A stretch of DNA of 64,000 bases from NCBI GenBank assembly GCA_018110825.1, contig JAGBCL010000095.1:1-64000 (forward strand), in the 5' to 3' direction. This stretch comes from Oscillospiraceae bacterium. GTDB lineage: Bacteria > Bacillota > Clostridia > Oscillospirales > Ruminococcaceae. The notes under the pieces were generated by a model. The model saw only the letters and a program-made list of their open reading frames with translations, ran no database searches and was not told the origin of the DNA. Within the stretch, counting starts at the first letter, position 1. Every line of letters begins with the position of its first letter. Shown piece after piece: positions 1 to 64,000 of this stretch. The translations under genes were made by a program, and so were the position numbers.

Positions 1-324
1 AACGAAAATACAGACAATAACGAAAATACAGACAATAACGAAAACACAGACAACAACGAGAATACAGATAATAACGAGAATACAGACAACAACGAAAACA
101 CAGACAACAACGAGAATACAGACAATAACGAAAATACAGACAATAACGAAAATACAGACAATAACGAGAATACAGACAATAACGAAAACACAGACAACAA
201 CGAAAATACAGACAATAACGAGAATACAGACAATAACGAGAATACAGACAATAACGAGAATACAGACAATAATGAGAATACAGACAATAACGAGAATACA
301 GACAACAACGAGAATACAGATGAC
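1..324. repeat. 18-bp coding tandem repeat, 18 units
   Basis: Eighteen head-to-tail 18-bp units, consensus AACGARAAYACAGAYAAY. Differences between units lie almost only at third codon positions, so units 1-17 all encode NENTDN and unit 18 encodes NENTDD. The array continues off the left edge, so its true copy number is unknown. Confidence 0.95.
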
Positions 325-852
325 AATGATGACACAAACAACAATGATGATGACAATACTTCAACAACAATACCAAGCATTCCTGATGATACCCTCGATC
401 TTATTGATCCAATTGACCCAATTGATCCAAGCGTTCCGACAACACCAAGTATTCCGGATGTAAGTGCTCCAGCAGATCCAGCAGTTCCAAGCACTCCAAA
501 TACAACTGCTCCTGCCGCTCCAACTGCTCCTGTTGAAAATGATACAGTATCTGATGATACAGTTGCTCCTGCTCCTGTTGTACCTGTTGCTGAAGACAAT
601 ACTTCTGATGCAGTTACAAATGATCTTGTTGATTTTGATGACAGTGATGTTCCGCTCGGGGAAGATCCATTTGAAACTTTTGATGATGGAGGCGTTCCTC
701 TCGGAGATGATCCATTTGCTGATGGTGAACAGGATAACCCAACTACAGGTAACAGCATGACACTTCCAAGAGGTGCTGCTGCAGCAGCAATTGCTTCTTT
801 CCTTACAATGCTTTATGCAAACAAGAAGAAGAGAGAAGAAGTTACTGAATAA
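1..852 (+). CDS. Asn/Asp-rich repeat surface protein, C-terminal part (5' end outside window)
   Basis: Reading frame 1 is open from the first base to the TAA at 850-852, so only the last 283 residues are visible. Residues 1-108 are eighteen copies of the hexapeptide NENTDN, the last one degenerate. An acidic Asp/Asn stretch follows, then a Pro/Ala/Thr-rich region (about 125-205), then two copies of a VPLGxDPF motif near residues 218 and 233. The C terminus is a short hydrophobic Ala-rich segment followed by a KKKRE tail, which looks like a membrane anchor of a secreted protein; no LPXTG is visible. Function is unknown. A surface stalk or adhesin is an inference from composition. The shared terminator at 851-897 ends the gene. 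Confidence 0.75.
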   Translation, partial: NENTDNNENTDNNENTDNNENTDNNENTDNNENTDNNENTDNNENTDNNENTDNNENTDNNENTDNNENTDNNENTDNNENTDNNENTDNNENTDNNENTDNNENTDDNDDTNNNDDDNTSTTIPSIPDDTLDLIDPIDPIDPSVPTTPSIPDVSAPADPAVPSTPNTTAPAAPTAPVENDTVSDDTVAPAPVVPVAEDNTSDAVTNDLVDFDDSDVPLGEDPFETFDDGGVPLGDDPFADGEQDNPTTGNSMTLPRGAAAAAIASFLTMLYANKKKREEVTE

Positions 853-897
853 AAAGATTAACGGCAAAGGTAAATTAACCTTTGCCGTTGTTTTTTA
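851..897. terminator. Bidirectional terminator between convergent genes
   Basis: A 12-bp perfect stem (860-871 with 878-889, loop AAATTA) is flanked by a T run on the right for the plus gene and an A run on the left for the minus gene. The stem overlaps the last codons of the minus-strand gene. Confidence 0.85.
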
Positions 898-1519
898 TAT
901 ATTTGCTTTTCAATTTCGGGGGTAACCCATCAAAGACCTTGTTCTTTATCTTGTGTATTTCCTTGGTAAGTTCGCCGCAGTTTTCGTACCTATAAAAGAA
1001 AGCAGTAAATTCTGCGGCACGTTCATACATATCAAGCCGCAGCATTGATTTAACTATACATATATCAAGGAAACGACATTCGCTGTCCAGCATATTGATA
1101 TAAATTTCAATTGCCGCTTCGTAATTTTCATGTATATGCTGGTGTATAGCAAGACTGCGTTTTGATGCGTCGCTGCGTTCATTCAGTACAGCGGCGTTGT
1201 ATTTTTTGTAAAGCTCATCAGCAGCCTTGAATTTGTTTTGTACAAACAAACAGAAAATCATGTTGCTTATTAAATTTCCGTGGAGATTTGCGTCAAGCTT
1301 TTTTAAGTCAATTTCTTCAAATGTGTGGTAAGCTTCTGTCAGGTCACCTTGTATCAGCAGGGCATTTGCAAGAAAACTTTTACCCTTAGCAATATCCTTT
1401 GGTCGTTTGGCTTCAGCAAGTTCTGTTTTCAGCATTTCTGTGTATTCACGAGAAAAACCGCTTTTGCTGAGAACAGAAAGTGCTTTTTCAAAGCGGCATT
1501 TTTTATCAAACAAACTCAT
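875..1519 (-). CDS. Hypothetical TPR-like helical protein
   Basis: A 214-residue soluble protein with no signal peptide or membrane segment. It is predicted to be nearly all alpha-helical, with TPR-like helix pairs (residues about 40-75, 78-110 and 118-150, with small/aromatic spacing such as EAYHTFEEI and EAAIEIYINML). The family is not recognised. Its ATG overlaps the TGA of the preceding membrane protein gene (ATGA), so the two are translationally coupled. It is the last gene of the ftsE-ftsX-hydrolase-protease operon. A scaffold role next to that membrane protein is inference only. Confidence 0.75.
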   Translation of the reverse strand: MSLFDKKCRFEKALSVLSKSGFSREYTEMLKTELAEAKRPKDIAKGKSFLANALLIQGDLTEAYHTFEEIDLKKLDANLHGNLISNMIFCLFVQNKFKAADELYKKYNAAVLNERSDASKRSLAIHQHIHENYEAAIEIYINMLDSECRFLDICIVKSMLRLDMYERAAEFTAFFYRYENCGELTKEIHKIKNKVFDGLPPKLKSKYIKNNGKG

Positions 1520-1821
1520 TTCTTTTTACCATATTTAATTTTGACAATTGCTCCGATTATGCAGTCTGCAATTACAAGGATTCCCACAACAAATTCAGCA
1601 ACAATCATTAATGGAGAAGCTGATGTTGTGAATGCGTAATATAAAAGTACTATTCCAAAGACACCAAAAAGAACAACCTTAAACCAGTTAAGAACATTTA
1701 CTGCATAATCCTCTATATCAACGCTTCCGCTTTTGACCATGTACAGAGAAAAAATATCCATTATTACTGCCACAAACAGCATAATCAATACAAGTATAAT
1801 AAGATACTCAAATTCATCCAT
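1516..1821 (-). CDS. Small three-helix membrane protein
   Basis: A 101-residue protein with hydrophobic segments at about 5-28, 46-66 and 71-93 and a basic KIKYGKKK tail. The family is not recognised. It has a good Shine-Dalgarno AAAGGA 8 nt before its ATG. It lies 15 bp after the CtpA-type protease gene and overlaps the TPR-like gene by 4 bp, so it belongs to the FtsEX operon. Position suggests a membrane partner of the protease or hydrolase, but nothing in the sequence proves that. Confidence 0.75.
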   Translation of the reverse strand: MDEFEYLIILVLIMLFVAVIMDIFSLYMVKSGSVDIEDYAVNVLNWFKVVLFGVFGIVLLYYAFTTSASPLMIVAEFVVGILVIADCIIGAIVKIKYGKKK

Positions 1822-1836
1822 GATAGTTATCCTTTC

Positions 1837-3054
1837 TTATTGAATTGTAGATACAACTTCAATTGCCTTTATAAGTTGTGTATCCGATTCAAGCTGCTGT
1901 TCTTCAGTTAAAAGTGCAAGTTCAACATCTGCCGGAATAGCAACTTCAAAGTTCGGAGTAATTCCCACACCATTATAATTTCCACTGTTTTTCGTTTGAA
2001 GAGTGGCAACTGTAATTTTTATTGCTGCACCACCTGAAAGCTTGTGAGTTTTCTGAAGTACGCCTTTTCCGTATGATTTTGTACCGACAATCTGGGCATT
2101 TGATTCATCTCTGAGTGCAAATGCAAACAATTCAGCACAAGATGCGGTATTTCCGTTAACAATAACAACCATTGGCATTCTCACTTGTGTAGCTTCAGTG
2201 GTTTTTATAATTACCTCTGATGAATTCTTATAATGTGCAGTAACGATGTCACCATCATCGAGAAGCTGGTCAAGTGTTGACTGAAGCGAGTCAGTAAGTC
2301 CACCGAGATTGTCGCGCACATCAAATATAAGCATTTCAGCACCCTTGCCGATAAGTTCATTGAGAACAGATGAGAACTGGTCAGGAGTCTTTTCGTTGAA
2401 AGTTGAAATCTTTATGTATGCGATGTTGTCAATCATTCTTCCTGTTACAGAAATGATTTCTGTTTTTTCAGAAACAACTTCAACTGCAAAAAACTCAGAT
2501 ACACCTTCAAGGTTTGTTCTCTTGACATGGAGTTTTACCTTAGTTCCTTCTTCGCAGTTAAGCAGGGCAACAGCTTCATCATAACCGCCTTCATATGCAA
2601 TTACGTCAGTATTATTTATTGCAGTAATAACGTCTCCGACAAGCAGACCTGCTGTTTCAGAAGAAGACCCTGATGTGATTTCTGTAATTTTGATGTATCC
2701 GCTTTCTTCTTTTTCATAGCTGAAGCCAAGCCCGATATCGACACCTGATTCCTTTTGTGTTTTCTGAGCATATTCCTCAGCGGAGTAATATTTTGCAAAC
2801 TGATCATTGAGACCCGCTGTATATCCGTTCATAATGCTTGTGTTGAGAAGTTCTTCATCTATTTCATTTATGTAGTTTGCACGGACATAGGTATCTATTT
2901 CTGAAAGCTTGGTGTATATGCTTTCTTTTTCGGAAACGCTTTTTACTTTTGAGTTGAAGACATTGAGGGAATAGTTGTAGGTTATAATAAATGTTACCGC
3001 AGCAACAAGTGCCATAAGTCCGATAGCAATTCCCAGAGAAATTTTTTTGTTCAT
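1837..3054 (-). CDS. S41-family C-terminal processing peptidase (CtpA/CtpB type)
   Basis: A 405-residue secreted serine protease anchored by one N-terminal membrane segment (residues 7-27). A PDZ domain spans about 105-185 and the S41 catalytic domain about 200-370. The block NGNTASCAE holds the likely nucleophile Ser305, and SYGKG holds the likely general base Lys330. The 25-residue spacing equals that of known S41 enzymes. Such proteases trim cell-envelope or sporulation proteins. The gene follows the PcsB-like hydrolase by 15 bp. In Bacillus subtilis ctpB also lies beside ftsEX, so the synteny is conserved. Shine-Dalgarno GAGG lies 6 nt before the ATG. Confidence 0.93.
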   Translation of the reverse strand: MNKKISLGIAIGLMALVAAVTFIITYNYSLNVFNSKVKSVSEKESIYTKLSEIDTYVRANYINEIDEELLNTSIMNGYTAGLNDQFAKYYSAEEYAQKTQKESGVDIGLGFSYEKEESGYIKITEITSGSSSETAGLLVGDVITAINNTDVIAYEGGYDEAVALLNCEEGTKVKLHVKRTNLEGVSEFFAVEVVSEKTEIISVTGRMIDNIAYIKISTFNEKTPDQFSSVLNELIGKGAEMLIFDVRDNLGGLTDSLQSTLDQLLDDGDIVTAHYKNSSEVIIKTTEATQVRMPMVVIVNGNTASCAELFAFALRDESNAQIVGTKSYGKGVLQKTHKLSGGAAIKITVATLQTKNSGNYNGVGITPNFEVAIPADVELALLTEEQQLESDTQLIKAIEVVSTIQ

Positions 3055-3069
3055 ATAAAACCTCAGTCA

Positions 3070-4356
3070 TTAGTTATTGATATTTACATAGTTGGAAGGG
3101 TTGGTATGCTGACCGTCAACACGCACTTCAAAGTGGAGGTGATTACCGTACGCATAACCTGTGCATCCGATTGCACCAATCGGGTCGCCTTGTGCAACTG
3201 TGTCACCCATGGACGTATAAAGCTGACTGCAGTGAGCATAAAGCGTAGCAATGCCGTTGCCGTGGTCAATAATTACGCATTTGCCGTAACCGTTGCCCTT
3301 ATCGCTGGCCTGAATAACCGTTCCGCCTGCAGAAGCAACAATAGTTTCACCTGCGCATCCTGGTTTTGTTATGTCAATACCCTTGTGGAAATCACTGCTT
3401 TGTTCCTCGACAATCCAGCGTTCACCGTAAAGGTCAGATGTGTTTCGTACAGTTGGAACAGGCCAGATAAATCCCGTTTCGGAATAAGTCGGAGTAGCCG
3501 CTTCAGGAACATAAGTCTCACCATTTGCCTCAGCTTCCTGGCGTTTCTTCTCCTCTTCCTTACGCTTACGTTCTTCCTCTTCCTTACGTTTTCTTTCTGC
3601 CTCTTCCTGAAGTCTGCGGATTTCAGCCTGAAGTTCTTCTTCGACCTCAGCCTGTTCATCAGCAATTTCATCTGCACGTGCCTCATAATCAGCAATCATA
3701 TTTTCGTGCATCTGCTTTGTTTCAGCATGACCGTTATAGGTTTCACGAAGTTCTTCATAATAAGCCTCTTCCTCATCTTTCTTTTTTTCAAGCTGAGCAA
3801 GGGTTTCTTCATATTCAGCCTTTGTTGCTTCAAGGTCAGCAATCTGTTCGCTGAGTGAATCAATAAGGTCATTGTCGTGCTTGGAAACGCGTTCAACAAA
3901 TTCCATTCGTGCAAGCATATCATAAAAATCAGAGGAGCCTGCAATTACCGAGGCAAGGCTGTCATTGCCTGCCATATAAAGTGCACGCAGACGCTGACGG
4001 AACTGTTCGATGCCATCTGTGAATTCAGCTTCCTTAGCTGCAATATCTTCTTCAAGTGCAGCAAGTTCTTCTTCATAAAGTGTAATCTGTTCCTCAACAA
4101 CTTTAACCTGGTCTTCCTGAACTTTCATTTTCACATCATATTCTTCAAGGTACTTATCAGCCTCATCAGCTTTGTCCTCATATTCGGAAAGCAGCCATTC
4201 AACTTCCTGAAGTTCTTCATCAAGCTTTGCCTGTTTTGCTTCAAGTTCTGACATAGTGTCTGCTGTAACAATCATTCCCGAAATGACACTGCTCAGTGAA
4301 ATTGTACACGCAAGAAGAACAGCACTTATTTTTTTTGCTGTTTTAATAATTTTCAT
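3070..4356 (-). CDS. Secreted coiled-coil M23 endopeptidase (PcsB/EnvC/CwlO type)
   Basis: A 428-residue precursor. It has a signal peptide to about residue 30, a long Glu/Lys-rich coiled coil (about 33-250) with a hinge, a Glu/Arg/Lys linker, and a C-terminal LytM (peptidase M23) domain from about 320. The zinc ligands HxxxD (in HKGID) and HxH (in NHLHFEV) are present, so the domain looks catalytically active, unlike EnvC, which needs a partner amidase. In this family FtsEX drives the coiled coil to release peptidoglycan cleavage at division sites. The gene follows ftsX by 10 bp. The ATG at 4356 is preferred over an upstream in-frame TTG because AAAGGA sits 6 nt before it. Confidence 0.92.
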   Translation of the reverse strand: MKIIKTAKKISAVLLACTISLSSVISGMIVTADTMSELEAKQAKLDEELQEVEWLLSEYEDKADEADKYLEEYDVKMKVQEDQVKVVEEQITLYEEELAALEEDIAAKEAEFTDGIEQFRQRLRALYMAGNDSLASVIAGSSDFYDMLARMEFVERVSKHDNDLIDSLSEQIADLEATKAEYEETLAQLEKKKDEEEAYYEELRETYNGHAETKQMHENMIADYEARADEIADEQAEVEEELQAEIRRLQEEAERKRKEEEERKRKEEEKKRQEAEANGETYVPEAATPTYSETGFIWPVPTVRNTSDLYGERWIVEEQSSDFHKGIDITKPGCAGETIVASAGGTVIQASDKGNGYGKCVIIDHGNGIATLYAHCSQLYTSMGDTVAQGDPIGAIGCTGYAYGNHLHFEVRVDGQHTNPSNYVNINN

Positions 4357-4366
4357 AAGCAATCCT

Positions 4367-5278
4367 TTATACCTTCAGATATTTTCTTGTACTCATAACT
4401 GTACCAAATGCACTTATTAACGCACCTGCTGCAATATAGCCAAGAATGAGCATCCACATAAATTCATCAAGCGGAATAAAGCCGTTTACCGACATAATAC
4501 TCCAGATTGTCATGTCCTGGGAAAGAACTTTGATAAGCTCATTGTAGCCTATACATGTGATTGCAGAGGAGATAACACCAGACAAAACGCCGATAAACAT
4601 ACCTTCAACAAAGAAAGGAATTTTGATAAATGAGTTGGTTGCACCAACAAGCTTCATGATGGCGATTTCACGCTTTCTTATGTCAACGCTTGCTCTTGCT
4701 GCATTGGAAATGATAACAAGTGAAACAAGAATAAGTGCCGCAAGGATAACCATGGAAATTATTCCGATAAAGTTTTTGAGTCCTGTAAGGATATTTATAA
4801 AATCGGTAGGTGACTTTATAGAATCAATTTTATCAAGGCGGTTGATTTCCATAAGGGTAGGACTTATCTGGTCAATATCCTTAATACGGATACGGAATGC
4901 GTCGGGAAGAGGGTTTTCCTCTCCGACATAACTGAAAAGGTCCTCTGCGTTTTCGTTTTCCATATCGTTCTTCATATCTTCCAAAGCCTGTTCTTTGGAA
5001 TAGAAGGTTACAGAATCAATATTGTCGATATTTTTTATTGTATTTTCCATAGCGGAAATTTCAGTGCTGTCAGTGCCGTCCTCGATAAAAAGAACAACCT
5101 CATTTTTGTTTTCAATGCCGCTTACAAAGCGGTTTATGTTTGCGACAAAAAGAAGTGTAAATCCTATAAGGAGCAGAGAGACGGACAAAATACAAAGGGA
5201 CGCAACCGACATGATGCGGTTGGTCCAGACGTTTTTCATACCTTGCTTGAAAAGGTAATTCATACTGCTGATTTTCAT
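4367..5278 (-). CDS. ftsX: Cell division protein FtsX
   Basis: A 303-residue permease-like subunit with the FtsX layout: cytoplasmic N terminus, TM1 at about 24-46, an extracellular loop at about 47-165, and TM2-4 at about 172-191, 222-244 and 273-295. The cytoplasmic motif RKREIAIMKLVGAT after TM2 is typical. FtsX couples ATP hydrolysis by FtsE to activation of the extracellular hydrolase encoded just downstream. The outer loop is the expected contact for the coiled coil. Confidence 0.96.
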   Translation of the reverse strand: MKISSMNYLFKQGMKNVWTNRIMSVASLCILSVSLLLIGFTLLFVANINRFVSGIENKNEVVLFIEDGTDSTEISAMENTIKNIDNIDSVTFYSKEQALEDMKNDMENENAEDLFSYVGEENPLPDAFRIRIKDIDQISPTLMEINRLDKIDSIKSPTDFINILTGLKNFIGIISMVILAALILVSLVIISNAARASVDIRKREIAIMKLVGATNSFIKIPFFVEGMFIGVLSGVISSAITCIGYNELIKVLSQDMTIWSIMSVNGFIPLDEFMWMLILGYIAAGALISAFGTVMSTRKYLKV

Positions 5279-5304
5279 TTAAAGTAAACTTCCTTTCCGT
5301 AGCT

Positions 5305-5973
5305 TTAACCGATATAATCGTCAAAGGTAATTCGTCCGTCAGTGATACTGATTGTTCTTCCACCGAAATACTGAACAAGTTCATGCTCGTGGGTAACAAC
5401 CATAACAGTTGTTCCGCAGGCATTGATTGCTTTGAGCAGTTCAAGAATTTCAATTTTGTTTGTAGGGTCAAGATTACCTGTAGGCTCGTCCGCAATGATA
5501 AGCTGAGGGTCATTCACAAGTGCTCTTGCAAGTGCAACACGCTGCTGTTCACCGCCTGAAAGTTCATGAGGAAAAGCTTTTGCCTTATCCTTCAGTCCGA
5601 CAAGGCTGATAACATAAGGAACACGATTGCGGATATACTTAATCGGAGCGTCAATACTTCTGAGAACGAAAGCGACATTATCATACACATTCATAGTGTT
5701 GATAAGTTTGAAGTCCTGAAATACGAAACCGATTGTACGGCGAAGTTTATGAGCCTTGCTTTTCTTCAACTTGTTGAGGTTGAAGCCATTGACGGTAATT
5801 TTTCCGCTTGTAGGGTCAATTTCCTGGAGCAGGAGTCTGATGAGGGTACTCTTACCCGCACCTGATTTACCTACAACAAAAGCAAATTCACCGTCATTTA
5901 TGCGCAGACTTACATCATGAAGAGCGTCAACGCCGTTAGAATATGTAACACTTACATTTTTAAGTTCTACCAA
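5305..5973 (-). CDS. ftsE: Cell division ATP-binding protein FtsE
   Basis: A 222-residue ABC ATPase with Walker A GKSGAGKST (35-43), signature LSGGEQQRV (138-146), Walker B LIIADEP with Asp162/Glu163, and the H-loop in VVTHEHE. It pairs with FtsX. A TTG start at 5973 is preferred (protein begins MVELKNVSVTY, like other FtsE) because AGGCGG lies 8 nt upstream; the GTG at 5982 would abut that Shine-Dalgarno. It is the first gene of a six-gene minus-strand operon running to 875. Confidence 0.95.
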   Translation of the reverse strand: MVELKNVSVTYSNGVDALHDVSLRINDGEFAFVVGKSGAGKSTLIRLLLQEIDPTSGKITVNGFNLNKLKKSKAHKLRRTIGFVFQDFKLINTMNVYDNVAFVLRSIDAPIKYIRNRVPYVISLVGLKDKAKAFPHELSGGEQQRVALARALVNDPQLIIADEPTGNLDPTNKIEILELLKAINACGTTVMVVTHEHELVQYFGGRTISITDGRITFDDYIG

Positions 5974-5997
5974 AAGGTACACCGCCTATCTATATTA

Positions 5998-6010
5998 ATC
6001 CAAATTGGAT
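5998..6010. promoter_or_regulatory. Palindrome upstream of ftsE
   Basis: The odd palindrome ATCCAAATTGGAT lies 25 bp before the ftsE start codon, in the only intergenic space available for the operon promoter. It could be an operator. No clear -35/-10 pair was found. Confidence 0.3.
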
Positions 6011-6021
6011 ATAATTTCCAT

Positions 6022-6058
6022 AAAAATAATTGTGGGGACAGAAAATGAATCTGCCCCC
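6022..6058 (-). terminator. Terminator of the PucR-type regulator gene
   Basis: On the minus strand a GC-rich hairpin (GGGGCAGA paired with TCTG-CCCC, one bulge) is followed by the U-rich stretch ATTATTTTTA. Confidence 0.6.
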
Positions 6059-6122
6059 AAAAATAACTGTATAAATCAGCTTCCGCAGAGTGGAAAATCC
6101 GCCCGGGAGCAATGATTTTATT

Positions 6123-7208
6123 TTAGAACTTAACAGGGTTTGCGGAGAGGTACTTCTTAACCATAAGTGCAATCTTGAATACGATAGCGTGGTCGAATTC
6201 TCTCAGGTCAAGACCAGTAAGCTTCTTGATTTTTTCAAGTCTGTAAACGAGAGTATTTCTGTGTACGAAAAGCTTTCTGGAAGTTTCGGATACGTTGAGG
6301 TTATTCTCGAAGAAACGCTGGATTGTGAACAGTGTTTCGTGGTCGAGGGATTCGATAGAACCCTTCTTGAAAACTTCCTGAAGGAAAGTTTCACAGAGAG
6401 TTGTAGGAAGGTGGTAAATAAGTCTTGCGATACCGAGGTTGTCATAGGAAACGATAACCTTATCAGTGTCAAATACCTTACCAACTTCGAGAGCAATCTG
6501 AGCTTCCTTGAAGGAACGAGCCAAGTCCTTGATACCTGTAACAACAGTACCGATACCAACATTAACTCTTGTGTAGAACTCGCTGGAAAGAGTATCAGAA
6601 ATGGAACGAGCAAGCTTTTCAAGGTCCTTGGACTCAACGTTGCTCTTGATTTCCTTAACGAGAACGATATCGGATTCAGTAATGTTGAGAACAAAATCCT
6701 TAGCCTTGTCAGGGAAGAGGTTCTGGATAACATCAAATGCAGAAACATCGTTGGAAGAAACGATTCTGATGAGGAGAACAACTCTGCTCACATCATTGTT
6801 GAAGTGGAGCTCACGTGCCTTTACAACGATATCACCTGGGAGAACGTTATCGAGAACAACATTCTTGATGAAGTTTGTTCTGTCATATTTTTCATCATAA
6901 TACTGCTTGATAGAAGAAAGAGTAATAGACATAATGTTAGCATACTTAGCAGCATTTTCGTCAGTACCCTCAACAAATACAGCATAATCAGGCTTGATGT
7001 GGGAGCCGAATGGCTTGTATGTATAGCCGTCACGGACAAAGATATCATGGGAGTCGCTCAAGTCAAGAGAAACGAACTCATTTGTTGTTCCGATTTTGGA
7101 AAGCTCGCTGCAAGCGATAATTGTAGCAGTTGAGTCAACAACGCCGATGATGCAATCCATAGCATCTCTCATCTGATGAATTAAGCCCTGAAAAAGTCTG
7201 TTTGACAT
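6123..7208 (-). CDS. PucR/CdaR-family transcriptional regulator
   Basis: About 361 residues. The C-terminal 70 residues form the PucR-type helix-turn-helix, with the diagnostic HRNTLVYRLEKIKKLTGLDLR. The central part resembles the GGDEF-like (degenerate) domain of CdaR proteins, and the N terminus (about 1-120) is a probable sensor domain. Members control sugar diacid, purine or amino acid genes; the ligand here cannot be told from sequence. The start MSNRLFQGLIHQM at 7208 is preferred; an ATG at 7220 directly abuts the AAAGG Shine-Dalgarno. It is monocistronic between its own promoter and terminator. Confidence 0.85.
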   Translation of the reverse strand: MSNRLFQGLIHQMRDAMDCIIGVVDSTATIIACSELSKIGTTNEFVSLDLSDSHDIFVRDGYTYKPFGSHIKPDYAVFVEGTDENAAKYANIMSITLSSIKQYYDEKYDRTNFIKNVVLDNVLPGDIVVKARELHFNNDVSRVVLLIRIVSSNDVSAFDVIQNLFPDKAKDFVLNITESDIVLVKEIKSNVESKDLEKLARSISDTLSSEFYTRVNVGIGTVVTGIKDLARSFKEAQIALEVGKVFDTDKVIVSYDNLGIARLIYHLPTTLCETFLQEVFKKGSIESLDHETLFTIQRFFENNLNVSETSRKLFVHRNTLVYRLEKIKKLTGLDLREFDHAIVFKIALMVKKYLSANPVKF

Positions 7209-7321
7209 ATACCCGGTCATCCTTTCATTTTATAAGCCTGATAGATTTCATAGTACAAAATTGTATAATCAGCTTTAACAAAGCGGCAGTTTCTTTATAT
7301 AATTCGCCGCCCATATCAATT

Positions 7322-7350
7322 ATTATACACATTTTTTGTTCACTTTGCAA
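7322..7350 (-). promoter_or_regulatory. Promoter of the PucR-type regulator
   Basis: Minus-strand TTGCAA (7345-7350), a 17-bp spacer ending in TGTG, and TATAAT (7322-7327). The start codon lies about 114 nt downstream of the -10 box, so there is a long 5' leader. Confidence 0.75.
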
Positions 7351-7496
7351 GTGTTTTTTGTAATTTTCTCTAAAAAAGCGCTATGAAATTTTATATCTCG
7401 GCAATTTCACAAATACATATACATAGTTTAACATACTTTTTGTGCAATTGTGTGAATTTTTTATTAAATTCATCAGAACGATGCAAATGATGTCTG

Positions 7497-7533
7497 ATAA
7501 AAAATCCGCTTCTTATTTTGTTAAGAAGCGGAT
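7497..7533 (-). terminator. ilvC operon terminator
   Basis: Minus-strand hairpin ATCCGCTTCTTA paired with TAAGAAGCGGAT, followed by TTTTTTA, 11 nt after the ilvC stop codon. Confidence 0.88.
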
Positions 7534-7544
7534 ATGTAACAATA

Positions 7545-8582
<1,038 letters not shown>

Positions 8583-8660
8583 TTAATTGGATTTTGATAC
8601 TATATCAAACGGTTGCCGTTCAATTTAAACGGTATACACGTTTAATTACTGAAATAGGAA

Positions 8661-9152
8661 CTATTTCTTGATAGTTTCCGCACCCTTCTGGATAGCGATA
8701 ACACCTGTACGGACGATTTCCTTTATGCCGTAAGGCTTGATAAGCTCCTGAAAACGGTCGAGGTGCTGGGTCGTGTCGGAAATTTCAAGAGTAAGGGTTG
8801 TTGCTGAAATATCAGCAATCTTCGCACCCATAATCTCGCAGATAGTAAGGATTTCACTTCTCTGCTGAGGTGTGGCGTCAATCTTGATGAGCTGGAGCTC
8901 GCGGGAGAGAAGCTCCTCGGGAGCGAGAGCCTTTACCTTGAGGGTGTCGATAAGCTTGTTAAGCTGTTTTTCAAGCTGTTCAACGGTGTGCTCATCGCCG
9001 TCAGCAACGATTGTTATACGGGAAATTTTCGGGTCGTCGGTTTCACCAACCGCAAGGCTGTCGATGTTGAAGCCGCGGCGTGAGAAAAGTCCCGAAATTC
9101 TGGACAGGACGCCCGCGTGGTTTTCCACGAGGATAGATATTGTATGTTTCAT
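8661..9152 (-). CDS. ilvN: Acetolactate synthase small (regulatory) subunit
   Basis: A 163-residue protein with an N-terminal ACT domain (MKHTISILVENHAGVLSRISGLFSRRGFNI) and the usual C-terminal IlvN extension. It confers valine feedback inhibition on, and activates, the large subunit encoded just upstream. ilvH is an equivalent name. Shine-Dalgarno AAAGGAG is 7 nt from the ATG. About 97 bp separate it from ilvB and about 99 bp from ilvC. The second gap contains small inverted repeats around AAACGG. Confidence 0.96.
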   Translation of the reverse strand: MKHTISILVENHAGVLSRISGLFSRRGFNIDSLAVGETDDPKISRITIVADGDEHTVEQLEKQLNKLIDTLKVKALAPEELLSRELQLIKIDATPQQRSEILTICEIMGAKIADISATTLTLEISDTTQHLDRFQELIKPYGIKEIVRTGVIAIQKGAETIKK

Positions 9153-9249
9153 AAGAAAACTCCTTTGATAGCGTATACTGACATTTTACCACATTTTCTG
9201 CCATAAGTAAAGTGCATATAAATCATAATTCATATAACGAATGTTTATA

Positions 9250-10866
9250 TTACAGCGTAGTTTCATTACGCCACACGTTGCACTCCAGCAGATATGGACC
9301 TTTCGCATTGCAGAGGTGCTCGATAGCCTGTTCAGCTTCAGCCATTGTGCAAACACGCTCCGCTTCGATGCCGTAAGCCTTTGCAAGCGCCACAAAATCA
9401 GGGTTGCCATCAGCAATGTGGATAGCGGTCTGATTGTCGCTGTAGTGGATAGTCTGAAGCTCACGCACCATACCAAGACGGTTGTTGCGCATAAGGATAA
9501 TCTTGACAGCAAGCTTTTCCTGAATAATAGTAGCAAGCTCCATCATCTGCATCTGGAATGAGCCATCGCCGCAGATTGCCACGACCTCGCTGTCGGGTGA
9601 AGCGAACTTCGCGCCGATTGCCGCAGGTACGGAGTACCCCATAGTGCCCATACCGCCGCTTGTAAGGAAGCGACCGCCCTTGAACTGAAAGTTGTTGCAG
9701 GTCCAGATCTGATTCTGACCAACATCGGCAACGCAGATTGTATTTTCGGGAAGCTTTGCGGAAAGCTTTCTGATGAACATTTTCGGGTTCACGTAGCCCT
9801 GTGTTTCATTTTCGGTAGGAACTTCATTCTTTATCTGTGAAAGCTCACTGAGCCAGTCGGCACGCTCGGTACAATCAGCATTTGCGCAGAGCTGTTCAAG
9901 AATATTTCCGCAATCGCCAACAAGGGGAATGTCAACGTGAATATTCTTGCCGATTTCAGCAGGGTCAACGTCTATGTGAATGATTTTCGTGGTTTTTGCA
10001 AGGAACTTAGGGGAGCGTACAGCACGGTCACCAACACGTGCGCCGATAAGTATCATTGTGTCGCACTTGGAAACAGCCTCGTTAGCAGTCTTTACGCCGT
10101 GCATACCAAGCATACCCATGTAGAGCGGGTGCTCGGAAGGGAAAATGCCAAGACCCATCATTGTTGAAACAACGGGGATTCTGGTCTTTTCGGCAAAGGC
10201 ACGAAGCTCCTCGGCAGCGTTAGCGGAGATTACACCGCCGCCTGCACAGATGAGGGGACGTTCGGAATTTTTCAGCGCCTCGCAGACTCTCTTAATCTGC
10301 AGGGTGTTGCCCTTGACCGTAGGCTTGTATGTACGAAGCTCAATGCTTTCGGGGTAATCGAAATCTATAAGGGTGTTTTGAATATCCACAGGCACGTCAA
10401 TGAGGACAGGGCCGTTTCTTCCCGTACCCGCAAGGTAGAAGGCCTCCTTGAATACGCGTGGCAGTTCAGCCGCGTTCTTGATGAGGTAGCTGTACTTTAC
10501 GAAAGGCTCAGCCGCACCAGTAATGTCCACTTCCTGGAACACATCGCAGCCAATCTGGTCGGTGGAAACCTGACCCGTGATACACACGAGAGGGATGCTG
10601 TCAGCGTAAGCCGTAGCGATAGCCGTCAGCAGGTTTGTTGCGCCCGGACCCGAGGTAGCGATACAAACCGCAGGCTTGCCCGAAATACGAGCGTAGCCGC
10701 TTGCGGAGTGCCCAGCATTATCCTCACGGCGAACAAGGACGTGGTGGATATCGGATTTTGTAAGTTCATCATAAAAAGGACAGATTGCAGCGCCCGGATA
10801 ACCAAAGACGACCTTTACGCCCTCATTTTCCAGACATTTTACCATTGCTTCAGCCGCTTTGATCAA
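9250..10866 (-). CDS. ilvB: Acetolactate synthase large (catalytic) subunit
   Basis: About 538 residues, a thiamine-diphosphate enzyme that condenses pyruvate with pyruvate or 2-oxobutyrate. The N-terminal PYR domain shows FGYPGAA and the catalytic Glu region. The central FAD-binding-type domain is followed by the PP domain with the ThDP motif GDGSFQMQ...NN. A TTG at 10866 is preferred: it gives MIKAAEAMVKCLENEGV, which aligns with other IlvB starts, and GGAAGTGAT (close to AGGAGGTGAT) lies just upstream. Another in-frame TTG at 10881 lacks a Shine-Dalgarno. The gene follows a structured leader of about 185 nt. Confidence 0.94.
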   Translation of the reverse strand: MIKAAEAMVKCLENEGVKVVFGYPGAAICPFYDELTKSDIHHVLVRREDNAGHSASGYARISGKPAVCIATSGPGATNLLTAIATAYADSIPLVCITGQVSTDQIGCDVFQEVDITGAAEPFVKYSYLIKNAAELPRVFKEAFYLAGTGRNGPVLIDVPVDIQNTLIDFDYPESIELRTYKPTVKGNTLQIKRVCEALKNSERPLICAGGGVISANAAEELRAFAEKTRIPVVSTMMGLGIFPSEHPLYMGMLGMHGVKTANEAVSKCDTMILIGARVGDRAVRSPKFLAKTTKIIHIDVDPAEIGKNIHVDIPLVGDCGNILEQLCANADCTERADWLSELSQIKNEVPTENETQGYVNPKMFIRKLSAKLPENTICVADVGQNQIWTCNNFQFKGGRFLTSGGMGTMGYSVPAAIGAKFASPDSEVVAICGDGSFQMQMMELATIIQEKLAVKIILMRNNRLGMVRELQTIHYSDNQTAIHIADGNPDFVALAKAYGIEAERVCTMAEAEQAIEHLCNAKGPYLLECNVWRNETTL

Positions 10867-10895
10867 ACCAATCACTTCCAATCATTGTAATTTCA

Positions 10896-10925
10896 AAAAT
10901 AAGACCACGTTTCGCAAGAAACGTG
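10896..10925 (-). promoter_or_regulatory. Attenuator-like hairpin in the ilvB leader
   Basis: On the transcribed strand CACGTTTC-TTGC-GAAACGTG is a perfect 8-bp stem followed by GTCTTATTTTTG, resembling an intrinsic terminator 30-40 nt before ilvB. It lies directly after an AAAAAAGGA sequence, so it could act on transcription or translation. Confidence 0.5.
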
Positions 10926-10940
10926 CGTCATCCTTTTTTA

Positions 10941-11042
10941 ATGTTTTGTGTGGTTTTGAAGCTCCACGCAGTGAGCTTTACAAAATTTGAAACGACAGTT
11001 TCAAAAGCACAAAACTCACAGTTTGAAAATTTATTTTCAAAC
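10941..11042 (-). repeat. Palindrome-rich leader element, copy A
   Basis: Two strong hairpins in the ilv leader: GTTTGAAAA with TTTTCAAAC (11021-11029 and 11034-11042), and TTTGAAAC with GTTTCAAA (10986-10993 and 10998-11005). The linker between them carries ACAAAACTCA, and an outer TTTTGTG/CACAAAA pairing is possible. Copy B at 41754-41834 has the same stems, order and linker, with two compensated base-pair changes. Confidence 0.65.
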
Positions 11043-11056
11043 TTGTATACCTTTTA

Positions 11057-11085
11057 ATCATACTACTTTTATGCTTTAAAGTCAA
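11057..11085 (-). promoter_or_regulatory. ilvB-ilvN-ilvC promoter
   Basis: Minus-strand TTGACT (11080-11085), a 17-bp spacer and TATGAT (11057-11062). Transcription would begin near 11050, just before copy A of the palindrome element, so the whole element is transcribed. Confidence 0.8.
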
Positions 11086-11146
11086 TGGGTAATTCAATTT
11101 TTAACTTGCGTTTTAAAAAATGCACAAGAAAAATTTTCTGACCCTA

Positions 11147-11175
11147 TTCCATTTTTAAAAAATATGTGGTATACT
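11147..11175 (+). promoter_or_regulatory. Promoter of the 38-residue membrane peptide gene
   Basis: TTCCAT (11147-11152, weak), a 17-bp spacer ending in AAAAAATATGTGG, and TATACT (11170-11175). The spacer sequence is shared with promoters at 55696 and 59345. Confidence 0.6.
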
Positions 11176-11215
11176 AAAATATATACGTCTTTTTATAAAC
11201 AAGGAGGAATTTCTT

Positions 11216-11332
11216 ATGAAAAAATTATGGCGCGGTTTATGGATTGCGGCGGTTTCTCTTGGCGGAGTAGCGCTGGTTAACATTGCACTTCTTGCTACGA
11301 AAAAGGACAAGAAAAAATATATTGATGTGTAA
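11216..11332 (+). CDS. 38-residue single-pass membrane peptide
   Basis: The short ORF encodes MKKLWRGLWIAAVSLGGVAL and continues to a charged KKDKKKYIDV tail: basic N terminus, one hydrophobic helix (about 8-28), charged C terminus. A consensus AAGGAGG lies 8 nt before the ATG and a promoter lies 40 bp upstream, which supports real expression. The family is not recognised. It precedes the flippase gene by 17 bp and is probably cotranscribed with it. Confidence 0.7.
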   Translation: MKKLWRGLWIAAVSLGGVALVNIALLATKKDKKKYIDV

Positions 11333-11349
11333 CGGAGTAAACTCTTGCT

Positions 11350-12789
11350 ATGAATAAATACCAGAAGCTGGCGAGTAACACCGTAATTTTCGCCATCGGA
11401 AGCTTCGGGGCAAAGTTCCTGAGCTTCATACTTATGAGGCTGTACACGGGTTGTATGACCACGGACGGCTACAGCGATGCCGATTTGCTTTATCAGACGG
11501 TGAACGTGCTGTACCCGATTTTAACTTTCAGTATGGCTGACGCTGTCATACGTTTCGGTATGGACAAGGGCTACAATCAGCGGCAGGTCTACACCGTGGC
11601 GGTTGCGTCAACCCTCATCGGGCTTGGTGCATTTGCACTTTTCTCGCCTGTGTTCAACCTTATTGATATGTATAAGGACTATGGCTTCCTGCTGTACGTC
11701 TACTGCTATTTCTCCTGTTTCAGACAGATTGCGTCAAACTTTGTACGTGCAAAGGGCTACGTGAAGCTGTTTGCGGCGGACGGTATACTTTCAACGCTTG
11801 TAATCGTTATATGCAACCTGATTTTCCTTGTTGGGTTTGATATGGGTGTTACGGGGTACGTGCTGTCAATCATCATTTCGGACGCTGTTTCGCTTGTGGG
11901 ACTGACCTTTATCGCAGGCCTGCACAAGTATCTGGACATCAGCTATTTCAGCAAGAAGCTTTTCAAGGAAATGCTGAAATATTCGGCTCCGCTTATTCCG
12001 ACATACGTGCTGTGGTGGATAACCTCCGCGTCGGACAGATGGTTCGTAATCTCACTTTGCGGCGACCATACAAACGGTATCTACAGCGCCGCTTACAAAA
12101 TCCCGTCGCTGCTGATGATGTTCACGACCTTGTTCTATCAAGCGTGGCAGATGTCAGCAATCGAAAACCGCAATGACAGCGGACTTGCCAAATTCTACAC
12201 CAGAATTTATGGTGCATACAGTTCTCTGCTTATGATTGCGGCGGCAGGCGTGATAGTGCTTGTAAAGCCACTTACATATCTGCTTGTTGATAATGACCCC
12301 TCAAAGAACTTCACCTTTGCCTACCACTACACACCGATACTGGTCATTGCTATGGTTTTCCAGTGTCTTTGCCAGTTTACGTCAAGCGTGTACAACGTAA
12401 AGAAGAAGTCAATGAACTCCCTGCTGACAAGCCTTATTGCAGCAGTTGTGAATATCATTCTGAATTTTATTCTTATACCCGAACACGGCGCTTATGGTGC
12501 GGCAATCGCAACAGCGTCGGCTTATGCGGCTTGCTTCGTGATAAGAATTTTCGACGTAAGAAACCTTATCCCGTTCAAGGTAAGCCACTTCAGAATCATC
12601 GTAAACACAATCGTAATCTGCTATATGGCTTTCGTTGCCTCAAAGGAACCGAAATTCATGTTGGTACAGCTTATCGTGCTGTTCATTATGGTTACAATCT
12701 TCAACTTTGAGTCGGTAATCAGCACACTTCGCAAGATACTGAACAGAGTTGCCCCCAAAAATGAAAATACTGCGGAAGGAACAAACTAA
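11350..12789 (+). CDS. Polysaccharide flippase (Wzx/MOP superfamily)
   Basis: A 479-residue integral membrane protein with about 14 hydrophobic segments. The N-terminal pattern YQKLASNTVIFAIGSFGAKFLSF is typical of the Polysacc_synt branch of the MOP superfamily. Such proteins flip lipid-linked oligosaccharides for capsule, teichoic acid or exopolysaccharide. No glycosyltransferase neighbours are present, so the substrate is unknown. GGAG lies 12 nt before the ATG, which is a long spacing. The stop codon almost touches the alpha-galactosidase ATG. Confidence 0.88.
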   Translation: MNKYQKLASNTVIFAIGSFGAKFLSFILMRLYTGCMTTDGYSDADLLYQTVNVLYPILTFSMADAVIRFGMDKGYNQRQVYTVAVASTLIGLGAFALFSPVFNLIDMYKDYGFLLYVYCYFSCFRQIASNFVRAKGYVKLFAADGILSTLVIVICNLIFLVGFDMGVTGYVLSIIISDAVSLVGLTFIAGLHKYLDISYFSKKLFKEMLKYSAPLIPTYVLWWITSASDRWFVISLCGDHTNGIYSAAYKIPSLLMMFTTLFYQAWQMSAIENRNDSGLAKFYTRIYGAYSSLLMIAAAGVIVLVKPLTYLLVDNDPSKNFTFAYHYTPILVIAMVFQCLCQFTSSVYNVKKKSMNSLLTSLIAAVVNIILNFILIPEHGAYGAAIATASAYAACFVIRIFDVRNLIPFKVSHFRIIVNTIVICYMAFVASKEPKFMLVQLIVLFIMVTIFNFESVISTLRKILNRVAPKNENTAEGTN

Positions 12790-12790
12790 T

Positions 12791-15031
12791 ATGATAAAGG
12801 TACAGGAATTCCACAAGGACTACAAAAGATGGGCTTGGCAGATAAACGACAACATCAGCTACGCTGAGGACATCGTTCTTTTCAAGCTTGACGCAAAGAA
12901 TACAAGCTACGTTTTCGGCGCAACCGATGACGGCTACCTTATCCACGCTTACTACGGAAAGAAAATCGAGGACGAGGACCTTACATATCTCCTTCGCCTT
13001 ACTGAAAATCCGTGGACACTCAAGACAAACGCACGCGACAAGGGCACATTCATGGACGCCCACGCTTTTGAGTATCCTTGCCACGGCACAGGCGACTACC
13101 GTGAGCCATGCCTTATGGTTATGGACGACGAGGGTATGACCACAACCGACCTTCGCTACGTTTCCCACAAGGTTTACAAGGGCAAGCCTGCGCTTGAGGG
13201 TATGCCTGCAACATTTGCAAACGAGAACGAGGCTGAAACTCTTGAAATTACTTGCGTTGACAAGCACACAGGCCTTGAAGCAGTGCTTGTTTACACAGCT
13301 TTCAACGGCCTTGATGTTATCACAAGAAGCGTGCGCCTGAAGAACAACGGCACAGCGCCTCTCAACGTGAAAAGAGTGCTTTCCGCCTGCGTTGACTTCG
13401 ACAACGACGGCTACGACTTCATCACCCTCAACGGCAGCTGGGCAAGAGAGCGTGTTATGGAAAGATGCAGACTCCACCACGGCAAGCAGGGCGTTGACTC
13501 CGTAAAGGGCGAGTCCTCACATCAGAACAACCCGTTCGTTGCTCTCGTTTCCCATAACGCTGACGAGGACAACGGCGAGGCTTACGGCTTCAACTTCGTT
13601 TACAGCGGTAACTTCTTCGCTCAGGCTGAGGTTACACAGCATAAATATACCCGTCTTGTAATGGGTATCAACCACTTCGATTTCAACTGGCTTCTCGAAG
13701 CAGGAGAGGAATTCGTTGCACCTGAGGTTGTAATGGTATATTCAAGCGAGGGTATCGGCGCAATGTCACGTACCTTCCACGACCTCTACCGTGAACACCT
13801 TATCAGAGGCGAATACAAGGACAAGAGACGTCCTATCCTCATCAACAACTGGGAGGCTACATACTTCAACTTCGATACAGAAAAGCTTATCGATATTGCA
13901 AAGGAAGCTTCTAAGCTTGGTATCGAAATGCTTGTTATGGACGACGGCTGGTTCGGTCACCGTGACGCTGACAACAGCTCACTGGGCGACTGGTTCGTGT
14001 ACGAAAAGAAAATCAAGGGCGGACTGAAATATCTCGTTGACGAGGTTAACAAGCTTGGTATGAAGTTCGGTATCTGGTTCGAGCCTGAAATGATTTCCCC
14101 CGACAGCGAGCTCTACAAGGCTCATCCTGACTGGGCAATCCAGGTGCAGGGCAGAGAGCTCTCAATGTCCCGTGAGCAGTACGTTCTCGACTACTCCAAC
14201 AAGGAAGTCCGCGACCATATATATGGTATGATGAAGAAAATCCTCGACAGCGCAAACATCGAGTACATCAAGTGGGATATGAACCGTCAGCTTACCGAAG
14301 TCGGCTCAACAACACTTCCCAAGAACAGACAGCGTGAGCTGTGGCACAGATACGTTCTCGGCGTGTATGACGTGATGAACCGCCTTACAACCGATTACCC
14401 ACACATTCTTCTCGAAAACTGCTCAGGCGGCGGCGCACGCTTTGACCCAGCTATGCTTTACTATTCACCACAAATCTGGTGCTCCGACGATACAGACGCT
14501 ATCGAGCGTCTTAAAATCCAGCACGGCACATCAATCTGCTACCCTGCTTCCGCAATGGGTGCTCACGTTTCCGACTGTCCGAACCATACAGTCGGCCGTT
14601 CCACACCTTTTGCAACAAGAGGCAACGTTGCAATGGTCGGCACATTCGGCTACGAGCTTGACGTAACAAGAATTCCACAGGAGGACAGGGACGCTATCCC
14701 GGGACAGATTGCCCAGTTCAACAAGTACAACCCTATCATCAGAACAGGTGACCAGTATCGTATTGGCAACGTGTTCGAGGATAATATGTGGGACGCATGG
14801 ATGTTTGTTGCAAAGGATAAGTCCGAGGCTGTGTTCACTTTTGTACAGGTGCTTGGCAGACCTAACTACCGCAACAGACGCGTGAAGCTGAAGGGACTTG
14901 ACCCGAAGGCTATGTACCGCAACGAGGAAAACGGTGAAATCCATAGCGGAAGTGCTTTGATGAATGCTGGAATTTTTATGGAAATTCACGGCGATTTTGC
15001 TTCCAAGGTTGTACATTTCGTAAGAGTTTAA
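12791..15031 (+). CDS. GH36 alpha-galactosidase
   Basis: A 746-residue enzyme without a signal peptide, so probably cytoplasmic, acting on raffinose-family or galactomannan oligosaccharides brought in by transporters. An N-terminal beta-supersandwich domain (to about 320) precedes the TIM barrel. Asp496 in YIKWDMNRQ is the expected nucleophile and Asp566 in WCSDDTD the expected acid/base. Their 70-residue spacing equals that of the Geobacillus AgaB pair. The ATG at 12791 has GAAGGA 10 nt upstream; an in-frame ATG at 12749 inside the flippase gene lacks one. Codon use is strongly biased, suggesting high expression. Confidence 0.95.
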   Translation: MIKVQEFHKDYKRWAWQINDNISYAEDIVLFKLDAKNTSYVFGATDDGYLIHAYYGKKIEDEDLTYLLRLTENPWTLKTNARDKGTFMDAHAFEYPCHGTGDYREPCLMVMDDEGMTTTDLRYVSHKVYKGKPALEGMPATFANENEAETLEITCVDKHTGLEAVLVYTAFNGLDVITRSVRLKNNGTAPLNVKRVLSACVDFDNDGYDFITLNGSWARERVMERCRLHHGKQGVDSVKGESSHQNNPFVALVSHNADEDNGEAYGFNFVYSGNFFAQAEVTQHKYTRLVMGINHFDFNWLLEAGEEFVAPEVVMVYSSEGIGAMSRTFHDLYREHLIRGEYKDKRRPILINNWEATYFNFDTEKLIDIAKEASKLGIEMLVMDDGWFGHRDADNSSLGDWFVYEKKIKGGLKYLVDEVNKLGMKFGIWFEPEMISPDSELYKAHPDWAIQVQGRELSMSREQYVLDYSNKEVRDHIYGMMKKILDSANIEYIKWDMNRQLTEVGSTTLPKNRQRELWHRYVLGVYDVMNRLTTDYPHILLENCSGGGARFDPAMLYYSPQIWCSDDTDAIERLKIQHGTSICYPASAMGAHVSDCPNHTVGRSTPFATRGNVAMVGTFGYELDVTRIPQEDRDAIPGQIAQFNKYNPIIRTGDQYRIGNVFEDNMWDAWMFVAKDKSEAVFTFVQVLGRPNYRNRRVKLKGLDPKAMYRNEENGEIHSGSALMNAGIFMEIHGDFASKVVHFVRV

Positions 15032-15119
15032 TGAAATATTTGTTTAACTTAAAGGTTTTCGTAGCGTTTTTTTGTCTAAAGTATACAAGATGTCGCAAAG
15101 ATTATCTATAAAATATCTC

Positions 15120-15149
15120 TTGACGGATATTTTGATATTTTGCTATAAT
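15120..15149 (+). promoter_or_regulatory. Promoter of the first solute-binding lipoprotein gene
   Basis: TTGACG (15120-15125), an 18-bp spacer and TATAAT (15144-15149), 51 bp before the ATG. Confidence 0.8.
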
Positions 15150-15199
15150 TACAATGTAAGTATATTTATGCACATAAGTGTGCAATATGGAGGATTATT

Positions 15200-16654
15200 A
15201 TGAAGGATATCAAGAAGATTCTGGCAGGCGCTATGGCGCTTACAATCACAGCAGGTCTCTCTGCTTGTGGAAGCGATGGCGGCAACTCTGCTGAAACAAC
15301 AACTGCTGCTGCAGCTGAAACAACAACTGCTGTAACAGTTGAAAAGAATACTGAAACTCTTGCAGCTGAAGAAGAAGATGCTCTGGAAACTGCTCTCAGT
15401 CAGCTTCAGGATGTTGAACTCGCAAACAAGGAAATCAAGTGGCTTGCTCACTACGATATCAACCCAGGCGGAAACGGTGCTTCCAAGAAGGTTGAACTTG
15501 AACTTTTCGAAAGAAAGTACGGCGGTTCCATCAAGTGGTACGAAACAGTATATGAAAATCGTTTCAATGACCTTTCTACATATATGCTTGGCGGTGAAGG
15601 AATCGACTTCTTCCCAAGTGAAGCAGGCAACTTCCCTAAGGCTATTATCAGCGGTATGTTCCAGCCTGTCGATGAATATATTGACATGGATTCTGACATC
15701 TGGCAGAATACAGCTGAAGCTATGAAAATTTATAACTTCGGCAACAAGCACTATACATTTGTTACAAATGTAAGAGCTAACTACTATGTATATTATAATA
15801 AGGAAACTATCGAAGCTAACGGTCTTGATGATCCATGGGAACTCTATAAGGCAGGCGAATGGAACTGGGATACATTCAAGGCTATGCTTCAGGAATTCGT
15901 TGACGAAGAAAATGAACAGTATGGTCTTGACAACTGGTTCAACGAACTTGCTCTTCTGTACTCTGCAGGTATTCCTGTTGTTCAGTCTGTTGACGGTCAG
16001 ATTCAGTGTAATCTTAACGATCCTGTTATGGAAAAGGCTATGAACTTCCAGTATGACCTCTATAATTCCGGTCTTGTTGCTCCTGCTGAGGTATTCCAGT
16101 ATAAGATTCATCCTGAGATGATGGCTGATGGCAGACAGCTGTTCTGGATCGGCGGATTCTGGGAGGCAGAGGGTGACCCAGAGGTATGGGCTCACGGTAT
16201 TTCTCCTGAAAACCTCGGATTTGTTCCAACACCATCTCCTGCAGATTCTGACCCATATCAGGCTGCTGCTGTAGAAGGTTATGTTCTCTGTAAGGGTGCT
16301 TCAAACCCAGAGGGTGTTGCTCGTTTTGCTGAGTGTACAATCGTTGCTGTAAACGACCCTAACTCCATTGCTATTTCCGAAAGAAAGATTATGGACGATT
16401 CTAAGTGGCCTCAGGAACTCATCGACAAAACAAACGAAATCAACGCTCTTGCTAAGCAGTATCCAATCGTTGACCTCGTTTCAGGTTGCTCCGCAGATGT
16501 TGAGTCACTCACAACAGCAAGTGCTGAGTCCGCTGTCAGAGCGCCATTCCATGGTACTGACTGGCCATCAACAAGAGAAACATATGCAGATGCAGTTAAT
16601 GGTCTTGTTGAAGAAATAAATGCAGAACTTCAGGCTGCACTCGCTGAAGGATAA
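15200..16654 (+). CDS. Extracellular solute-binding lipoprotein (paralogue 1)
   Basis: A 484-residue lipoprotein: lipobox LSAC with Cys at about residue 23, then a Thr/Ala-rich linker (about 32-52), then a family 1 (MalE/UgpB-like) extracellular solute-binding fold. WLAHYD, ERKYGG, WYETVYENRFNDLSTYMLGGEG and DDPWELYKAGEWNWDTF are shared almost word for word with the next gene. It probably binds an oligosaccharide, judging by the adjacent alpha-galactosidase, but no permease is encoded nearby. Shine-Dalgarno GGAGG lies 8 nt before the ATG. Confidence 0.87.
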   Translation: MKDIKKILAGAMALTITAGLSACGSDGGNSAETTTAAAAETTTAVTVEKNTETLAAEEEDALETALSQLQDVELANKEIKWLAHYDINPGGNGASKKVELELFERKYGGSIKWYETVYENRFNDLSTYMLGGEGIDFFPSEAGNFPKAIISGMFQPVDEYIDMDSDIWQNTAEAMKIYNFGNKHYTFVTNVRANYYVYYNKETIEANGLDDPWELYKAGEWNWDTFKAMLQEFVDEENEQYGLDNWFNELALLYSAGIPVVQSVDGQIQCNLNDPVMEKAMNFQYDLYNSGLVAPAEVFQYKIHPEMMADGRQLFWIGGFWEAEGDPEVWAHGISPENLGFVPTPSPADSDPYQAAAVEGYVLCKGASNPEGVARFAECTIVAVNDPNSIAISERKIMDDSKWPQELIDKTNEINALAKQYPIVDLVSGCSADVESLTTASAESAVRAPFHGTDWPSTRETYADAVNGLVEEINAELQAALAEG

Positions 16655-16663
16655 ATTTACGCT

Positions 16664-16710
16664 AAAAACCCGGCACAGTACAGCCGTGCTGTGGCCGGGT
16701 TATTTATTTT
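16664..16710 (+). terminator. Terminator after the first binding protein
   Basis: The hairpin AACCCGGC-ACAG paired with CTGT-GGCCGGGTT is followed by ATTTATTTT. It separates the two paralogous genes into partly independent units. Confidence 0.85.
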
Positions 16711-16757
16711 GATGATATTATATTGTATTATATATATCAATTTTAAGGAGGTAAATT

Positions 16758-18227
16758 ATGAACAACACAAAGAAGATTCTCTCTGGCGTGCTTGCACTGT
16801 CTTTGACAGCAGGCTTTACAGCTTGCGGCAGCAAATCATCTGATACAGGCGCAGACACTGCTCAGACAACAGCACAGACAACTACTGCCATTACAGTAGA
16901 AACCAACACAGCTACACTTGCAGCTGAAGAGGTAGACGTTCTTGCAGGAGCAATGGATAAGCTTCAGGACGTTGAACTTGCTAACAAGGAAATCAAGTGG
17001 CTCGCTCACTATGACCTTAACCCATCAGGCTCAGGTGCTTCCAAGTCTGTTGCTCAGGAAATGTTCGAAAGAAAATACGGCGGTACTATTACCTGGTATA
17101 AAACAGTTTGGGAAAATCGTTACACTGACCTTTCTACATACGTTCTCGGCGGTGAAGGAATTGACTTCTTCCCAGGCGATGACGTTTATAACTTCCCTAA
17201 GGGTATCATCAGCGGTATGTTCCTCCCTATAGATGATTATATCGACATGGATTCTGAAATCTGGGCGGATATGAAGCCTGCTATGGACCTTTACAACTTC
17301 GGCGGTAAGCACTTCAACCTTGTAACATCCGTTACAGCTGAAGAAATTTGTATCTATAACAAGGCTACAATCGAAGCTAACGGTCTTGACGATCCATGGG
17401 AGCTCTTTGAAGCTGGCGAATGGAACTGGGATACATTCAAGGGTATGCTCCAGGAATTCGTTGATGATGAAAATGACCAGTTTGGTCTTGATGGTTACTG
17501 GGCTGAAAACGCACTTCTCTTCTCCGCAGGTGTACCTCTCGTTGGTACAAAGGACGGTCAGCTCGTATGTAACTATAATGACGCTACAGTTGAAAAGGCT
17601 ATGAACTTCCAGTATGACCTTTTCAATGCAGGTCTTGTATTCGACAGAACAGCATATAGTGGTGCTAACCAGGAAATCCCTGAAATGATGGGTGACGGCA
17701 GACAGCTCTTCTACATTGTTGGTGCATACTCAATTCAGGCTGACCCTGCTACATGGGTAACAAAGATTGATCCTGCTGATGTTGGTATCGTTCCTGTTCC
17801 ATCTCCTGCAGATTCCGACCCATACGCAGTTGCTAAGCTCAACGGTTATGCAATCTGTAAGGGTGCACAGAACCCACAGGGTGTTGCTCTCTTTGCTGAG
17901 TGTAATGTTGTTGGAAGCACAGACGAAGGTGCTGTTGCTATTTCCGACAGAAAGACTATGGATGACTTCAAGTGGTCTGAAGAACTCCTTGAAAAGAACA
18001 AGATGATTAATGAACTTGCAATGCAGTACCCTGTAGTTGACCTTGCTTCCGGTTGTTCTACAGACGTTGCAAGCTATACAACACAGGGCGGCGATAATGT
18101 TGGTACAAGAGCTGCTCTCCATGGTGCTGATTGGGCAACAACAAGAGAAACATATGCAGACGCAGTTATTGGTCTTGTTGATGAAGTTAATGCTGAACTC
18201 CAGACTAAGATTGCTGAACTCGGTTAA
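16758..18227 (+). CDS. Extracellular solute-binding lipoprotein (paralogue 2)
   Basis: A 489-residue tandem paralogue of the preceding gene: lipobox FTAC, a Thr/Gln-rich linker, then the same binding fold. By eye most of the mature protein aligns without large gaps. Differences cluster in loops such as the replacement of FQYKIHPEMM by YSGANQEIPEMM. A strong AAGGAGG lies 6 nt before the ATG. The pair arose by duplication and presumably differs in ligand. No permease or ATPase is adjacent. Confidence 0.87.
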   Translation: MNNTKKILSGVLALSLTAGFTACGSKSSDTGADTAQTTAQTTTAITVETNTATLAAEEVDVLAGAMDKLQDVELANKEIKWLAHYDLNPSGSGASKSVAQEMFERKYGGTITWYKTVWENRYTDLSTYVLGGEGIDFFPGDDVYNFPKGIISGMFLPIDDYIDMDSEIWADMKPAMDLYNFGGKHFNLVTSVTAEEICIYNKATIEANGLDDPWELFEAGEWNWDTFKGMLQEFVDDENDQFGLDGYWAENALLFSAGVPLVGTKDGQLVCNYNDATVEKAMNFQYDLFNAGLVFDRTAYSGANQEIPEMMGDGRQLFYIVGAYSIQADPATWVTKIDPADVGIVPVPSPADSDPYAVAKLNGYAICKGAQNPQGVALFAECNVVGSTDEGAVAISDRKTMDDFKWSEELLEKNKMINELAMQYPVVDLASGCSTDVASYTTQGGDNVGTRAALHGADWATTRETYADAVIGLVDEVNAELQTKIAELG

Positions 18228-18241
18228 TTTTCACAGAAAAT

Positions 18242-18278
18242 CGGGTATCCGTTTTATTGCGGATACCCGTTTTTATTT
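18242..18278. terminator. Bidirectional terminator
   Basis: CGGGTATCCG paired with CGGATACCCG, then TTTTTATTTT. It serves the plus-strand binding protein gene and abuts the stop codon of the convergent gene. Confidence 0.85.
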
Positions 18279-18860
18279 TATGAAAGCAAGAATTATAAGC
18301 ACGATTCCGCAAAGCCAGCCCAGATTTATTCTGAAAGAGGATATAATTTTTCTTCCGAGACGGCATCCGAAGGATATGGAAAGTATTCCGGCAATGAAAG
18401 CTCCGCAGCATAGAATGAAGAGGTTTATTTCTTCAAGTCCTGCACTGACCCCGGTAATCAGTGAGTCTGCTGAAAGTGCAATCGAAAGAGCAACAGCTTC
18501 TTTTGGGGAAATGCTTTTGGAATTGTCTGTATCAGCAGCAGTACCATCAAAATAAAGAGCCGCGGGATTTTGCGCGGGAATGTTCTTCTTTGCAATAATT
18601 CGTTTGAAAAAGCTTTGGGAAAGATTGAAAATACCTAGTCCCAAAAGTAGTGCGGAAGAGATTATTCCGCATATATCCAACGGAATAGCCATCCTTAAAA
18701 CTTCTGCAAACCCAACTGATATGCATAGAAATAATGCTCCTATGGCACTGATTATAAACGATGAGCGCATAGGTATTTTTATTCCTGCGCTCCCTATGCC
18801 TATTGCAGCAGTAAAACAGTCAATGCTTACGGCAGTTATCAGCAAAAAAATCCTTATCAT
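18273..18860 (-). CDS. YtaF/MntP-like membrane protein
   Basis: A 195-residue protein with six hydrophobic segments. The two repeated acidic motifs, AVSIDCFTAAIGIG near the N terminus and ALSIALSADSLITGVSAGL at about 130, mark the MntP/YtaF superfamily, whose members include manganese exporters and the sporulation protein YtaF. The size and the SADSL form fit YtaF better. Shine-Dalgarno before the ATG is weak. Substrate and sporulation role are unproven. Confidence 0.78.
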   Translation of the reverse strand: MIRIFLLITAVSIDCFTAAIGIGSAGIKIPMRSSFIISAIGALFLCISVGFAEVLRMAIPLDICGIISSALLLGLGIFNLSQSFFKRIIAKKNIPAQNPAALYFDGTAADTDNSKSISPKEAVALSIALSADSLITGVSAGLEEINLFILCCGAFIAGILSISFGCRLGRKIISSFRINLGWLCGIVLIILAFIK

Positions 18861-18927
18861 ATTTCATTGAACACAGCTTTCTGTTTTTGTATGTAATACA
18901 GTTTATGATAAATTTGCTGAAAGGTGA

Positions 18928-18956
18928 TTGACTTAATCGGAAATATGTGTTATTAT
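18928..18956 (+). promoter_or_regulatory. birA promoter
   Basis: TTGACT (18928-18933), a 17-bp spacer containing CGGAAATATGTG, and TATTAT (18951-18956). The perfect palindrome AAAGTGCACTTT (18968-18979) sits just downstream, near the expected start site, and could be an operator. Confidence 0.75.
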
Positions 18957-19016
18957 TTTTATAAGGTAAAGTGCACTTTAGGCACACTTGTAACAAGAAT
19001 TTTCGGAGGTAATTAA

Positions 19017-19985
19017 ATGTCTTTGAAGGACAAGGTTCTTTCTGTTCTGGAAGAAAATAAGGGCAAAAATGTTTCCGGTAGCGATATTGCGCGAAGCGTT
19101 GGAATGACGAGAAGTGCAGTGTGGAAGGCTGTAAAGCAGCTTCGCAGTGAAGGCTATACCATTTGTGCAGTTACAAATAAAGGATATTGTTTATCTGAAG
19201 AAAATGATTTTCTGAATGAACATTCTATTTTTCAGGAACTTCGTACAAAGGAACTTGGCAGAAAGATAGATGTGTTCAAAACAATTGACTCAACAAATAA
19301 TTTCGCTAAAAGTCTTGCGCAATTGGGAGCTGTGCATGGAACAACCGTTGTTTCAGAGGTGCAGACGCAAGGAAAGGGAAGAATGGGAAGAAGTTTTTAT
19401 TCCCCGATAGGAATGGGAATATATATGAGCGTAATTCTACGTCCTAAGCTTTCGGTTGAACATTCTCTGCTTATTACGTCTTGTGCAGCGGTTGCGGTTG
19501 CGGAAGCTGTTGAAAAAGTTACAGGACTTGATTGTAAAATCAAATGGGTTAATGATATATATGTAGGCGACAAGAAACTTTGTGGAATACTTACAGAAGC
19601 AGCTGTAAATGTAGAGCAGGGTGGTCTGGAGTATGCAATTGTAGGAATAGGTCTTAACGTTCAGAATACATCATTCCCTAAAAATATTTCCGATATCGCA
19701 ACTTCATTGCATATGGAAACGGGAAATAAAATTTCAAGAAGTCTAGTTGCAGCGGAAATTCTCAACAGCCTTGAGTCACATCTTGAAAATATCCGTGACA
19801 AGAGCTTTATCGAGGACTACCGCAGACGTTCAAACCTTATCGGCAAGCGTATAGAAATTACGCACAACGACGAGGTTACTCAGGCGGAATGTATCGGCAT
19901 TGACGAGATTTGCAGACTGCTTGTCCGTTATGACAACGGCGAGGAAAAGGCGCTGATGTCGGGTACTATCAGAATAGTAGAATAA
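19017..19985 (+). CDS. birA: Biotin-protein ligase and biotin repressor BirA
   Basis: A 322-residue bifunctional protein. An N-terminal winged helix (about 1-60, SGSDIARSVGMTRSAVWKAVKQL) precedes the ligase domain with the biotinyl-AMP motif GKGRMGRSFYSP and the KWVNDIYV block, then a C-terminal SH3-like domain. It attaches biotin to carboxylase carrier domains, and the winged helix implies biotin-dependent repression. No biotin genes are in the window. The palindrome near its own start site raises the possibility of autoregulation. CGGAGG lies 8 nt before the ATG. Confidence 0.95.
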   Translation: MSLKDKVLSVLEENKGKNVSGSDIARSVGMTRSAVWKAVKQLRSEGYTICAVTNKGYCLSEENDFLNEHSIFQELRTKELGRKIDVFKTIDSTNNFAKSLAQLGAVHGTTVVSEVQTQGKGRMGRSFYSPIGMGIYMSVILRPKLSVEHSLLITSCAAVAVAEAVEKVTGLDCKIKWVNDIYVGDKKLCGILTEAAVNVEQGGLEYAIVGIGLNVQNTSFPKNISDIATSLHMETGNKISRSLVAAEILNSLESHLENIRDKSFIEDYRRRSNLIGKRIEITHNDEVTQAECIGIDEICRLLVRYDNGEEKALMSGTIRIVE

Positions 19986-19986
19986 G

Positions 19987-20020
19987 AAAATCCGTGGATT
20001 TGTGGTCCACGGATTTTTTG
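19987..20020. terminator. Bidirectional terminator
   Basis: AAAATCCGTGGA paired with TCCACGGATTTT, followed by TTTGTTTTATT, between the convergent birA and lipoprotein genes. Confidence 0.88.
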
Positions 20021-20022
20021 TT

Positions 20023-21495
20023 TTATTCAATTTCACTTCCGCCCCACTCAACAACGGTGAAGCCGTTTCTCTCAAATGGCTCAAATTCCTGAGGTGCAAT
20101 TTCTGTATCAGGGTCACATTCCTCGTACACCATAAAAATACGGAGCAGGCTGTCAGGAACAGGGTCAATGTCCAGAACAGCATTTTTCTCGTACTGCTCG
20201 GTCTGGAATGCAATCAGGTTGCACTCGTTTTCCTGCATAAGCGGCAGCCAGTAAATGATAAATTCGTTGCTTTCGCGTGGGGTAAGTCCCATTTCCGCAA
20301 GTTTTTCATGGAGAAAATCTGCCGTGTCCTCACGCTTTACCACAAAGCCCTTGGACATATCCCAGTCGGCGTTCAGGTCGGCTTCCCAGAAAAGACTGTA
20401 GTATTCTGTTCCGTCACGTTTATCGTAAATCGTGCCGTCAGGGAATGCTGTAACCTGCCATCTGCTGTCATATTCGGGGTAGGTGCAGGTAAGTCTGCCG
20501 TTTACGTTAAGCTCAACGGTCACATCGGTCTTTTCCTCAGGATAGAGGTAGATAATCGGCTTGAAGGCATCTACAGAACCGAAATTACCTGGTTTTGTAA
20601 GATAGGTTTTATCATTTGTAACATAGGCGTTAACAAGCATTTCGATGTATCTTTCTATGTCTGTATCCAGCGAAAAATCAATCAGATTAGGCGAGGTAAC
20701 ATAGTTTTCCTCATTGGAAAGATTTGCGCCCTCCCAATCAGCTTTGTCAATGTACCAGCCATAATAAGCAAGGTCAGGTGCACCGTCAAGCTTTGAATAT
20801 TCCTCAATTCTGTCCTCGGCATAATATTCGCCGAACTTGTACATTATTCCGTAGTAAATGTCGGTTTCTTCATCGTATTCAGTTGAGTGGCTGTACAAAA
20901 TCTCTGTTACAACAGGACCTTCATCGGTAAATTCATAAAATCCGTATTCTTCATTGTATTTGAAGCTGTTTCCTTCACGTTTGACAGTGTCCTCGTAATA
21001 ATTTTCGCCCCACCATTGTGTTTTGCCGTTGCCTGTGTAGCGAACCATATTCCAGTTGAACTTCTCGAAATCGTACAGAAATTCAAGCTTTTCCTCGCCG
21101 AAAGCGTATACTTCAAGTGTATTATCTTCACCGTTATCAGCAAGAAATTCGGGTGTGCCGTCACCCTGCAGGTCAAGAATTGTCGTACCCTTGATGTTGT
21201 CGTGCTTCCAGCTTGTATCAGCCATTATAATGTTGTAAAATCGTTCCGCATCTTCGTTTTCAAATGCGGGAACAAATTCCGTTTCGGTAGTTGTCGCCTC
21301 AGTTTCGGGCGGAGTCGTTTCAGTTGTTGTAACGGTAGTTTCCGCCGTGGTATTGGCAGTTGTTTCAGCGGCAGTTGTTTCTGTTGTCTGCGAAGCAGTT
21401 TCGGTAACGGTTGTTTCCTCGGCAGGTTTTTCCGCACACCCCGTAAGCATTGCCCCGATAAGTGCGATTGCTGTGATAAGCTTTGTTTTGTTCAT
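20023..21495 (-). CDS. Lipoprotein with Thr/Glu linker and a KPIIYLYPEE-type domain
   Basis: A 490-residue protein with lipobox LTGC (Cys at about 20) and a very long Thr/Glu/Ala linker (about 24-75). The first globular region (about 80-230) resembles 'VCBS/FG-GAP-like' output regions (LDLQGDGTPEFLADNG). The C-terminal half (about 315-490) begins KPIIYLYPEEKTDVTV. The latter is a conserved uncharacterised bacterial domain I recognise by this motif but cannot name with certainty. It is secreted and membrane-anchored, with unknown function. AAAGGGG lies 8 nt before the ATG. Confidence 0.8.
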   Translation of the reverse strand: MNKTKLITAIALIGAMLTGCAEKPAEETTVTETASQTTETTAAETTANTTAETTVTTTETTPPETEATTTETEFVPAFENEDAERFYNIIMADTSWKHDNIKGTTILDLQGDGTPEFLADNGEDNTLEVYAFGEEKLEFLYDFEKFNWNMVRYTGNGKTQWWGENYYEDTVKREGNSFKYNEEYGFYEFTDEGPVVTEILYSHSTEYDEETDIYYGIMYKFGEYYAEDRIEEYSKLDGAPDLAYYGWYIDKADWEGANLSNEENYVTSPNLIDFSLDTDIERYIEMLVNAYVTNDKTYLTKPGNFGSVDAFKPIIYLYPEEKTDVTVELNVNGRLTCTYPEYDSRWQVTAFPDGTIYDKRDGTEYYSLFWEADLNADWDMSKGFVVKREDTADFLHEKLAEMGLTPRESNEFIIYWLPLMQENECNLIAFQTEQYEKNAVLDIDPVPDSLLRIFMVYEECDPDTEIAPQEFEPFERNGFTVVEWGGSEIE

Positions 21496-21525
21496 AGGTC
21501 GTACCCCTTTTCAGTTGATAAGGCA

Positions 21526-21554
21526 AGTATAGCACCGTGTTAAGGCGATTGCAA
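21526..21554 (-). promoter_or_regulatory. Promoter of the KPIIYLYPEE-domain lipoprotein gene
   Basis: Minus-strand TTGCAA (21549-21554), a 17-bp spacer ending in TGC, and TATACT (21526-21531), 31 bp before the ATG. Confidence 0.78.
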
Positions 21555-21629
21555 TAGGATTTACCGCATTGTAACCGTGCTGTACCAAACTGTAATTTTA
21601 TCCCTTTGAATGAAATATTTCTGTAACCA

Positions 21630-21658
21630 TTGAAGTTTTCCGAAAAATATGGTATAAT
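21630..21658 (+). promoter_or_regulatory. Promoter of the deacetylase gene
   Basis: TTGAAG (21630-21635), a 17-bp spacer ending in AAAAATATGG, and TATAAT (21653-21658), 37 bp before the ATG. Confidence 0.8.
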
Positions 21659-21694
21659 AACTGTAATTTCAAAACTTGAAAAGGAGAAATTACT

Positions 21695-22315
21695 ATGAAC
21701 AACAAAAAGCTTGTGGCACTGACATTTGATGACGGACCAAATCTTACGACAACTATGGATGTACTTGACCTGATTGAGCATTATGAAATAACTGCAAGCT
21801 TTTATGTTGTGGGCAACAATATCAATTCCGAAACGGAAAAGGCTATGCAGAGGGCTGTAAGTCTTGGATGCGAAATTGAAAATCACTCCCGCACCCATTC
21901 GGTTATGACTGAATTTACGGCTGAGCAGATTATTGATGAAATCAACTTTACATCGGATAAAGTTGAAGCAGCAGTCGGCAGAAGGCCTAAATTTTTCCGT
22001 CCGCCGTATATTGCTTTCAATCAGCTTATGTATGACACAATCGACATGACATTCATCTGCGGCAACGGTGCTGAGGACTACAATGACGAGGTTTCTGCCG
22101 AGGAGCGTTACAAGAGAATTATGGAGCAGGTCTGCGATGGTATGGTTATTTTGCTTCATGATATGGCTGGCAATTTCCGTACAGTTGAAGCGCTGAAAAT
22201 GCTTATTCCGAAGCTGCTTGAAGAAGGTTATGAGTTTGTTACAACTTCTGAGCTTTTTGAAAGAAGCGGAGTAACACCTCAGCCGAATACAATTTATACC
22301 AACGTACATCAGTAA
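21695..22315 (+). CDS. NodB-type polysaccharide deacetylase
   Basis: A 206-residue carbohydrate esterase 4 domain: TFDDGP (10-15) with the catalytic and metal Asp pair, the metal His motif NHSRTH (His64, His68), RPPY (about 96-99) and LLHD near residue 153. All expected catalytic residues are visible. There is no signal peptide or membrane anchor, which is unusual for a peptidoglycan deacetylase and suggests an intracellular substrate or non-classical export. It is followed after 20 bp by a radical SAM gene, so the two are probably cotranscribed. Confidence 0.92.
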   Translation: MNNKKLVALTFDDGPNLTTTMDVLDLIEHYEITASFYVVGNNINSETEKAMQRAVSLGCEIENHSRTHSVMTEFTAEQIIDEINFTSDKVEAAVGRRPKFFRPPYIAFNQLMYDTIDMTFICGNGAEDYNDEVSAEERYKRIMEQVCDGMVILLHDMAGNFRTVEALKMLIPKLLEEGYEFVTTSELFERSGVTPQPNTIYTNVHQ

Positions 22316-22335
22316 CATAAAGGTGGTTGATAATA

Positions 22336-23748
22336 ATGAAAATCAGATTTATAGAGCCCGGTAATCAGCCTTACAGAAAATCTCTGAAAAATTATTTTGT
22401 GTACGATAAATATATCCGTACGCCGTCCAATGGTATGATTACCCTTGCAACAATACTCAAGAGGGAATATGAGGACGTGTTTTGCTACAGCGAATCTATT
22501 TCGGAAATTGTATGGGATGATGTGCTTGATTCTGATATAATTTTTATCAGCATCTTTACGTTTAACGCTAACAGAGGATATGAACTTGCAGAATACATAA
22601 AGAAAAAAAGCAAGGCACTTGTGGTTTTTGGCGGACTTCATGCAACACTGAATTACAACGAAACAATCCGTTACTGTGACTATGTGCTCAGAGGTGAGGG
22701 CGATGAGCTTATACTGCAGTTTACAAATGCAGTCAGGGATAACGCAGCGATTGATTTTCCAGGTGTTGTGTACAAGAAAAACGGTGAAATAATAACTATG
22801 GGTGAGCCGGAAATCCCTGATAATATTGATACAATACCTGACAGAAATCTGTTGTATAAGTTCCGTGAAGTGACTAAGTATAATACCATATGGCCTCAGG
22901 TTCACGCATCAAGAAGTTGTCCCCATAATTGTGATTATTGTGCACTGGTTGCAGCATTCGGGAGAAAGGTGCGTACACGTCCGCCTGAGAGTGTTGCTGA
23001 CGATATAGAAGCAGCAATCGAATTTTTCAGCGGTCATAAGCGTCTTGCAAAGGTGCTGTGGATTACCGATGACAACTTTTTTGCCGACCGTGAATGGGCA
23101 AAATCGGTGCTGAATGAAATTATTGACAGAGGTATAAAATATTCATTTACTATTCAGATAAGATATGAAGTAGGCTTCGATGATGAAATGCTTGAACTTC
23201 TGAAAAAAGCAGGTTTTGATGAGCTTTCGATGGGTATTGAATTTCTTGAAGATGAGTCCTTTGAAAAATACAACAAGAAAAGTACATATGAGGAAATTCT
23301 GCGCTCGGTCAAGAATATTCAGAGTCATGGCATGAGAACAAGGGGACTTTTCATTGTTGGTGCGGATAATCATACAAAGGGAATAGGTGAGCGACTTGCG
23401 GACTTTGTTATCAAAAACAATATATGCGGCGTACTTATTCAGTCGATGTATTTTATACCCGGCACTCCGGTTTATGACAGCCACAAGGATAAATTGATTG
23501 ACACGGCAGACTGGTCGCGCAATACAGGTAGGGTTGTGCACTATCCTCAGAATATGACAGCTGCAGAGCTTCAGCGTGAAATCATTATTGCCAGCGGAAA
23601 AATTTATTCATTCAAGCGGCTTTTACAGGCGATTTTCCGTAAAAGAGGACTGGAAAGAATACTGTTTATAGGTGAATATTTCTGGCAGAAGGGAATTCGC
23701 CGTGAATTGAAAAAAGAACTCAGCTATCTTGAACAGCTGGGCAGATAA
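22336..23748 (+). CDS. B12-binding-domain radical SAM protein
   Basis: About 470 residues. The N-terminal cobalamin-binding-like domain (about 30-150) includes FGGLHATLN; the radical SAM core follows, with Cys195-Cys199-Cys202 in SCPHNCDYC binding the 4Fe-4S cluster. A C-terminal extension follows the barrel. Such enzymes carry out methylations or rearrangements on diverse substrates; the reaction cannot be assigned. AGGTGG 9 nt before the ATG at 22336 supports this start over the TTG at 22327. A link to the carbohydrate deacetylase upstream is suggested by position only. Confidence 0.88.
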   Translation: MKIRFIEPGNQPYRKSLKNYFVYDKYIRTPSNGMITLATILKREYEDVFCYSESISEIVWDDVLDSDIIFISIFTFNANRGYELAEYIKKKSKALVVFGGLHATLNYNETIRYCDYVLRGEGDELILQFTNAVRDNAAIDFPGVVYKKNGEIITMGEPEIPDNIDTIPDRNLLYKFREVTKYNTIWPQVHASRSCPHNCDYCALVAAFGRKVRTRPPESVADDIEAAIEFFSGHKRLAKVLWITDDNFFADREWAKSVLNEIIDRGIKYSFTIQIRYEVGFDDEMLELLKKAGFDELSMGIEFLEDESFEKYNKKSTYEEILRSVKNIQSHGMRTRGLFIVGADNHTKGIGERLADFVIKNNICGVLIQSMYFIPGTPVYDSHKDKLIDTADWSRNTGRVVHYPQNMTAAELQREIIIASGKIYSFKRLLQAIFRKRGLERILFIGEYFWQKGIRRELKKELSYLEQLGR

Positions 23749-23753
23749 AAATA

Positions 23754-23792
23754 AAAACTGACATTGTTTCATCAATGTCAGTTTTGTTTTTG
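23754..23792. terminator. Bidirectional terminator
   Basis: A perfect 13-bp stem, AAAACTGACATTG with CAATGTCAGTTTT, loop TTTCAT, then GTTTTTGTTTTT-like sequence, with an A-rich left flank for the convergent gene. Confidence 0.9.
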
Positions 23793-23801
23793 TACGGACG
23801 A

Positions 23802-24641
23802 TTAGTCTTTGATAATTTCGACATCTTCATTGAAATTGAAATGATTTTCGTCCCAGCTTTTTATGTATTCACTGCTGTAATTTGCATCAAGCGTAAGAGT
23901 TGTGCCCTCGCCTTCGTAGCTGACAGAACAGAAGTAATTGTTGCCGTCAGCAAGGGAAGCAGACATTGCGTCAATTATTTCAGGATTCTCTATAGGCTTG
24001 CTGAAAAGATAATCAGCAAGAGTTTTCAGACGTGCCATAATTACGTCAGCATCTTCATCGCTGTCTGCATGAACATGGCAGATAAAATAAACCGCAGGAC
24101 CAATTTTCATATTGTAATCACTGTCGACATATCTTTGATTCTCACTGGTGAACAACGGTCCAGCCATGTATTCCCTGAATCCTTCATAGGTTTCCTTGAC
24201 ACCGGTTTTCAAATCATCGGAAAGCAGGTCATAAGCTTCTTTGTCGGCAAGTCTTTTCAATTCTTCAACGCTCATTACAGCCCAGTAATGATTGTAAGGA
24301 ATAGCCTTACACTCTCCGTCAGGGGTCATCACTATATATACGCTTCCAAAGTCAGCTGTTTTAAGGGATTTCTCAATAAATTTTTCTGACGGCACGGTAT
24401 ATGTAAAGTCTCCCGAAACAACTGAATTCTCTGTCCAACCTGATTGAGAAGCGGAAGTTTCTGATTCTGTTGTTACAGTTTCCGATGTGGATATTTCAGT
24501 AGCAGTAGTAATTTCAACAGTTGTTTCTGTAGTAATCTGGCTTGTAATATGGTTTATGATTTCGCTGTCAACATCGGAATTATCGCAGCTGGCAAGCAGA
24601 CCGCAGCATAAAGTCAATGCCGCAAGCTTTATAAATTTCAT
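23802..24641 (-). CDS. Hypothetical lipoprotein with Thr/Glu-rich linker
   Basis: A 279-residue protein with lipobox LASC (Cys19), a Thr/Glu/Ser-rich spacer (about 35-68), and a globular domain of about 200 residues with mixed alpha/beta character and no recognised family. It sits 87 bp after pgk and shares its strand, but the strong pgk terminator lies between, so low read-through or a hidden promoter must drive it. Function is unknown. Confidence 0.75.
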   Translation of the reverse strand: MKFIKLAALTLCCGLLASCDNSDVDSEIINHITSQITTETTVEITTATEISTSETVTTESETSASQSGWTENSVVSGDFTYTVPSEKFIEKSLKTADFGSVYIVMTPDGECKAIPYNHYWAVMSVEELKRLADKEAYDLLSDDLKTGVKETYEGFREYMAGPLFTSENQRYVDSDYNMKIGPAVYFICHVHADSDEDADVIMARLKTLADYLFSKPIENPEIIDAMSASLADGNNYFCSVSYEGEGTTLTLDANYSSEYIKSWDENHFNFNEDVEIIKD

Positions 24642-24665
24642 TTGCAGTACCCCCTATGATGAATT

Positions 24666-24712
24666 ACAAAAACAAGGCGGACAAACAACATAGTGTTGTC
24701 TGCACCGCCTTG
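24666..24712 (-). terminator. pgk terminator
   Basis: On the minus strand CAAGGCGG pairs with CCGCCTTG, with an inner ACAACA/TGTTGT stem, followed by TTTTTG. It lies 16 nt after the pgk stop codon. Confidence 0.88.
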
Positions 24713-24728
24713 AAATTATTATGTTGAA

Positions 24729-25949
24729 TTACTTTTCAGCAATTACATCTACGCCTGGGAGAACCTTACCTTCGAGGTATTCGAGGGAAGCGCCGCCGCC
24801 TGTGGAGATGTGGCTCATCTTGTCAGCGAAGCCGAGCTGCATAACAGCTGCTGCGGAGTCACCGCCGCCGATGATTGTTGTAGCGTCTGTTTCAGCGAGG
24901 GACTTAGCTACAGCGATTGTACCCTTAGCGAGGATTGGGTTTTCGAATACGCCCATAGGACCGTTCCAAACAACTGTCTTAGCGGACTTAACAGCGTCAG
25001 CGTAAAGTTCCTGTGTCTTTGTGCCGATGTCAAGACCCATCATATCAGCAGGAATCTTGTCGGAATCAACAACGGAAACTTCGATTTCAGCGTCGATTGG
25101 GTCAGGGAAGGACTTTGTGATTGTTGTATCGATAGGGAGAAGAAGCTTCTTGCCGAGCTTTTCAGCCTTATCCATCATTTCCTTACAGTAATCGAGCTTC
25201 TCGTCATCAACGAGGGAAGTACCGATTTCGTAGTCCTTAGCCTTGAGGAATGTGTAAGCCATACCACCACCGATGATGAGTGTATCGCACTTTTCGAGGA
25301 GGTTGGAGATAACGTTGAGCTTGTCAGCAACCTTAGCACCGCCGAGGATAGCAACGAAAGGACGTTCAGGAACCTCTACAGCGTTGCCGAGGTACTGGAT
25401 TTCCTTCTGCATGAGGTAACCAACAGCTGTTTCCTTAACAAACTTTGTAACGCCAGCTGTGGAAGCGTGAGCACGGTGAGCGGAACCGAAAGCGTCCATT
25501 ACGAATACTTCGCCGTCAACGAGTTCAGCGAGTTCCTTGGAGAGGTTTTCGCCGTTCTTTGTTTCATCAGCGCCACGGAATCTTGTGTTTTCGAGAACAA
25601 CGATTTCGCCGTCGTTCATTTCAGCAACAGCCTTCTTAGCGTTGTCGCCTACAACTGTATCGTCAGCAGCAAATACAACCTTTGTGTCAACGAGTTCAGC
25701 AAGTCTGTCAGCAGCAGCCTTGAGTGAGAACTTAGCTTCTGGGCCGTTCTTTGGCTTGCCGAGGTGGGAGCAAAGTACAACCTTGCCGCCGTCAGCGATA
25801 AGCTTCTTGATAGTTGGGAGGGCAGCCTGAATTCTGTTATCGTTAGTGATAACGCCGTCCTTCATAGGAACGTTGAAGTCAACTCTTACGAGGACCTTCT
25901 TGCCCTTTACGTTAATGTCTTCTACAGTAACCTTGTTTAAACCTGCCAT
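24729..25949 (-). CDS. pgk: Phosphoglycerate kinase
   Basis: A 406-residue glycolytic kinase that transfers phosphate from 1,3-bisphosphoglycerate to ADP. The N-terminal [10 protein letters not shown] and SHLGKP motifs, the hinge region, and C-terminal [13 protein letters not shown] (nucleotide loop) are all present. It is highly codon-biased. AAAGGATG lies 10 nt before the ATG. It stands alone with its own promoter; tpiA and gpmI lie together about 10 kb away. Confidence 0.97.
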
Positions 25950-26029
25950 TGTTATGACATCCTTTCATAAAAAGATTAATGGAAACGGGTGTAAAAACTC
26001 CGTTAAAAGTTTAACACCACATCAATACT

Positions 26030-26058
26030 ATTTTATACTATTTCTCAGGATTTAGCAA
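26030..26058 (-). promoter_or_regulatory. pgk promoter
   Basis: Minus-strand TTGCTA (26053-26058), a 17-bp spacer and TAAAAT (26030-26035), giving a leader of about 75 nt. The leader contains GTGTTAAACTTTTAAC, a small inverted repeat. Confidence 0.65.
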
Positions 26059-26126
26059 GGGGTTACGGAAAATTTTTCAGAAAATTTTCCGATAAGTTTA
26101 TATTCCTGCTTGAGCATAATGACAAA

Positions 26127-26933
26127 TCAGCTTTTATGTCTGCACAATTCCCAGAAAGCGACAGCACTTGCTGCTGCAACGTTCAGGGAATCAACACCAT
26201 GGTACATAGGAATTTTAACTGTGTAATCACAGTCGGATATTGTTTGTGTGGCAAGCCCGTCTCCTTCTGTTCCGAGAACAACTGCAAGCTGTTCTTCGGC
26301 TGCAAGGGCAGGGGAAGAAATATTTACAGAGTTATCATCAAGTGCCATTGCCGCTGTTGCAAATCCAAGCTTTTTCAGCGTACTCATATTTCCGTCGAAA
26401 TAAGTCCATGGAACCTGAAAAACTGTTCCCATGCTGACTCTTGCCGCACGTCTGTACAATGGGTCACTGCATCCGTTTGTCAATAAAACAGCGTCCATTC
26501 CGAGAGCTGCTGCGGAACGGAAAATTGCACCTACATTAGTAGGATTGACAACATTTTCAAGTACGGCAATACGTTTTGCCATGCGGCAAATTATTTCAGC
26601 ATCTGGAAGCGGATTTCTGCGCATTGCACATAATGCGCCACGGGTGAGCTTGAAGCCTGTAAGCCCCGTAAGAATTTTTTCCTCAGCAGTAAAAACCGGC
26701 ACATTACATCGGGCAATAATATCTTTTGCTTCACCGTCAATGTGGCGGTGTTCCAGAAGCAATGAAATCGGAGTGTATCCTGCATTTAAGGCGCGTTCAA
26801 TAACCTTCGGACTTTCAGCAATGAAGATTCCGGTTTCTGGTTCAAAATAATGAAGCAGCTGTGACTCATTAAGCTTGTTGTAAATATCGAGCTGAGGTAC
26901 GGAAATGTCAGTAATTTCTATAATTTCAGGCAT
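26127..26933 (-). CDS. TrmH/SpoU-family RNA 2'-O-methyltransferase
   Basis: A 268-residue protein with an N-terminal substrate-binding region (about 1-110) and a C-terminal SPOUT knot. The three SpoU motifs are present: NPTNVGAIFRSAAALG, VVLGTEGDGL and IPMYHGVDSLNVAAASAV. It methylates the ribose of an rRNA or tRNA nucleotide using S-adenosylmethionine; the target is not predictable. AAAGGAG lies 7 nt before the ATG. Confidence 0.92.
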   Translation of the reverse strand: MPEIIEITDISVPQLDIYNKLNESQLLHYFEPETGIFIAESPKVIERALNAGYTPISLLLEHRHIDGEAKDIIARCNVPVFTAEEKILTGLTGFKLTRGALCAMRRNPLPDAEIICRMAKRIAVLENVVNPTNVGAIFRSAAALGMDAVLLTNGCSDPLYRRAARVSMGTVFQVPWTYFDGNMSTLKKLGFATAAMALDDNSVNISSPALAAEEQLAVVLGTEGDGLATQTISDCDYTVKIPMYHGVDSLNVAAASAVAFWELCRHKS

Positions 26934-26956
26934 GGTGTGCTCCTTTGTTTTTTCTG

Positions 26957-26985
26957 ATTATACCATAGATTTACAAGAATGTAAA
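26957..26985 (-). promoter_or_regulatory. Promoter of the SpoU methyltransferase gene
   Basis: Minus-strand TTTACA (26980-26985), a 17-bp spacer ending in TATGG, and TATAAT (26957-26962). The inverted repeat TTTACA-TTCT-TGTAAA covers the -35 box. Confidence 0.75.
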
Positions 26986-27017
26986 TGATAATTCGCAGCA
27001 GGATTTTGTGCTGCAAA

Positions 27018-27053
27018 GTAAAAACGCTGCAGGAAATCCATGCAGCGTTTTTC
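27018..27053 (-). terminator. Terminator of the sugar importer operon
   Basis: Minus-strand AAAACGCTGCA paired with TGCAGCGTTTT, ending TTTTTACTTTG, immediately after the permease stop codon. Confidence 0.85.
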
Positions 27054-27887
27054 TTATCCCTTGACAGCACCGGCAATTACGCCTTCAATGATATATTTCT
27101 GACTGAAAAGGTAGAATATTATTATCGGAACAATTGCAAGCACAAGCATTGCCATAAAGCCGCCCCAGTTTACAGCACCGTAAGCACCCTGCATTGCAAT
27201 CTGAATTGCAACGGGAAGAGTTTTGTTGCCCGTGCCGAGAATGAGATACGGCAGGAGGTAGTCATTCCATATCCACATAGCATTGAGAATTGTCACCGTT
27301 ATAGCGGTAGGCTTGAGAATAGGCATTACAACCAGGAAGAAAATCTGCACTGGATTACAGCCATCAATCTGCGCCGCTTCTTCAAGCTCACGGGGAATAC
27401 TTTTCACAAAGCCGCTTAGCATAAACACCGACAGACCTGCACCGAAGCCGAGGTACACGAAAATAATGCCCACGGGATTGTTGAACTTTATTTTTGTTAC
27501 AACGTAGGTCATGGTGTACATAACCATCTGAAACGGCACAATCATACTGAACAGAAAGGTTTTGTAAATCGCTCCTGTGAAAAAATTCTTCACACGGACA
27601 AGATACCAGGCTGTCATTGAACAAAGCACCGCAATCACAAGCACTGACAGCACCGTGATAAACAGCGAACGGAGAAAAGCACCCAGAATGCCGGCACTTT
27701 TTATTCCTGCGGCGTAGTTGTCAAGTCCCGCAAAGGTTTCGCTGTTAGGAAGCGTAAACGGACTTCCCATAATGCTGAACTTGGTCTTGAATGAGTTTGT
27801 CACAACAATAAAAATCGGAAACAGAAACAATGCCGCAAGCAATACAAGAAAACAGAAAAGAATGATGTTGTTACGTTTTTTTGTCAT
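27054..27887 (-). CDS. Sugar ABC permease, MalG type
   Basis: A 277-residue protein with six membrane segments and the binding-protein-dependent permease EAA loop (ELEEAAQIDGCNPVQIFFLVVMPILKP). It pairs with the MalF-type subunit, whose TGA overlaps its ATG (ATGA). The operon has a binding protein and two permeases but no ATPase, as is common in Firmicutes that use a shared MsmK/UgpC-like ATPase encoded elsewhere. Confidence 0.94.
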   Translation of the reverse strand: MTKKRNNIILFCFLVLLAALFLFPIFIVVTNSFKTKFSIMGSPFTLPNSETFAGLDNYAAGIKSAGILGAFLRSLFITVLSVLVIAVLCSMTAWYLVRVKNFFTGAIYKTFLFSMIVPFQMVMYTMTYVVTKIKFNNPVGIIFVYLGFGAGLSVFMLSGFVKSIPRELEEAAQIDGCNPVQIFFLVVMPILKPTAITVTILNAMWIWNDYLLPYLILGTGNKTLPVAIQIAMQGAYGAVNWGGFMAMLVLAIVPIIIFYLFSQKYIIEGVIAGAVKG

Positions 27888-28699
27888 CAGCTTTCGACCT
27901 CCCTGCTGCTGGTGAATTTAAGCTGTGCAAAGGCAATCAGTGCAACAATAAGGAAGAAGATTACCGCCTTTGCCTGACCTACACCCTGCCAGCCTGCACG
28001 TCCGTAGAAGGTGTTGTAGATGTCCAGTGCAAGCATTGAGGTTTTCCTTGCAGGTGCACCTGCGGTAAGTGCAAGATTCTGGTCAAACAGCTTGAATGAG
28101 TTTGTCAGGGTGAGAAAGGTGCAGATTGTAATTGACGGCATAAGCATTGGAATTGTAACGTGTCTGAGCGTCTGAAAGCGTGTCGCACCATCAATCTGTG
28201 ATGCCTCGTGAAGGTCACGGGGGATGTTCTGCAGGCCTGCAATATATATTACCATCATATAGCCGATAAGCTGCCAGTTGGTAAGGATAACAAGTCCCCA
28301 GAAACCGTAATTTGCATCATAGCTGAGGTCTACACCAAAACGGTTCAGCACACCGTTGATAATCAAATTCCATATATAACCCAGTACAATTCCGCCGATT
28401 AGATTCGGCATGAAGAAAATTGTACGGAACACGTTCTTGCCCCTTACTGCACTGGTCAGTGCAAGTGCAAGCAGGAATGCAAATACATTTACGGTTACAA
28501 CGGAAACAAGCGTGAACTTTGCCGTGAACCATAAGGCGTTGAGAAAATCCGTGTTGCTGAATGCAAGTGCATAATTTTTAAAGCCTATCCACTGTGCATT
28601 TTCAACGGTTGTGAACTTGTTGAAGGAAAGGTAAATTCCCATCACGAAGGGTACGATAAAAAATGCCGCAAATGCAATCAGCGTCGGAAGAACAAACAA
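27887..28699 (-). CDS. Sugar ABC permease, MalF type
   Basis: At least 270 residues, six membrane segments, and the EAA loop DLHEASQIDGATRFQTLRHVTIPML. The first codon given is a TTG (28699) inside the first hydrophobic segment, which would remove the usual basic N terminus. The frame is open upstream and reads VKTKGLVKIKKYFPLFVLPTL, without ATG or GTG. AAAGGGG lies 9 nt before an AUA codon at 28717, so a non-canonical start there (MKKYFPLFV... after the AUA) is plausible. It follows the binding protein gene closely. Confidence 0.9.
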   Translation of the reverse strand: MFVLPTLIAFAAFFIVPFVMGIYLSFNKFTTVENAQWIGFKNYALAFSNTDFLNALWFTAKFTLVSVVTVNVFAFLLALALTSAVRGKNVFRTIFFMPNLIGGIVLGYIWNLIINGVLNRFGVDLSYDANYGFWGLVILTNWQLIGYMMVIYIAGLQNIPRDLHEASQIDGATRFQTLRHVTIPMLMPSITICTFLTLTNSFKLFDQNLALTAGAPARKTSMLALDIYNTFYGRAGWQGVGQAKAVIFFLIVALIAFAQLKFTSSREVES

Positions 28700-28737
28700 A
28701 GGAAAATACTTTTTTATCTTAACCAGCCCCTTTGTTT

Positions 28738-30105
28738 TTACGCAAGGTATGAGCTTTCTGTCTTCCAGCTTTCGGTTACAACCTTTTCAACCTCTGCCCA
28801 CTCGATACTGCCCTGTGCGTACTGAAGAAGTGCAGCACCGAAATCCTCCTTGAAGGTTTGGCTTGGGAAGAGTGTGAAGTTCCAAGGAATGTTCACGATA
28901 CCCTCCTCGTCCATCCAGTCAAGCACTTCACGTGTAAGCGGGTCGTCAGGTGTTTCTGCATCGTCAAAGGTGTCAAATGGTGCAATAAATCCAAGCTTGT
29001 TTGTAACGTAATCCTTACCCATATCGCTGGAATAGAGCCAGTAGAGGAAGTCTGCGGCAGCCTGCTGTTCCTCGGCGGAAGCCTGGGAGTTGATACAGAA
29101 GTAGTTTTCTGTACCGATACAGAGTCCCTGATTTTCTTCGCCGTCCATACCAGTATAAATCGGCAGATACTTGATATTTTCAGCAGTTACAACGTTACCG
29201 TCGATGCCATTAATCTGACTCCATGCCCAGTTGCCGTTCTGTACCATTGCGCACTCACCAAGTGCAAATTCAGCCATTGACTCGTCGGTAATCTTTGAAC
29301 CCAGCATCTTTCTGTCAACGGTGGAGTTGTTGATATACAAATCAAAAATGTTGCGGAAATTCTCGCCGTAAGCAAAGGTGATTTCCTTTGTCTCGTCGCC
29401 AGTCAGGTCAACGTTCTTGTTCGTGAACTCGTAGTAAATCGGCACATTTGCAAGATGTGTCTGCCAGCGCCAGTCATCGCCGGGCTTTAGTGAAGTGCAG
29501 GCAAAAACGCCCTTGATACCAAGCTCGTCCTTCTTTGCCTGCATATCTTCAACAACAGCTCTCAGTTCCTCAAAGCTGTCTACTTCTTCCATATTCTCCA
29601 TTTCAACCGCCTTGTCAGCAAGGTCAAAATACTTCTCGGTAATCTCATCATTGTAGATAATTCCGTATCCCTCAACGGTGTAAGGAATACCGTACGGCAC
29701 ACCGTCAACAGAAAGTGCTGAATTTTTATCGGTAAGTGCGGCATAAATTCGTGTTTCACTCAAATCAGCACAGTAATCACGCCAGTTTGCGTAACCTCTC
29801 GGACCATTTACCTGAAAAATTGTGGGTGCTTCACTTGTCGACATCTTTGCACTCAAAGTCTGTTCGTAAGTGTTGTTTGCAGCGGTTTCAATGATGACTT
29901 TATTGCCTGTCTGTTCTTCATAGGATTTTACAATTTCATCGTAGGCTTCTGCACTTTCAGGCTTGAAGTTGAGAAATCGTACAGTATGAGCTGCACCCTC
30001 AGGCATGTCGGTAACACCCTGTTCAGGTTCTTCATCTCTTCCGCATGCTGTGAACAGTGTTGAACTTACAGCAAGTGCAAGAATTAAAGCAATATGTTTT
30101 TTCAT
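28738..30105 (-). CDS. Sugar-binding lipoprotein of the ABC importer
   Basis: A 455-residue family 1 extracellular solute-binding protein (MalE/UgpB-like): lipobox FTAC (Cys at about 21), then the bilobal binding fold. The ATG at 30105 is preferred over one at 30126 because AAAGGA lies 7 nt upstream. Its divergent neighbour is a GH3 beta-glucosidase, so a beta-glucoside such as cello-oligosaccharide is a reasonable guess for the ligand. It is the first gene of the three-gene importer operon. Confidence 0.92.
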   Translation of the reverse strand: MKKHIALILALAVSSTLFTACGRDEEPEQGVTDMPEGAAHTVRFLNFKPESAEAYDEIVKSYEEQTGNKVIIETAANNTYEQTLSAKMSTSEAPTIFQVNGPRGYANWRDYCADLSETRIYAALTDKNSALSVDGVPYGIPYTVEGYGIIYNDEITEKYFDLADKAVEMENMEEVDSFEELRAVVEDMQAKKDELGIKGVFACTSLKPGDDWRWQTHLANVPIYYEFTNKNVDLTGDETKEITFAYGENFRNIFDLYINNSTVDRKMLGSKITDESMAEFALGECAMVQNGNWAWSQINGIDGNVVTAENIKYLPIYTGMDGEENQGLCIGTENYFCINSQASAEEQQAAADFLYWLYSSDMGKDYVTNKLGFIAPFDTFDDAETPDDPLTREVLDWMDEEGIVNIPWNFTLFPSQTFKEDFGAALLQYAQGSIEWAEVEKVVTESWKTESSYLA

Positions 30106-30202
30106 ATAATCAAATCCTTTCTGCATTTACAAAAATTGTTTTGATTATTATTTTCACATTCTGCAAAAGTATACATAAAAAATTTATTATTAACAGCAAA
30201 TT

Positions 30203-30218
30203 TTTTGTTGCAACAAAA
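30203..30218. promoter_or_regulatory. Perfect 16-bp palindrome, candidate operator
   Basis: TTTTGTTGCAACAAAA overlaps the -35 box of the GH3 promoter, between divergently transcribed importer and beta-glucosidase genes. It has the size and symmetry of a LacI-family operator, although the CG centre common in that family is GC here. Confidence 0.55.
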
Positions 30219-30236
30219 TCGAATATATAGTACAAT
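30208..30236 (+). promoter_or_regulatory. Promoter of the GH3 beta-glucosidase gene
   Basis: TTGCAA (30208-30213), a 17-bp spacer and TACAAT (30231-30236), 34 bp before the ATG. The -35 box lies inside the 16-bp palindrome. Confidence 0.75.
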
Positions 30237-30269
30237 ATCTGTAATCACATTGAAAGGCAGGAAACTGTT

Positions 30270-33026
30270 ATGGCTAAGATAACTCTTGACTGGAATAAAT
30301 ATATCGACAAATCACGTCAGGTTGCCGCTGAGGGCGTTGTAATGCTGAAAAATGACGGCGGTGTGCTTCCTCTTGACAAGGATAAGTGCACAGCTGTTTT
30401 CGGACGTATTCAGAGTCACTACTACAAAAGCGGTACAGGCTCAGGCGGACTTGTAAATGTTACCGAGGTTGTTGGAATAACCGAGGGACTTCTTCGCTGC
30501 GGTGCAAAGCTCAATAAGGAGCTGATTGACACCTACGCAAAGTGGGAGGAAGAAAACCCGTTTGACAACGGTGCAGGCTGGGGCGGCGAGCCCTGGTCAC
30601 AGAAGGAAATGCCTCTTGATGATGATTTTGTTGCATACATTGCGGCAGAGTCCGACTCCGCTGTCGTAATTATCGGACGTACCGCAGGCGAGGAACAGGA
30701 CAGTTCACCTGTTGAGGGTTCTTATCTTCTCAGTGCACTTGAAAAAGAAATGCTCTGCAAGGTCCGTAAGCACTTCAGGAAAATGGCCGTGCTTCTCAAT
30801 GTTGGCGGCGTAATTGATATGAGCTTTGTCAAAGAGATAAATCCTGACGCCGTGCTTTATGTTTGGCAGGGCGGTATGGTCGGCGGACTCGGTGTTGCTG
30901 ACGTACTTCTCGGCAACGTCAACCCTTGCGGAAAGCTTGCTGACACGATTGCTGAAAAACTTGAGGATTACCCTGCTTACAAGTATTTCGGCGACCCCGT
31001 AAGAAACTTCTATTGCGAGGATATATACGTCGGCTATCGCTACTTTGAAACATTCGCTCCCGAAAAGGTGCTTTATCCTTTCGGCTTTGGTTTATCTTAC
31101 ACAGATTTTTTCATTAATCCTCTTTCTTTTTGCTATGATATTGAAGATGATTATATTCAGATAGCTGTATCCGTACATAACAAGGGAAAGTTTCCTGGCA
31201 AGGAAGTCATTCAATTTTACTGTACGGCTCCTCAGGGTAAACTTGGCAAGCCTGCAAAGGTTCTCTGCTATTATGATAAAACACCGCTTCTTTTGCCTGA
31301 GCAACGATATCTGAATGATGAGATTTATATTCCTATTTCACAGCTTGCATCTTACGATGATTCTGGTATAACCGGCTATAAGTGCTGTTACGTTCTTGAA
31401 GCAGGAGAATATATTATCAGCGTTGGAAATAACATCAGAAATACGGAAGTATGTGCAAAATTCACTATCGACAGCACCCGTGTTGTAAGTAACTGTGGAC
31501 AGGCACTCGCCCCTGTTCTCCCCTTCGAAAGAATGGTAAACCGTGACGGCAAGGCTGTTATGGAAAGTGTGCCTCTTGCTGAATTTGATATGGACAAGAA
31601 GCGTGCTGAAAATCTTCCTGCTGAAATTCCACAAACTGGCGACAAGGGCATCAAGCTTTCCGACGTTAAGCACGGCAAGGCAGCAATGGACGATTTTATC
31701 GCACAGCTTACCGACGAGGAGCTTTCCTGCATAATCCGCGGCGAGGGTATGGGAAGTCCTAAGGTTACCCCAGGTACAGCTTCAGCTTTCGGTGCTGTTT
31801 CACAGAGTCTTGCAGACAAGGGTATCCCTTGCGGCTGTTGCTCCGATGGTCCTTCGGGCATGCGTCTTGACTGCGGCACGACCGCTTTCAGTATTCCTAA
31901 CGGCACGCTTATCGCCTGCACTTTCAACAAGGAGCTTGTTACCGAACTGTTTGAATTTATGGGCAACGAGGTTGCGGCAAACAATGTTGAGTGCCTGCTG
32001 GGCCCCGGTATGAACATTCACCGCTACGTTCTTAACGGACGTAATTTCGAGTATTTCAGCGAGGACCCTTACCTTACGGGTACAATGGCGGCATCTGAGC
32101 TCAAAGGCTTGCACAAGTTTGGTGTAACGGGCACGGTCAAGCATTTCTGCGGCAACAATCAGGAAACTCACCGCCACGACATTGACTCGGTTGTTTCCGA
32201 ACGTGCACTCCGCGAGATTTACCTCAAGGGCTTTGAAATTGCTGTCAGAGAGGGCAAGGCTTGCTCCGTGATGACGACTTACGGTTCAGTAAATGGTTTG
32301 TGGACGGCTGGCAACTATGACCTTGTAACAACAATTCTCCACAACGAATGGGGCTTCAAGGGCATTGTCATGACCGACTGGTGGGCTAACATCAACGAGC
32401 GTGGCAAGGGTCCCGACAAGAGCAACTTTGCGGCTATGGTTCGTGCTCAGAATGACATTTATATGGTCTGCTCCGACGGCTCACGAAATTCAGCAAACGA
32501 TAACACCCTTGCTTCACTAGAAAACGGCACGTTGACCCGTGGTGAGTTGCAAAGATGTGCAAAGAACATCTGCGAATTCCTTATGGGTACACGTGCAATG
32601 GACAGAGTTGAGGGAGTTGCTGACGAGTTTGAGATTATCAACCGCCCAGGTGATGATGATAATTTCGATGCAGCAAATGTTGTGTTCCACAAGCTTGACG
32701 GAACAGTTACAATTCCGTTGGAGAACATCTGCACCGACAAGAAGACTTCCTATGTGTTTGCACTTGACATTGTACGCTGTGGTAAGTTCCGTGCGACGAT
32801 TACCGCCAAATCCGATATGAGCGAGCTTGCACAGATGCCTGTTACTCTGTTTACGATGGGCACACCTTGCGGCAACTACACATGGAACGGCACAAACGGT
32901 GAGTGGGTTTCCATTTCCCGTGACGACATCAATCTGTTCTCACGCTTTACCGCCTGCAGACTTTATTTTGCACAGAGCGGTCTGAAGCTGAGAGATATTA
33001 CTTTTGAGATTGTTCAGGAATATTAA
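30270..33026 (+). CDS. GH3 beta-glucosidase with permuted domain order
   Basis: A 918-residue cytoplasmic enzyme (no signal peptide). The order is inverted relative to most GH3: the alpha/beta sandwich domain comes first (EGVVMLKNDGGVLPL at about 20), then a fibronectin III-like domain (about 275-390), then the TIM barrel (about 480-800). The barrel carries SDGPSGMR, GPGMNIHR, KHFCGNNQE and the nucleophile Asp703 in VMTDWW. A permuted order has been described for GH3 enzymes of Butyrivibrio and Ruminococcus. It would hydrolyse beta-glucosides imported by the divergent ABC system. Codon use shifts at about 31085-31440. Confidence 0.94.
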   Translation: MAKITLDWNKYIDKSRQVAAEGVVMLKNDGGVLPLDKDKCTAVFGRIQSHYYKSGTGSGGLVNVTEVVGITEGLLRCGAKLNKELIDTYAKWEEENPFDNGAGWGGEPWSQKEMPLDDDFVAYIAAESDSAVVIIGRTAGEEQDSSPVEGSYLLSALEKEMLCKVRKHFRKMAVLLNVGGVIDMSFVKEINPDAVLYVWQGGMVGGLGVADVLLGNVNPCGKLADTIAEKLEDYPAYKYFGDPVRNFYCEDIYVGYRYFETFAPEKVLYPFGFGLSYTDFFINPLSFCYDIEDDYIQIAVSVHNKGKFPGKEVIQFYCTAPQGKLGKPAKVLCYYDKTPLLLPEQRYLNDEIYIPISQLASYDDSGITGYKCCYVLEAGEYIISVGNNIRNTEVCAKFTIDSTRVVSNCGQALAPVLPFERMVNRDGKAVMESVPLAEFDMDKKRAENLPAEIPQTGDKGIKLSDVKHGKAAMDDFIAQLTDEELSCIIRGEGMGSPKVTPGTASAFGAVSQSLADKGIPCGCCSDGPSGMRLDCGTTAFSIPNGTLIACTFNKELVTELFEFMGNEVAANNVECLLGPGMNIHRYVLNGRNFEYFSEDPYLTGTMAASELKGLHKFGVTGTVKHFCGNNQETHRHDIDSVVSERALREIYLKGFEIAVREGKACSVMTTYGSVNGLWTAGNYDLVTTILHNEWGFKGIVMTDWWANINERGKGPDKSNFAAMVRAQNDIYMVCSDGSRNSANDNTLASLENGTLTRGELQRCAKNICEFLMGTRAMDRVEGVADEFEIINRPGDDDNFDAANVVFHKLDGTVTIPLENICTDKKTSYVFALDIVRCGKFRATITAKSDMSELAQMPVTLFTMGTPCGNYTWNGTNGEWVSISRDDINLFSRFTACRLYFAQSGLKLRDITFEIVQEY

Positions 33027-33064
33027 AAGGATAACCCGAGAAGTTTGGCTTCCCGGGTTATTGC
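32994..33064. repeat. GH3 3' end and terminator, copy 1 of a 71-bp direct repeat
   Basis: The last codons (DITFEIVQEY-stop) and terminator of the GH3 gene. The same sequence recurs at 35455-35526 with only a few differences. Confidence 0.9.
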
Positions 33065-33068
33065 TTTA
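33030..33068 (+). terminator. GH3 gene terminator
   Basis: AACCCGAGAAG paired with GCTTCCCGGGTT (one mismatch), followed by ATTGCTTT, directly after the stop codon. Confidence 0.75.
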
Positions 33069-33213
33069 ATCAGAAATTGTAAAGGTATTTTGGCTTAAAT
33101 AAATTTAATATATGTTATTATATTTCTGTAATAAATGAAATGGATTGTTATATATAAGATTATTATTTTATTTGTAACTTATTAACAAAATTATGTTAAT
33201 TTAAAAACAGCTA

Positions 33214-33242
33214 TTGTAATCACAGCTGAAATAATGTATAAT
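33214..33242 (+). promoter_or_regulatory. Promoter of the FapA-like gene
   Basis: TTGTAA (33214-33219), a 17-bp spacer and TATAAT (33237-33242). The region 33069-33213 before it is very AT-rich and holds nothing else recognisable. Confidence 0.78.
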
Positions 33243-33290
33243 ATAATAAAATAATTATAACTGTATCTATTGAAGAACGGAGGGACATTT

Positions 33291-34697
33291 ATGGCTGAAA
33301 CTGTTTTTAAAAATGATTATGTACCACCTGTTGACAGCACTGTTTATGTTACAATTACTTCTAATTGCTCTGAGGTATATATTACTGTTGAACCACCTGA
33401 AAACGGCGGCAAGGAAGTTACTTTTGAAGCAATTATGCAGGAACTCAATAATTATAAGGTTTGTTATGGCCTGAATATCGATGAGATAAAACGTATTGCC
33501 GATAACCGTCTTTACAATGAACGTACTCTTGTTGCGGAGTGGACTCCTGCAGTGAACGGAATTGACGGTACAATCACTTATAAATATGAAAAGCAGGTTA
33601 AAATTGCCCCTGTCGAGGACGAAAACGGATTCGTTGACTATAAAAATCTCGGTCTTATCAGAACTATTCATAAGGGCGATGTCATTGCAGATATTACTCA
33701 TCCTACCGAGGGTGAACCGGGCACGGACGTAAAAGGGCAGATTCTCAGACAAATCCCCGGTAAGAAAGCATCATTCACAGTTGGTACCAATACCGAACTT
33801 AACGAAGATGAAACACAGATTATTGCGTCAGCAGATGGAAATATCAATTTCAAGGGCGGTGCTTTTGTAATTGACCAGGTTGTTACAATCCCTGGTGACG
33901 TAGACGCTTCTGTTGGTAATATCAATTTTGTAGGCGATGTTATCGTTAAGGGCGAGGTTATGGAAGGCTTCAAAATTGCTTCAAAGGGTAATATTGTTGT
34001 TTCAGGTAATGTTAATGGCGCAACACTTGAGTGTGATGGCGATATTGTAATCAAAAAGGGATGCATAAACTCCAAAATTGTTGCTCACGGTTCAGTGGCA
34101 ATCAATTTCTGCGAACATTCAAACATCAGATGTGACGGAGACCTTTCCTCATCAAATTTTGTTATCTGTGATGTATATTGCGGAAACCTGAGTGTCAAGG
34201 GTACTCACGGCGGACTTATGGGAGGTTCTTACACCAGCCTTACAAGTGTTGAAATTTCCAATATCGGAACAAAGAATTACACACCTACAATTCTGACTGT
34301 CGGTGATAATGCTTTGCTTGCCGAAGAAAAAACAGATTTGCTTAAGGAAATGGAAAAACAGAAGAAAACCCTTAATGATCTGACACTGGTTATTAATTTC
34401 CTTAATGAAAAGAAAAAGGAACTTCATTCTCTTCCTGAGGATAAGGAAGTTATGCTTGGTAATGCCTGCCGACAGAAAATTGTTATGGGTATGGACATTA
34501 AAAAAATCCAGAAGCGTATTGATGAAATTGATACATCACTTTCAAATAAGCAGTTCCTTTCAATTGGTTGTAAGGGATATATATATCCGGGTGTAAAAGT
34601 TATCATCAACGATCAGGTGTTCAAGGCGGAAGCGGAATATGTACGAACAAGAATATGCCTTGGCGAGGATGGAATTATTCACGCAGCACCGCTGTAA
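33291..34697 (+). CDS. FapA-like (DUF342) polymer/scaffold protein
   Basis: A 468-residue protein. The N-terminal FapA region (about 1-200) includes the G-rich segment HPTEGEPGTDVKG. A right-handed beta-helix of hexapeptide-like turns follows (about 190-320, e.g. NINFVGDVIVKGEVMEGF). Then comes a coiled coil (about 335-400, KTDLLKEMEKQKKTLNDL) and a final beta-solenoid turn. FapA family proteins are known from Vibrio polar flagellum positioning and occur widely in Firmicutes; no flagellar gene is in the window. The ATG at 33291 follows CGGAGGG by 6 nt. Confidence 0.88.
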   Translation: MAETVFKNDYVPPVDSTVYVTITSNCSEVYITVEPPENGGKEVTFEAIMQELNNYKVCYGLNIDEIKRIADNRLYNERTLVAEWTPAVNGIDGTITYKYEKQVKIAPVEDENGFVDYKNLGLIRTIHKGDVIADITHPTEGEPGTDVKGQILRQIPGKKASFTVGTNTELNEDETQIIASADGNINFKGGAFVIDQVVTIPGDVDASVGNINFVGDVIVKGEVMEGFKIASKGNIVVSGNVNGATLECDGDIVIKKGCINSKIVAHGSVAINFCEHSNIRCDGDLSSSNFVICDVYCGNLSVKGTHGGLMGGSYTSLTSVEISNIGTKNYTPTILTVGDNALLAEEKTDLLKEMEKQKKTLNDLTLVINFLNEKKKELHSLPEDKEVMLGNACRQKIVMGMDIKKIQKRIDEIDTSLSNKQFLSIGCKGYIYPGVKVIINDQVFKAEAEYVRTRICLGEDGIIHAAPL

Positions 34698-34706
34698 AAA
34701 ATATTA

Positions 34707-34738
34707 CGGACTGTCCGAAGCGGCAGTCCGACTTTTTT
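34707..34738 (+). terminator. Terminator between the FapA-like and DUF2461 genes
   Basis: CGGACTG paired with CAGTCCG, then ACTTTTTT. The following GGAGG is the Shine-Dalgarno of the next gene, so the terminator is tightly packed and may be partial. Confidence 0.7.
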
Positions 34739-34748
34739 GGAGGTTAAA

Positions 34749-35414
34749 ATGTCATTTTCAGTGCAGTCACTTGATTTCCTTTTTGAGAATATGCTCAACG
34801 ACAGCCGTGTCTGGTACAATGAGCATAAGGAGGATTACAAAAAATTAATTGTTGAACCGTTTGCGGAGTTTGTAACTGCTATGACAGATACAATGCATGA
34901 AATAGATGAACAGTTTGTATGTGACCCAAAAAAGATTTCAAGGATTTATCGGGATGCACGTTATGCACGGGGAAAGTCTGTCTTTCGTGACTATGTGTGG
35001 TATAGCTTCAGACGTCCGAAAGGGGAAAGACCGCTGCCCGAATTTTATTTCAGCATTTCACCAAACGGTTTTGATTACGGATGCGGCTTGTACTGTGCAG
35101 GTACGGATACAATTGAATCAGCAAGAAAGCTTATACTTGAGAATGATAAATGTTTTAATGACGCACTCAAAGCATATAAGCAGCAAGATGTGTTCACTCT
35201 TTATGGTGAATTGTACAAACGAAATCATTTTCCCGATGAAAGCGCAGATAAACAAGACTGGCTCAACAGAAAAGGATTGGGTGTATCTGCCGAAAGTAAG
35301 GATTTCGAGTTGTTGTTCAGTGATAAGCTTGCTGAAAAAATCGCAGCAGATTTTAAGGCAATTGCTCCCATATACAAGTTTTATTTAAAGGCTGAACTGG
35401 ATAAGGATAAATAA
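34749..35414 (+). CDS. DUF2461 family protein
   Basis: A 221-residue cytoplasmic protein matching the DUF2461 (TIGR02453) family by its opening SLDFLFENMLNDSRVWYNEHKEDY, the central IYRDARYARGKSVFRDYVWYSFRR and the GFDYGCGLY segment. Function is unknown. GGAGG lies 5 nt before the ATG at 34749. It lies between two near-identical GH3 tail fragments, together with the FapA-like gene. Confidence 0.87.
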   Translation: MSFSVQSLDFLFENMLNDSRVWYNEHKEDYKKLIVEPFAEFVTAMTDTMHEIDEQFVCDPKKISRIYRDARYARGKSVFRDYVWYSFRRPKGERPLPEFYFSISPNGFDYGCGLYCAGTDTIESARKLILENDKCFNDALKAYKQQDVFTLYGELYKRNHFPDESADKQDWLNRKGLGVSAESKDFELLFSDKLAEKIAADFKAIAPIYKFYLKAELDKDK

Positions 35415-35454
35415 GAGACTTGCGTGTTGCTTGAGAAGTTTAAGGAAAGCTTTG

Positions 35455-35526
35455 TGATATTACTTTTGAGATTATTCAGGAATATTAAAAGGATAACCCG
35501 AGAAGTTTTGGCTTCTCGGGTTGTTG
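35455..35526 (+). pseudogene. Remnant of a second GH3 gene 3' end plus terminator (direct repeat copy 2)
   Basis: This stretch repeats 32994-33064 nearly exactly. It encodes DITFEIIQEY-stop in the corresponding frame and then the same terminator (AACCCGAGAAG paired with CTTCTCGGGTT, here a better stem). Upstream in that frame stop codons appear within about 20 bp, so only the tail survives. It marks a past duplication or recombination at this locus. Confidence 0.8.
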
Positions 35527-35548
35527 TTTGCACGATTAATAATGGGTT

Positions 35549-35582
35549 TCCAAAGGACGTGCGCACCCGTTGGAAACCCGTT
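35549..35582. other. Unexplained 10-bp inverted repeat
   Basis: GGGTTTCCAA and TTGGAAACCC flank a 14-16-nt GC-rich loop in the gap between the GH3 remnant and the gpmI terminator. There is no T run, so it is not an ordinary terminator. It could be a residual mobile or recombination sequence. Confidence 0.4.
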
Positions 35583-35610
35583 ATCGCTTCGCTAATTCCG
35601 CAACAATTTT

Positions 35611-35653
35611 TTATTTCAAAACAAAACCGCTTCCGAAAATTCAGAAGCGGTTT
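35611..35653 (-). terminator. gpmI terminator
   Basis: Minus-strand AAACCGCTTC paired with GAAGCGGTTT, followed by TGTTTTG, just after the gpmI stop codon. Confidence 0.78.
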
Positions 35654-35658
35654 AATCT

Positions 35659-37179
35659 TTAAACTATAAGTGACTTACCTGTCATTTCTGCCGGCTGTGG
35701 TACACCGAGAATCTGGAGCATTGTTGGTGCGATATCTGCGAGGACGCCGCCTTCACGGAGCTTGCAGTCGCCGTAACCTACAACAATCAGCGGAACTGGG
35801 TTTGTTGTATGTGCTGTGAATGGTGAGCCGTCAGCTTCCATAAGCTTGTCAGCGTTACCGTGGTCAGCTGTGATGATTGCTGCGCCGCCCTTTGCGAGGA
35901 TAGCGTTAACCATTCTGCCTACGCACTCGTCAACAGCTTCAACTGCTGCTGTTGCTGCTTCGATGATACCTGTATGTCCAACCATATCGCAGTTAGCGTA
36001 GTTGAGGATGATAACGTCGTACTTATCGGAGTCGATAGCCTTTTCAACTGCGTCTGTAACCTCGTAAGCACTCATTTCAGGCTTCATATCAAAGGTTGCA
36101 ACCTTTGGAGAGTCGATGAGAATTCTGTCCTCGCCCTCGAAAGTTGTTTCCTCGCCGCCGTTGAAGAAGAATGTTACGTGAGCATACTTCTGTGTTTCAG
36201 CGATACGGAGCTGAGTCATACCCTGCTTGCTGATGTATTCACCGAGGGTCATTGTGAGAGCCTCCGGAGGGAATGCAACGGAAACGTTTGGCATTTCAGC
36301 GTCATACTGAGCCATACATACGAAATTGAGTGGGAAGAAGCCGTTCTTTCTTTCAAAGCCTGTGAATGCTTCGTCAACAAAGGAACGTGTAATCTGTCTT
36401 GCACGGTCAGGACGGAAGTTGAAGAAGATTACGCTGTCATCAGCAGCAATCTTGCCGTTTGCGTCAACAACTGTAGGAAGCATAAATTCGTCTGTTACGC
36501 CGTTTGCATAAGAGTTCTTGATAGCTTCAACAGGGTCAGTTTCCTTAACGCCTTCACCGTAAACAAGTGCAGCATAAGCCTTTTCAACACGGTCCCAGGC
36601 GTTGTCACGGTCCATGGCATAGAAACGACCTGCGATTGTTGCAACAGAGCCTACGCCGATTTTGCCGATTTCAGCAACAAGTTCTTCCATATATTCAGCT
36701 GCGGAAGAAGGTGGAACGTCACGTCCGTCGAGGAATGCGTGAACGTAAACCTTGTCAAGACCGTTCTTCTTAGCCATTTCGAGAAGACCGTAGAGGTGTT
36801 CCATGTGGCTGTGTACACCGCCAGGAGAAAGAAGTCCCATAAGGTGAAGTGCACTTCCCTTAGCCTTGCAGTTTTCGATAGCGGAAACAAGTGCAGGGTT
36901 TGTGAAGAAGTCGCCGTCCTTGATGGATTTGGAAATCTTAACGAGCATCTGATAAACAATTCTGCCTGCACCGATGTTAGTGTGACCAACCTCGGAGTTA
37001 CCCATCTGACCGTCAGGGAGACCAACGTCAAGACCTGAAGCACCGATAATTGTGTTTGGGCATTCAGCAAAATACTTGTCAAGGTTAGGCTTCTTTGCAG
37101 CAGCAATAGCGTTGCCGTAATCGGAGTTATTGATGCCGTAGCCGTCCATAATAATTAAAGCAAGAGGTTTTTTGCTCAT
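35659..37179 (-). CDS. gpmI: Cofactor-independent phosphoglycerate mutase
   Basis: A 506-residue two-domain Mn-dependent enzyme that interconverts 3- and 2-phosphoglycerate. MDGYG and the nucleophile Ser62 in [12 protein letters not shown] (canonical number) are present, as are the C-terminal metal ligands ([18 protein letters not shown]). The ATG at 37179 follows AAAGGA by 9 nt; a TTG at 37197 is rejected. It is the third gene of the tpiA operon, 20 bp after a small membrane protein gene. Confidence 0.96.
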
Positions 37180-37198
37180 TGGAATTATTCCTTTCAAA

Positions 37199-37525
37199 TT
37201 AAATATTCACGGATTTTGGCAGGAGCCAGAACCCCATATAGTAACGGGTTTCGTCCTCAAAGGGGTTGTAGTCCTTCCAAACCTTGTAGAAAAGTCCGTA
37301 GTAATCTTCACTGCCGTTTTCGTACTCAATAACGGGCACGCAGAAAATCGGCGGCTGATTATTTTTCTTTGCACGGACTAAATCAACCGAGAAGAAGCAC
37401 AGCGCAATCATCAGCACGCCGCCGCACACCGCTGCAATGATTTTCCACTGCTTTACGGTAAGGGGCTTGTCCCGATTACGCTTCTGCTCTTCACGTCTTA
37501 CACGCTTTAATCGTGAGGTTTTCAT
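37199..37525 (-). CDS. Small single-pass membrane protein in the tpiA-gpmI operon
   Basis: A 108-residue protein: a very basic N terminus ([19 protein letters not shown]), one membrane helix at about 27-50 ([19 protein letters not shown]), and a Tyr/Trp-rich extracytoplasmic domain ([29 protein letters not shown]). The family is not recognised. AAGGA lies 8 nt before the ATG. It is placed between tpiA and gpmI. Whether it relates to glycolysis is unknown. Confidence 0.75.
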
Positions 37526-37570
37526 AAATAAAATCCTTCAAGAAATTCTGTTTGAAAACACTTTCTTCAA

Positions 37571-37628
37571 GAGTTTTGCACTTGTGCAAAACTCGGAATG
37601 GTTAATTTTCGTTCCGAAAATTAACCAT
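37571..37628. repeat. Palindrome pair after tpiA, possible diverged copy C of the leader element
   Basis: GAGTTTTGCAC with GTGCAAAACTC (11 bp, 2-nt loop) is followed by ATGGTTAATTTTC with GAAAATTAACCAT (13 bp, loop GTTCC). The latter overlaps the tpiA stop codon. The series ACTTGT, TCGGAA and GTTCCGAAAA matches copy B at 41754 in order. It also sits just before a minus-strand gene, in the same orientation. It could also simply be the tpiA 3' processing or terminator structure. Confidence 0.5.
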
Positions 37629-38397
37629 TTACTGCTGCCTGAACGATTGTGTTGAAGTCAGCAGCCTTGAGGGAAGCACCGCCGATAAGACCACCGTCAA
37701 CGTTTGGCTTGGAGAGAAGCTCAGCAGCGTTAGCAGCGTTCATGGAGCCGCCGTACTGGATTGTTACAGCGTCAGCAGTTGCAGCATCGTAAATCTTAGC
37801 AAGTGTTGCACGGATAAATGCACAAACTTCTTCAGCCTGGTCAGCTGTAGCTGTCTTGCCTGTACCGATAGCCCATACTGGTTCGTAAGCAATTACGCAC
37901 TTCTTAACATCTTCAGCGGAGATATCGAAGAGGTCAAGCTTGATCTGACGAGCGATAACTTCTTCAGTGATGTTGCATTCTCTTTCCCAGAGAAGTTCGC
38001 CAACGCAAACGATTGGCTTGAGGCCGGCAGCGAGAGCAGCCTTAGTTCTCTTGTTAACTGTTTCGTCAGTTTCGCCGAAGTACTGTCTTCTTTCGGAGTG
38101 ACCGAGAACAACGTATTCAACGCCAACTTCAACGAGCATATCAGCAGAGATTTCACCTGTGAACGCACCGCTCTTTTCAAAGTGGCAGTTTTCAGCACCA
38201 ACCTTAACGTTGGAGCCTGCTGTTGTATTTACAGCTGTTTCGAGGTTTGTGAAAGGTACGCAAGCGATAACTTCAACCTTGCCGTCAGCGTTAGCAACGA
38301 GAGGCTTGATAGCTTCGAGAAGCTCCTTAGCTTCTGGACGGGTCTTGTTCATCTTCCAGTTACCTGCGATAATAGCTTTTCTGAGATTCTTGTTCAT
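37621..38397 (-). CDS. tpiA: Triosephosphate isomerase
   Basis: A 258-residue TIM barrel that interconverts dihydroxyacetone phosphate and glyceraldehyde 3-phosphate. Lys15 (GNWKMNK), His100 (GHSERR) and catalytic Glu172 (AYEPVWAIGTG) are all present, with the phosphate-binding YGGSMN and GGASL loops. AGGAG lies 9 nt before the ATG. It is the first gene of tpiA-(small membrane gene)-gpmI. Confidence 0.97.
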   Translation of the reverse strand: MNKNLRKAIIAGNWKMNKTRPEAKELLEAIKPLVANADGKVEVIACVPFTNLETAVNTTAGSNVKVGAENCHFEKSGAFTGEISADMLVEVGVEYVVLGHSERRQYFGETDETVNKRTKAALAAGLKPIVCVGELLWERECNITEEVIARQIKLDLFDISAEDVKKCVIAYEPVWAIGTGKTATADQAEEVCAFIRATLAKIYDAATADAVTIQYGGSMNAANAAELLSKPNVDGGLIGGASLKAADFNTIVQAAVNG

Positions 38398-38441
38398 ATT
38401 GATTAACTCCTTTTAAAATAGAATGAATTTTTACCACTACA

Positions 38442-38470
38442 ATTATACTATATAACAGCGGCTTTGTCAA
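38442..38470 (-). promoter_or_regulatory. tpiA operon promoter
   Basis: Consensus TTGACA (38465-38470), a 17-bp spacer and TATAAT (38442-38447) on the minus strand, expected to be very strong. The inverted repeat TTTGTCAA-TTAT-TTGACAAA (38463-38482) covers the -35 box and could be a repressor site. Confidence 0.9.
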
Positions 38471-38539
38471 TTATTTGACAAATGCAAAAGTAGGCTTTTT
38501 TCGGTGCGGATTTTGTGTAAATATACATTCAGACAAAGC

Positions 38540-38572
38540 AGAGTGCCTCTGCTGGAGTACAGACAGAGGCAC
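38540..38572 (-). terminator. Probable 3' hairpin of the ABC exporter operon
   Basis: GTGCCTCTG pairs with CAGAGGCAC around a 12-nt loop, just after the last gene. The T run on the minus strand is poor, so termination may be inefficient. Confidence 0.5.
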
Positions 38573-38589
38573 ATAAAAGGAATATACGG

Positions 38590-39264
38590 TTAATATATGA
38601 ATGCGTTTTTGATTTTTCTTGCACCAAGTGCAACTGCTGTGTAGATTATAAGGCTGACAGCTGAAACTGCGATAAGCCATGGTGCATCTGCGGAAAGTTC
38701 CGAGTCAATGCTCTGGAAAAGAATAATGAACCCGATTGCACCTTCAACAAACATATATCCCAATGCTGTCCACGTAACGCGGCGTGAGTTTTTCTTCACG
38801 TCAGTTTCGTCGCCTGTTCTGTCCTTTGCCTGTGTGTAAGCGTATCTATCCTTTGCGTACCAGACAATCGCTGTTGATGAAATTGCAAGAACAGCAAAAT
38901 CAGTACAAAGGAAATACGGAAGCATATCAGCCTTGCCTGCGAGAGGCAGTAAAACAGCCAGCGGAACAGCAATAAGAATTGATCCCAGCAATGTGTGTAC
39001 TGACATGATATCAACAATATCCGCTGTTCTCATAGGCATTGTCTTGTACATTTTAAGATTATTTGCTGGCATAGCCATATAGACGAATGACATTGACCCT
39101 ACAATAAGTCCGAAGCAAACCATACCCATTATCCTCAAGAAGTTCTCGTCATCGAAGATTGTAGCGAACATCATCAGCGGATAAATCATAATCATCAGCT
39201 TTATCAGCCAGCCCTCAGCCATAAAGGCAAGCCTTATTTTTTTAAATAAAGATAACTTTTTCAT
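38590..39264 (-). CDS. ABC exporter membrane subunit 3
   Basis: A 224-residue protein with six hydrophobic segments. The motif LKMYKTMPMRTADIVDI matches FLSTLPFNAKDVLAL and LYSTMPFSAKDVQHL in the two upstream genes, so it is a shorter paralogue of them. It is probably a permease component of the ABC transporter in this operon. GAGG lies 6 nt before the ATG. The substrate is unknown. Confidence 0.75.
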   Translation of the reverse strand: MKKLSLFKKIRLAFMAEGWLIKLMIMIYPLMMFATIFDDENFLRIMGMVCFGLIVGSMSFVYMAMPANNLKMYKTMPMRTADIVDIMSVHTLLGSILIAVPLAVLLPLAGKADMLPYFLCTDFAVLAISSTAIVWYAKDRYAYTQAKDRTGDETDVKKNSRRVTWTALGYMFVEGAIGFIILFQSIDSELSADAPWLIAVSAVSLIIYTAVALGARKIKNAFIY

Positions 39265-39274
39265 TCTGCACCTC

Positions 39275-40054
39275 TTAATTCATATTCCAGGAAGGAATTT
39301 TTCTGTGCTTTATCCATATTTCTGCAAAAATTACAAGCATTGCAGAAAGGAAAATCGTAACTGCTATTCCTGTTGAACCCGAAAGGAAAGATAATCGTTC
39401 CGCATTTTCGGATATGTGCTCAAAATCGCCCTTAACCATTTTTATAACAGGTAACATAACGAATGATACTCCGATTGAGTTTATAAGTATTGCGTATTTT
39501 TTCAGCCACAGAGTTGAAATGAAGAAAAGTGCCGCCTCTGCCAATATGAAGCCTATTACGCTGTAACCAACTGCTCTGTGATGTATTTCCGCACCGTTTC
39601 TTTCTGCAAGCATTACCGTAAGCTGTAACAGAAGTGTTACAACAGCAGAAGCCGCAAGCTGTTTTTCCCAGTTGATAAGCCTGAGATGCTGTACGTCCTT
39701 TGCACTGAAAGGCATTGTAGAATATAATTTGCCTGTATAAATTGTACTGCCGAATTTCATATTTGCATCTGCTGCTTGTTCAGCATAAACTGTTCCGTTG
39801 TTCGTGTCGGCAGCACCCATATAGTTTGTGGGCAGGTTTGCAAATATTCCCATAAAAATATAGACCATCAGATTATGCACGATAAGCAGGTCAGCTGTAT
39901 ATTCGTCCTTGAAGCCGAAAAAATAAAGTGTCAAATCAAGCACCGCAAGCAGAATTGCCATCAGTACGGCAACAAGCGTACCACTTTTGTTCGCACTGTA
40001 AACTATCGAAACCTTTTCCAGCAGTTTCGCACGCTTTCTTTCTTCAATTGTCAT
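39275..40054 (-). CDS. ABC exporter membrane subunit 2
   Basis: A 259-residue protein with about six membrane segments and a soluble Lys-rich N terminus. It is paralogous to the gene upstream: MTIEERKRAKLLEKVS parallels MTKADKQRVKLLTAVS, and both end in SWN. It lies 17 bp after subunit 1 and 10 bp before subunit 3. It is taken as an ABC-2-like permease of unknown substrate. Confidence 0.78.
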   Translation of the reverse strand: MTIEERKRAKLLEKVSIVYSANKSGTLVAVLMAILLAVLDLTLYFFGFKDEYTADLLIVHNLMVYIFMGIFANLPTNYMGAADTNNGTVYAEQAADANMKFGSTIYTGKLYSTMPFSAKDVQHLRLINWEKQLAASAVVTLLLQLTVMLAERNGAEIHHRAVGYSVIGFILAEAALFFISTLWLKKYAILINSIGVSFVMLPVIKMVKGDFEHISENAERLSFLSGSTGIAVTIFLSAMLVIFAEIWIKHRKIPSWNMN

Positions 40055-40071
40055 ATAACCTCACCTCTGTC

Positions 40072-40848
40072 TTATCTCAAATTCCATGAAACGCCGTGTT
40101 TGCTTTTGAGAATTGCTCTGCCCATTGCGATTATTGCCACGGTAAGAACAGCAAGAATAATCATTCCGGGGATTTCCGAAAGGAAACCGATACTTTCGAT
40201 AGTCTTACCAAGTTCAGCAGACTTTTCGTGGTCCTCAGCAACATCAGCAAGACCCATAAATGGTCCGAATACCGCAATCATACCGATTATTGTTGCAACC
40301 AAAGAAGTCACAGCCTTTCTTGCAAAAACAAGAAACATAAACATCACCTCAAAAAGCAGATAAGCAATTACTCCGATTGCGCCTATGCCCGAATATACTG
40401 CATAACCCGCATTTTCTGCAATAATAAGCATAATTTCCATAAGGATAACCGAAGCTGCTGAAAGCACAAGCTGTCTTTCAAAGTTTGCAAGCTTCAGGGC
40501 AAGAACGTCCTTTGCGTTGAAAGGAAGCGTACTTAAAAAGTCACCAGATTTGATGCTGCCGCCGTAAAGCATTGTTGCATTATTAACTCCGAACAGGTTC
40601 TGAACATCACCAACAAGCGAGGTTGTAAAGGTTGATAAAAAGCCCATAAATATCGTTATGCAAAAAACATGGAACGGAAGCATCATATAAAGCTCATCGT
40701 CAGCACCTGCCGCAATGAACAGAGCCACATCAATCAGAAGCACACCAACAAAGCAAAGGATACTTACTATCTTTCCGTCGCCCATTCCGCAGGCCATTTT
40801 CGACACGGCTGTGAGCAGCTTTACTCTTTGTTTATCCGCCTTTGTCAT
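40072..40848 (-). CDS. ABC exporter membrane subunit 1
   Basis: A 258-residue polytopic protein with a conserved cytosolic segment STLPFNAKDVLALKLANFERQL after the second helix. Its ATG overlaps the TGA of the ATPase gene (ATGA), which argues for a stoichiometric ATPase-permease complex. It is distantly like the YtrC/YtrD permeases of Bacillus by gene order (GntR, ATPase, permeases). Confidence 0.8.
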   Translation of the reverse strand: MTKADKQRVKLLTAVSKMACGMGDGKIVSILCFVGVLLIDVALFIAAGADDELYMMLPFHVFCITIFMGFLSTFTTSLVGDVQNLFGVNNATMLYGGSIKSGDFLSTLPFNAKDVLALKLANFERQLVLSAASVILMEIMLIIAENAGYAVYSGIGAIGVIAYLLFEVMFMFLVFARKAVTSLVATIIGMIAVFGPFMGLADVAEDHEKSAELGKTIESIGFLSEIPGMIILAVLTVAIIAMGRAILKSKHGVSWNLR

Positions 40849-41711
40849 ACGGCAAGCTCCTTTCTGTTCTGCCAGATTGAGAATGTGAGCAGGTTTTCAA
40901 CGTTCGGATTTCTCACGCTTACACCATCGAATTTGCTGAGGTTTTCACGGAGAACAAGCGCCTCAAAGCCTGCGTTTGTCTTTCTGATACCAATTGTGTA
41001 TTTCTCGTTGTCACGTGTCAGCTTGTCGTTTGCACCGCTGATTACAGCATACTTGTCTTCGATAAGGTCAATGCTCATTGACTCACTGATTTTGCCGTCG
41101 ATAATAAGTGTGATAACGTCAGCAATTTTGTCGAGGTCGCCTGTGATATGTGTTGAGAACAGCACTGAGCGTTCACCGTCTGCAACGAACTCACGGAGAA
41201 TGTCGAGGATTTCAATTCTTGCCACAGGGTCAAGTCCCGCTGTAGGCTCGTCAAGGATGAGAAGTTTAGGCTTGTGGGAAAGCGCAATGGCAAGCATCGC
41301 CTTTGTCTGCATACCCTTTGAAAATGCGGAGATTTTCTTCTTTTCGGGAAGGTCCCACATCTTGATAAGCTTGCTGAACTTTTCCTTGTCCCACTCCTCG
41401 TAAGCAAGTGCACAAGCCTGAGCGGTCTTTGCGAGAGTAGAGTTGTAGAAAAGGTAGCACTCGTCGGAAACGTAACCGATTTTATTTTTCACGGATATTT
41501 CATCAGCAATGTTGTCGAAACCGCATACTGTGATTTTGCCGTTTGTCTTATCAACCATATTCATTATCAGACGGATAATTGTGGTCTTGCCTGCACCATT
41601 CTGACCAATGAGTCCCATAACCGTACCGGGCTCAATTGAGAAGCTTACATTATCGAGTTTAAAGTCCTTATAGTCCTTACAAAGATTATCAATGTGAAGA
41701 ATGTCATTCAT
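40845..41711 (-). CDS. ABC transporter ATP-binding protein
   Basis: About 288 residues: Walker A GQNGAGKTT (about 36-44), Walker B KLLILDEPTAGLDPVARIE with the D-loop, and a degenerate signature (FSKGMQTKAMLAIALS) typical of drug- or bacitracin-type exporters. The C-terminal part (about 215-288) is a regulatory extension. The ATG at 41711 is given. An ATG at 41723 lies in the 3' arm of a hairpin, and the nearest good Shine-Dalgarno (AAAGGAG, 41746-41752) lies on the far side of that hairpin. Confidence 0.88.
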   Translation of the reverse strand: MNDILHIDNLCKDYKDFKLDNVSFSIEPGTVMGLIGQNGAGKTTIIRLIMNMVDKTNGKITVCGFDNIADEISVKNKIGYVSDECYLFYNSTLAKTAQACALAYEEWDKEKFSKLIKMWDLPEKKKISAFSKGMQTKAMLAIALSHKPKLLILDEPTAGLDPVARIEILDILREFVADGERSVLFSTHITGDLDKIADVITLIIDGKISESMSIDLIEDKYAVISGANDKLTRDNEKYTIGIRKTNAGFEALVLRENLSKFDGVSVRNPNVENLLTFSIWQNRKELAV

Positions 41712-41720
41712 AATATTAAC

Positions 41721-41742
41721 CATTTTCCCGTCAGGGAAAATG
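41721..41742 (-). promoter_or_regulatory. Hairpin between Shine-Dalgarno and start codon of the ABC ATPase gene
   Basis: CATTTTCCC pairs perfectly with GGGAAAATG (loop GTCA). The stem contains the upstream ATG candidate and is 3 nt from AAAGGAG. It could bridge the ribosome site to the ATG at 41711 or hide it. Confidence 0.5.
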
Positions 41743-41753
41743 CACTCCTTTCG

Positions 41754-41834
41754 ATGTTTTGTGGTTTTACTTGTAAAATTCGGAACGTCAGTTCCGAAAA
41801 CAAAACTCATAGTTTGAAAACTTGTTTTCAAACT
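41754..41834 (-). repeat. Palindrome-rich leader element, copy B
   Basis: Hairpins AGTTTGAAAA with TTTTCAAACT (41811-41820 and 41825-41834) and TTCGGAAC with GTTCCGAA (41779-41786 and 41791-41798), linked by ACAAAACTCAT. It has the same order, orientation and linker as copy A upstream of ilvB. The middle stem differs at two base pairs, both compensated. It lies between gntR and the ATPase gene, within the operon transcript. Confidence 0.65.
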
Positions 41835-41867
41835 TTATTCCTTTCAAATTGTATTTGTTATTGGTTT

Positions 41868-42245
41868 CTATTTCTTGTTTCGGTAGATTGTTTTCAGTTC
41901 ATCATCAAGACGCTCCATCGGAACATCCAGCTTCTTCAGCACCTCTGCCTGCTTTCTGAAAAGCTCCAGTGCCTCGTCAACGTGTTTTTCCTGTATCATA
42001 CTTACGTCCTCCAGTTTTACAAATGTGCCCTTGCCTGCAACGGTATAAATCAAGCCTTCCTGTTCAAGGTCTGCGTATGCTCGCTTTGTGGTAATCATAC
42101 TTACGTTAAGGTCAGCGGAAAGCTGTCTTACGCTTGGCATAAGCTCGTGAGCTTTAAGCTCGCCGTTCATTATCGCTTGTCTGATGCCGTCCTTTACCTG
42201 TTCGTACATCGGCTTGTCACCTGCTGCGTTGATGTATAAATTCAC
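41868..42245 (-). CDS. GntR-family (YtrA-type) repressor
   Basis: A 125-residue protein with a winged helix (about 10-75, MPSVRQLSADLNVSMITTKRAYADLEQEGLI) and only a short C-terminal dimerisation helix, as in the YtrA subfamily. It starts with GTG, with AGGAGG 7 nt upstream. It heads the operon with the ATPase and three membrane subunits. A 40-bp inverted repeat overlies its own promoter, so autorepression relieved by a cell-envelope signal is likely. Confidence 0.92.
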   Translation of the reverse strand: MNLYINAAGDKPMYEQVKDGIRQAIMNGELKAHELMPSVRQLSADLNVSMITTKRAYADLEQEGLIYTVAGKGTFVKLEDVSMIQEKHVDEALELFRKQAEVLKKLDVPMERLDDELKTIYRNKK

Positions 42246-42260
42246 TCAATCACCTCCTTG

Positions 42261-42300
42261 TGTGTATACTGTGTATAACGTTATATACACAGTATACACA
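42261..42300. promoter_or_regulatory. 40-bp inverted repeat, probable GntR operator
   Basis: TGTGTATACTGTGTA and TACACAGTATACACA flank a 10-bp near-palindromic centre (TAACGTTATA). It covers the -10 box and transcription start of the gntR operon. The next 10 bp (GATATACACG) repeat a half-site. Confidence 0.85.
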
Positions 42301-42319
42301 GATATACACGGTTTGTCAA
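42291..42319 (-). promoter_or_regulatory. Promoter of the GntR-ABC operon
   Basis: Minus-strand TTGACA (42314-42319), a 17-bp spacer and TATACT (42291-42296). Confidence 0.88.
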
Positions 42320-42383
42320 TACAATTATTTTAAGTTTGTGCAATTATACCAATACTCACAAGCAAGTGATGTGCAATAGACAT

Positions 42384-42420
42384 AAAAAACCGTCCCGAAA
42401 TTACTTTTCGGGACGGTTAA
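42384..42420 (-). terminator. Terminator of the giant surface protein gene
   Basis: Minus-strand AACCGTCCCGAAAA paired with TTTCGGGACGGTT, then TTTTTATG. Confidence 0.88.
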
Positions 42421-42448
42421 CTGTGTATATAAGATTATACAAGTGTGA

Positions 42449-45400
42449 TTATCTACAAAGCTTTTTTCTTAGAACAAGGCCTGCAACAATCAGAATCGGA
42501 AGTACAAATTCAACAGAAACTGAAGTTGGTGTATCATCAATTGCGTTGTTGTCAGCTGTTATGCCTGCTGCGGAGGAAACATCATCGCCATGAGTTTCCT
42601 CATCAATTACGATTACATAATCTGAAGCGTGGTTGAAGATGAGCTGTGCTTCGCCCTTTGAAATAAGGTCACTGTCGATGAATTCCATAACCTTTTCTTT
42701 AGGATTGTAGTAATAAAGATTAGCATAGCAGTTGTTATACTTCTTGCCAAGGCTGATTGTGAGTGTTGCTTCAAATCCAAAATCACCATTATGTGCAAGG
42801 GAGATTTCCGTTGAGAAGTTATCGTTTGTTACTGTGCTGAGGATATCAGCTGGAATTCTCTTGACATTCTTTGAAACGCGAAGGTCAACAGCTCTTGGAT
42901 CTGTAACTGTTTCTCCGTTAATTGTCCAGGTAATACCGCTGCCCATGTCCAGAACAAGCTCAACGTTTCTGCCTGCGATATCAGTAAGAATTGACTCAGG
43001 AAGCTTTGTTGTTCCGTTCATATCAACGGAAACCATATCATCGTCTTCTGCAGATTTAAGTTCATCTGAAATAACATTCCAGCCTGAGCTGCCGGCTTTG
43101 TCCATAATCTGTGGTTCTGCAGGCTTAGGCGCAGTGTAGCTTGGATAAATTGTTCCTGCATCAGGTTTCTGTACGTGTACATCATCAGCTGTTCCGTAGC
43201 TGTTTCCGCAAACTGAACAATACTTCTTGGAATTTAATGTATAGCCATAGCTGTGAGAGCCATGCTTCTGTGTTTCATCACAATTTGTACATTTAATCCA
43301 GTGGCTTGTGCTGTTTGATGAATAACGTTCATTCCATTTATGAGCAGCAGGAATTGCCACTGCACTGTCAGGCTTGATTTCAGTACAATTCTTACAGTGG
43401 ACAGACTTTTCACCGTCTGTAGTACATGTTGCCTCTATGTCAACGGTATAATCGTTGTTCCACTTATGACCTGCAGGAATAATCTCTGTGCTTACTGTTT
43501 TGTCGCAGCTGTCGCAGATTGTTGTTTTAATTCCATCTTCTGTACATGTTGAATCCTTGATATCGTCTGTTGTTTCAGGGTGTGTACAGTCGGAAACGGT
43601 AACTGTAATCTGAGCTGTGAGTGTGTTGTAGTTTGTTGTATCAGCGGGAGTATAAGTTGCACCGTATTTCTGTCCGTTAACTGGAATAACTGCTACATTG
43701 TCCCATGCCCAGTTGTCAGGAAGTTTTACACTGGAAAGTGGCTGGTCTGTAATCGCAGAAACTGTTGTCGGAATTGTTGTATCAGGGTTAATCTTGTTTA
43801 TTGTTGCAGTTGTAGTGATGGTATCGCTGTCAAGAGTATAGTTCTTACTTGAAACAGTCACCACAACAGTAACACTCTTGTCTGCGCCTGCATTCTTGTC
43901 GGCAAACACAGCTGTTGCAGTGTAATCAACATTATCGTCATTGATTACGTTATTGAAAGTAACAGTGCTTACAACTGCATTTGTTGTTCCGTCGTAGTTC
44001 TTGTTATTGACAGTTACACCACTGATTGAAATTGTCTTTGGTGAAACAACAACACCAAGATTTACTGTTACATCCTTATAGTTTGGATCAGCAACCGTGT
44101 ACGTTGCAGGGAAAGTTTTTATTCCGGCATCACCTACAGATGTAAGATTATTGTCCCAGCTCCAGCCTGTCGGGAGGGAGGCTTCAATATCAGCAAGTGT
44201 ATCTCCGTAAGTTGCTTTAAGGTTTGTGGGGGCATTATACTCAGGCGTTGCCTGTGCGACGGTAATGCCTGAAATCTTGGTTGTAAAGCCGTCATATCCG
44301 ACGGTAATCTCTGTTGTACCAACAGTAAGCACCTCAGGTGTGAACGTAATTTCTGATTCGTTGCCCTTATAAGGAACAATTCCTTTATCACCATTGTGAT
44401 GTACAGCTGTAAGGGTAAGGCCGGTCGGATCAAACTGTTCCCCATATGTGTATGCCTTTTTGTCAGGTTCAAGCATTACTTCAATACCTACAACTGCGTT
44501 TTCAATTACAGTAATTGAAACATTTCCCTTAACATCATTGTAATTCTTACTGTCGTTAGGTCTGAAGATTACATTGTAATCATTTGTGCCGACCTCAAGC
44601 TTTGTTTCGCCATCAAATGCGAGTGTACCTTCAACATCAACGCCTGAGTCAAATGTAATCTCACTCATGTTTGTTATGTCGTAAATCACGTCTGGGCCAG
44701 TAACCTTTGGAGCAATTACAGGAGTAGCCTTGTCAATTGTAAATGTCCAGTTATCTGATGTAAGTCCGGTGACTGCAGTATAGTTATCGTTCTCTGAAAC
44801 ATCAATTCTGACTGTGTATGTGCCTGCATCTGTCGGTTTGCCGTTAAGATTTGTACTGCCTTCGTAATAGCTGACGGTAATTGCACCAACACCTGTTACA
44901 TTGCCGGCAGCTTCAATGGTAGCTTCTTTAGTTGCGCCATCATAAATAAGGTTTGCAGGTGCAGTAAAGATGAAATTATCAGCTGTAAGCCTGCCCCTTA
45001 CGGTAAGGCCATCAATTACAGCTGTTTTTTCATTATAAATAACTGTAACGCTTGTGTTGCCCTTTGAAAGGAATTCAGGAGTGAATGTGAGAAGAGAATT
45101 GTCAATTACCTTTGTTGCACCGCTGGCGTATTCCGCAGTAACAACAAGACCATCGGTATCAATCATGTCGCCCTCTGTATATTCAACCTTAAACTTTGTC
45201 GGATCTGTTGTAACAGAGATGTCTTCGAGAGTATCTTCCGCAATGCTGATAGTAACTGTTGTTCTGACAGGGTCATAGTTTTTGTCATCAGGTGTAAAGA
45301 GTACAGGATAGTTATTTGTACCGACCTTAAATTCAATTGCACCGTCAAATTCTGTTGTACCTGTTACTTCAATAGATGGAGTCACAGCTGTGTTTGCTGC

Positions 45401-48400
45401 CGAAGCGGTCAAAGTAACATCTGAAGTTTTCGAACTTGTGTAAAGTATTTTATCGCTGGAAGCTGTTACTGTAACTTCAGGAACAACCTTTTCAATTGTA
45501 ATATCAGCAATCTTCACATAATCGAAAGCTTCATAATTATCATTTCCTTCAAATTGGAAATAAAGTTCGTATACGCCTGCATCAATTTCATTTCTTGAAT
45601 CAAGATAATAGCTGATATCGGTACAATGAGTGTAGCCTTCGCCTGTTTCAGCTTTACCTACACATTCAAACTCGGTTACACCATTCTTGACAAAACGGAA
45701 AGCTGCCTTACCCTCGCTGATATAATTTTCGCCGTCCTTTGTTGCACAGGTTATGTTGGTGTATATACCGTACTTAAAGGTTGTTTCGCCATTATACTCA
45801 GGTGTAAGTGTGCGTTTCTTTACAGTAACAGGGATAGTAGTTGTCTTACCGCCATATGTAACGGTTACAGCCTTATCTGAAACGGCAAGTGTTTCAGGAG
45901 AGAAGCTGAAATCATTCTTGTTTTCTTTTCCGTATGTGATTTTCTTTGTGCCGCTTGCATAGCCTGCATTGATAATAAGCCCTGTCGGGTCAAATGTGTC
46001 ACCGTAAGTATAGGTAGTATTTGCTGGTTTTGTATCTATAGATATGCTGTTTAGGGTATCAGCATAAATATAAACTCTCAGTACACCGGTTACACCCTTG
46101 TAGTTTGTTGTGTCAGCAGGAGTGAATGTCCATTCAAGGTCATTCAGCTGTCCCGCTTTAAGAGTTTGGCCGGACCTGAAAACAGCAGTACCCTCAACAT
46201 CAGCAGTAAGCGGGATATCTTCGGATTTTATACTATCATAATATTTTACGGAAGAATCATAGGAAACCTGTACTGCAGGAAACACAGGACTTACACTTAC
46301 AGGAACTGTGGTTGTTTTTCCATCGTATGTAATTGTTACTTCGCTATCTGTAACCTTGAGCGTTTCGGGAGAAAAGTTGAATTTGCTTTCATTGCCTGAA
46401 TAAGCAACAGTTTCCTTTTTGCCGCTTTTGTATGTTACACTGATTTCAAGACCTGTCGGGTCGAAAGCTTCAAAAGCATTGTATGAAGCCACGTCATATC
46501 TTGCAACTTCGATACTGTCAATAACATCTTCTGAAACTGTGATTGAGAGGGTATCAGTACAGAAAGCGAAACCAACAGAAACCGTATCATCTTCCGCTGT
46601 GAGTTCATATGTTTTGATATCCATCAGCTCACCGTTCCACTGTGGAATATCAGCCTCAAAATCAGGATCAACCGAGAATACAAAATCGTTGTTATCTCCA
46701 TACAGAGCGTATAGTTCATCGTATGAAAAATCCTTTGTACGGGTGCTGTTTTCATACGTTGCTGTAATAACAAGTCCTGACGGGTCAAAGTTTTCGCCTT
46801 CGACATAAGATGTTTTTGTTGGAGGTGTTTTTATTTCAATATTTGAGAATATGCCTTCCATTGCATTTATTCTGACTGTTGTTTCAACAGAAGCATATCC
46901 TGAGTCAGCAGGGGTAAAAACAACAGGATAGTCGTTGTTGCCGGCTGTAAGATATTCAACGCTGTCAGCAAATGCCACATCACCATCAACATCTGACATG
47001 AAATTGAATTTGATTTCGTTTATCGGAGTACTTGCATAAATACTGCCAGCTCCGTCAATAAATGCACTCAACACATCTACTGCAGGAACAAGTTTGTTTA
47101 CAGTAACAGGAACAGTAGTTGATTTTTCACCGTATGTAACGGCTACAGAAGTTGTGTTCTCATCCATAGTTGTCGGGGCAAATGTAAACTCAGATGAGTT
47201 TGTATCAGAATATTCAACCGTTTCATTTGTGCCGTCGGAATACATTACTTTTAAGGAAAGACCATCAGCTTCAAAAGTGTCACCCACGTTGTAGTCAGTT
47301 TTTGTAGGTTCAGTTGAAACAGAAATTGAGGATACTGTTTTTACTTCGGAATAATCCGTTGTAGAAAGTGTAAGGATATCCGCACCGAAAAGTGCGGTCA
47401 TATTGTTTGTATTTGCTGTAGTTCCGTCATAATATGTAAAGGTAATGGTTTGATTGTTGATATTTTTGGAGTATACTGCTGCTTTTGTATTTTCTGTCAT
47501 ACCCTTGAGGAAAAGCATGTCAGGGTAACCGATTGCCATAGAATTTGAATCGCCGTCACAGTTTGTCAGGTCAACAAGATAATTCGCACCGCCAAGTGTA
47601 ACTATATTCCACATGTGACCGCCTGCACCTGTACCTCCTGACATGGTACCTGATACGGAATAACAGGTAAGACCGCCATCAATATCGCAGAGATACTGGA
47701 AAGCCTTTGCATATCCCTCACAGACAACATTTGTGGTTGTATTGCCGTCAAAAACATGGATAACCTGCCATGGGTCAACATCATATCCACTGGTGCCGAT
47801 ATTTTCTGCCGCAACAGTATCATAGCTTACAAGCTCACATATTTTTTCCTTGTATGCGGTAAGTCTTGCAAGGTCGGACTTGCCCTTGTTTACATCAACA
47901 ATGCTTTTCGCATTTGCAGCCGCTGCTGATGCAGATTTTGTTGCTGTGGTATTTACAGTATAAGCATCATTGCCTGCATATTCTTTACCGACTGAAAAAT
48001 TAATTGTGTATGTTGCAGTGAGTGATGAATCTGTATAGGATGCAGAAGCCTCTCTTATCATTCCTTCTTTTTTATCAAACCAGTAAAACTCATAGGGACA
48101 CTCAGCAAGAAGATATGACATAATCTCGCCTGAATTAAGATTTGAATCAAGAAGAGTTAAAGCACTATCAACATTTTCTTCCGTAAATGATTCATACCCT
48201 GCATCAGACGGAATCCATGTCAATTCACAGGTAACAGTTGCAGAAGCACTGTTGCCGGCAGCGATTATTGTTGCTGCATTTTTTAATTCATCATGAAGTA
48301 TTTTTCTGTTACCCGTGAATCTGTCAGGATTAACAACAGCAAATGTGGAAATCCCACCATCAAAGCCATAAAGCTTATTCTCAAAGTAACCAAGAAGCAG

Positions 48401-48571
48401 TTCATCGTCTGACAAGCCGTAATCATCTGCCGCAAACTGAATCTGATCCGATATAACAGTGTTGATTACAGCTTCTTCAGCAAAAGAAGTAAACTGAATA
48501 CCATTGCAAAGAGAAAATGTCATAGCAAGCGCTGTAATTGAGCTTGTAATGCGTTTGAACAAATTTTTCAT
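42449..48571 (-). CDS. Giant secreted transglutaminase-like protein with Ig-like repeats
   Basis: A 2040-residue protein. A signal peptide (1-31) precedes a transglutaminase-like/cysteine protease-fold domain (about 230-360) with a complete Cys284-His319-Asp334 triad. Then come six Ig-like modules of the pattern Y..GD.FDPTGL.....Y.SG (from about 415 to about 1450), interspersed with MBG/YDG-type beta modules (ISGVTVNNKNYDGTTNAVV). Next is a Cys-rich section with four CxxC knuckles (CDSC, CKNC, CTNC, CSVC; about 1735-1860), a beta domain, and a C-terminal hydrophobic helix with an RKKLCR tail. No sortase motif is seen. It is probably a cell-surface modifying enzyme or adhesin. Shine-Dalgarno GGGGGT is 7 nt upstream. 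Confidence 0.9.
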   Translation of the reverse strand: MKNLFKRITSSITALAMTFSLCNGIQFTSFAEEAVINTVISDQIQFAADDYGLSDDELLLGYFENKLYGFDGGISTFAVVNPDRFTGNRKILHDELKNAATIIAAGNSASATVTCELTWIPSDAGYESFTEENVDSALTLLDSNLNSGEIMSYLLAECPYEFYWFDKKEGMIREASASYTDSSLTATYTINFSVGKEYAGNDAYTVNTTATKSASAAAANAKSIVDVNKGKSDLARLTAYKEKICELVSYDTVAAENIGTSGYDVDPWQVIHVFDGNTTTNVVCEGYAKAFQYLCDIDGGLTCYSVSGTMSGGTGAGGHMWNIVTLGGANYLVDLTNCDGDSNSMAIGYPDMLFLKGMTENTKAAVYSKNINNQTITFTYYDGTTANTNNMTALFGADILTLSTTDYSEVKTVSSISVSTEPTKTDYNVGDTFEADGLSLKVMYSDGTNETVEYSDTNSSEFTFAPTTMDENTTSVAVTYGEKSTTVPVTVNKLVPAVDVLSAFIDGAGSIYASTPINEIKFNFMSDVDGDVAFADSVEYLTAGNNDYPVVFTPADSGYASVETTVRINAMEGIFSNIEIKTPPTKTSYVEGENFDPSGLVITATYENSTRTKDFSYDELYALYGDNNDFVFSVDPDFEADIPQWNGELMDIKTYELTAEDDTVSVGFAFCTDTLSITVSEDVIDSIEVARYDVASYNAFEAFDPTGLEISVTYKSGKKETVAYSGNESKFNFSPETLKVTDSEVTITYDGKTTTVPVSVSPVFPAVQVSYDSSVKYYDSIKSEDIPLTADVEGTAVFRSGQTLKAGQLNDLEWTFTPADTTNYKGVTGVLRVYIYADTLNSISIDTKPANTTYTYGDTFDPTGLIINAGYASGTKKITYGKENKNDFSFSPETLAVSDKAVTVTYGGKTTTIPVTVKKRTLTPEYNGETTFKYGIYTNITCATKDGENYISEGKAAFRFVKNGVTEFECVGKAETGEGYTHCTDISYYLDSRNEIDAGVYELYFQFEGNDNYEAFDYVKIADITIEKVVPEVTVTASSDKILYTSSKTSDVTLTASAANTAVTPSIEVTGTTEFDGAIEFKVGTNNYPVLFTPDDKNYDPVRTTVTISIAEDTLEDISVTTDPTKFKVEYTEGDMIDTDGLVVTAEYASGATKVIDNSLLTFTPEFLSKGNTSVTVIYNEKTAVIDGLTVRGRLTADNFIFTAPANLIYDGATKEATIEAAGNVTGVGAITVSYYEGSTNLNGKPTDAGTYTVRIDVSENDNYTAVTGLTSDNWTFTIDKATPVIAPKVTGPDVIYDITNMSEITFDSGVDVEGTLAFDGETKLEVGTNDYNVIFRPNDSKNYNDVKGNVSITVIENAVVGIEVMLEPDKKAYTYGEQFDPTGLTLTAVHHNGDKGIVPYKGNESEITFTPEVLTVGTTEITVGYDGFTTKISGITVAQATPEYNAPTNLKATYGDTLADIEASLPTGWSWDNNLTSVGDAGIKTFPATYTVADPNYKDVTVNLGVVVSPKTISISGVTVNNKNYDGTTNAVVSTVTFNNVINDDNVDYTATAVFADKNAGADKSVTVVVTVSSKNYTLDSDTITTTATINKINPDTTIPTTVSAITDQPLSSVKLPDNWAWDNVAVIPVNGQKYGATYTPADTTNYNTLTAQITVTVSDCTHPETTDDIKDSTCTEDGIKTTICDSCDKTVSTEIIPAGHKWNNDYTVDIEATCTTDGEKSVHCKNCTEIKPDSAVAIPAAHKWNERYSSNSTSHWIKCTNCDETQKHGSHSYGYTLNSKKYCSVCGNSYGTADDVHVQKPDAGTIYPSYTAPKPAEPQIMDKAGSSGWNVISDELKSAEDDDMVSVDMNGTTKLPESILTDIAGRNVELVLDMGSGITWTINGETVTDPRAVDLRVSKNVKRIPADILSTVTNDNFSTEISLAHNGDFGFEATLTISLGKKYNNCYANLYYYNPKEKVMEFIDSDLISKGEAQLIFNHASDYVIVIDEETHGDDVSSAAGITADNNAIDDTPTSVSVEFVLPILIVAGLVLRKKLCR

Positions 48572-48613
48572 ATCATTACCCCCATAGGTGATTATTTTTG
48601 TTGAATCATAACT

Positions 48614-48642
48614 ATTATACCACGTTAAAGCGAAAAAGGCAA
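48614..48642 (-). promoter_or_regulatory. Promoter of the giant surface protein gene
   Basis: Minus-strand TTGCCT (48637-48642), a 17-bp spacer ending in CGTGG, and TATAAT (48614-48619), 43 bp before the ATG. Confidence 0.78.
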
Positions 48643-48730
48643 CGAACTAGCAAAGTATTATTACACAAATTTTCATCGCCCTTTTTGACAAACATTGCGA
48701 ATGTTTTTATGAGTAATTACTCTTGCTTTT

Positions 48731-48759
48731 TTGCGCTATTTGTTATATACTTATATAAT
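48731..48759 (+). promoter_or_regulatory. Promoter of the DUF1846 gene
   Basis: TTGCGC (48731-48736), a 17-bp spacer and TATAAT (48754-48759), 28 bp before the ATG. Confidence 0.78.
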
Positions 48760-48786
48760 GTTATGTTTTATGAAAGGACGATTTTT

Positions 48787-50259
48787 ATGAGCAGTAAAAA
48801 AATCGGATTTGATAATGATAAATATCTGAAAATGCAGTCTGAACATATCAGAGAACGTATTTCTCAGTTCGGTGATAAGCTGTATCTTGAATTCGGCGGA
48901 AAGCTCTTTGATGACTTCCACGCTTCCCGCGTACTTCCCGGATTCAAGCCTGACAGTAAGCTCCAGATGCTTCTCCAGCTGAAGGATGACATTGAAATTG
49001 TTATTGTAATCAGTGCGGGCGATATCGAAAAGAACAAGGTAAGAGGCGACCTTGGAATTACTTACGATATGGACGTTATACGTCTGTACAATATTTTCTC
49101 CAAAATCGGTCTTTATGTCAGCAGCGTTGTTCTTACACAGTACGAGGGACAGGCCTCCGCTGATGCTTTTCAGGAAAGACTTGAAGCACTTGGCATAAAG
49201 GTTTATCACCACTACCACATAAAGGGCTATCCGTCAAACCTCCAGCTTATTATGAGCGACGAGGGCTTCGGCAAAAACGACTTTATCGAAACTACCCACA
49301 ACCTTGTGGTTATTACTGCACCTGGCCCCGGAAGCGGAAAAATGGCTACCTGCCTTTCACAGCTTTACCACGAACACAAGCGCGGAGTCAAGGCGGGCTA
49401 TGCAAAGTTTGAAACCTTCCCAATATGGAATATCCCTCTCCGTCACCCGGTTAACCTTGCTTATGAGGCTGCCACATCTGACCTTAACGACGTGAATATG
49501 ATTGACCCGTACCACCTTGAAGCTTACGGCGTAACAACTGTAAACTACAACCGTGACGTCGAGGTCTTCCCAGTTCTTAATGCTATTTTTGAAAATATTA
49601 TCGGCGAGTCACCATACAAATCACCTACCGATATGGGCGTAAACATGGTTGGTAACTGTATTGTTGATGACGAGGCTGTTTGTGAGGCTTCACGTCAGGA
49701 AATCATCCGACGCTACTATGCTGCACTCTGTGGCAGACGTCAGGGTACGGTTGCTGACGATGAGGTTTTCAAGCTTGAACTTCTTATGAAGCAGGCCGAA
49801 GTTTCCGCATCCGACAGAGCCGTTGTTGCTCCCGCTCTTGAAAAGGAACAAGCAACAGGTGAGCCTGCCGCTGCAATGGAGCTTCCAAATGGAACAATTA
49901 TTACCGGTAAAACATCAAATCTTCTCGGTGCTTCTTCAGCACTTCTGCTCAATGCACTGAAATATTTTGCTGAGATTGATGATGAGGTACTGCTTATGTC
50001 GCCGCAGGTTATCGAGCCTATCCAGAATCTTAAGGTTGAGCACCTCGGAAATATAAATCCTCGTCTGCACACGGACGAAACCCTCCTTGCCCTTTCAATC
50101 TGTGCAGCAACAAGTGAAAAGGCAAAGCTTGCTATGGAACAGATTTCCAAGCTGAGAGGCTGTGAGGTTCACTCGACGGTAATTCTTTCACCTGTTGATG
50201 AAAGAATTTTCAAGCGTCTCGGAGTAAATGTTACCTGCGAACCTAAGTATGAAAAGTAA
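48787..50259 (+). CDS. DUF1846 (UPF0371) family protein
   Basis: A 490-residue cytoplasmic protein. Family hallmarks are visible: the start KIGFDNDKYLKMQSEHIRERI, FGGKLFDDFHASRVLPGF, the P-loop-like PGPGSGKMATCLSQLYHE, and the C-terminal DERIFKRLGV. Known structures combine an NTPase-like N-terminal part with other domains, but the biochemical role is unsettled. The ATG at 48787 follows AAAGGA by 8 nt; the frame is open further upstream without a Shine-Dalgarno. A lipoprotein gene follows after 12 bp. Confidence 0.93.
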   Translation: MSSKKIGFDNDKYLKMQSEHIRERISQFGDKLYLEFGGKLFDDFHASRVLPGFKPDSKLQMLLQLKDDIEIVIVISAGDIEKNKVRGDLGITYDMDVIRLYNIFSKIGLYVSSVVLTQYEGQASADAFQERLEALGIKVYHHYHIKGYPSNLQLIMSDEGFGKNDFIETTHNLVVITAPGPGSGKMATCLSQLYHEHKRGVKAGYAKFETFPIWNIPLRHPVNLAYEAATSDLNDVNMIDPYHLEAYGVTTVNYNRDVEVFPVLNAIFENIIGESPYKSPTDMGVNMVGNCIVDDEAVCEASRQEIIRRYYAALCGRRQGTVADDEVFKLELLMKQAEVSASDRAVVAPALEKEQATGEPAAAMELPNGTIITGKTSNLLGASSALLLNALKYFAEIDDEVLLMSPQVIEPIQNLKVEHLGNINPRLHTDETLLALSICAATSEKAKLAMEQISKLRGCEVHSTVILSPVDERIFKRLGVNVTCEPKYEK

Positions 50260-50271
50260 GGAAATACGGTT

Positions 50272-51276
50272 ATGAAAAAAACGCTTATCGTTTTAATGTG
50301 CACTGCAATGCTCTTTACTTGTGGGTGTTCGGAAAAAGCAACAATGAAGTCTGTTGAGGGAAAGTACGTTTCTCTCGGATTTGATTTGTCAGGTGATGAT
50401 TACGGTTATGATTTTGCTGATGATGAGCTTGATGATTTTTTAGAAGAAACAATTGATGGAGATGAAACGTACATCCTTGAACTTGCTGATGGTGAATTTG
50501 AAACAGAAAATGCACTGTTAGACTTATGTACAAGCGGCAAATTTGAGCTTGACGAGGACGGCAAATTTGAATTTGATTATGAAGAGCTTAATGGCGTTGA
50601 TATTGATACCAAAGACCCGACTTTCAGAGAAAAAACTCAGATAAAACATATGGAAGAATGGAATGATAAGAACAATTATCTTTTCGGATTAGGTTCATTC
50701 GGAATGACCGCTAATGGGGATATATTTCCGTTTACTCTGTATGTTCCTGCCCTGAATGTTTATAATACAAGTGCTTTGAATGGAAATTTGCAAGATGGAA
50801 TTTCGGTTTTGGCTAAGGGTGATTTTTTATGCAGAAATGTTTCGGGAACGAAGCTTGTGGATGACTACAAGCAGGGAAAAGACTTCAGCATATCATATAA
50901 TTATGTAGATACATTTGAGAAAGATGAAACGTCATATGTAAAGCCGTATATGGAAAACCAGGAGCAACAGTTGGATATGCTTCAGTCAACACTCAGGAAT
51001 ATTATGGATATAGACGGCGAATTAAGACGTGATTTTGATACAACTATCGAATTTGAAGACGGCGAGTGGGAATGGCTCAATAAAGAGGGTGTGCTTCTCA
51101 ATAACGGTGAATATCAGGAAAGTGAGAAATATAAAGGACTCATCGTTATGTATATTACTGACGATTCGGAAAATTATCTCAAAAGAGAAAAATCAACCGT
51201 AAAATCACAGCGTATCTTCCTCTACATACACGATGGCGAAATCTATGCACCTGTATTTATAAAAACAGATGAATAA
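50272..51276 (+). CDS. Hypothetical lipoprotein, acidic
   Basis: A 334-residue protein with lipobox FTCGC (Cys17 or Cys19) followed by a very acidic first half (YGYDFADDELDDFLEE) and a beta-rich second half. The family is not recognised. It lies 12 bp behind the DUF1846 gene and is probably cotranscribed. It lacks the Thr-rich linker seen in other lipoproteins of this window. Confidence 0.78.
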   Translation: MKKTLIVLMCTAMLFTCGCSEKATMKSVEGKYVSLGFDLSGDDYGYDFADDELDDFLEETIDGDETYILELADGEFETENALLDLCTSGKFELDEDGKFEFDYEELNGVDIDTKDPTFREKTQIKHMEEWNDKNNYLFGLGSFGMTANGDIFPFTLYVPALNVYNTSALNGNLQDGISVLAKGDFLCRNVSGTKLVDDYKQGKDFSISYNYVDTFEKDETSYVKPYMENQEQQLDMLQSTLRNIMDIDGELRRDFDTTIEFEDGEWEWLNKEGVLLNNGEYQESEKYKGLIVMYITDDSENYLKREKSTVKSQRIFLYIHDGEIYAPVFIKTDE

Positions 51277-51279
51277 AAA

Positions 51280-51320
51280 CAAATCCGCTTCCAAACTGAA
51301 CTGGAAGCGGATATTTTATT
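51280..51320. terminator. Bidirectional terminator
   Basis: AATCCGCTTCCA pairs with TGGAAGCGGAT, flanked by ATTTTATT on the right and an A run on the left, between convergent genes. Confidence 0.85.
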
Positions 51321-51333
51321 ATACATGTTTAAT

Positions 51334-52536
51334 TCAGTCAACAAGCACAGGGTCGAAGTTTTCCTTCCAAGGAAGTCCCCACTTGTTGAGTGCATCCATA
51401 AATGGGTCCGGGTCGAATTCCTCGATGTTGTAAACACCCGGCTTCTTCCACTTGCCTGTCATAACCATCATTGCACCAATCATTGCAGGCACGCCTGTTG
51501 TGTAGGAAATAGCCTGTGAGCCCACTTCCTTGTAGCATTCCTGATGGTCGCAAACGTTGTAAACGTAGTACTTCACAGGTTTGCCGTCCTTGAAGCCCTG
51601 CATGATACAGCCGATGTTTGTCTTACCCACTGTTCTTGGACCGAGTGAAGCAGGGTCAGGGAGAACAGCCTTCAGGAACTGAAGCGGAACAATCTGCATA
51701 CCCTCGTATTCGATTGGCTCGATTGAAGTCATGCCAACGTTTTCAAGGCACTTCAGATGTGTAAGGTAGCTCTGACCGAATGTCATAAAGAAACGGATAC
51801 GCTTGATGCCGTTGATATTCAGTGCGAGGGACTCAAGCTCCTCGTGGTGAAGCAGATACATATCCTTTTCGCCAACCTCGTCAAAGTTGTAAACACGCTT
51901 GATTTCCATAGGCTCGGTTTCAACCCACTCACCGTTTTCGATGTAGCTTCCCTTAGCGGAAACCTCACGGATATTGATTTCGGGGTTGAAGTTTGTAGCA
52001 AAGGGGTAACCGTGGTCGCCGCCGTTGCAGTCGAGGATATCTATGTAGTTGATTTCGTCAAAGTAGTGCTTCTGTGCATAAGCACAGAATACGCCCGTTA
52101 CGCCAGGGTCAAAACCGCTTCCGAGAAGTGCAGTAATTCCAGCCTTCTCAAACTTTTCACGGTAAGCCCACTGCCATTTGTACTCAAACTTTGCAGTATC
52201 GAGAGGCTCGTAGTTAGCGGTATCAACATAGTCGACCTTACATTCAAGGCAAGCGTCCATAATAGTTAAATCCTGATACGGAAGCGCAACGTTGATACAG
52301 ATATCAGGCTTGAATTCCTTCATCAGCGCAACAAGCTCGCTTACATTGTCGGCATCAACCTTAGCGGTTGAAATCTTCGTTTTTGTAGTACCCTCCAGCT
52401 TTTCCTTGAGTGCATCGCACTTGGATTTTGTACGGGAGGCAATCATGATTTCCTCGAAAACCTCAGAATTCTGGCAGCACTTGTGAATTACAACGGAAGC
52501 AACTCCGCCGCAGCCGATAATTAAAGCTTTACCCAA
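51334..52536 (-). CDS. Carboxynorspermidine/carboxyspermidine dehydrogenase
   Basis: A 400-residue saccharopine dehydrogenase-fold enzyme. The N-terminal Rossmann motif IIGCGGVASVV, the internal NVALPYQDLTIMDACL and GSGFDPGVTGVFCAYA, and the length fit the carboxynorspermidine dehydrogenase branch. That branch condenses aspartate semialdehyde with a diamine in the alternative spermidine pathway. The usual partner decarboxylase (NspC) is not in the window. It has a TTG start with AAAGGA 11 nt upstream; no ATG or GTG is better placed. Confidence 0.88.
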   Translation of the reverse strand: MGKALIIGCGGVASVVIHKCCQNSEVFEEIMIASRTKSKCDALKEKLEGTTKTKISTAKVDADNVSELVALMKEFKPDICINVALPYQDLTIMDACLECKVDYVDTANYEPLDTAKFEYKWQWAYREKFEKAGITALLGSGFDPGVTGVFCAYAQKHYFDEINYIDILDCNGGDHGYPFATNFNPEINIREVSAKGSYIENGEWVETEPMEIKRVYNFDEVGEKDMYLLHHEELESLALNINGIKRIRFFMTFGQSYLTHLKCLENVGMTSIEPIEYEGMQIVPLQFLKAVLPDPASLGPRTVGKTNIGCIMQGFKDGKPVKYYVYNVCDHQECYKEVGSQAISYTTGVPAMIGAMMVMTGKWKKPGVYNIEEFDPDPFMDALNKWGLPWKENFDPVLVD

Positions 52537-52589
52537 TTTGACAACAGTCCTTTCAATTGTAAAATCTGACCTGAAAAAGTCATTGAGTT

Positions 52590-52618
52590 ATTATACCACA
52601 AGCAAAAAGGAATTGCAA
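52590..52618 (-). promoter_or_regulatory. Promoter of the carboxynorspermidine dehydrogenase gene
   Basis: Minus-strand TTGCAA (52613-52618), a 17-bp spacer ending in TTGTGG, and TATAAT (52590-52595). Confidence 0.8.
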
Positions 52619-52659
52619 TAGTTTTTTGTAATAATTTGCTACTGTGGCAAAGTGAAACA

Positions 52660-52702
52660 CATAAAAAAACACGCTTCTATGATTGAGAAAGCGTGTTTTC
52701 GA
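52660..52702 (-). terminator. Terminator of the cls/AI-2E transporter operon
   Basis: Minus-strand AAAACACGCTT paired with AAGCGTGTTTT, followed by TTTATGTG. Confidence 0.82.
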
Positions 52703-52788
52703 CCTTATAAATAAACAATATACAATAGACATTATTGTCACAGTCCGTATTATGTGTCTGAAAAAGATGGTTGGCTTCCTTTCAGACA

Positions 52789-53994
52789 TTATTTAGTATC
52801 TCCATTTGTTTCAGAAGCCGCAGGTACTGCAGCTGGCGGTGCAGGATTAGCGGTACGTCTGAAAAACATTTTCTGTACTCGTTTACTGCGGCTACGTAGA
52901 CGTTTTACAATGGATTCGCGGAACAGTGCGTAAACGACAGATGATGCAGGAATCATTATCAGCATGCCAACAACGCCCATAAGCTTGCCGCCTATTGTTA
53001 CCACAAAGAGAACCCATATTGCAGGGAGGCCAACACTTTCGCCAACAACTTTAGGGTAGATAAGATTGCCCTCAATCTGCTGAATTACGAGGAATACAAT
53101 TACAAAAACGAGTGCCTGAACAGGGTTATCCATGAATATGAGAAATGCACCTATGAAGCAGCCGATAAATGCACCGACCAGTGGAATAAGTGCAGTGAAA
53201 GCGATAAGTACGCTTATAAGAGCAACATAATTCATTCGCAGAATGAGCATTACAACCGCAAACATACAACCGAGAATAACCGCTTCAAGGCATTGTCCCG
53301 AAAGGAAGCTTGAAAAAGTTCTGCTTGCCTGTGCAGCGATTTCAAGAGTTCTGTCAGCGATTTTTTCAGGTGCAAGAGCATAAAGAATCATTTTTGCCTG
53401 ATTGCCGAGACGTTCTTTCTGAATAAGAATATATATTGCAAAAACGAATCCGATAAATGCTGATACAATTCCATTCACTGCATTTGCCGCTACATCAATG
53501 GTTGATGAAACACCGTCCTGAACCCAGCCGGAAACTGAGGTCATTATTCCACTCCAGTCAATGGATAATTTGGAAATTGTGCTTTGAATCTGCGGATAAT
53601 CCTTAAACAGGTTTTCAATGTATTCTTTTGCTTTGTCCATAAACTCAGGTATTCTGCTGCCAAGGTTCTTAATTGTTTCTACAAGCTGTGGGACAACAAG
53701 AATAACAACTGCTGCTACTATTGCTGCAATTATAAGGAGTGTCAGTATAAGCGCAACAGGACGATGCGCCTTTTTCAGCTTGTTGCTCTTGGAAAATAAT
53801 TTTTTCTCAATAGCTCTCATTGGTACATTAACTACAAAAGCAATTGCCGCACCTACTGCAAACGGCATGAATATTGCTGCCAGTCCCGCAAGGAATCCCA
53901 TAACCGTACTGAAATTGCGGAATATAGCAAAAATAATCGCAGCAGCAGTAATTATTCCGATGATTTTCCAAATTGTCTTTTTATCCAAAGTCAT
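52789..53994 (-). CDS. AI-2E-family transporter (PerM/YdiK type)
   Basis: A 401-residue membrane protein with about eight helices and the family's large extracytoplasmic loop (about 115-190). The IPLVGAFIGCFIGAFLIF and IEGNLIYPKVVGESVGLPAIWVL blocks are characteristic. Members include TqsA (autoinducer export) and Na+/H+ antiporters, so substrate prediction is unsafe. The ATG at 53994 follows AAAGGA by 8 nt; an upstream ATG at 54057 lies inside cls. The basic C-terminal tail is Pro/Ala-rich. Confidence 0.9.
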   Translation of the reverse strand: MTLDKKTIWKIIGIITAAAIIFAIFRNFSTVMGFLAGLAAIFMPFAVGAAIAFVVNVPMRAIEKKLFSKSNKLKKAHRPVALILTLLIIAAIVAAVVILVVPQLVETIKNLGSRIPEFMDKAKEYIENLFKDYPQIQSTISKLSIDWSGIMTSVSGWVQDGVSSTIDVAANAVNGIVSAFIGFVFAIYILIQKERLGNQAKMILYALAPEKIADRTLEIAAQASRTFSSFLSGQCLEAVILGCMFAVVMLILRMNYVALISVLIAFTALIPLVGAFIGCFIGAFLIFMDNPVQALVFVIVFLVIQQIEGNLIYPKVVGESVGLPAIWVLFVVTIGGKLMGVVGMLIMIPASSVVYALFRESIVKRLRSRSKRVQKMFFRRTANPAPPAAVPAASETNGDTK

Positions 53995-54016
53995 AGATTG
54001 TATCCTTTCTTTACAA

Positions 54017-55579
54017 TTACATAAGTGGTGCAAACAGTCGCAGAATACGTCCTGCAAGTTGTTTGAATATATTGTATTTCAGACAGTCACTGAGAGTTAT
54101 TTCCACGCATTTTTTCAAGGTTTCCTGCATGTCCTGTTCAATCTGCTCAACAACAGGGCTGTTATAGAAATAGCATGCACATTCGAAATGAAGGAACAAG
54201 CTTCTGTAATCAAGATTAATTGAACCCACAACACCCCTGACCCCATCGCTGGCAAAAGCTTTTGAGTGAACAAATCCGGGTGTGTATTCATAAATGCTTA
54301 CGCCGGCCCGTATTAGCTCGGCATAGTATGAACGTGCCAGCAGGTATGCGTAAACTTTGTCAGGAATATGGGGCATAATGATTTTTACATCAACGCCGCG
54401 TTTTGCCGCATAAGTGAGAGCCTGAGTCATTTCATTGTCAAGAATAAGATATGGTGTCATAATATGAACATATCTTTCTGCACGGTTGATAATATCCATA
54501 TAGACAGTTTGCCCGACGTTCTCATTATCAAGGGGACTATCGCCATATGGAAGCACAAATCCATCAGTACAAAGCTTTCTTTCTTCAAGTTCAGGAAAAT
54601 CGGAACGTATATACTGTTCGTATTTGTCCTCTTTTCCTATGTCATTGATGTTCCAGCTTTGCAGAAACATAATTGTGAACCCTGCCACAGCCTCACCCTT
54701 AATCATAACGGCATTGTCCTTCCAATGACCGAAACGTTCACGCCGGTTTATATATTCATCGGCAAGATTTATTCCTCCCGTGAAAGCGGTGTGTCCGTCA
54801 ATAACCATGATTTTTCTGTGGTCACGGTTGTTCTGTACCGTAGAAAGCACAGGCTTTATCGGTGAGAATATTCTGCATTTTATTCCCTTTGCAGCAAGCT
54901 GATTCGAGTAGTTATGCGGAACAAGCGTAAGGCTGCACATTCCGTCATACATAAAGCGGACATCGACTCCCTGACTTGCTTTGCGGACAAGAATTTCGAG
55001 AATAGTGTCCCACATTTCGCCAGGTTCGACGATGAAATATTCCATAAATATAAATTTTTCTGCCTTTTCGAGTTCATCAATCATCGAAGCAAAAGCGTCT
55101 TCACCGATTGAATAATATTCAGCATAGGTATTGTTCCATATAGGATAACCTGCATGAAGCTTCATATAAACAGCAAGATTTCTTTCCTGCATACTCTTTT
55201 CTTCAAGTTTTTCAAGGGTAACCTTGTTCTGGGGAATAAAAGGTGAGGTTTTGTCAATAAGGTCAAGTATGCGCCTGTTCATGATATGGGTACCGAGTTC
55301 AAGCTTTGCGTAAAGATACATGATTGTTCCGAAAACGGGAATAAGCATTACCGGAACAACCCATGAAAGCTTATAGTATGGATTGGTATTGTCGTTGATA
55401 ATCCATATAAGAACGATTGCTGACATAATTATTGAAGCAACTGAAAAATAAGCAAAACTGTCACTGAAGAAGTTGAGTCCGATTACGATTATCGAAATCT
55501 GAATTGCAAGGCCGAGAACTACAACCATAGTTCTGCCGAATAGAATTTTAAACAGATTTTTTAATTTCCTGCCTATCAC
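54017..55579 (-). CDS. cls: Cardiolipin synthase (phospholipase D family)
   Basis: About 520 residues: two N-terminal membrane helices (about 15-60), then two PLD domains. The first has HRKIMVIDGHTAFTGG and the second HSKAFASDG, the HxK(x)4D catalytic pairs, with GSINLDYRS after the second. It joins two phosphatidylglycerol molecules into cardiolipin. A GTG start at 55579 is chosen because GGAGG is 5 nt upstream; the GTG at 55597 precedes that site. It is first in an operon with the AI-2E-type transporter. Confidence 0.94.
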   Translation of the reverse strand: MIGRKLKNLFKILFGRTMVVVLGLAIQISIIVIGLNFFSDSFAYFSVASIIMSAIVLIWIINDNTNPYYKLSWVVPVMLIPVFGTIMYLYAKLELGTHIMNRRILDLIDKTSPFIPQNKVTLEKLEEKSMQERNLAVYMKLHAGYPIWNNTYAEYYSIGEDAFASMIDELEKAEKFIFMEYFIVEPGEMWDTILEILVRKASQGVDVRFMYDGMCSLTLVPHNYSNQLAAKGIKCRIFSPIKPVLSTVQNNRDHRKIMVIDGHTAFTGGINLADEYINRRERFGHWKDNAVMIKGEAVAGFTIMFLQSWNINDIGKEDKYEQYIRSDFPELEERKLCTDGFVLPYGDSPLDNENVGQTVYMDIINRAERYVHIMTPYLILDNEMTQALTYAAKRGVDVKIIMPHIPDKVYAYLLARSYYAELIRAGVSIYEYTPGFVHSKAFASDGVRGVVGSINLDYRSLFLHFECACYFYNSPVVEQIEQDMQETLKKCVEITLSDCLKYNIFKQLAGRILRLFAPLM

Positions 55580-55615
55580 AGTTACCTCCTTTAGCACGCT
55601 GAAATATTAATATAC

Positions 55616-55644
55616 ATTTTACAACTGCCGCAGAAAATTGTCAA
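55616..55644 (-). promoter_or_regulatory. cls promoter
   Basis: Minus-strand TTGACA (55639-55644), a 17-bp spacer and TAAAAT (55616-55621). Confidence 0.8.
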
Positions 55645-55695
55645 GTTAAAAACGGCTGTTTTATGTGACAAGTTGGTGAAACATTGAGAAACTGC

Positions 55696-55724
55696 TTGTT
55701 ATTCGGAAAAATATGTGGTATACT
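55696..55724 (+). promoter_or_regulatory. Promoter of the RING-like protein gene
   Basis: TTGTTA (55696-55701), a 17-bp spacer containing CGGAAAAATATGTGG, and TATACT (55719-55724). Confidence 0.8.
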
Positions 55725-55759
55725 GTGTTTAACATATATTTACTATGGAGGCTTATCTG

Positions 55760-56767
55760 ATGTCAGAATATATTGGTACGCGATGCATTGTGTGCAGTGA
55801 AAAATTTACTTCGGAGGACGATATTGTTGTTTGTCCCGAATGCGGTACTCCATATCATCGTGACTGTTACAACAAGGAAGGAAAATGCGTCAATGATGCC
55901 CTTCACAAGTCGGGCGGAAGCTGGAAGCCTGCTTATGATACCGGAAGCGGAAATGCAGAGTATACAGCAGTAGTTTGCCGTCACTGCGGGAATGTAAATC
56001 CGCCTCTTACACTTTTCTGTAAAAGATGCGGTATGCCGTCTGAGAATATCCGCTGTGAAAGCGATAAGGCAGCGCAGATATTCAACGGTGTTGATATAAA
56101 TGAAAATCCCGATGCCTATAATCAGAATATGAATGGAAATACGGCTTTTAACCCGTATTTCATTAATTTTTCTGACCCGCTTTGCGGCTTTAATCCCGAT
56201 GAAGATGTGGATGGCGTAAAGATGGCGGATTTAGGAGATTTTGTCGGTTCAAATACACATTATTACCTGCCGATTTTCAAACGCATGAAGGAGATAGAAA
56301 GAGTTTACAGCCTGAATTTCTGTGCAATGCTCTTTCCTGAACTGTATTTCTCATACCGTAAAATGCCGCTTATAGCACTTGCTGCGTGGATAGGAAGAAT
56401 TATTTCTCAGATTCCTCAGGTAATTGTAATGCTTACGCAGGTTGAAGGAATGGGTGCGCTTTCTGAAATGGCTGCATCAATCGACGTAACAAGCAATGCC
56501 TTTCGCGGTGTTATTATGATTGGCTATGCAATATTTTATTCACTTATGTTTATTCTGGGCTTTAATGCCAACAGATTTTATTTTCGTTCAGCGGTAAAGA
56601 AAATTAAAAAAGTGAAAGCCGTTTCTGACGGCAGGGATACAAGAGGTGAAATAGTACGCAAGGGCGGAACTTCTGCTCTGTTGCTGGTGCTTTTCATATT
56701 ACTCATGGTTATGCCATATGGAATATTTTATTTTATGCAGTTTGTCCCTGCTTTGGGAATGCTGTAA
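55760..56767 (+). CDS. Bacterial RING-like zinc-finger membrane protein
   Basis: A 335-residue protein. The N terminus has a RING-like cross-brace (CIVCSEKFTSEDDIVVCPEC, then YHRDC and C), residues about 9-45. A zinc ribbon follows (CRHCG...CKRCG, about 75-95), then an Asn-rich linker. The C-terminal half has three to four membrane helices (about 205-230, 255-280, 305-330) in a DUF2628-like arrangement. Function is unknown; prokaryotic RING-like domains are described but rarely characterised. The ATG at 55760 follows GGAGG by 8 nt. An orphan lipoprotein gene follows after 17 bp. Confidence 0.82.
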   Translation: MSEYIGTRCIVCSEKFTSEDDIVVCPECGTPYHRDCYNKEGKCVNDALHKSGGSWKPAYDTGSGNAEYTAVVCRHCGNVNPPLTLFCKRCGMPSENIRCESDKAAQIFNGVDINENPDAYNQNMNGNTAFNPYFINFSDPLCGFNPDEDVDGVKMADLGDFVGSNTHYYLPIFKRMKEIERVYSLNFCAMLFPELYFSYRKMPLIALAAWIGRIISQIPQVIVMLTQVEGMGALSEMAASIDVTSNAFRGVIMIGYAIFYSLMFILGFNANRFYFRSAVKKIKKVKAVSDGRDTRGEIVRKGGTSALLLVLFILLMVMPYGIFYFMQFVPALGML

Positions 56768-56784
56768 CAATAAAGGAGCTGCTT

Positions 56785-57819
56785 ATGAAATTTAGAAGAT
56801 TAACTGCGGTTATAGCTGCATCAGCAATAGCACTTTCGATGTCAGCATGCCGTGATGATTACACCCGTGAAGGCGGTTTGATTACAACAGCAGACCCGGA
56901 GGTTATGAAAGAACATATAGAAACAACGGTTATAAAGGGAGAACTTACACTGGAAGAAACTGTTCAACATACTGTTGAAGCAAGTTCAAAGCTTGTTGTT
57001 GACCGTGAAAACACTCTTATAGGAGCACCTGCCAGGGTTGAAAAAATTGTTTCGTGTTCGCCTGAAATTACTCAGATGCTTATTGAACTCGGACTCGGCA
57101 GTAAAATTGTCGCTGCCGATGTTGATTCTGCGGGTGTTGCAGGTGTAAGTCCGACAATATGTACGTTGCACCGTAAAATCATCACTGTTTCAGCAATGGC
57201 AGAAATTGCACCCGATGCAATAATTATTGACGGTACTTCAGCTGATACAGTATATACAAATTTAAAATCAGCAGAATTCAATGTTGCATGTATCCCTGCG
57301 GCTTCATCAATAGAGGATGTAAAGCTTAACATAGATTTCCTTGCTTCATATCTTTCCGTTGAAGAAAAAGGTGCCGAAGTAACAGGAGAAATTGACAGAG
57401 TTGTTAACGATATAAGAGTAAAAGCCGAAACGATTGATGTAAAACGCAAGGCTTATTTTGAAGAACAGTCTGTCCCTGAGTTGAGGGCATACGGAAGCGG
57501 TACTCTGGCATGGGATATTGCAGAGCTTGTGGGTGCAATAGCTGTATTTCCCGAACAAGTCGGGGTAGCATCTGTAACTTCAGATGATGTTATCCGTGCA
57601 AACCCTGATATAATTCTTACGAGCGTTGCATATGACGGTTACGATATCAATGAAATCAAGACCCGTACAGGATGGAATAAAATCAATGCTGTAAAAAATG
57701 GTGCAATATATCAGGTGAGTGAGATTAGTCAGACAGCTTCTGTTACTGATAGCATTTACGAAATTGCAAAGGCGATTTATCCTGAATTATATACGGATGA
57801 TGCAGCTTCTGTTGCATAA
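56785..57819 (+). CDS. BtuF/FhuD-like substrate-binding lipoprotein, orphan
   Basis: A 344-residue protein with lipobox SMSAC (Cys22) and then a Peripla_BP_2 (type III) fold. RVEKIVSCSPEITQMLIELGLGSKIVAAD opens the domain, followed by a long linking helix and a C-terminal lobe ending in GAIYQVSE. Family members bind cobalamin, haem or siderophores. No FecCD permease or ATPase is adjacent; instead it follows a RING-like membrane protein gene by 17 bp. It may share a distant transporter or act as a sensor. Start at ATG with AAAGGAG 7-8 nt upstream. Confidence 0.88.
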   Translation: MKFRRLTAVIAASAIALSMSACRDDYTREGGLITTADPEVMKEHIETTVIKGELTLEETVQHTVEASSKLVVDRENTLIGAPARVEKIVSCSPEITQMLIELGLGSKIVAADVDSAGVAGVSPTICTLHRKIITVSAMAEIAPDAIIIDGTSADTVYTNLKSAEFNVACIPAASSIEDVKLNIDFLASYLSVEEKGAEVTGEIDRVVNDIRVKAETIDVKRKAYFEEQSVPELRAYGSGTLAWDIAELVGAIAVFPEQVGVASVTSDDVIRANPDIILTSVAYDGYDINEIKTRTGWNKINAVKNGAIYQVSEISQTASVTDSIYEIAKAIYPELYTDDAASVA

Positions 57820-57860
57820 AAAAATCCTGCTTTGTCATACGATAAAGCAGGATTTCTGTT
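57820..57860. terminator. Bidirectional terminator
   Basis: AAATCCTGCTTT pairs with AAAGCAGGATTT around a 10-nt loop, between convergent genes. Confidence 0.85.
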
Positions 57861-58786
57861 TATATAATAGCTTCCAGTTCTTCAAGATTGAACGGCGTTT
57901 TTTGGTAAACACAGTAATTGAGCCAGTTCGAGAAGAGCAGGTTTGCATGTGCACGCCAGTTGAAATAAGGAGGCTGGGATGGGTCATCATACGGGAAATA
58001 ATGCTTTGGCACATCAATCGGCAGACCCTTGTCCTTGTCACGGAAATATTCGTTGGCAAGAGTAAAGCGGTCATACTCAAAATGCCCCATAATGAAGAAC
58101 TGACGCTCAGTTTCATCAGCGATAATGTTCACGCCTGACTCGGGGGAAGAAGCGAGAATATGCAGCTGCTTAACCTTTTCCACGTCCATACGTTTGATTT
58201 CGGTATGACGGGAGTGGGGAACATTGAACTTTTCGTCAAACCCTCTGAGCAGCGGATGGTTGGTTACCTCAGCCTTGTGTGGGAAGATACCGAACATTTT
58301 TGCAGGAAGGTCATACTTAGGAACGTTATAATGATAATACAGACCTGCCTGTGCACCCCAGCAGATATGCCAGGTTGAATATACATTTTTCTTTGACCAT
58401 TCCATGATTGCGCAAAGTTCTTTCCAGTAGTCAACTTCCTCAAAAGGAATCTGCTCAACCGGAGCACCAGTGATAATAAGTCCGTCAAAACGCTGATTTT
58501 TTACATCATCAAAGGTTTTGTAGAACTTGGTAAGGTGTTCGATAGGCGTGTTTTTTGTAACGTGGCTTGCCATCTGGATGAGCTCGATATCTACCTGAAG
58601 CGGGGTGTTGGAAAGCAGACGGAGAATCTGAGTTTCTGTTTCGATTTTCTTCGGCATGAGGTTAACAATTGCGATACGCAGCGGACGTATATCCTGATGA
58701 GAAGCGGCGGTATCGGTCATAACAAAGATGTTTTCGTTGTTGAGTACTGCATAAGCAGGCAGATTATTAGGGATATTAATTGGCAT
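57860..58786 (-). CDS. metA: Homoserine O-acetyltransferase MetA
   Basis: A 308-residue class I glutamine amidotransferase-like fold, first committed step of methionine synthesis. The nucleophile is Cys142 in HICWGAQAG. Glu111 in TGAPVEQ is the residue that in Bacillus-type MetA selects acetyl-CoA (Gly in the succinyl-CoA enzymes), so acetylation is predicted despite the usual 'succinyltransferase' label. It lies 21 bp after a lipoprotein gene on the same strand, and no SAM riboswitch was found. AAAGGAG precedes the ATG. Confidence 0.95.
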
Positions 58787-58807
58787 TATGTAAACTCCTT
58801 TGAAAGA

Positions 58808-59335
58808 TTATTCCGAGGGTAAAGTTGTTTCCGTTGTTGTTTCGGGAACAAATTCTGTCGGTGCGGTATCCGCAGGAACAGTCTGTATATGAACTTTATC
58901 TGTTTCGGGAAGTTGAATTGTGAATGTTGGGGAAGCTGTTGAGGTTTCCTCTGTCCCGCTGTTTTCTGGAACAGTTGTGACAGCGGTTGTGCCGTTATCT
59001 GCGGAAACGTCGGGACGAGCTGCTTTTTCAAGCCGTGCAGCAGTGTCAAGCTGAGGCTTATCCATAGGCGGAATATCAATCTGGGCAATATCTGCCCTGC
59101 CGCCGTTCAGGTCAACTGTTGGTGGCAGATGGTAGTAATACACATCTGTACCGGTTGTAGTCGGAGGTGTATAGGTTTCCATATATTCACTGTAGGTATC
59201 GGCAGGAACTGTTGTGGCTGTTGTTACAATTGTAAGAGGAGTATGTTCATGGTATACATACTCTGGTGGTTTCTCTTTTTCACAGCCGCAAAGGGTAAGT
59301 GCCGAAAGAATAATAATCAAGTAATATTTTTTCAT
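58808..59335 (-). CDS. Thr/Pro-rich lipoprotein, possibly leaderless mRNA
   Basis: A 175-residue protein with lipobox LTLCGC (Cys at 16 or 18). The rest is low-complexity Thr/Pro/Glu sequence (TYTPPTTTGTDVYYYHLPP; later TTTETTLPSE) with little sign of a folded domain. The ATG at 59335 has no Shine-Dalgarno and lies only about 10 nt from a strong -10 box, so the transcript should start within a few nucleotides of the ATG. It is upstream of metA, which it may help express. Confidence 0.72.
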   Translation of the reverse strand: MKKYYLIIILSALTLCGCEKEKPPEYVYHEHTPLTIVTTATTVPADTYSEYMETYTPPTTTGTDVYYYHLPPTVDLNGGRADIAQIDIPPMDKPQLDTAARLEKAARPDVSADNGTTAVTTVPENSGTEETSTASPTFTIQLPETDKVHIQTVPADTAPTEFVPETTTETTLPSE

Positions 59336-59344
59336 AATATAAAC

Positions 59345-59373
59345 ATTGTACCACATATTTTTCCCGTTTTCAA
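59345..59373 (-). promoter_or_regulatory. Promoter of the Thr/Pro-rich lipoprotein and metA
   Basis: Minus-strand TTGAAA (59368-59373), a 17-bp spacer GGGAAAAATATGTGG, and TACAAT (59345-59350). The predicted start site is about 59338, 3 nt from the ATG. Confidence 0.78.
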
Positions 59374-59399
59374 GTCATATTTTATACAACGGCATATCA

Positions 59400-59428
59400 T
59401 TGACAGTATAGTGTAATTATGGTATAAT
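59400..59428 (+). promoter_or_regulatory. manA operon promoter
   Basis: TTGACA (59400-59405), a 17-bp spacer ending in TATGG, and TATAAT (59423-59428), close to full consensus. Confidence 0.88.
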
Positions 59429-59465
59429 ATAAGTTGGATTTTAATAAGATTTTGGAGGTTTTTCT

Positions 59466-60425
59466 ATGTATCCAATAAAGCTTACACCTGCATTCAAGGA
59501 CTATCTCTGGGGCGGAACACGCCTTCGTGACGACTTCGGCAAGGACTGTGACTACGACAAGGTTGCTGAAAGCTGGGAGCTTTCCTGCCATAAGGACGGT
59601 GCTTCTGTTGTTGCAAACGGTGAGTACGCAGGCAAGACACTTGCACAGTATATCGAAGCAGAGGGCAAGGCTGTTCTCGGCAAGAACTGCGAACGCTTTG
59701 AACAGTTTCCTATTCTTATAAAGCTTATAGACGCGAAGGACAACCTTTCCGTTCAGGTTCACCCTAACAATGAGTATGCTCAGCGAGTTGAGGGTGAGTA
59801 CGGCAAGACAGAGATGTGGTACATCGTTGACTGCGACGAGGGTGCAGAGCTTCTCTACGGCTTTAAAAAGGAAGTTACAAAGGAAGAATTTGCCGCAAGA
59901 ATCAATGACAATACTCTCCTTGAAATCACACAGTCCGTTCCTGTCAAGAAGGGCGATGTGTTCTTCATTGAGGCGGGTACGCTCCACGCTATCGGCAAGG
60001 GTATCCTTATTGCTGAAATTCAGCAGAATTCCAACACTACATACCGCATTTACGACTACGGCAGAGTAGGTGCTGACGGCAAGCCGAGAGAGCTTCACAT
60101 TGACAAGGCTGTTGAGGTTACCGACCTTTGCCCTGCAAAGCCTTATCCTGCAACAAAGGCTTTTGAGGAAAACGGTGCGGTAAAGCGTCTGCTTTCAAAG
60201 TGCGAGTATTTTACAGTTTACTCCGTTGATGTGGCTGAAAAGGCTTGTTTCAACGCTGACGAAACTTCTTTCCATAACGTGCTTATCCTTGAGGGTAACG
60301 CTGAGCTTGTCTGCGGCGATACAACACTTTCCCTCAAGAAGGGCGACAGCGTGTTTGTTCCTGCAAACTGCGGTGAATATACAATTGCGGGCAGCTTCAA
60401 GTCCGTATTTACAAGAATAGACTAA
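59466..60425 (+). CDS. manA: Mannose-6-phosphate isomerase, class I
   Basis: A 319-residue cupin enzyme of the short Firmicutes type: KLTPAFKDYLWGG at the start, metal-site residues in VQVHPNN (QxH) and EAGTLHAIGKG, and YDYGR. It interconverts mannose 6-phosphate and fructose 6-phosphate. GGAGG lies 7 nt before the ATG. It heads a plus-strand run with a MATE transporter, glucokinase, DUF4375 and a lipoprotein. Codon use is strongly biased. Confidence 0.96.
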   Translation: MYPIKLTPAFKDYLWGGTRLRDDFGKDCDYDKVAESWELSCHKDGASVVANGEYAGKTLAQYIEAEGKAVLGKNCERFEQFPILIKLIDAKDNLSVQVHPNNEYAQRVEGEYGKTEMWYIVDCDEGAELLYGFKKEVTKEEFAARINDNTLLEITQSVPVKKGDVFFIEAGTLHAIGKGILIAEIQQNSNTTYRIYDYGRVGADGKPRELHIDKAVEVTDLCPAKPYPATKAFEENGAVKRLLSKCEYFTVYSVDVAEKACFNADETSFHNVLILEGNAELVCGDTTLSLKKGDSVFVPANCGEYTIAGSFKSVFTRID

Positions 60426-60477
60426 TCGGCATTTCACCTTTTTGCAGGGTGTAATGTCTTGCAAAAGAGGTAAAACA

Positions 60478-61866
60478 ATGACTATCAAAAACTTATTCGG
60501 CGATAAAAAATTCTACAGAACCATTTTTTCGATAGCCGTTCCGATTATGATTCAGAACGGTATCACAAACTTTGTTGCACTGCTTGACAACATTATGATT
60601 GGTCAGGTCGGTACGGAACAGATGTCGGGCACGGCCATTGTCAATCAGCTGTTGTTCGTATTCAATCTGTGTATCTTTGGTATACTTGCGGGACCGGGTA
60701 TTTTCGGTGCGCAGTTCTTCGGCAAGGGTAGTACCGAGGGTGTAAGGCACACCTTCCGCTTCAAGGTTATTCTTGCGACAGTTATACTGCTGTTCGGTAT
60801 GCTGATACTGAACTTTTTCGATGACCAGCTTATCACGATGTATCTGACGGGCGAGGGCACCGAGGGAAACAAAGCACTGACACTTCAATCGGGCAAGGAA
60901 TATCTTTCGGTAATGATTATCGGACTTATTCCGTTCACGGTTTCTCAGGTATACGCTTCGACCCTGCGTGAAACGAACAAGACGCTTCCTCCGATGTTTG
61001 CGGGACTGGTTGCGGTGTTCACGAACCTTGCGTTCAACTGGATACTGATTTTCGGACACCTTGGTGCACCTGCAATGGGTGTAAAGGGTGCGGCGATTGC
61101 AACGGTTATATCACGTTTTGTTGAGTGCATAATAGTTGTGGTTTGGACTCACGCACACAAGCAGGAGAACGAGTTTATCATCGGTGCGTTCAGGAATATG
61201 CGTATTCCGCCTGAACTGATGAAGAAAATCCTTATCAGCGGGCTACCGCTGTTTGCGAACGAATTTCTCTGGTCGGCGGGTATGGCGGTGCTGAACAAGT
61301 GCTACTCCGAGAGGGGACTTGACGTTGTTGCGGCAACGAACATTTCCTCTACGATTTTCAACCTTTTCTCAGTAATTTTCATTGCGCTGGGCAACTCGGT
61401 GGGAATTATCGTGGGTCAAATTCTCGGCACAGGCGATATGAAAAAGGCAAGGGAAACCGACACGAAGCTTATCGTGTTCACAGTGCTTGCTGGTGCGCTT
61501 ACGGGCGGACTTATGGCGGCATTTTCTGGAGTGTTCCCGAATTTCTACAACACGACGGACAGCGTAAAAAGTATGGCGGGAAGCCTGATTATGATATCAG
61601 GTCTGTTTATGCCTTTTGCGGCATTTATGCACGCGACTTACTTTACTCTGCGTTCAGGCGGCAGAACCCTTGTCACATTCTTATTTGACAGCGCTTACGT
61701 CTGGGGTATCACGATACCTACGGCGCTGCTGCTTGTCAACTTCACGGACTTCGGCATACTGAACATTTACTTCTGCTGTCAGTTCGTGGACATTATCAAG
61801 GTTACAATAGGTCTTATTCTCGTTATCAAGGGAGTATGGCTGCGGAATATTGTTAAAAACGATTAA
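60478..61866 (+). CDS. MATE-family multidrug/metabolite exporter
   Basis: A 462-residue protein with 12 predicted helices in two MatE repeats. The N-terminal pattern IAVPIMIQNGITNFVALLDNIMIGQVG and the matching second-half LPLFANEFLWSAGMAVLNKCY are typical. It is an antiporter driven by H+ or Na+, with unknown substrate. The ATG at 60478 follows AGAGG by 7 nt; an earlier in-frame ATG at 60454 and a CTG/TTG lack one. It lies 52 bp after manA. Confidence 0.9.
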   Translation: MTIKNLFGDKKFYRTIFSIAVPIMIQNGITNFVALLDNIMIGQVGTEQMSGTAIVNQLLFVFNLCIFGILAGPGIFGAQFFGKGSTEGVRHTFRFKVILATVILLFGMLILNFFDDQLITMYLTGEGTEGNKALTLQSGKEYLSVMIIGLIPFTVSQVYASTLRETNKTLPPMFAGLVAVFTNLAFNWILIFGHLGAPAMGVKGAAIATVISRFVECIIVVVWTHAHKQENEFIIGAFRNMRIPPELMKKILISGLPLFANEFLWSAGMAVLNKCYSERGLDVVAATNISSTIFNLFSVIFIALGNSVGIIVGQILGTGDMKKARETDTKLIVFTVLAGALTGGLMAAFSGVFPNFYNTTDSVKSMAGSLIMISGLFMPFAAFMHATYFTLRSGGRTLVTFLFDSAYVWGITIPTALLLVNFTDFGILNIYFCCQFVDIIKVTIGLILVIKGVWLRNIVKND

Positions 61867-61886
61867 ATCAAAAGGAGAAGAAGATT

Positions 61887-62837
61887 ATGAAGTATTACAT
61901 TGGTATTGACCTTGGCGGAACAAACATCAAGGCTGGCGTGGTAAACGAAAACTACGAGATTATTGCAAAGGCTTCCACAAAGACAAAGTGTCCTCGTCCT
62001 GCAAAGGAAATTGCTGACGATATGGCTGCTGTAAGTATCGAAGCTGCAAAGAACGCTGGCATTTCAATTGACGATATCGAATGGATTGGTATCGGTACAC
62101 CGGGTATTGCTGACAACATCAACGGCACAATTCCTTACTCCAACAACCTCGGCTTCAGCAACGTGCCTATCCGTGAATACATTCAGGAACACATCAACAA
62201 GCCTGTTTATGTTGCTAACGACGCTAATGCTGCTGCTTACGGCGAATTTGTTGCAGGTGCAGCAAAGGGCGCAACTGACGCTGTTTGTATCACACTGGGC
62301 ACAGGCGTTGGCGCAGGCGTAATCATCGATGGCAAAATCTTCACAGGACGCAACCTTGCAGGCACAGAAATCGGTCATATGGTTATCGAGGTTGACGGTC
62401 CACAGTGTACTTGCGGCAGAAAGGGCTGTTTCGAAACATTCTCCTCTGCAACAGGTCTTATCAATATGACAAAGCAGGCAATTGCTGAAAATCCAGGTAC
62501 AGTTATGGCTGAATACGCTGAGAGAGACGGCCACTCATCCGCACGTCACGCTTTCGACGCTATGCGTGCAGGCGACGCGGCTGGTAAGGCTGTTGTTGAC
62601 AAGTACATCAAGTACCTCGCAAGCGGTATCACAAGCGTAATCAACATTTTCCAGCCTGATATCCTCTGCATCGGCGGCGGTGTCTGCAACGAGGGCGACC
62701 CTCTTATGGTTCCTCTCAAGGAGCTTGTTGCTAAGGAAGTTTACACAAGAATGCTTGACAACAACACAAAGATTACAGTTGCTGAGCTTGGCAACGATGC
62801 TGGTATTATCGGTGCGGCTTTCCTCGGTAATTCCTAA
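61887..62837 (+). CDS. glcK: ROK-family glucokinase
   Basis: A 316-residue kinase with the ATP motif DLGGTNIKAG, the sugar site NDANAAAYGE, the GTGVGAG loop, EIGHM and the zinc motif CTCGRKGCFE (about 172-181). It phosphorylates glucose released by the GH3 and GH36 enzymes. AAAGGAG lies upstream of the ATG. Its TAA overlaps the ATG of the next gene (TAATG). Confidence 0.93.
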   Translation: MKYYIGIDLGGTNIKAGVVNENYEIIAKASTKTKCPRPAKEIADDMAAVSIEAAKNAGISIDDIEWIGIGTPGIADNINGTIPYSNNLGFSNVPIREYIQEHINKPVYVANDANAAAYGEFVAGAAKGATDAVCITLGTGVGAGVIIDGKIFTGRNLAGTEIGHMVIEVDGPQCTCGRKGCFETFSSATGLINMTKQAIAENPGTVMAEYAERDGHSSARHAFDAMRAGDAAGKAVVDKYIKYLASGITSVINIFQPDILCIGGGVCNEGDPLMVPLKELVAKEVYTRMLDNNTKITVAELGNDAGIIGAAFLGNS

Positions 62838-63388
62838 TGAGTACATTCGATTTTCTGTCGGGAAACACCGACATTGACAGCTTTATCGAAAAGCAGAATA
62901 AATACAAATCTCTGAAACGGTCGGAGCTGGACAGCGTGCCGAAGGAGGAAATTGTCCTTGCGGTCACCTGCTGGATTGAGGGCAAATTCAAGGAGGACTG
63001 GTCCGATATGGCTAAGGTCATAAACGGGCTTCCTACACCTTGCCTTAATCTTTACTGCGCCGATTACGTCACAAAAGAAATTATGAACGGCGGCTTTTCT
63101 CAGGCTTTCTTCAATACTTCCCGTGACTTTATCGGAGCGGGTGCGGAGGGCTTCCGTGCCCTTGGTTACGAAAGGGCAGACGAGGTTATCGAGCGTGCAC
63201 TGAAAATCAATTTTGACAGTGCAAAGCCGACAGGACACTCTATTGAGGATTTCTTTGCACTCAGTGAAAACGGCGATTATGACGAGTTGGACAAGGAATT
63301 TTACAGCTTGTTTGACGATGAGAAATTTACGGCACTGGCTTATGATTATATTATGAGGTATAAGAAATATTTCGGCGATGAAAACTGA
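62837..63388 (+). CDS. DUF4375 (DMP19-like) protein
   Basis: A 183-residue cytoplasmic acidic protein with the DUF4375 pattern: CWIEGKFKEDWSDMAKVINGLP, NGGFSQAFFNTSRDF and ALEYERADEVIERAL-like helices. The Neisseria DMP19 protein of this family is a DNA mimic, but most members are uncharacterised. Translation is coupled to glucokinase by a 1-bp overlap. A role in sugar metabolism is not evident. Confidence 0.82.
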   Translation: MSTFDFLSGNTDIDSFIEKQNKYKSLKRSELDSVPKEEIVLAVTCWIEGKFKEDWSDMAKVINGLPTPCLNLYCADYVTKEIMNGGFSQAFFNTSRDFIGAGAEGFRALGYERADEVIERALKINFDSAKPTGHSIEDFFALSENGDYDELDKEFYSLFDDEKFTALAYDYIMRYKKYFGDEN

Positions 63389-63406
63389 CGGAAATGAGGT
63401 AGTCTT

Positions 63407-64000
63407 ATGAAGATAAAAGTGGCTGTTCTGGCGCTTGTTTTCTGTGTAACGCTTTGTTCCTGCAGCAAATCCGAAAATGACGAGGTTGTGCTGACGGACT
63501 TGATTGAAACTGAAACGTCAATTTCGGAAATTACGGAAACTGTTTCGGAAATGGAAGTTACTTTGGAAGTGCAGACGGAAACATCTGCCGAAACAGCGGA
63601 AACTGCCGTGCAGACAACGGAATTTACGGAAGTGGTATTGGAAGAAACGGTTGCAGAATTTGCTGAAAATAACGATTTGGAAATTTCTGCAATTTATTTC
63701 AGCCACATATTCGATGAAGAAGGCAGAGACATTTACTATAATATTTCGCCCTGCAATTCACGGGTATATGTGAATAATTATGGTGGGTACGGAATAGCAT
63801 GTTCGGGCTGGATTACTGATAAGACCTTTTCTGAAATTGCAGAAGCGGTAAATCAATCAGGAGTTTCTGAATATTATGGAACAGATAATATAGATTCTTC
63901 GACCAAATTTGATATTTATAGAATAACAGTTACCGACGTTAACGGAACTGAATATACTGCTGCTTATGAGGGAGAAGGTTCTAACGTTTTTTCAAACCTT
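63407..64000 (+). CDS. Thr/Glu-rich-linker lipoprotein, N-terminal part (3' end outside window)
   Basis: The first 198 residues are visible and the frame is open to the window edge. Lipobox LCSC (Cys19) is followed by a Glu/Thr/Val linker (about 30-85, alternating ET, SE and TE), then a globular domain beginning LEISAIYFSHIFDEEGRDIYY. The family is not recognised. GAGG lies 7 nt before the ATG; it follows the DUF4375 gene by 18 bp and is the fifth gene of the manA run. Confidence 0.78.
   Translation, partial: MKIKVAVLALVFCVTLCSCSKSENDEVVLTDLIETETSISEITETVSEMEVTLEVQTETSAETAETAVQTTEFTEVVLEETVAEFAENNDLEISAIYFSHIFDEEGRDIYYNISPCNSRVYVNNYGGYGIACSGWITDKTFSEIAEAVNQSGVSEYYGTDNIDSSTKFDIYRITVTDVNGTEYTAAYEGEGSNVFSNL

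Follow-up and report, generated by a model that had tools for sequence, protein, structure and literature searches.

Small interspersed repeats and MITEs of bacteria include RUP and BOX of pneumococcus, Correia/NEMIS and ERIC (PMC3049150, PMC2229807), and extracts of these two sources characterise MITEs by terminal inverted repeats and target duplications. The element that we describe here resembles the repeats portrayed in those extracts in its length of about 100-150 bp, its many dispersed intergenic copies, its strong secondary structure and its limitation to one group of bacteria; it is short and non-coding. Unlike MITEs, it has neither evident inverted repeats nor an evident target duplication (by eye, its 5' end AAGTTTG and its 3' end RTGGTCAT are not inverted copies of each other), and it departs from them further in its near-fixed orientation, its ribosome-binding-site target and the replacement Shine-Dalgarno (SD) sequence that it carries along. 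The REP/RAYT sequences, short palindromic repeats tagged with GTAG or CGTC, are held in extracts of PMC3733652 to be non-autonomous mobile elements. Our element is likewise a short palindromic repeat, probably of the non-autonomous mobile kind, whereas it has a multi-helix fold, shows by eye no GTAG or CGTC at the palindrome foot in its copies, and occurs in draft genomes, both the one studied here and copy-rich ones, in which a Y1 transposase was not found.

Two described systems recall how such an insertion could be borne at translation. According to an extract of PMC3014915, a hairpin between the SD and the AUG of phage T4 genes 25 and 38 shortens the spacing from 27 to 11 nt and from 22 to 5 nt, respectively. 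Our element, too, combines a distant SD with a hairpin that would restore the spacing according to predicted folding; the split ribosome-binding site of T4 belongs to single phage genes and that described here is dispersed by a mobile element, and the comparison concerns only how the two work. In mitochondrial genes of Magnusiomyces capitatus, as an extract of PMC5009743 has it, inserts that interrupt the coding sequence are bypassed by elongating ribosomes. Both cases have short inserts in expressed genes that would be harmless at translation; the Magnusiomyces inserts differ in lying within the coding sequence and in being bypassed during elongation. For its size, copy number and foldedness we place the present element among the small non-autonomous mobile repeats, from which it differs in lacking inverted-repeat ends, in its target and in its carried ribosome-binding site. 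The open-access full-text literature, a scope outside which most subscription journals fall, yielded no description of the element or of a repeat family that inserts between SD and start codon.

The explanation that we favour, with a probability of roughly three in four, is that a short non-autonomous mobile element inserts just 3' of SD-like purine tracts, nearly always in sense and usually in the gap between SD and start codon; that its own SD and a hairpin, P5, would replace the native SD; and that it would be moved by a factor acting in trans or by template switching.

The covarying fold and the family that shares it

Two copies lie in the window, by which we mean the whole stretch of 64,000 nucleotides that was analysed: one in the ilvB leader and one before the gene for an ABC ATPase (Table 1). 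A preliminary description of this DNA had noticed the same series of structures at both places. They are indeed there, with the same P1 stem and the same linker, with P1 loops TTTA and CTTG as read on the plus strand, and with a middle stem that differs between the copies at two compensated pairs. The description had the place right and the extent too small, with only about 70% of the first copy covered; both copies extend further, taking in an SD and a fifth hairpin, P5, as far as about 10900 and 41713, respectively. It also needs correction as to strand, because both copies are read on the minus strand, in sense with ilvB and with the gene for the ABC ATPase. What it listed as a GGTTTT/GTTTTGT tract consists of two further helices, with P2 (GTTTTGT/ACAAAAC) enclosing P3 and P4.

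Table 1. Positions in the window of the two copies, their parts and adjoining features
Feature	Position (strand)	Details	Basis
ilvB-leader copy, whole insertion	10900..11043 (-)	144 bp; 10901-11044 equally possible	empty vs filled allele comparison
P1 hairpin GTTTGAAAATAAATTTTCAAAC, ilvB copy	11021..11042 (-)		alignment and covariation
P2 5' strand, ilvB copy	11008..11017 (-)	outer helix of three-way junction	
P3 variable hairpin TTTGAAAC/GTTTCAAA, ilvB copy	10986..11005 (-)		
P4, ilvB copy	10954..10985 (-)	enlarged by nested hairpin	
P2 3' strand, ilvB copy	10940..10950 (-)		
SD2-like AAAAGGA	10931..10937 (-)	part of ilvB-copy element	
P5 hairpin CACGTTTC/GAAACGTG, ilvB copy	10906..10925 (-)		compensated vs CACGCTTC/GAAGCGTG in other copies
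SD-like purine tract AAAAGGTATACA	11044..11055 (-)	immediately 5' of ilvB insertion	sequence inspection
ilvB promoter (presumed)	11057..11085 (-)	TTGACT 11080-11085, 17-nt spacer, TATGAT 11057-11062	
ABC-ATPase copy, whole insertion	41713..41835 (-)	about 123 bp; 3' end ambiguous by few nt	
P1 hairpin, ABC copy	41812..41833 (-)		
P2-P3-P4 three-way junction, ABC copy	41753..41808 (-)	P3 41779-41798, P4 41765-41778	
SD2 AAAGGAG	41745..41751 (-)	part of ABC-copy element	
P5 hairpin CATTTTCCC/GGGAAAATG, ABC copy	41721..41742 (-)	between SD2 and start codon	
ABC ATPase gene start	41700..41711 (-)	ATG 41709-41711; same start in empty alleles	
SD1, native SD region TTGAAAGGAATA of ABC ATPase gene	41836..41847 (-)	now about 125 nt from start codon	

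The element is ordered as P1, the three-way junction P2-P4, its own SD (GAAAGGAGG) and, mostly, the spacer hairpin P5. Folded as RNA, the two window copies both beat their dinucleotide shuffles, one with z -4.16 (0/200 as good) and the other with z -2.56 (3/200 as good). From 12 copies of the window's own genome, RNAalifold returned unaided P1 and the three-way junction, with P2 around P3 and P4 and compensatory changes at 15 of 34 pairs. Against shuffles and slid partners, this 12-copy structure was exceptional on four of five measures (0/500 shuffles) and not exceptional on the fifth, further pair types, in which 80/500 shuffles were as good. The covariance model was also run on 98 loci, made up of 17 of the 28 matches in the own genome, 3 loci from other genomes of the genus and 78 of the 80 loci listed in a species-genome scan. 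They gave 108 matches at E<=0.01 (104 distinct), in a large alignment fitted to the model. Here 96.1% of cells are paired, 363 double changes stand against 74 in shuffles, 22 of 32 pairs across four helices have double changes, and 0/500 shuffles were as good on any measure; the percentages favour typical copies, because 11 of the 28 own-genome matches, which are weak, short or aberrant, were excluded from the 98 loci. The pattern matches L180 and L207, judged to be chance, were excluded as well. P3 is the least perfect helix, at 88.2% paired, and about 38 copies have a common U-C/C-U mismatch inside it. The strand test, RNA against DNA, gave 69 G-U vs 26 A-C, with 36 of the G-U at one terminal pair; after removal of the outermost P1 pair, 33 G-U pairs stand against 25 A-C mismatches, so that the constraint may act on RNA or on single-stranded DNA. 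The covariation supports the conserved secondary structure, beyond chance, that the preliminary description had proposed.

Some copies (L352, L365, L367 and L369) have further hairpins, such as AAATGACATTTATGTCATTT, nested within the P2 3' strand or the P3 loop. The CGTTAG that precedes SD2 in L352 and copies like it could pair with its complement, the CTAACG around the P5 loop, and might thereby mask SD2.

The two window structures are members of a dispersed family of copies. In the genome there are 14 occurrences of the P1 pattern TGAAAANAANTTTTCA and none of its reversed control; a DNA search of the same genome found 11 places at E<=1.1e-5, query included; and the covariance model, built from 12 own-genome copies that are themselves among its matches, found 28 at E<=1 and 26 at E<=0.01. 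Pattern and model counts alike bear out the earlier view that the likeness of the two leaders exceeds chance, and the check proposed with it, a covariance model run on related genomes, brought up many copies: at E<=0.01 the model matched 18 of the 21 genomes of the genus, with as many as 32 matches in one genome. At the same threshold this search matched none of 40 genomes from other genera. Across the order, sampled more widely, 16 of 394 genomes from 12 genera, own genome included, match at E<=0.001, and in a class sample 2 of 391 genomes match, both within the own family; these order and class counts are lower bounds because only 11 candidates were scored per genome, which recovered 11 own matches instead of 28. 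Some of the order-sample matches keep the order P1, SD, start codon. The species-genome scan yielded at least 80 loci with titles naming Oscillospiraceae, Ruminococcus or Clostridia, and among the matches listed the sources are nearly all metagenome genomes, many with titles that name animal gut samples. Two copies also stand at gene starts on the minus strand of a viral contig (L370, matches 2307-2362 and 3631-3687) beside genes resembling those for Mu Gp27, Mor and NusG, which makes a Mu-like phage a possible carrier of the element.

In several distant matches (L317, L331, L336, L339 in G213, L326 and L328) the P1 stem is unrelated and no start codon is visible; these are perhaps REP-like forms, from other genera, that are related to the three-way junction. 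Elsewhere (L359, L361, L362 and L368) SD, P5 and start codon stand with little or no P1-P4, as decayed or partly excised copies.

Empty sites and the insertion target

Empty alleles are available for both window copies. The closest relative, whose IlvB is 98% identical, has GTATACATTTTTGAAA at the ilvB locus, where in the own genome the element separates GTATACA from TTTTTGAAA; the empty allele is GTATAC-A-TTTTTG vs the filled GTATAC-A-AGTTTG...GTGGTCTT-A-TTTTTG. At the ABC ATPase gene, whose start in a close relative is AAAGGAATATATATATGAATG, the filled allele has AAAGGAATA, the element (AAGTTTG...GGTTAATAT) and then TATGAATG, vs AAAGGAATA-TATA-TATGAATG in two close relatives, so that 4 nt of the TA run differ between filled and empty. 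Model matches were present in 2 of the 34 ilvB and ABC loci examined, both in the own genome. Gain in this lineage is the simple reading, because the 32 other counterparts (16 ilvB and 16 ABC, the ABC set containing two places from one genome) gave no model match. From these alleles we judge the element to be mobile, about 100-150 bp long, and inserted at both window loci.

A joined-flank query from 27 sites, with L052 left out because no start was found for it, was used to reach further empty counterparts. There are 38 comparisons at 21 loci, of which 37 are empty, one of these (L290) being a paralogous place within the own genome, and 1 is filled in both species (L063 vs L313); L064/L292 and L048/L074 are likewise filled in both. 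Among the loci retrieved, the remaining sites of the query gave no clean empty counterpart. Inspected by eye, the 21 loci show target-site overlaps of 0-3 nt and no clear target duplication (printed 10-nt overlaps at L096 and L058 are alignments that extend into P1). Several sites lost part of the spacer or SD, and native 5' flanks are retained right up to the element.

Of the 21 loci that have an empty counterpart, we read 16 as insertions between an SD and the start codon. The five not cleanly so placed are ilvB; L063 and L082, where the native SD was lost with the spacer; L092, which is ambiguous; and L066, whose SD is weak. An SD core of at least 5 nt stands just 5' of P1 in 50 of 105 distinct flanks vs 11 of 105 in a window further upstream, and 18 of the 105 have not even a 4-nt core there; the flank profile is enriched in G/A at -9 to -3 and in A at -2 and -1. 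For flank and SD counts 106 of the 108 matches were used, L073 and L074 having been excluded beforehand as duplicates of L190 and L214. Downstream, an ATG-started open frame in sense begins within 8-75 nt in 90 of the 100 copies with enough flank, and no ATG start was found in the other 10; the control, on the opposite strand beyond the 5' end, has such a frame in 11 of 105. Within the own genome, 18 of 26 examined matches, a set outside which L070 and L072 fall, lie 15-47 nt before a start codon. The remainder include ilvB, L055, which is antisense at the 3' end of a gene, and others whose next start is more than 100 nt away or was not found. Many insertions lie inside operons, since upstream frames of at least 100 codons end in or at P1 in 28 of 100 copies and just before P1 in 24 of 100.

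The ilvB copy is instructive as to what is recognised. Its purine tract (AAAAGG) lies near the expected transcription start, downstream of boxes that we take from the consensus to be the ilvB promoter, and on inspection it is not the SD of ilvB; by eye, similar promoter-like boxes also stand upstream of most empty counterparts. This suggests that the target would be read as sequence and not through its function in translation.

The L082 site is occupied in L302 (G011:C143) by a different insertion containing ACGGAAAGGGTAAAGGCTCAGCCTTTC, a motif also present in L183; it is perhaps a second repeat family with the same target. Immediately before P1, L321 and L332 carry a repeat of a motif that resembles the 3' end, GAAAGG(C)ATGGTYAT, as if the element had entered a site left by an earlier copy.

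A putative carried ribosome-binding site

By entering 3' of an SD-like purine tract in sense orientation, the element would separate the native SD from the start codon, and the displacement amounts to more than 100 nt. We propose that its own SD (SD2), with P5 looped out, would then take over from the distant native one, and that the invaded gene would still be translated by way of SD2. An SD2 core of at least 5 nt is present in 81 of the 90 copies with a start. A hairpin of at least 6 bp follows the core within 50 nt in 71 of 99 copies vs 10 of 99 coding control windows, and the P5 stem varies in sequence with its pairing kept: the 59 copies with SD, hairpin and distal ATG have 21 different stems. 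In these 59 copies the median distance from SD to AUG is 34 nt in linear sequence and 12 nt with the hairpin looped out, a shortening of an over-long gap like that described, in the extract cited above, for T4 genes 25 and 38. The predicted pair probability of P5 exceeds 0.5 in 56 of 63, and SD2 is predicted to be moderately accessible, with an unpaired probability that averages 0.61 and exceeds 0.5 in 57 of 81. Some copies have no P5, and there the SD lies 6-14 nt from the ATG.

Downstream genes are unrelated to one another and in the own genome include members of the methionyl-tRNA synthetase, YidC, RbfA and threonylcarbamoyl-AMP synthase (Sua5) families. These four families are often essential, so translation should survive the insertion. 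The element probably rebuilds the ribosome-binding site that it disrupts, as we infer from SD2, P5 and the nature of these genes. At ilvB, a TTG with a 4-codon frame stands at the position of the expected start, and the element there may simply be an extra leader.

Of the 60 P5 copies that have a distal ATG, 43 carry an RTG at the 3' end of P5; it is in frame with no stop in 32 of these 43, and it lies 12 nt from the distal ATG in 30 of the 43. We do not take it as a general start, because it is missing in 17 of the 60, because the orthologous pair L048/L074 differs by one nt between RTG and distal ATG, and because the distal ATG is the start in empty alleles. It is possibly an extra start, for which the in-frame excess is evidence. 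A leader peptide in P1 (TTG/CTG AAA ATA AAT...) was also rejected: by eye it is open in some copies and stops early in others (L011).

Alternative readings and the means of movement

A covarying fold in leaders, nearly always in sense and at times kept at orthologous places in two species (L048/L074; L064/L292), is also what would be expected of a cis-regulatory RNA, a riboswitch-like or protein-binding leader kept for its effect on the downstream gene and spread by occasional duplication. We consider this improbable: the genes downstream are unrelated, both window loci are empty in 32/32 counterparts examined, two copies lie at gene starts of a Mu-like phage contig, and Rfam 15 gave 0 matches at gathering score in the window. 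On the same null result for the window we reject a known RNA (riboswitch, T-box or other), in agreement with the preliminary description, in which none was found to fit. A permissive Rfam 15 search of four loci brought up two hits, both below threshold: RsaD (27.8 bits where 50 are needed; E 0.21), which is on the other strand from the L053 element, and rli40 (24 bits where 100 are needed; E 0.02), which lies away from the L045 element. That description had seen a structure selected in two operon leaders, of which the covarying structure stands, whereas membership in these leaders as such is not supported, given the 32 empty counterparts and the copies before unrelated genes. Covarying leaders common to unrelated operons need not be riboswitches. 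Slightly less probable still is that the compensatory changes arose by mutation, through quasi-palindrome correction by template switching in short hairpins, and not by selection for structure. P1, P3 and P5 are mostly short-loop palindromes and G-U pairs are rare (69/3267 cells), as such correction would have it, but the long-range helix P2 remains paired in 98.2% of cells, 4 of its 10 pairs show double changes, and the order of hairpins stays constant while their sequences change.

Returning to the mobile element, two rivals concern the mechanism of its movement only. Ectopic gene conversion or template switching between ribosome-binding sites, with SD and start codon as short anchors, would need no transposase; it overlaps with our preferred explanation and, although we hold it to be rather unlikely, it is a serious rival. 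Both ends of the element fall at SD and ATG, there is no clear duplication and spacers show small replacements, the fixed 12-nt spacing from RTG to distal ATG fits as well, and neither a Y1 transposase nor a reverse transcriptase was found in the draft of the copy-richest genome (G003, 32 copies). Against it, native 5' flanks are, by eye, retained and not replaced by donor sequence, the ilvB insertion lies outside an SD-start spacer, and we reason that such short anchors should be common, so that anchors alone leave it unexplained why few genes are hit. The other rival, which we regard as very unlikely, is a single-strand transposase of the IS200/IS605 type (Y1, RAYT), as for REP sequences. 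End hairpins, lack of target duplication, fixed orientation and a preference for one side of the target are traits of the IS200/IS605 family, and the element has end hairpins, no clear target duplication, a fixed orientation and a target-side preference; however, no GTAG tag was seen, and Y1_Tnp, which 4 of 21 genus genomes (drafts) have, was not found in the own genome, 95.96% complete, or in four copy-rich drafts (G002, G003, G007 and G009). As to a retroelement or group II intron derivative, a resident reverse transcriptase (RVT_1) was found in 7 of the 21, among them the own genome but not G003. Because these genomes are drafts, a missing Y1 or RVT_1 is not proof of absence. The 14 own-genome P1 pattern hits include no autonomous copy, all being within elements already listed; the Y1_Tnp and RVT_1 profiles and these hits together revealed no mobilising enzyme or autonomous relative.

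Somewhat short of even odds, in our judgement, is the broader proposal that this is a new class of mobile element, which would recognise the SD tract, insert 3' of it in sense by an undescribed mechanism, be tolerable even in essential genes by means of a prefabricated split ribosome-binding site, have relatives, though sparser ones, elsewhere in the order, and be passed from host to host by Mu-like phages. The usual view is that mobile DNA is tolerated because it stays out of genes or occupies neutral gaps; the element described here appears to aim at the sensitive gap that separates SD from start codon and to make good the disruption by bringing an SD and a spacer hairpin of its own. If so, it would represent a natural, dispersed use of the split-site device known from T4 genes 25 and 38, and the 21 loci would offer matched empty and filled pairs for measuring the effect of a structured leader on translation. 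It would also raise the question of which enzyme or process reads an SD tract as an insertion target.

Other repeats are present in the window. At positions 1-360, 18-bp repeats (AACGAAAATACAGACAAT-like) form an array that probably encodes a low-complexity stretch rich in N, E, T and D. A 62-bp direct repeat, 94% identical, occupies 32985-33046 and 35447-35508; it takes in the final part of a glycosyl hydrolase family 3 gene together with the beginning of a terminator-like hairpin, and its second copy, where there is no gene of a known family, is perhaps the remnant of a gene end. Upstream of the GntR gene, palindromic TATACACAGTATACACA-like sequences at 42259-42300 and 42420-42441 are perhaps GntR operators.
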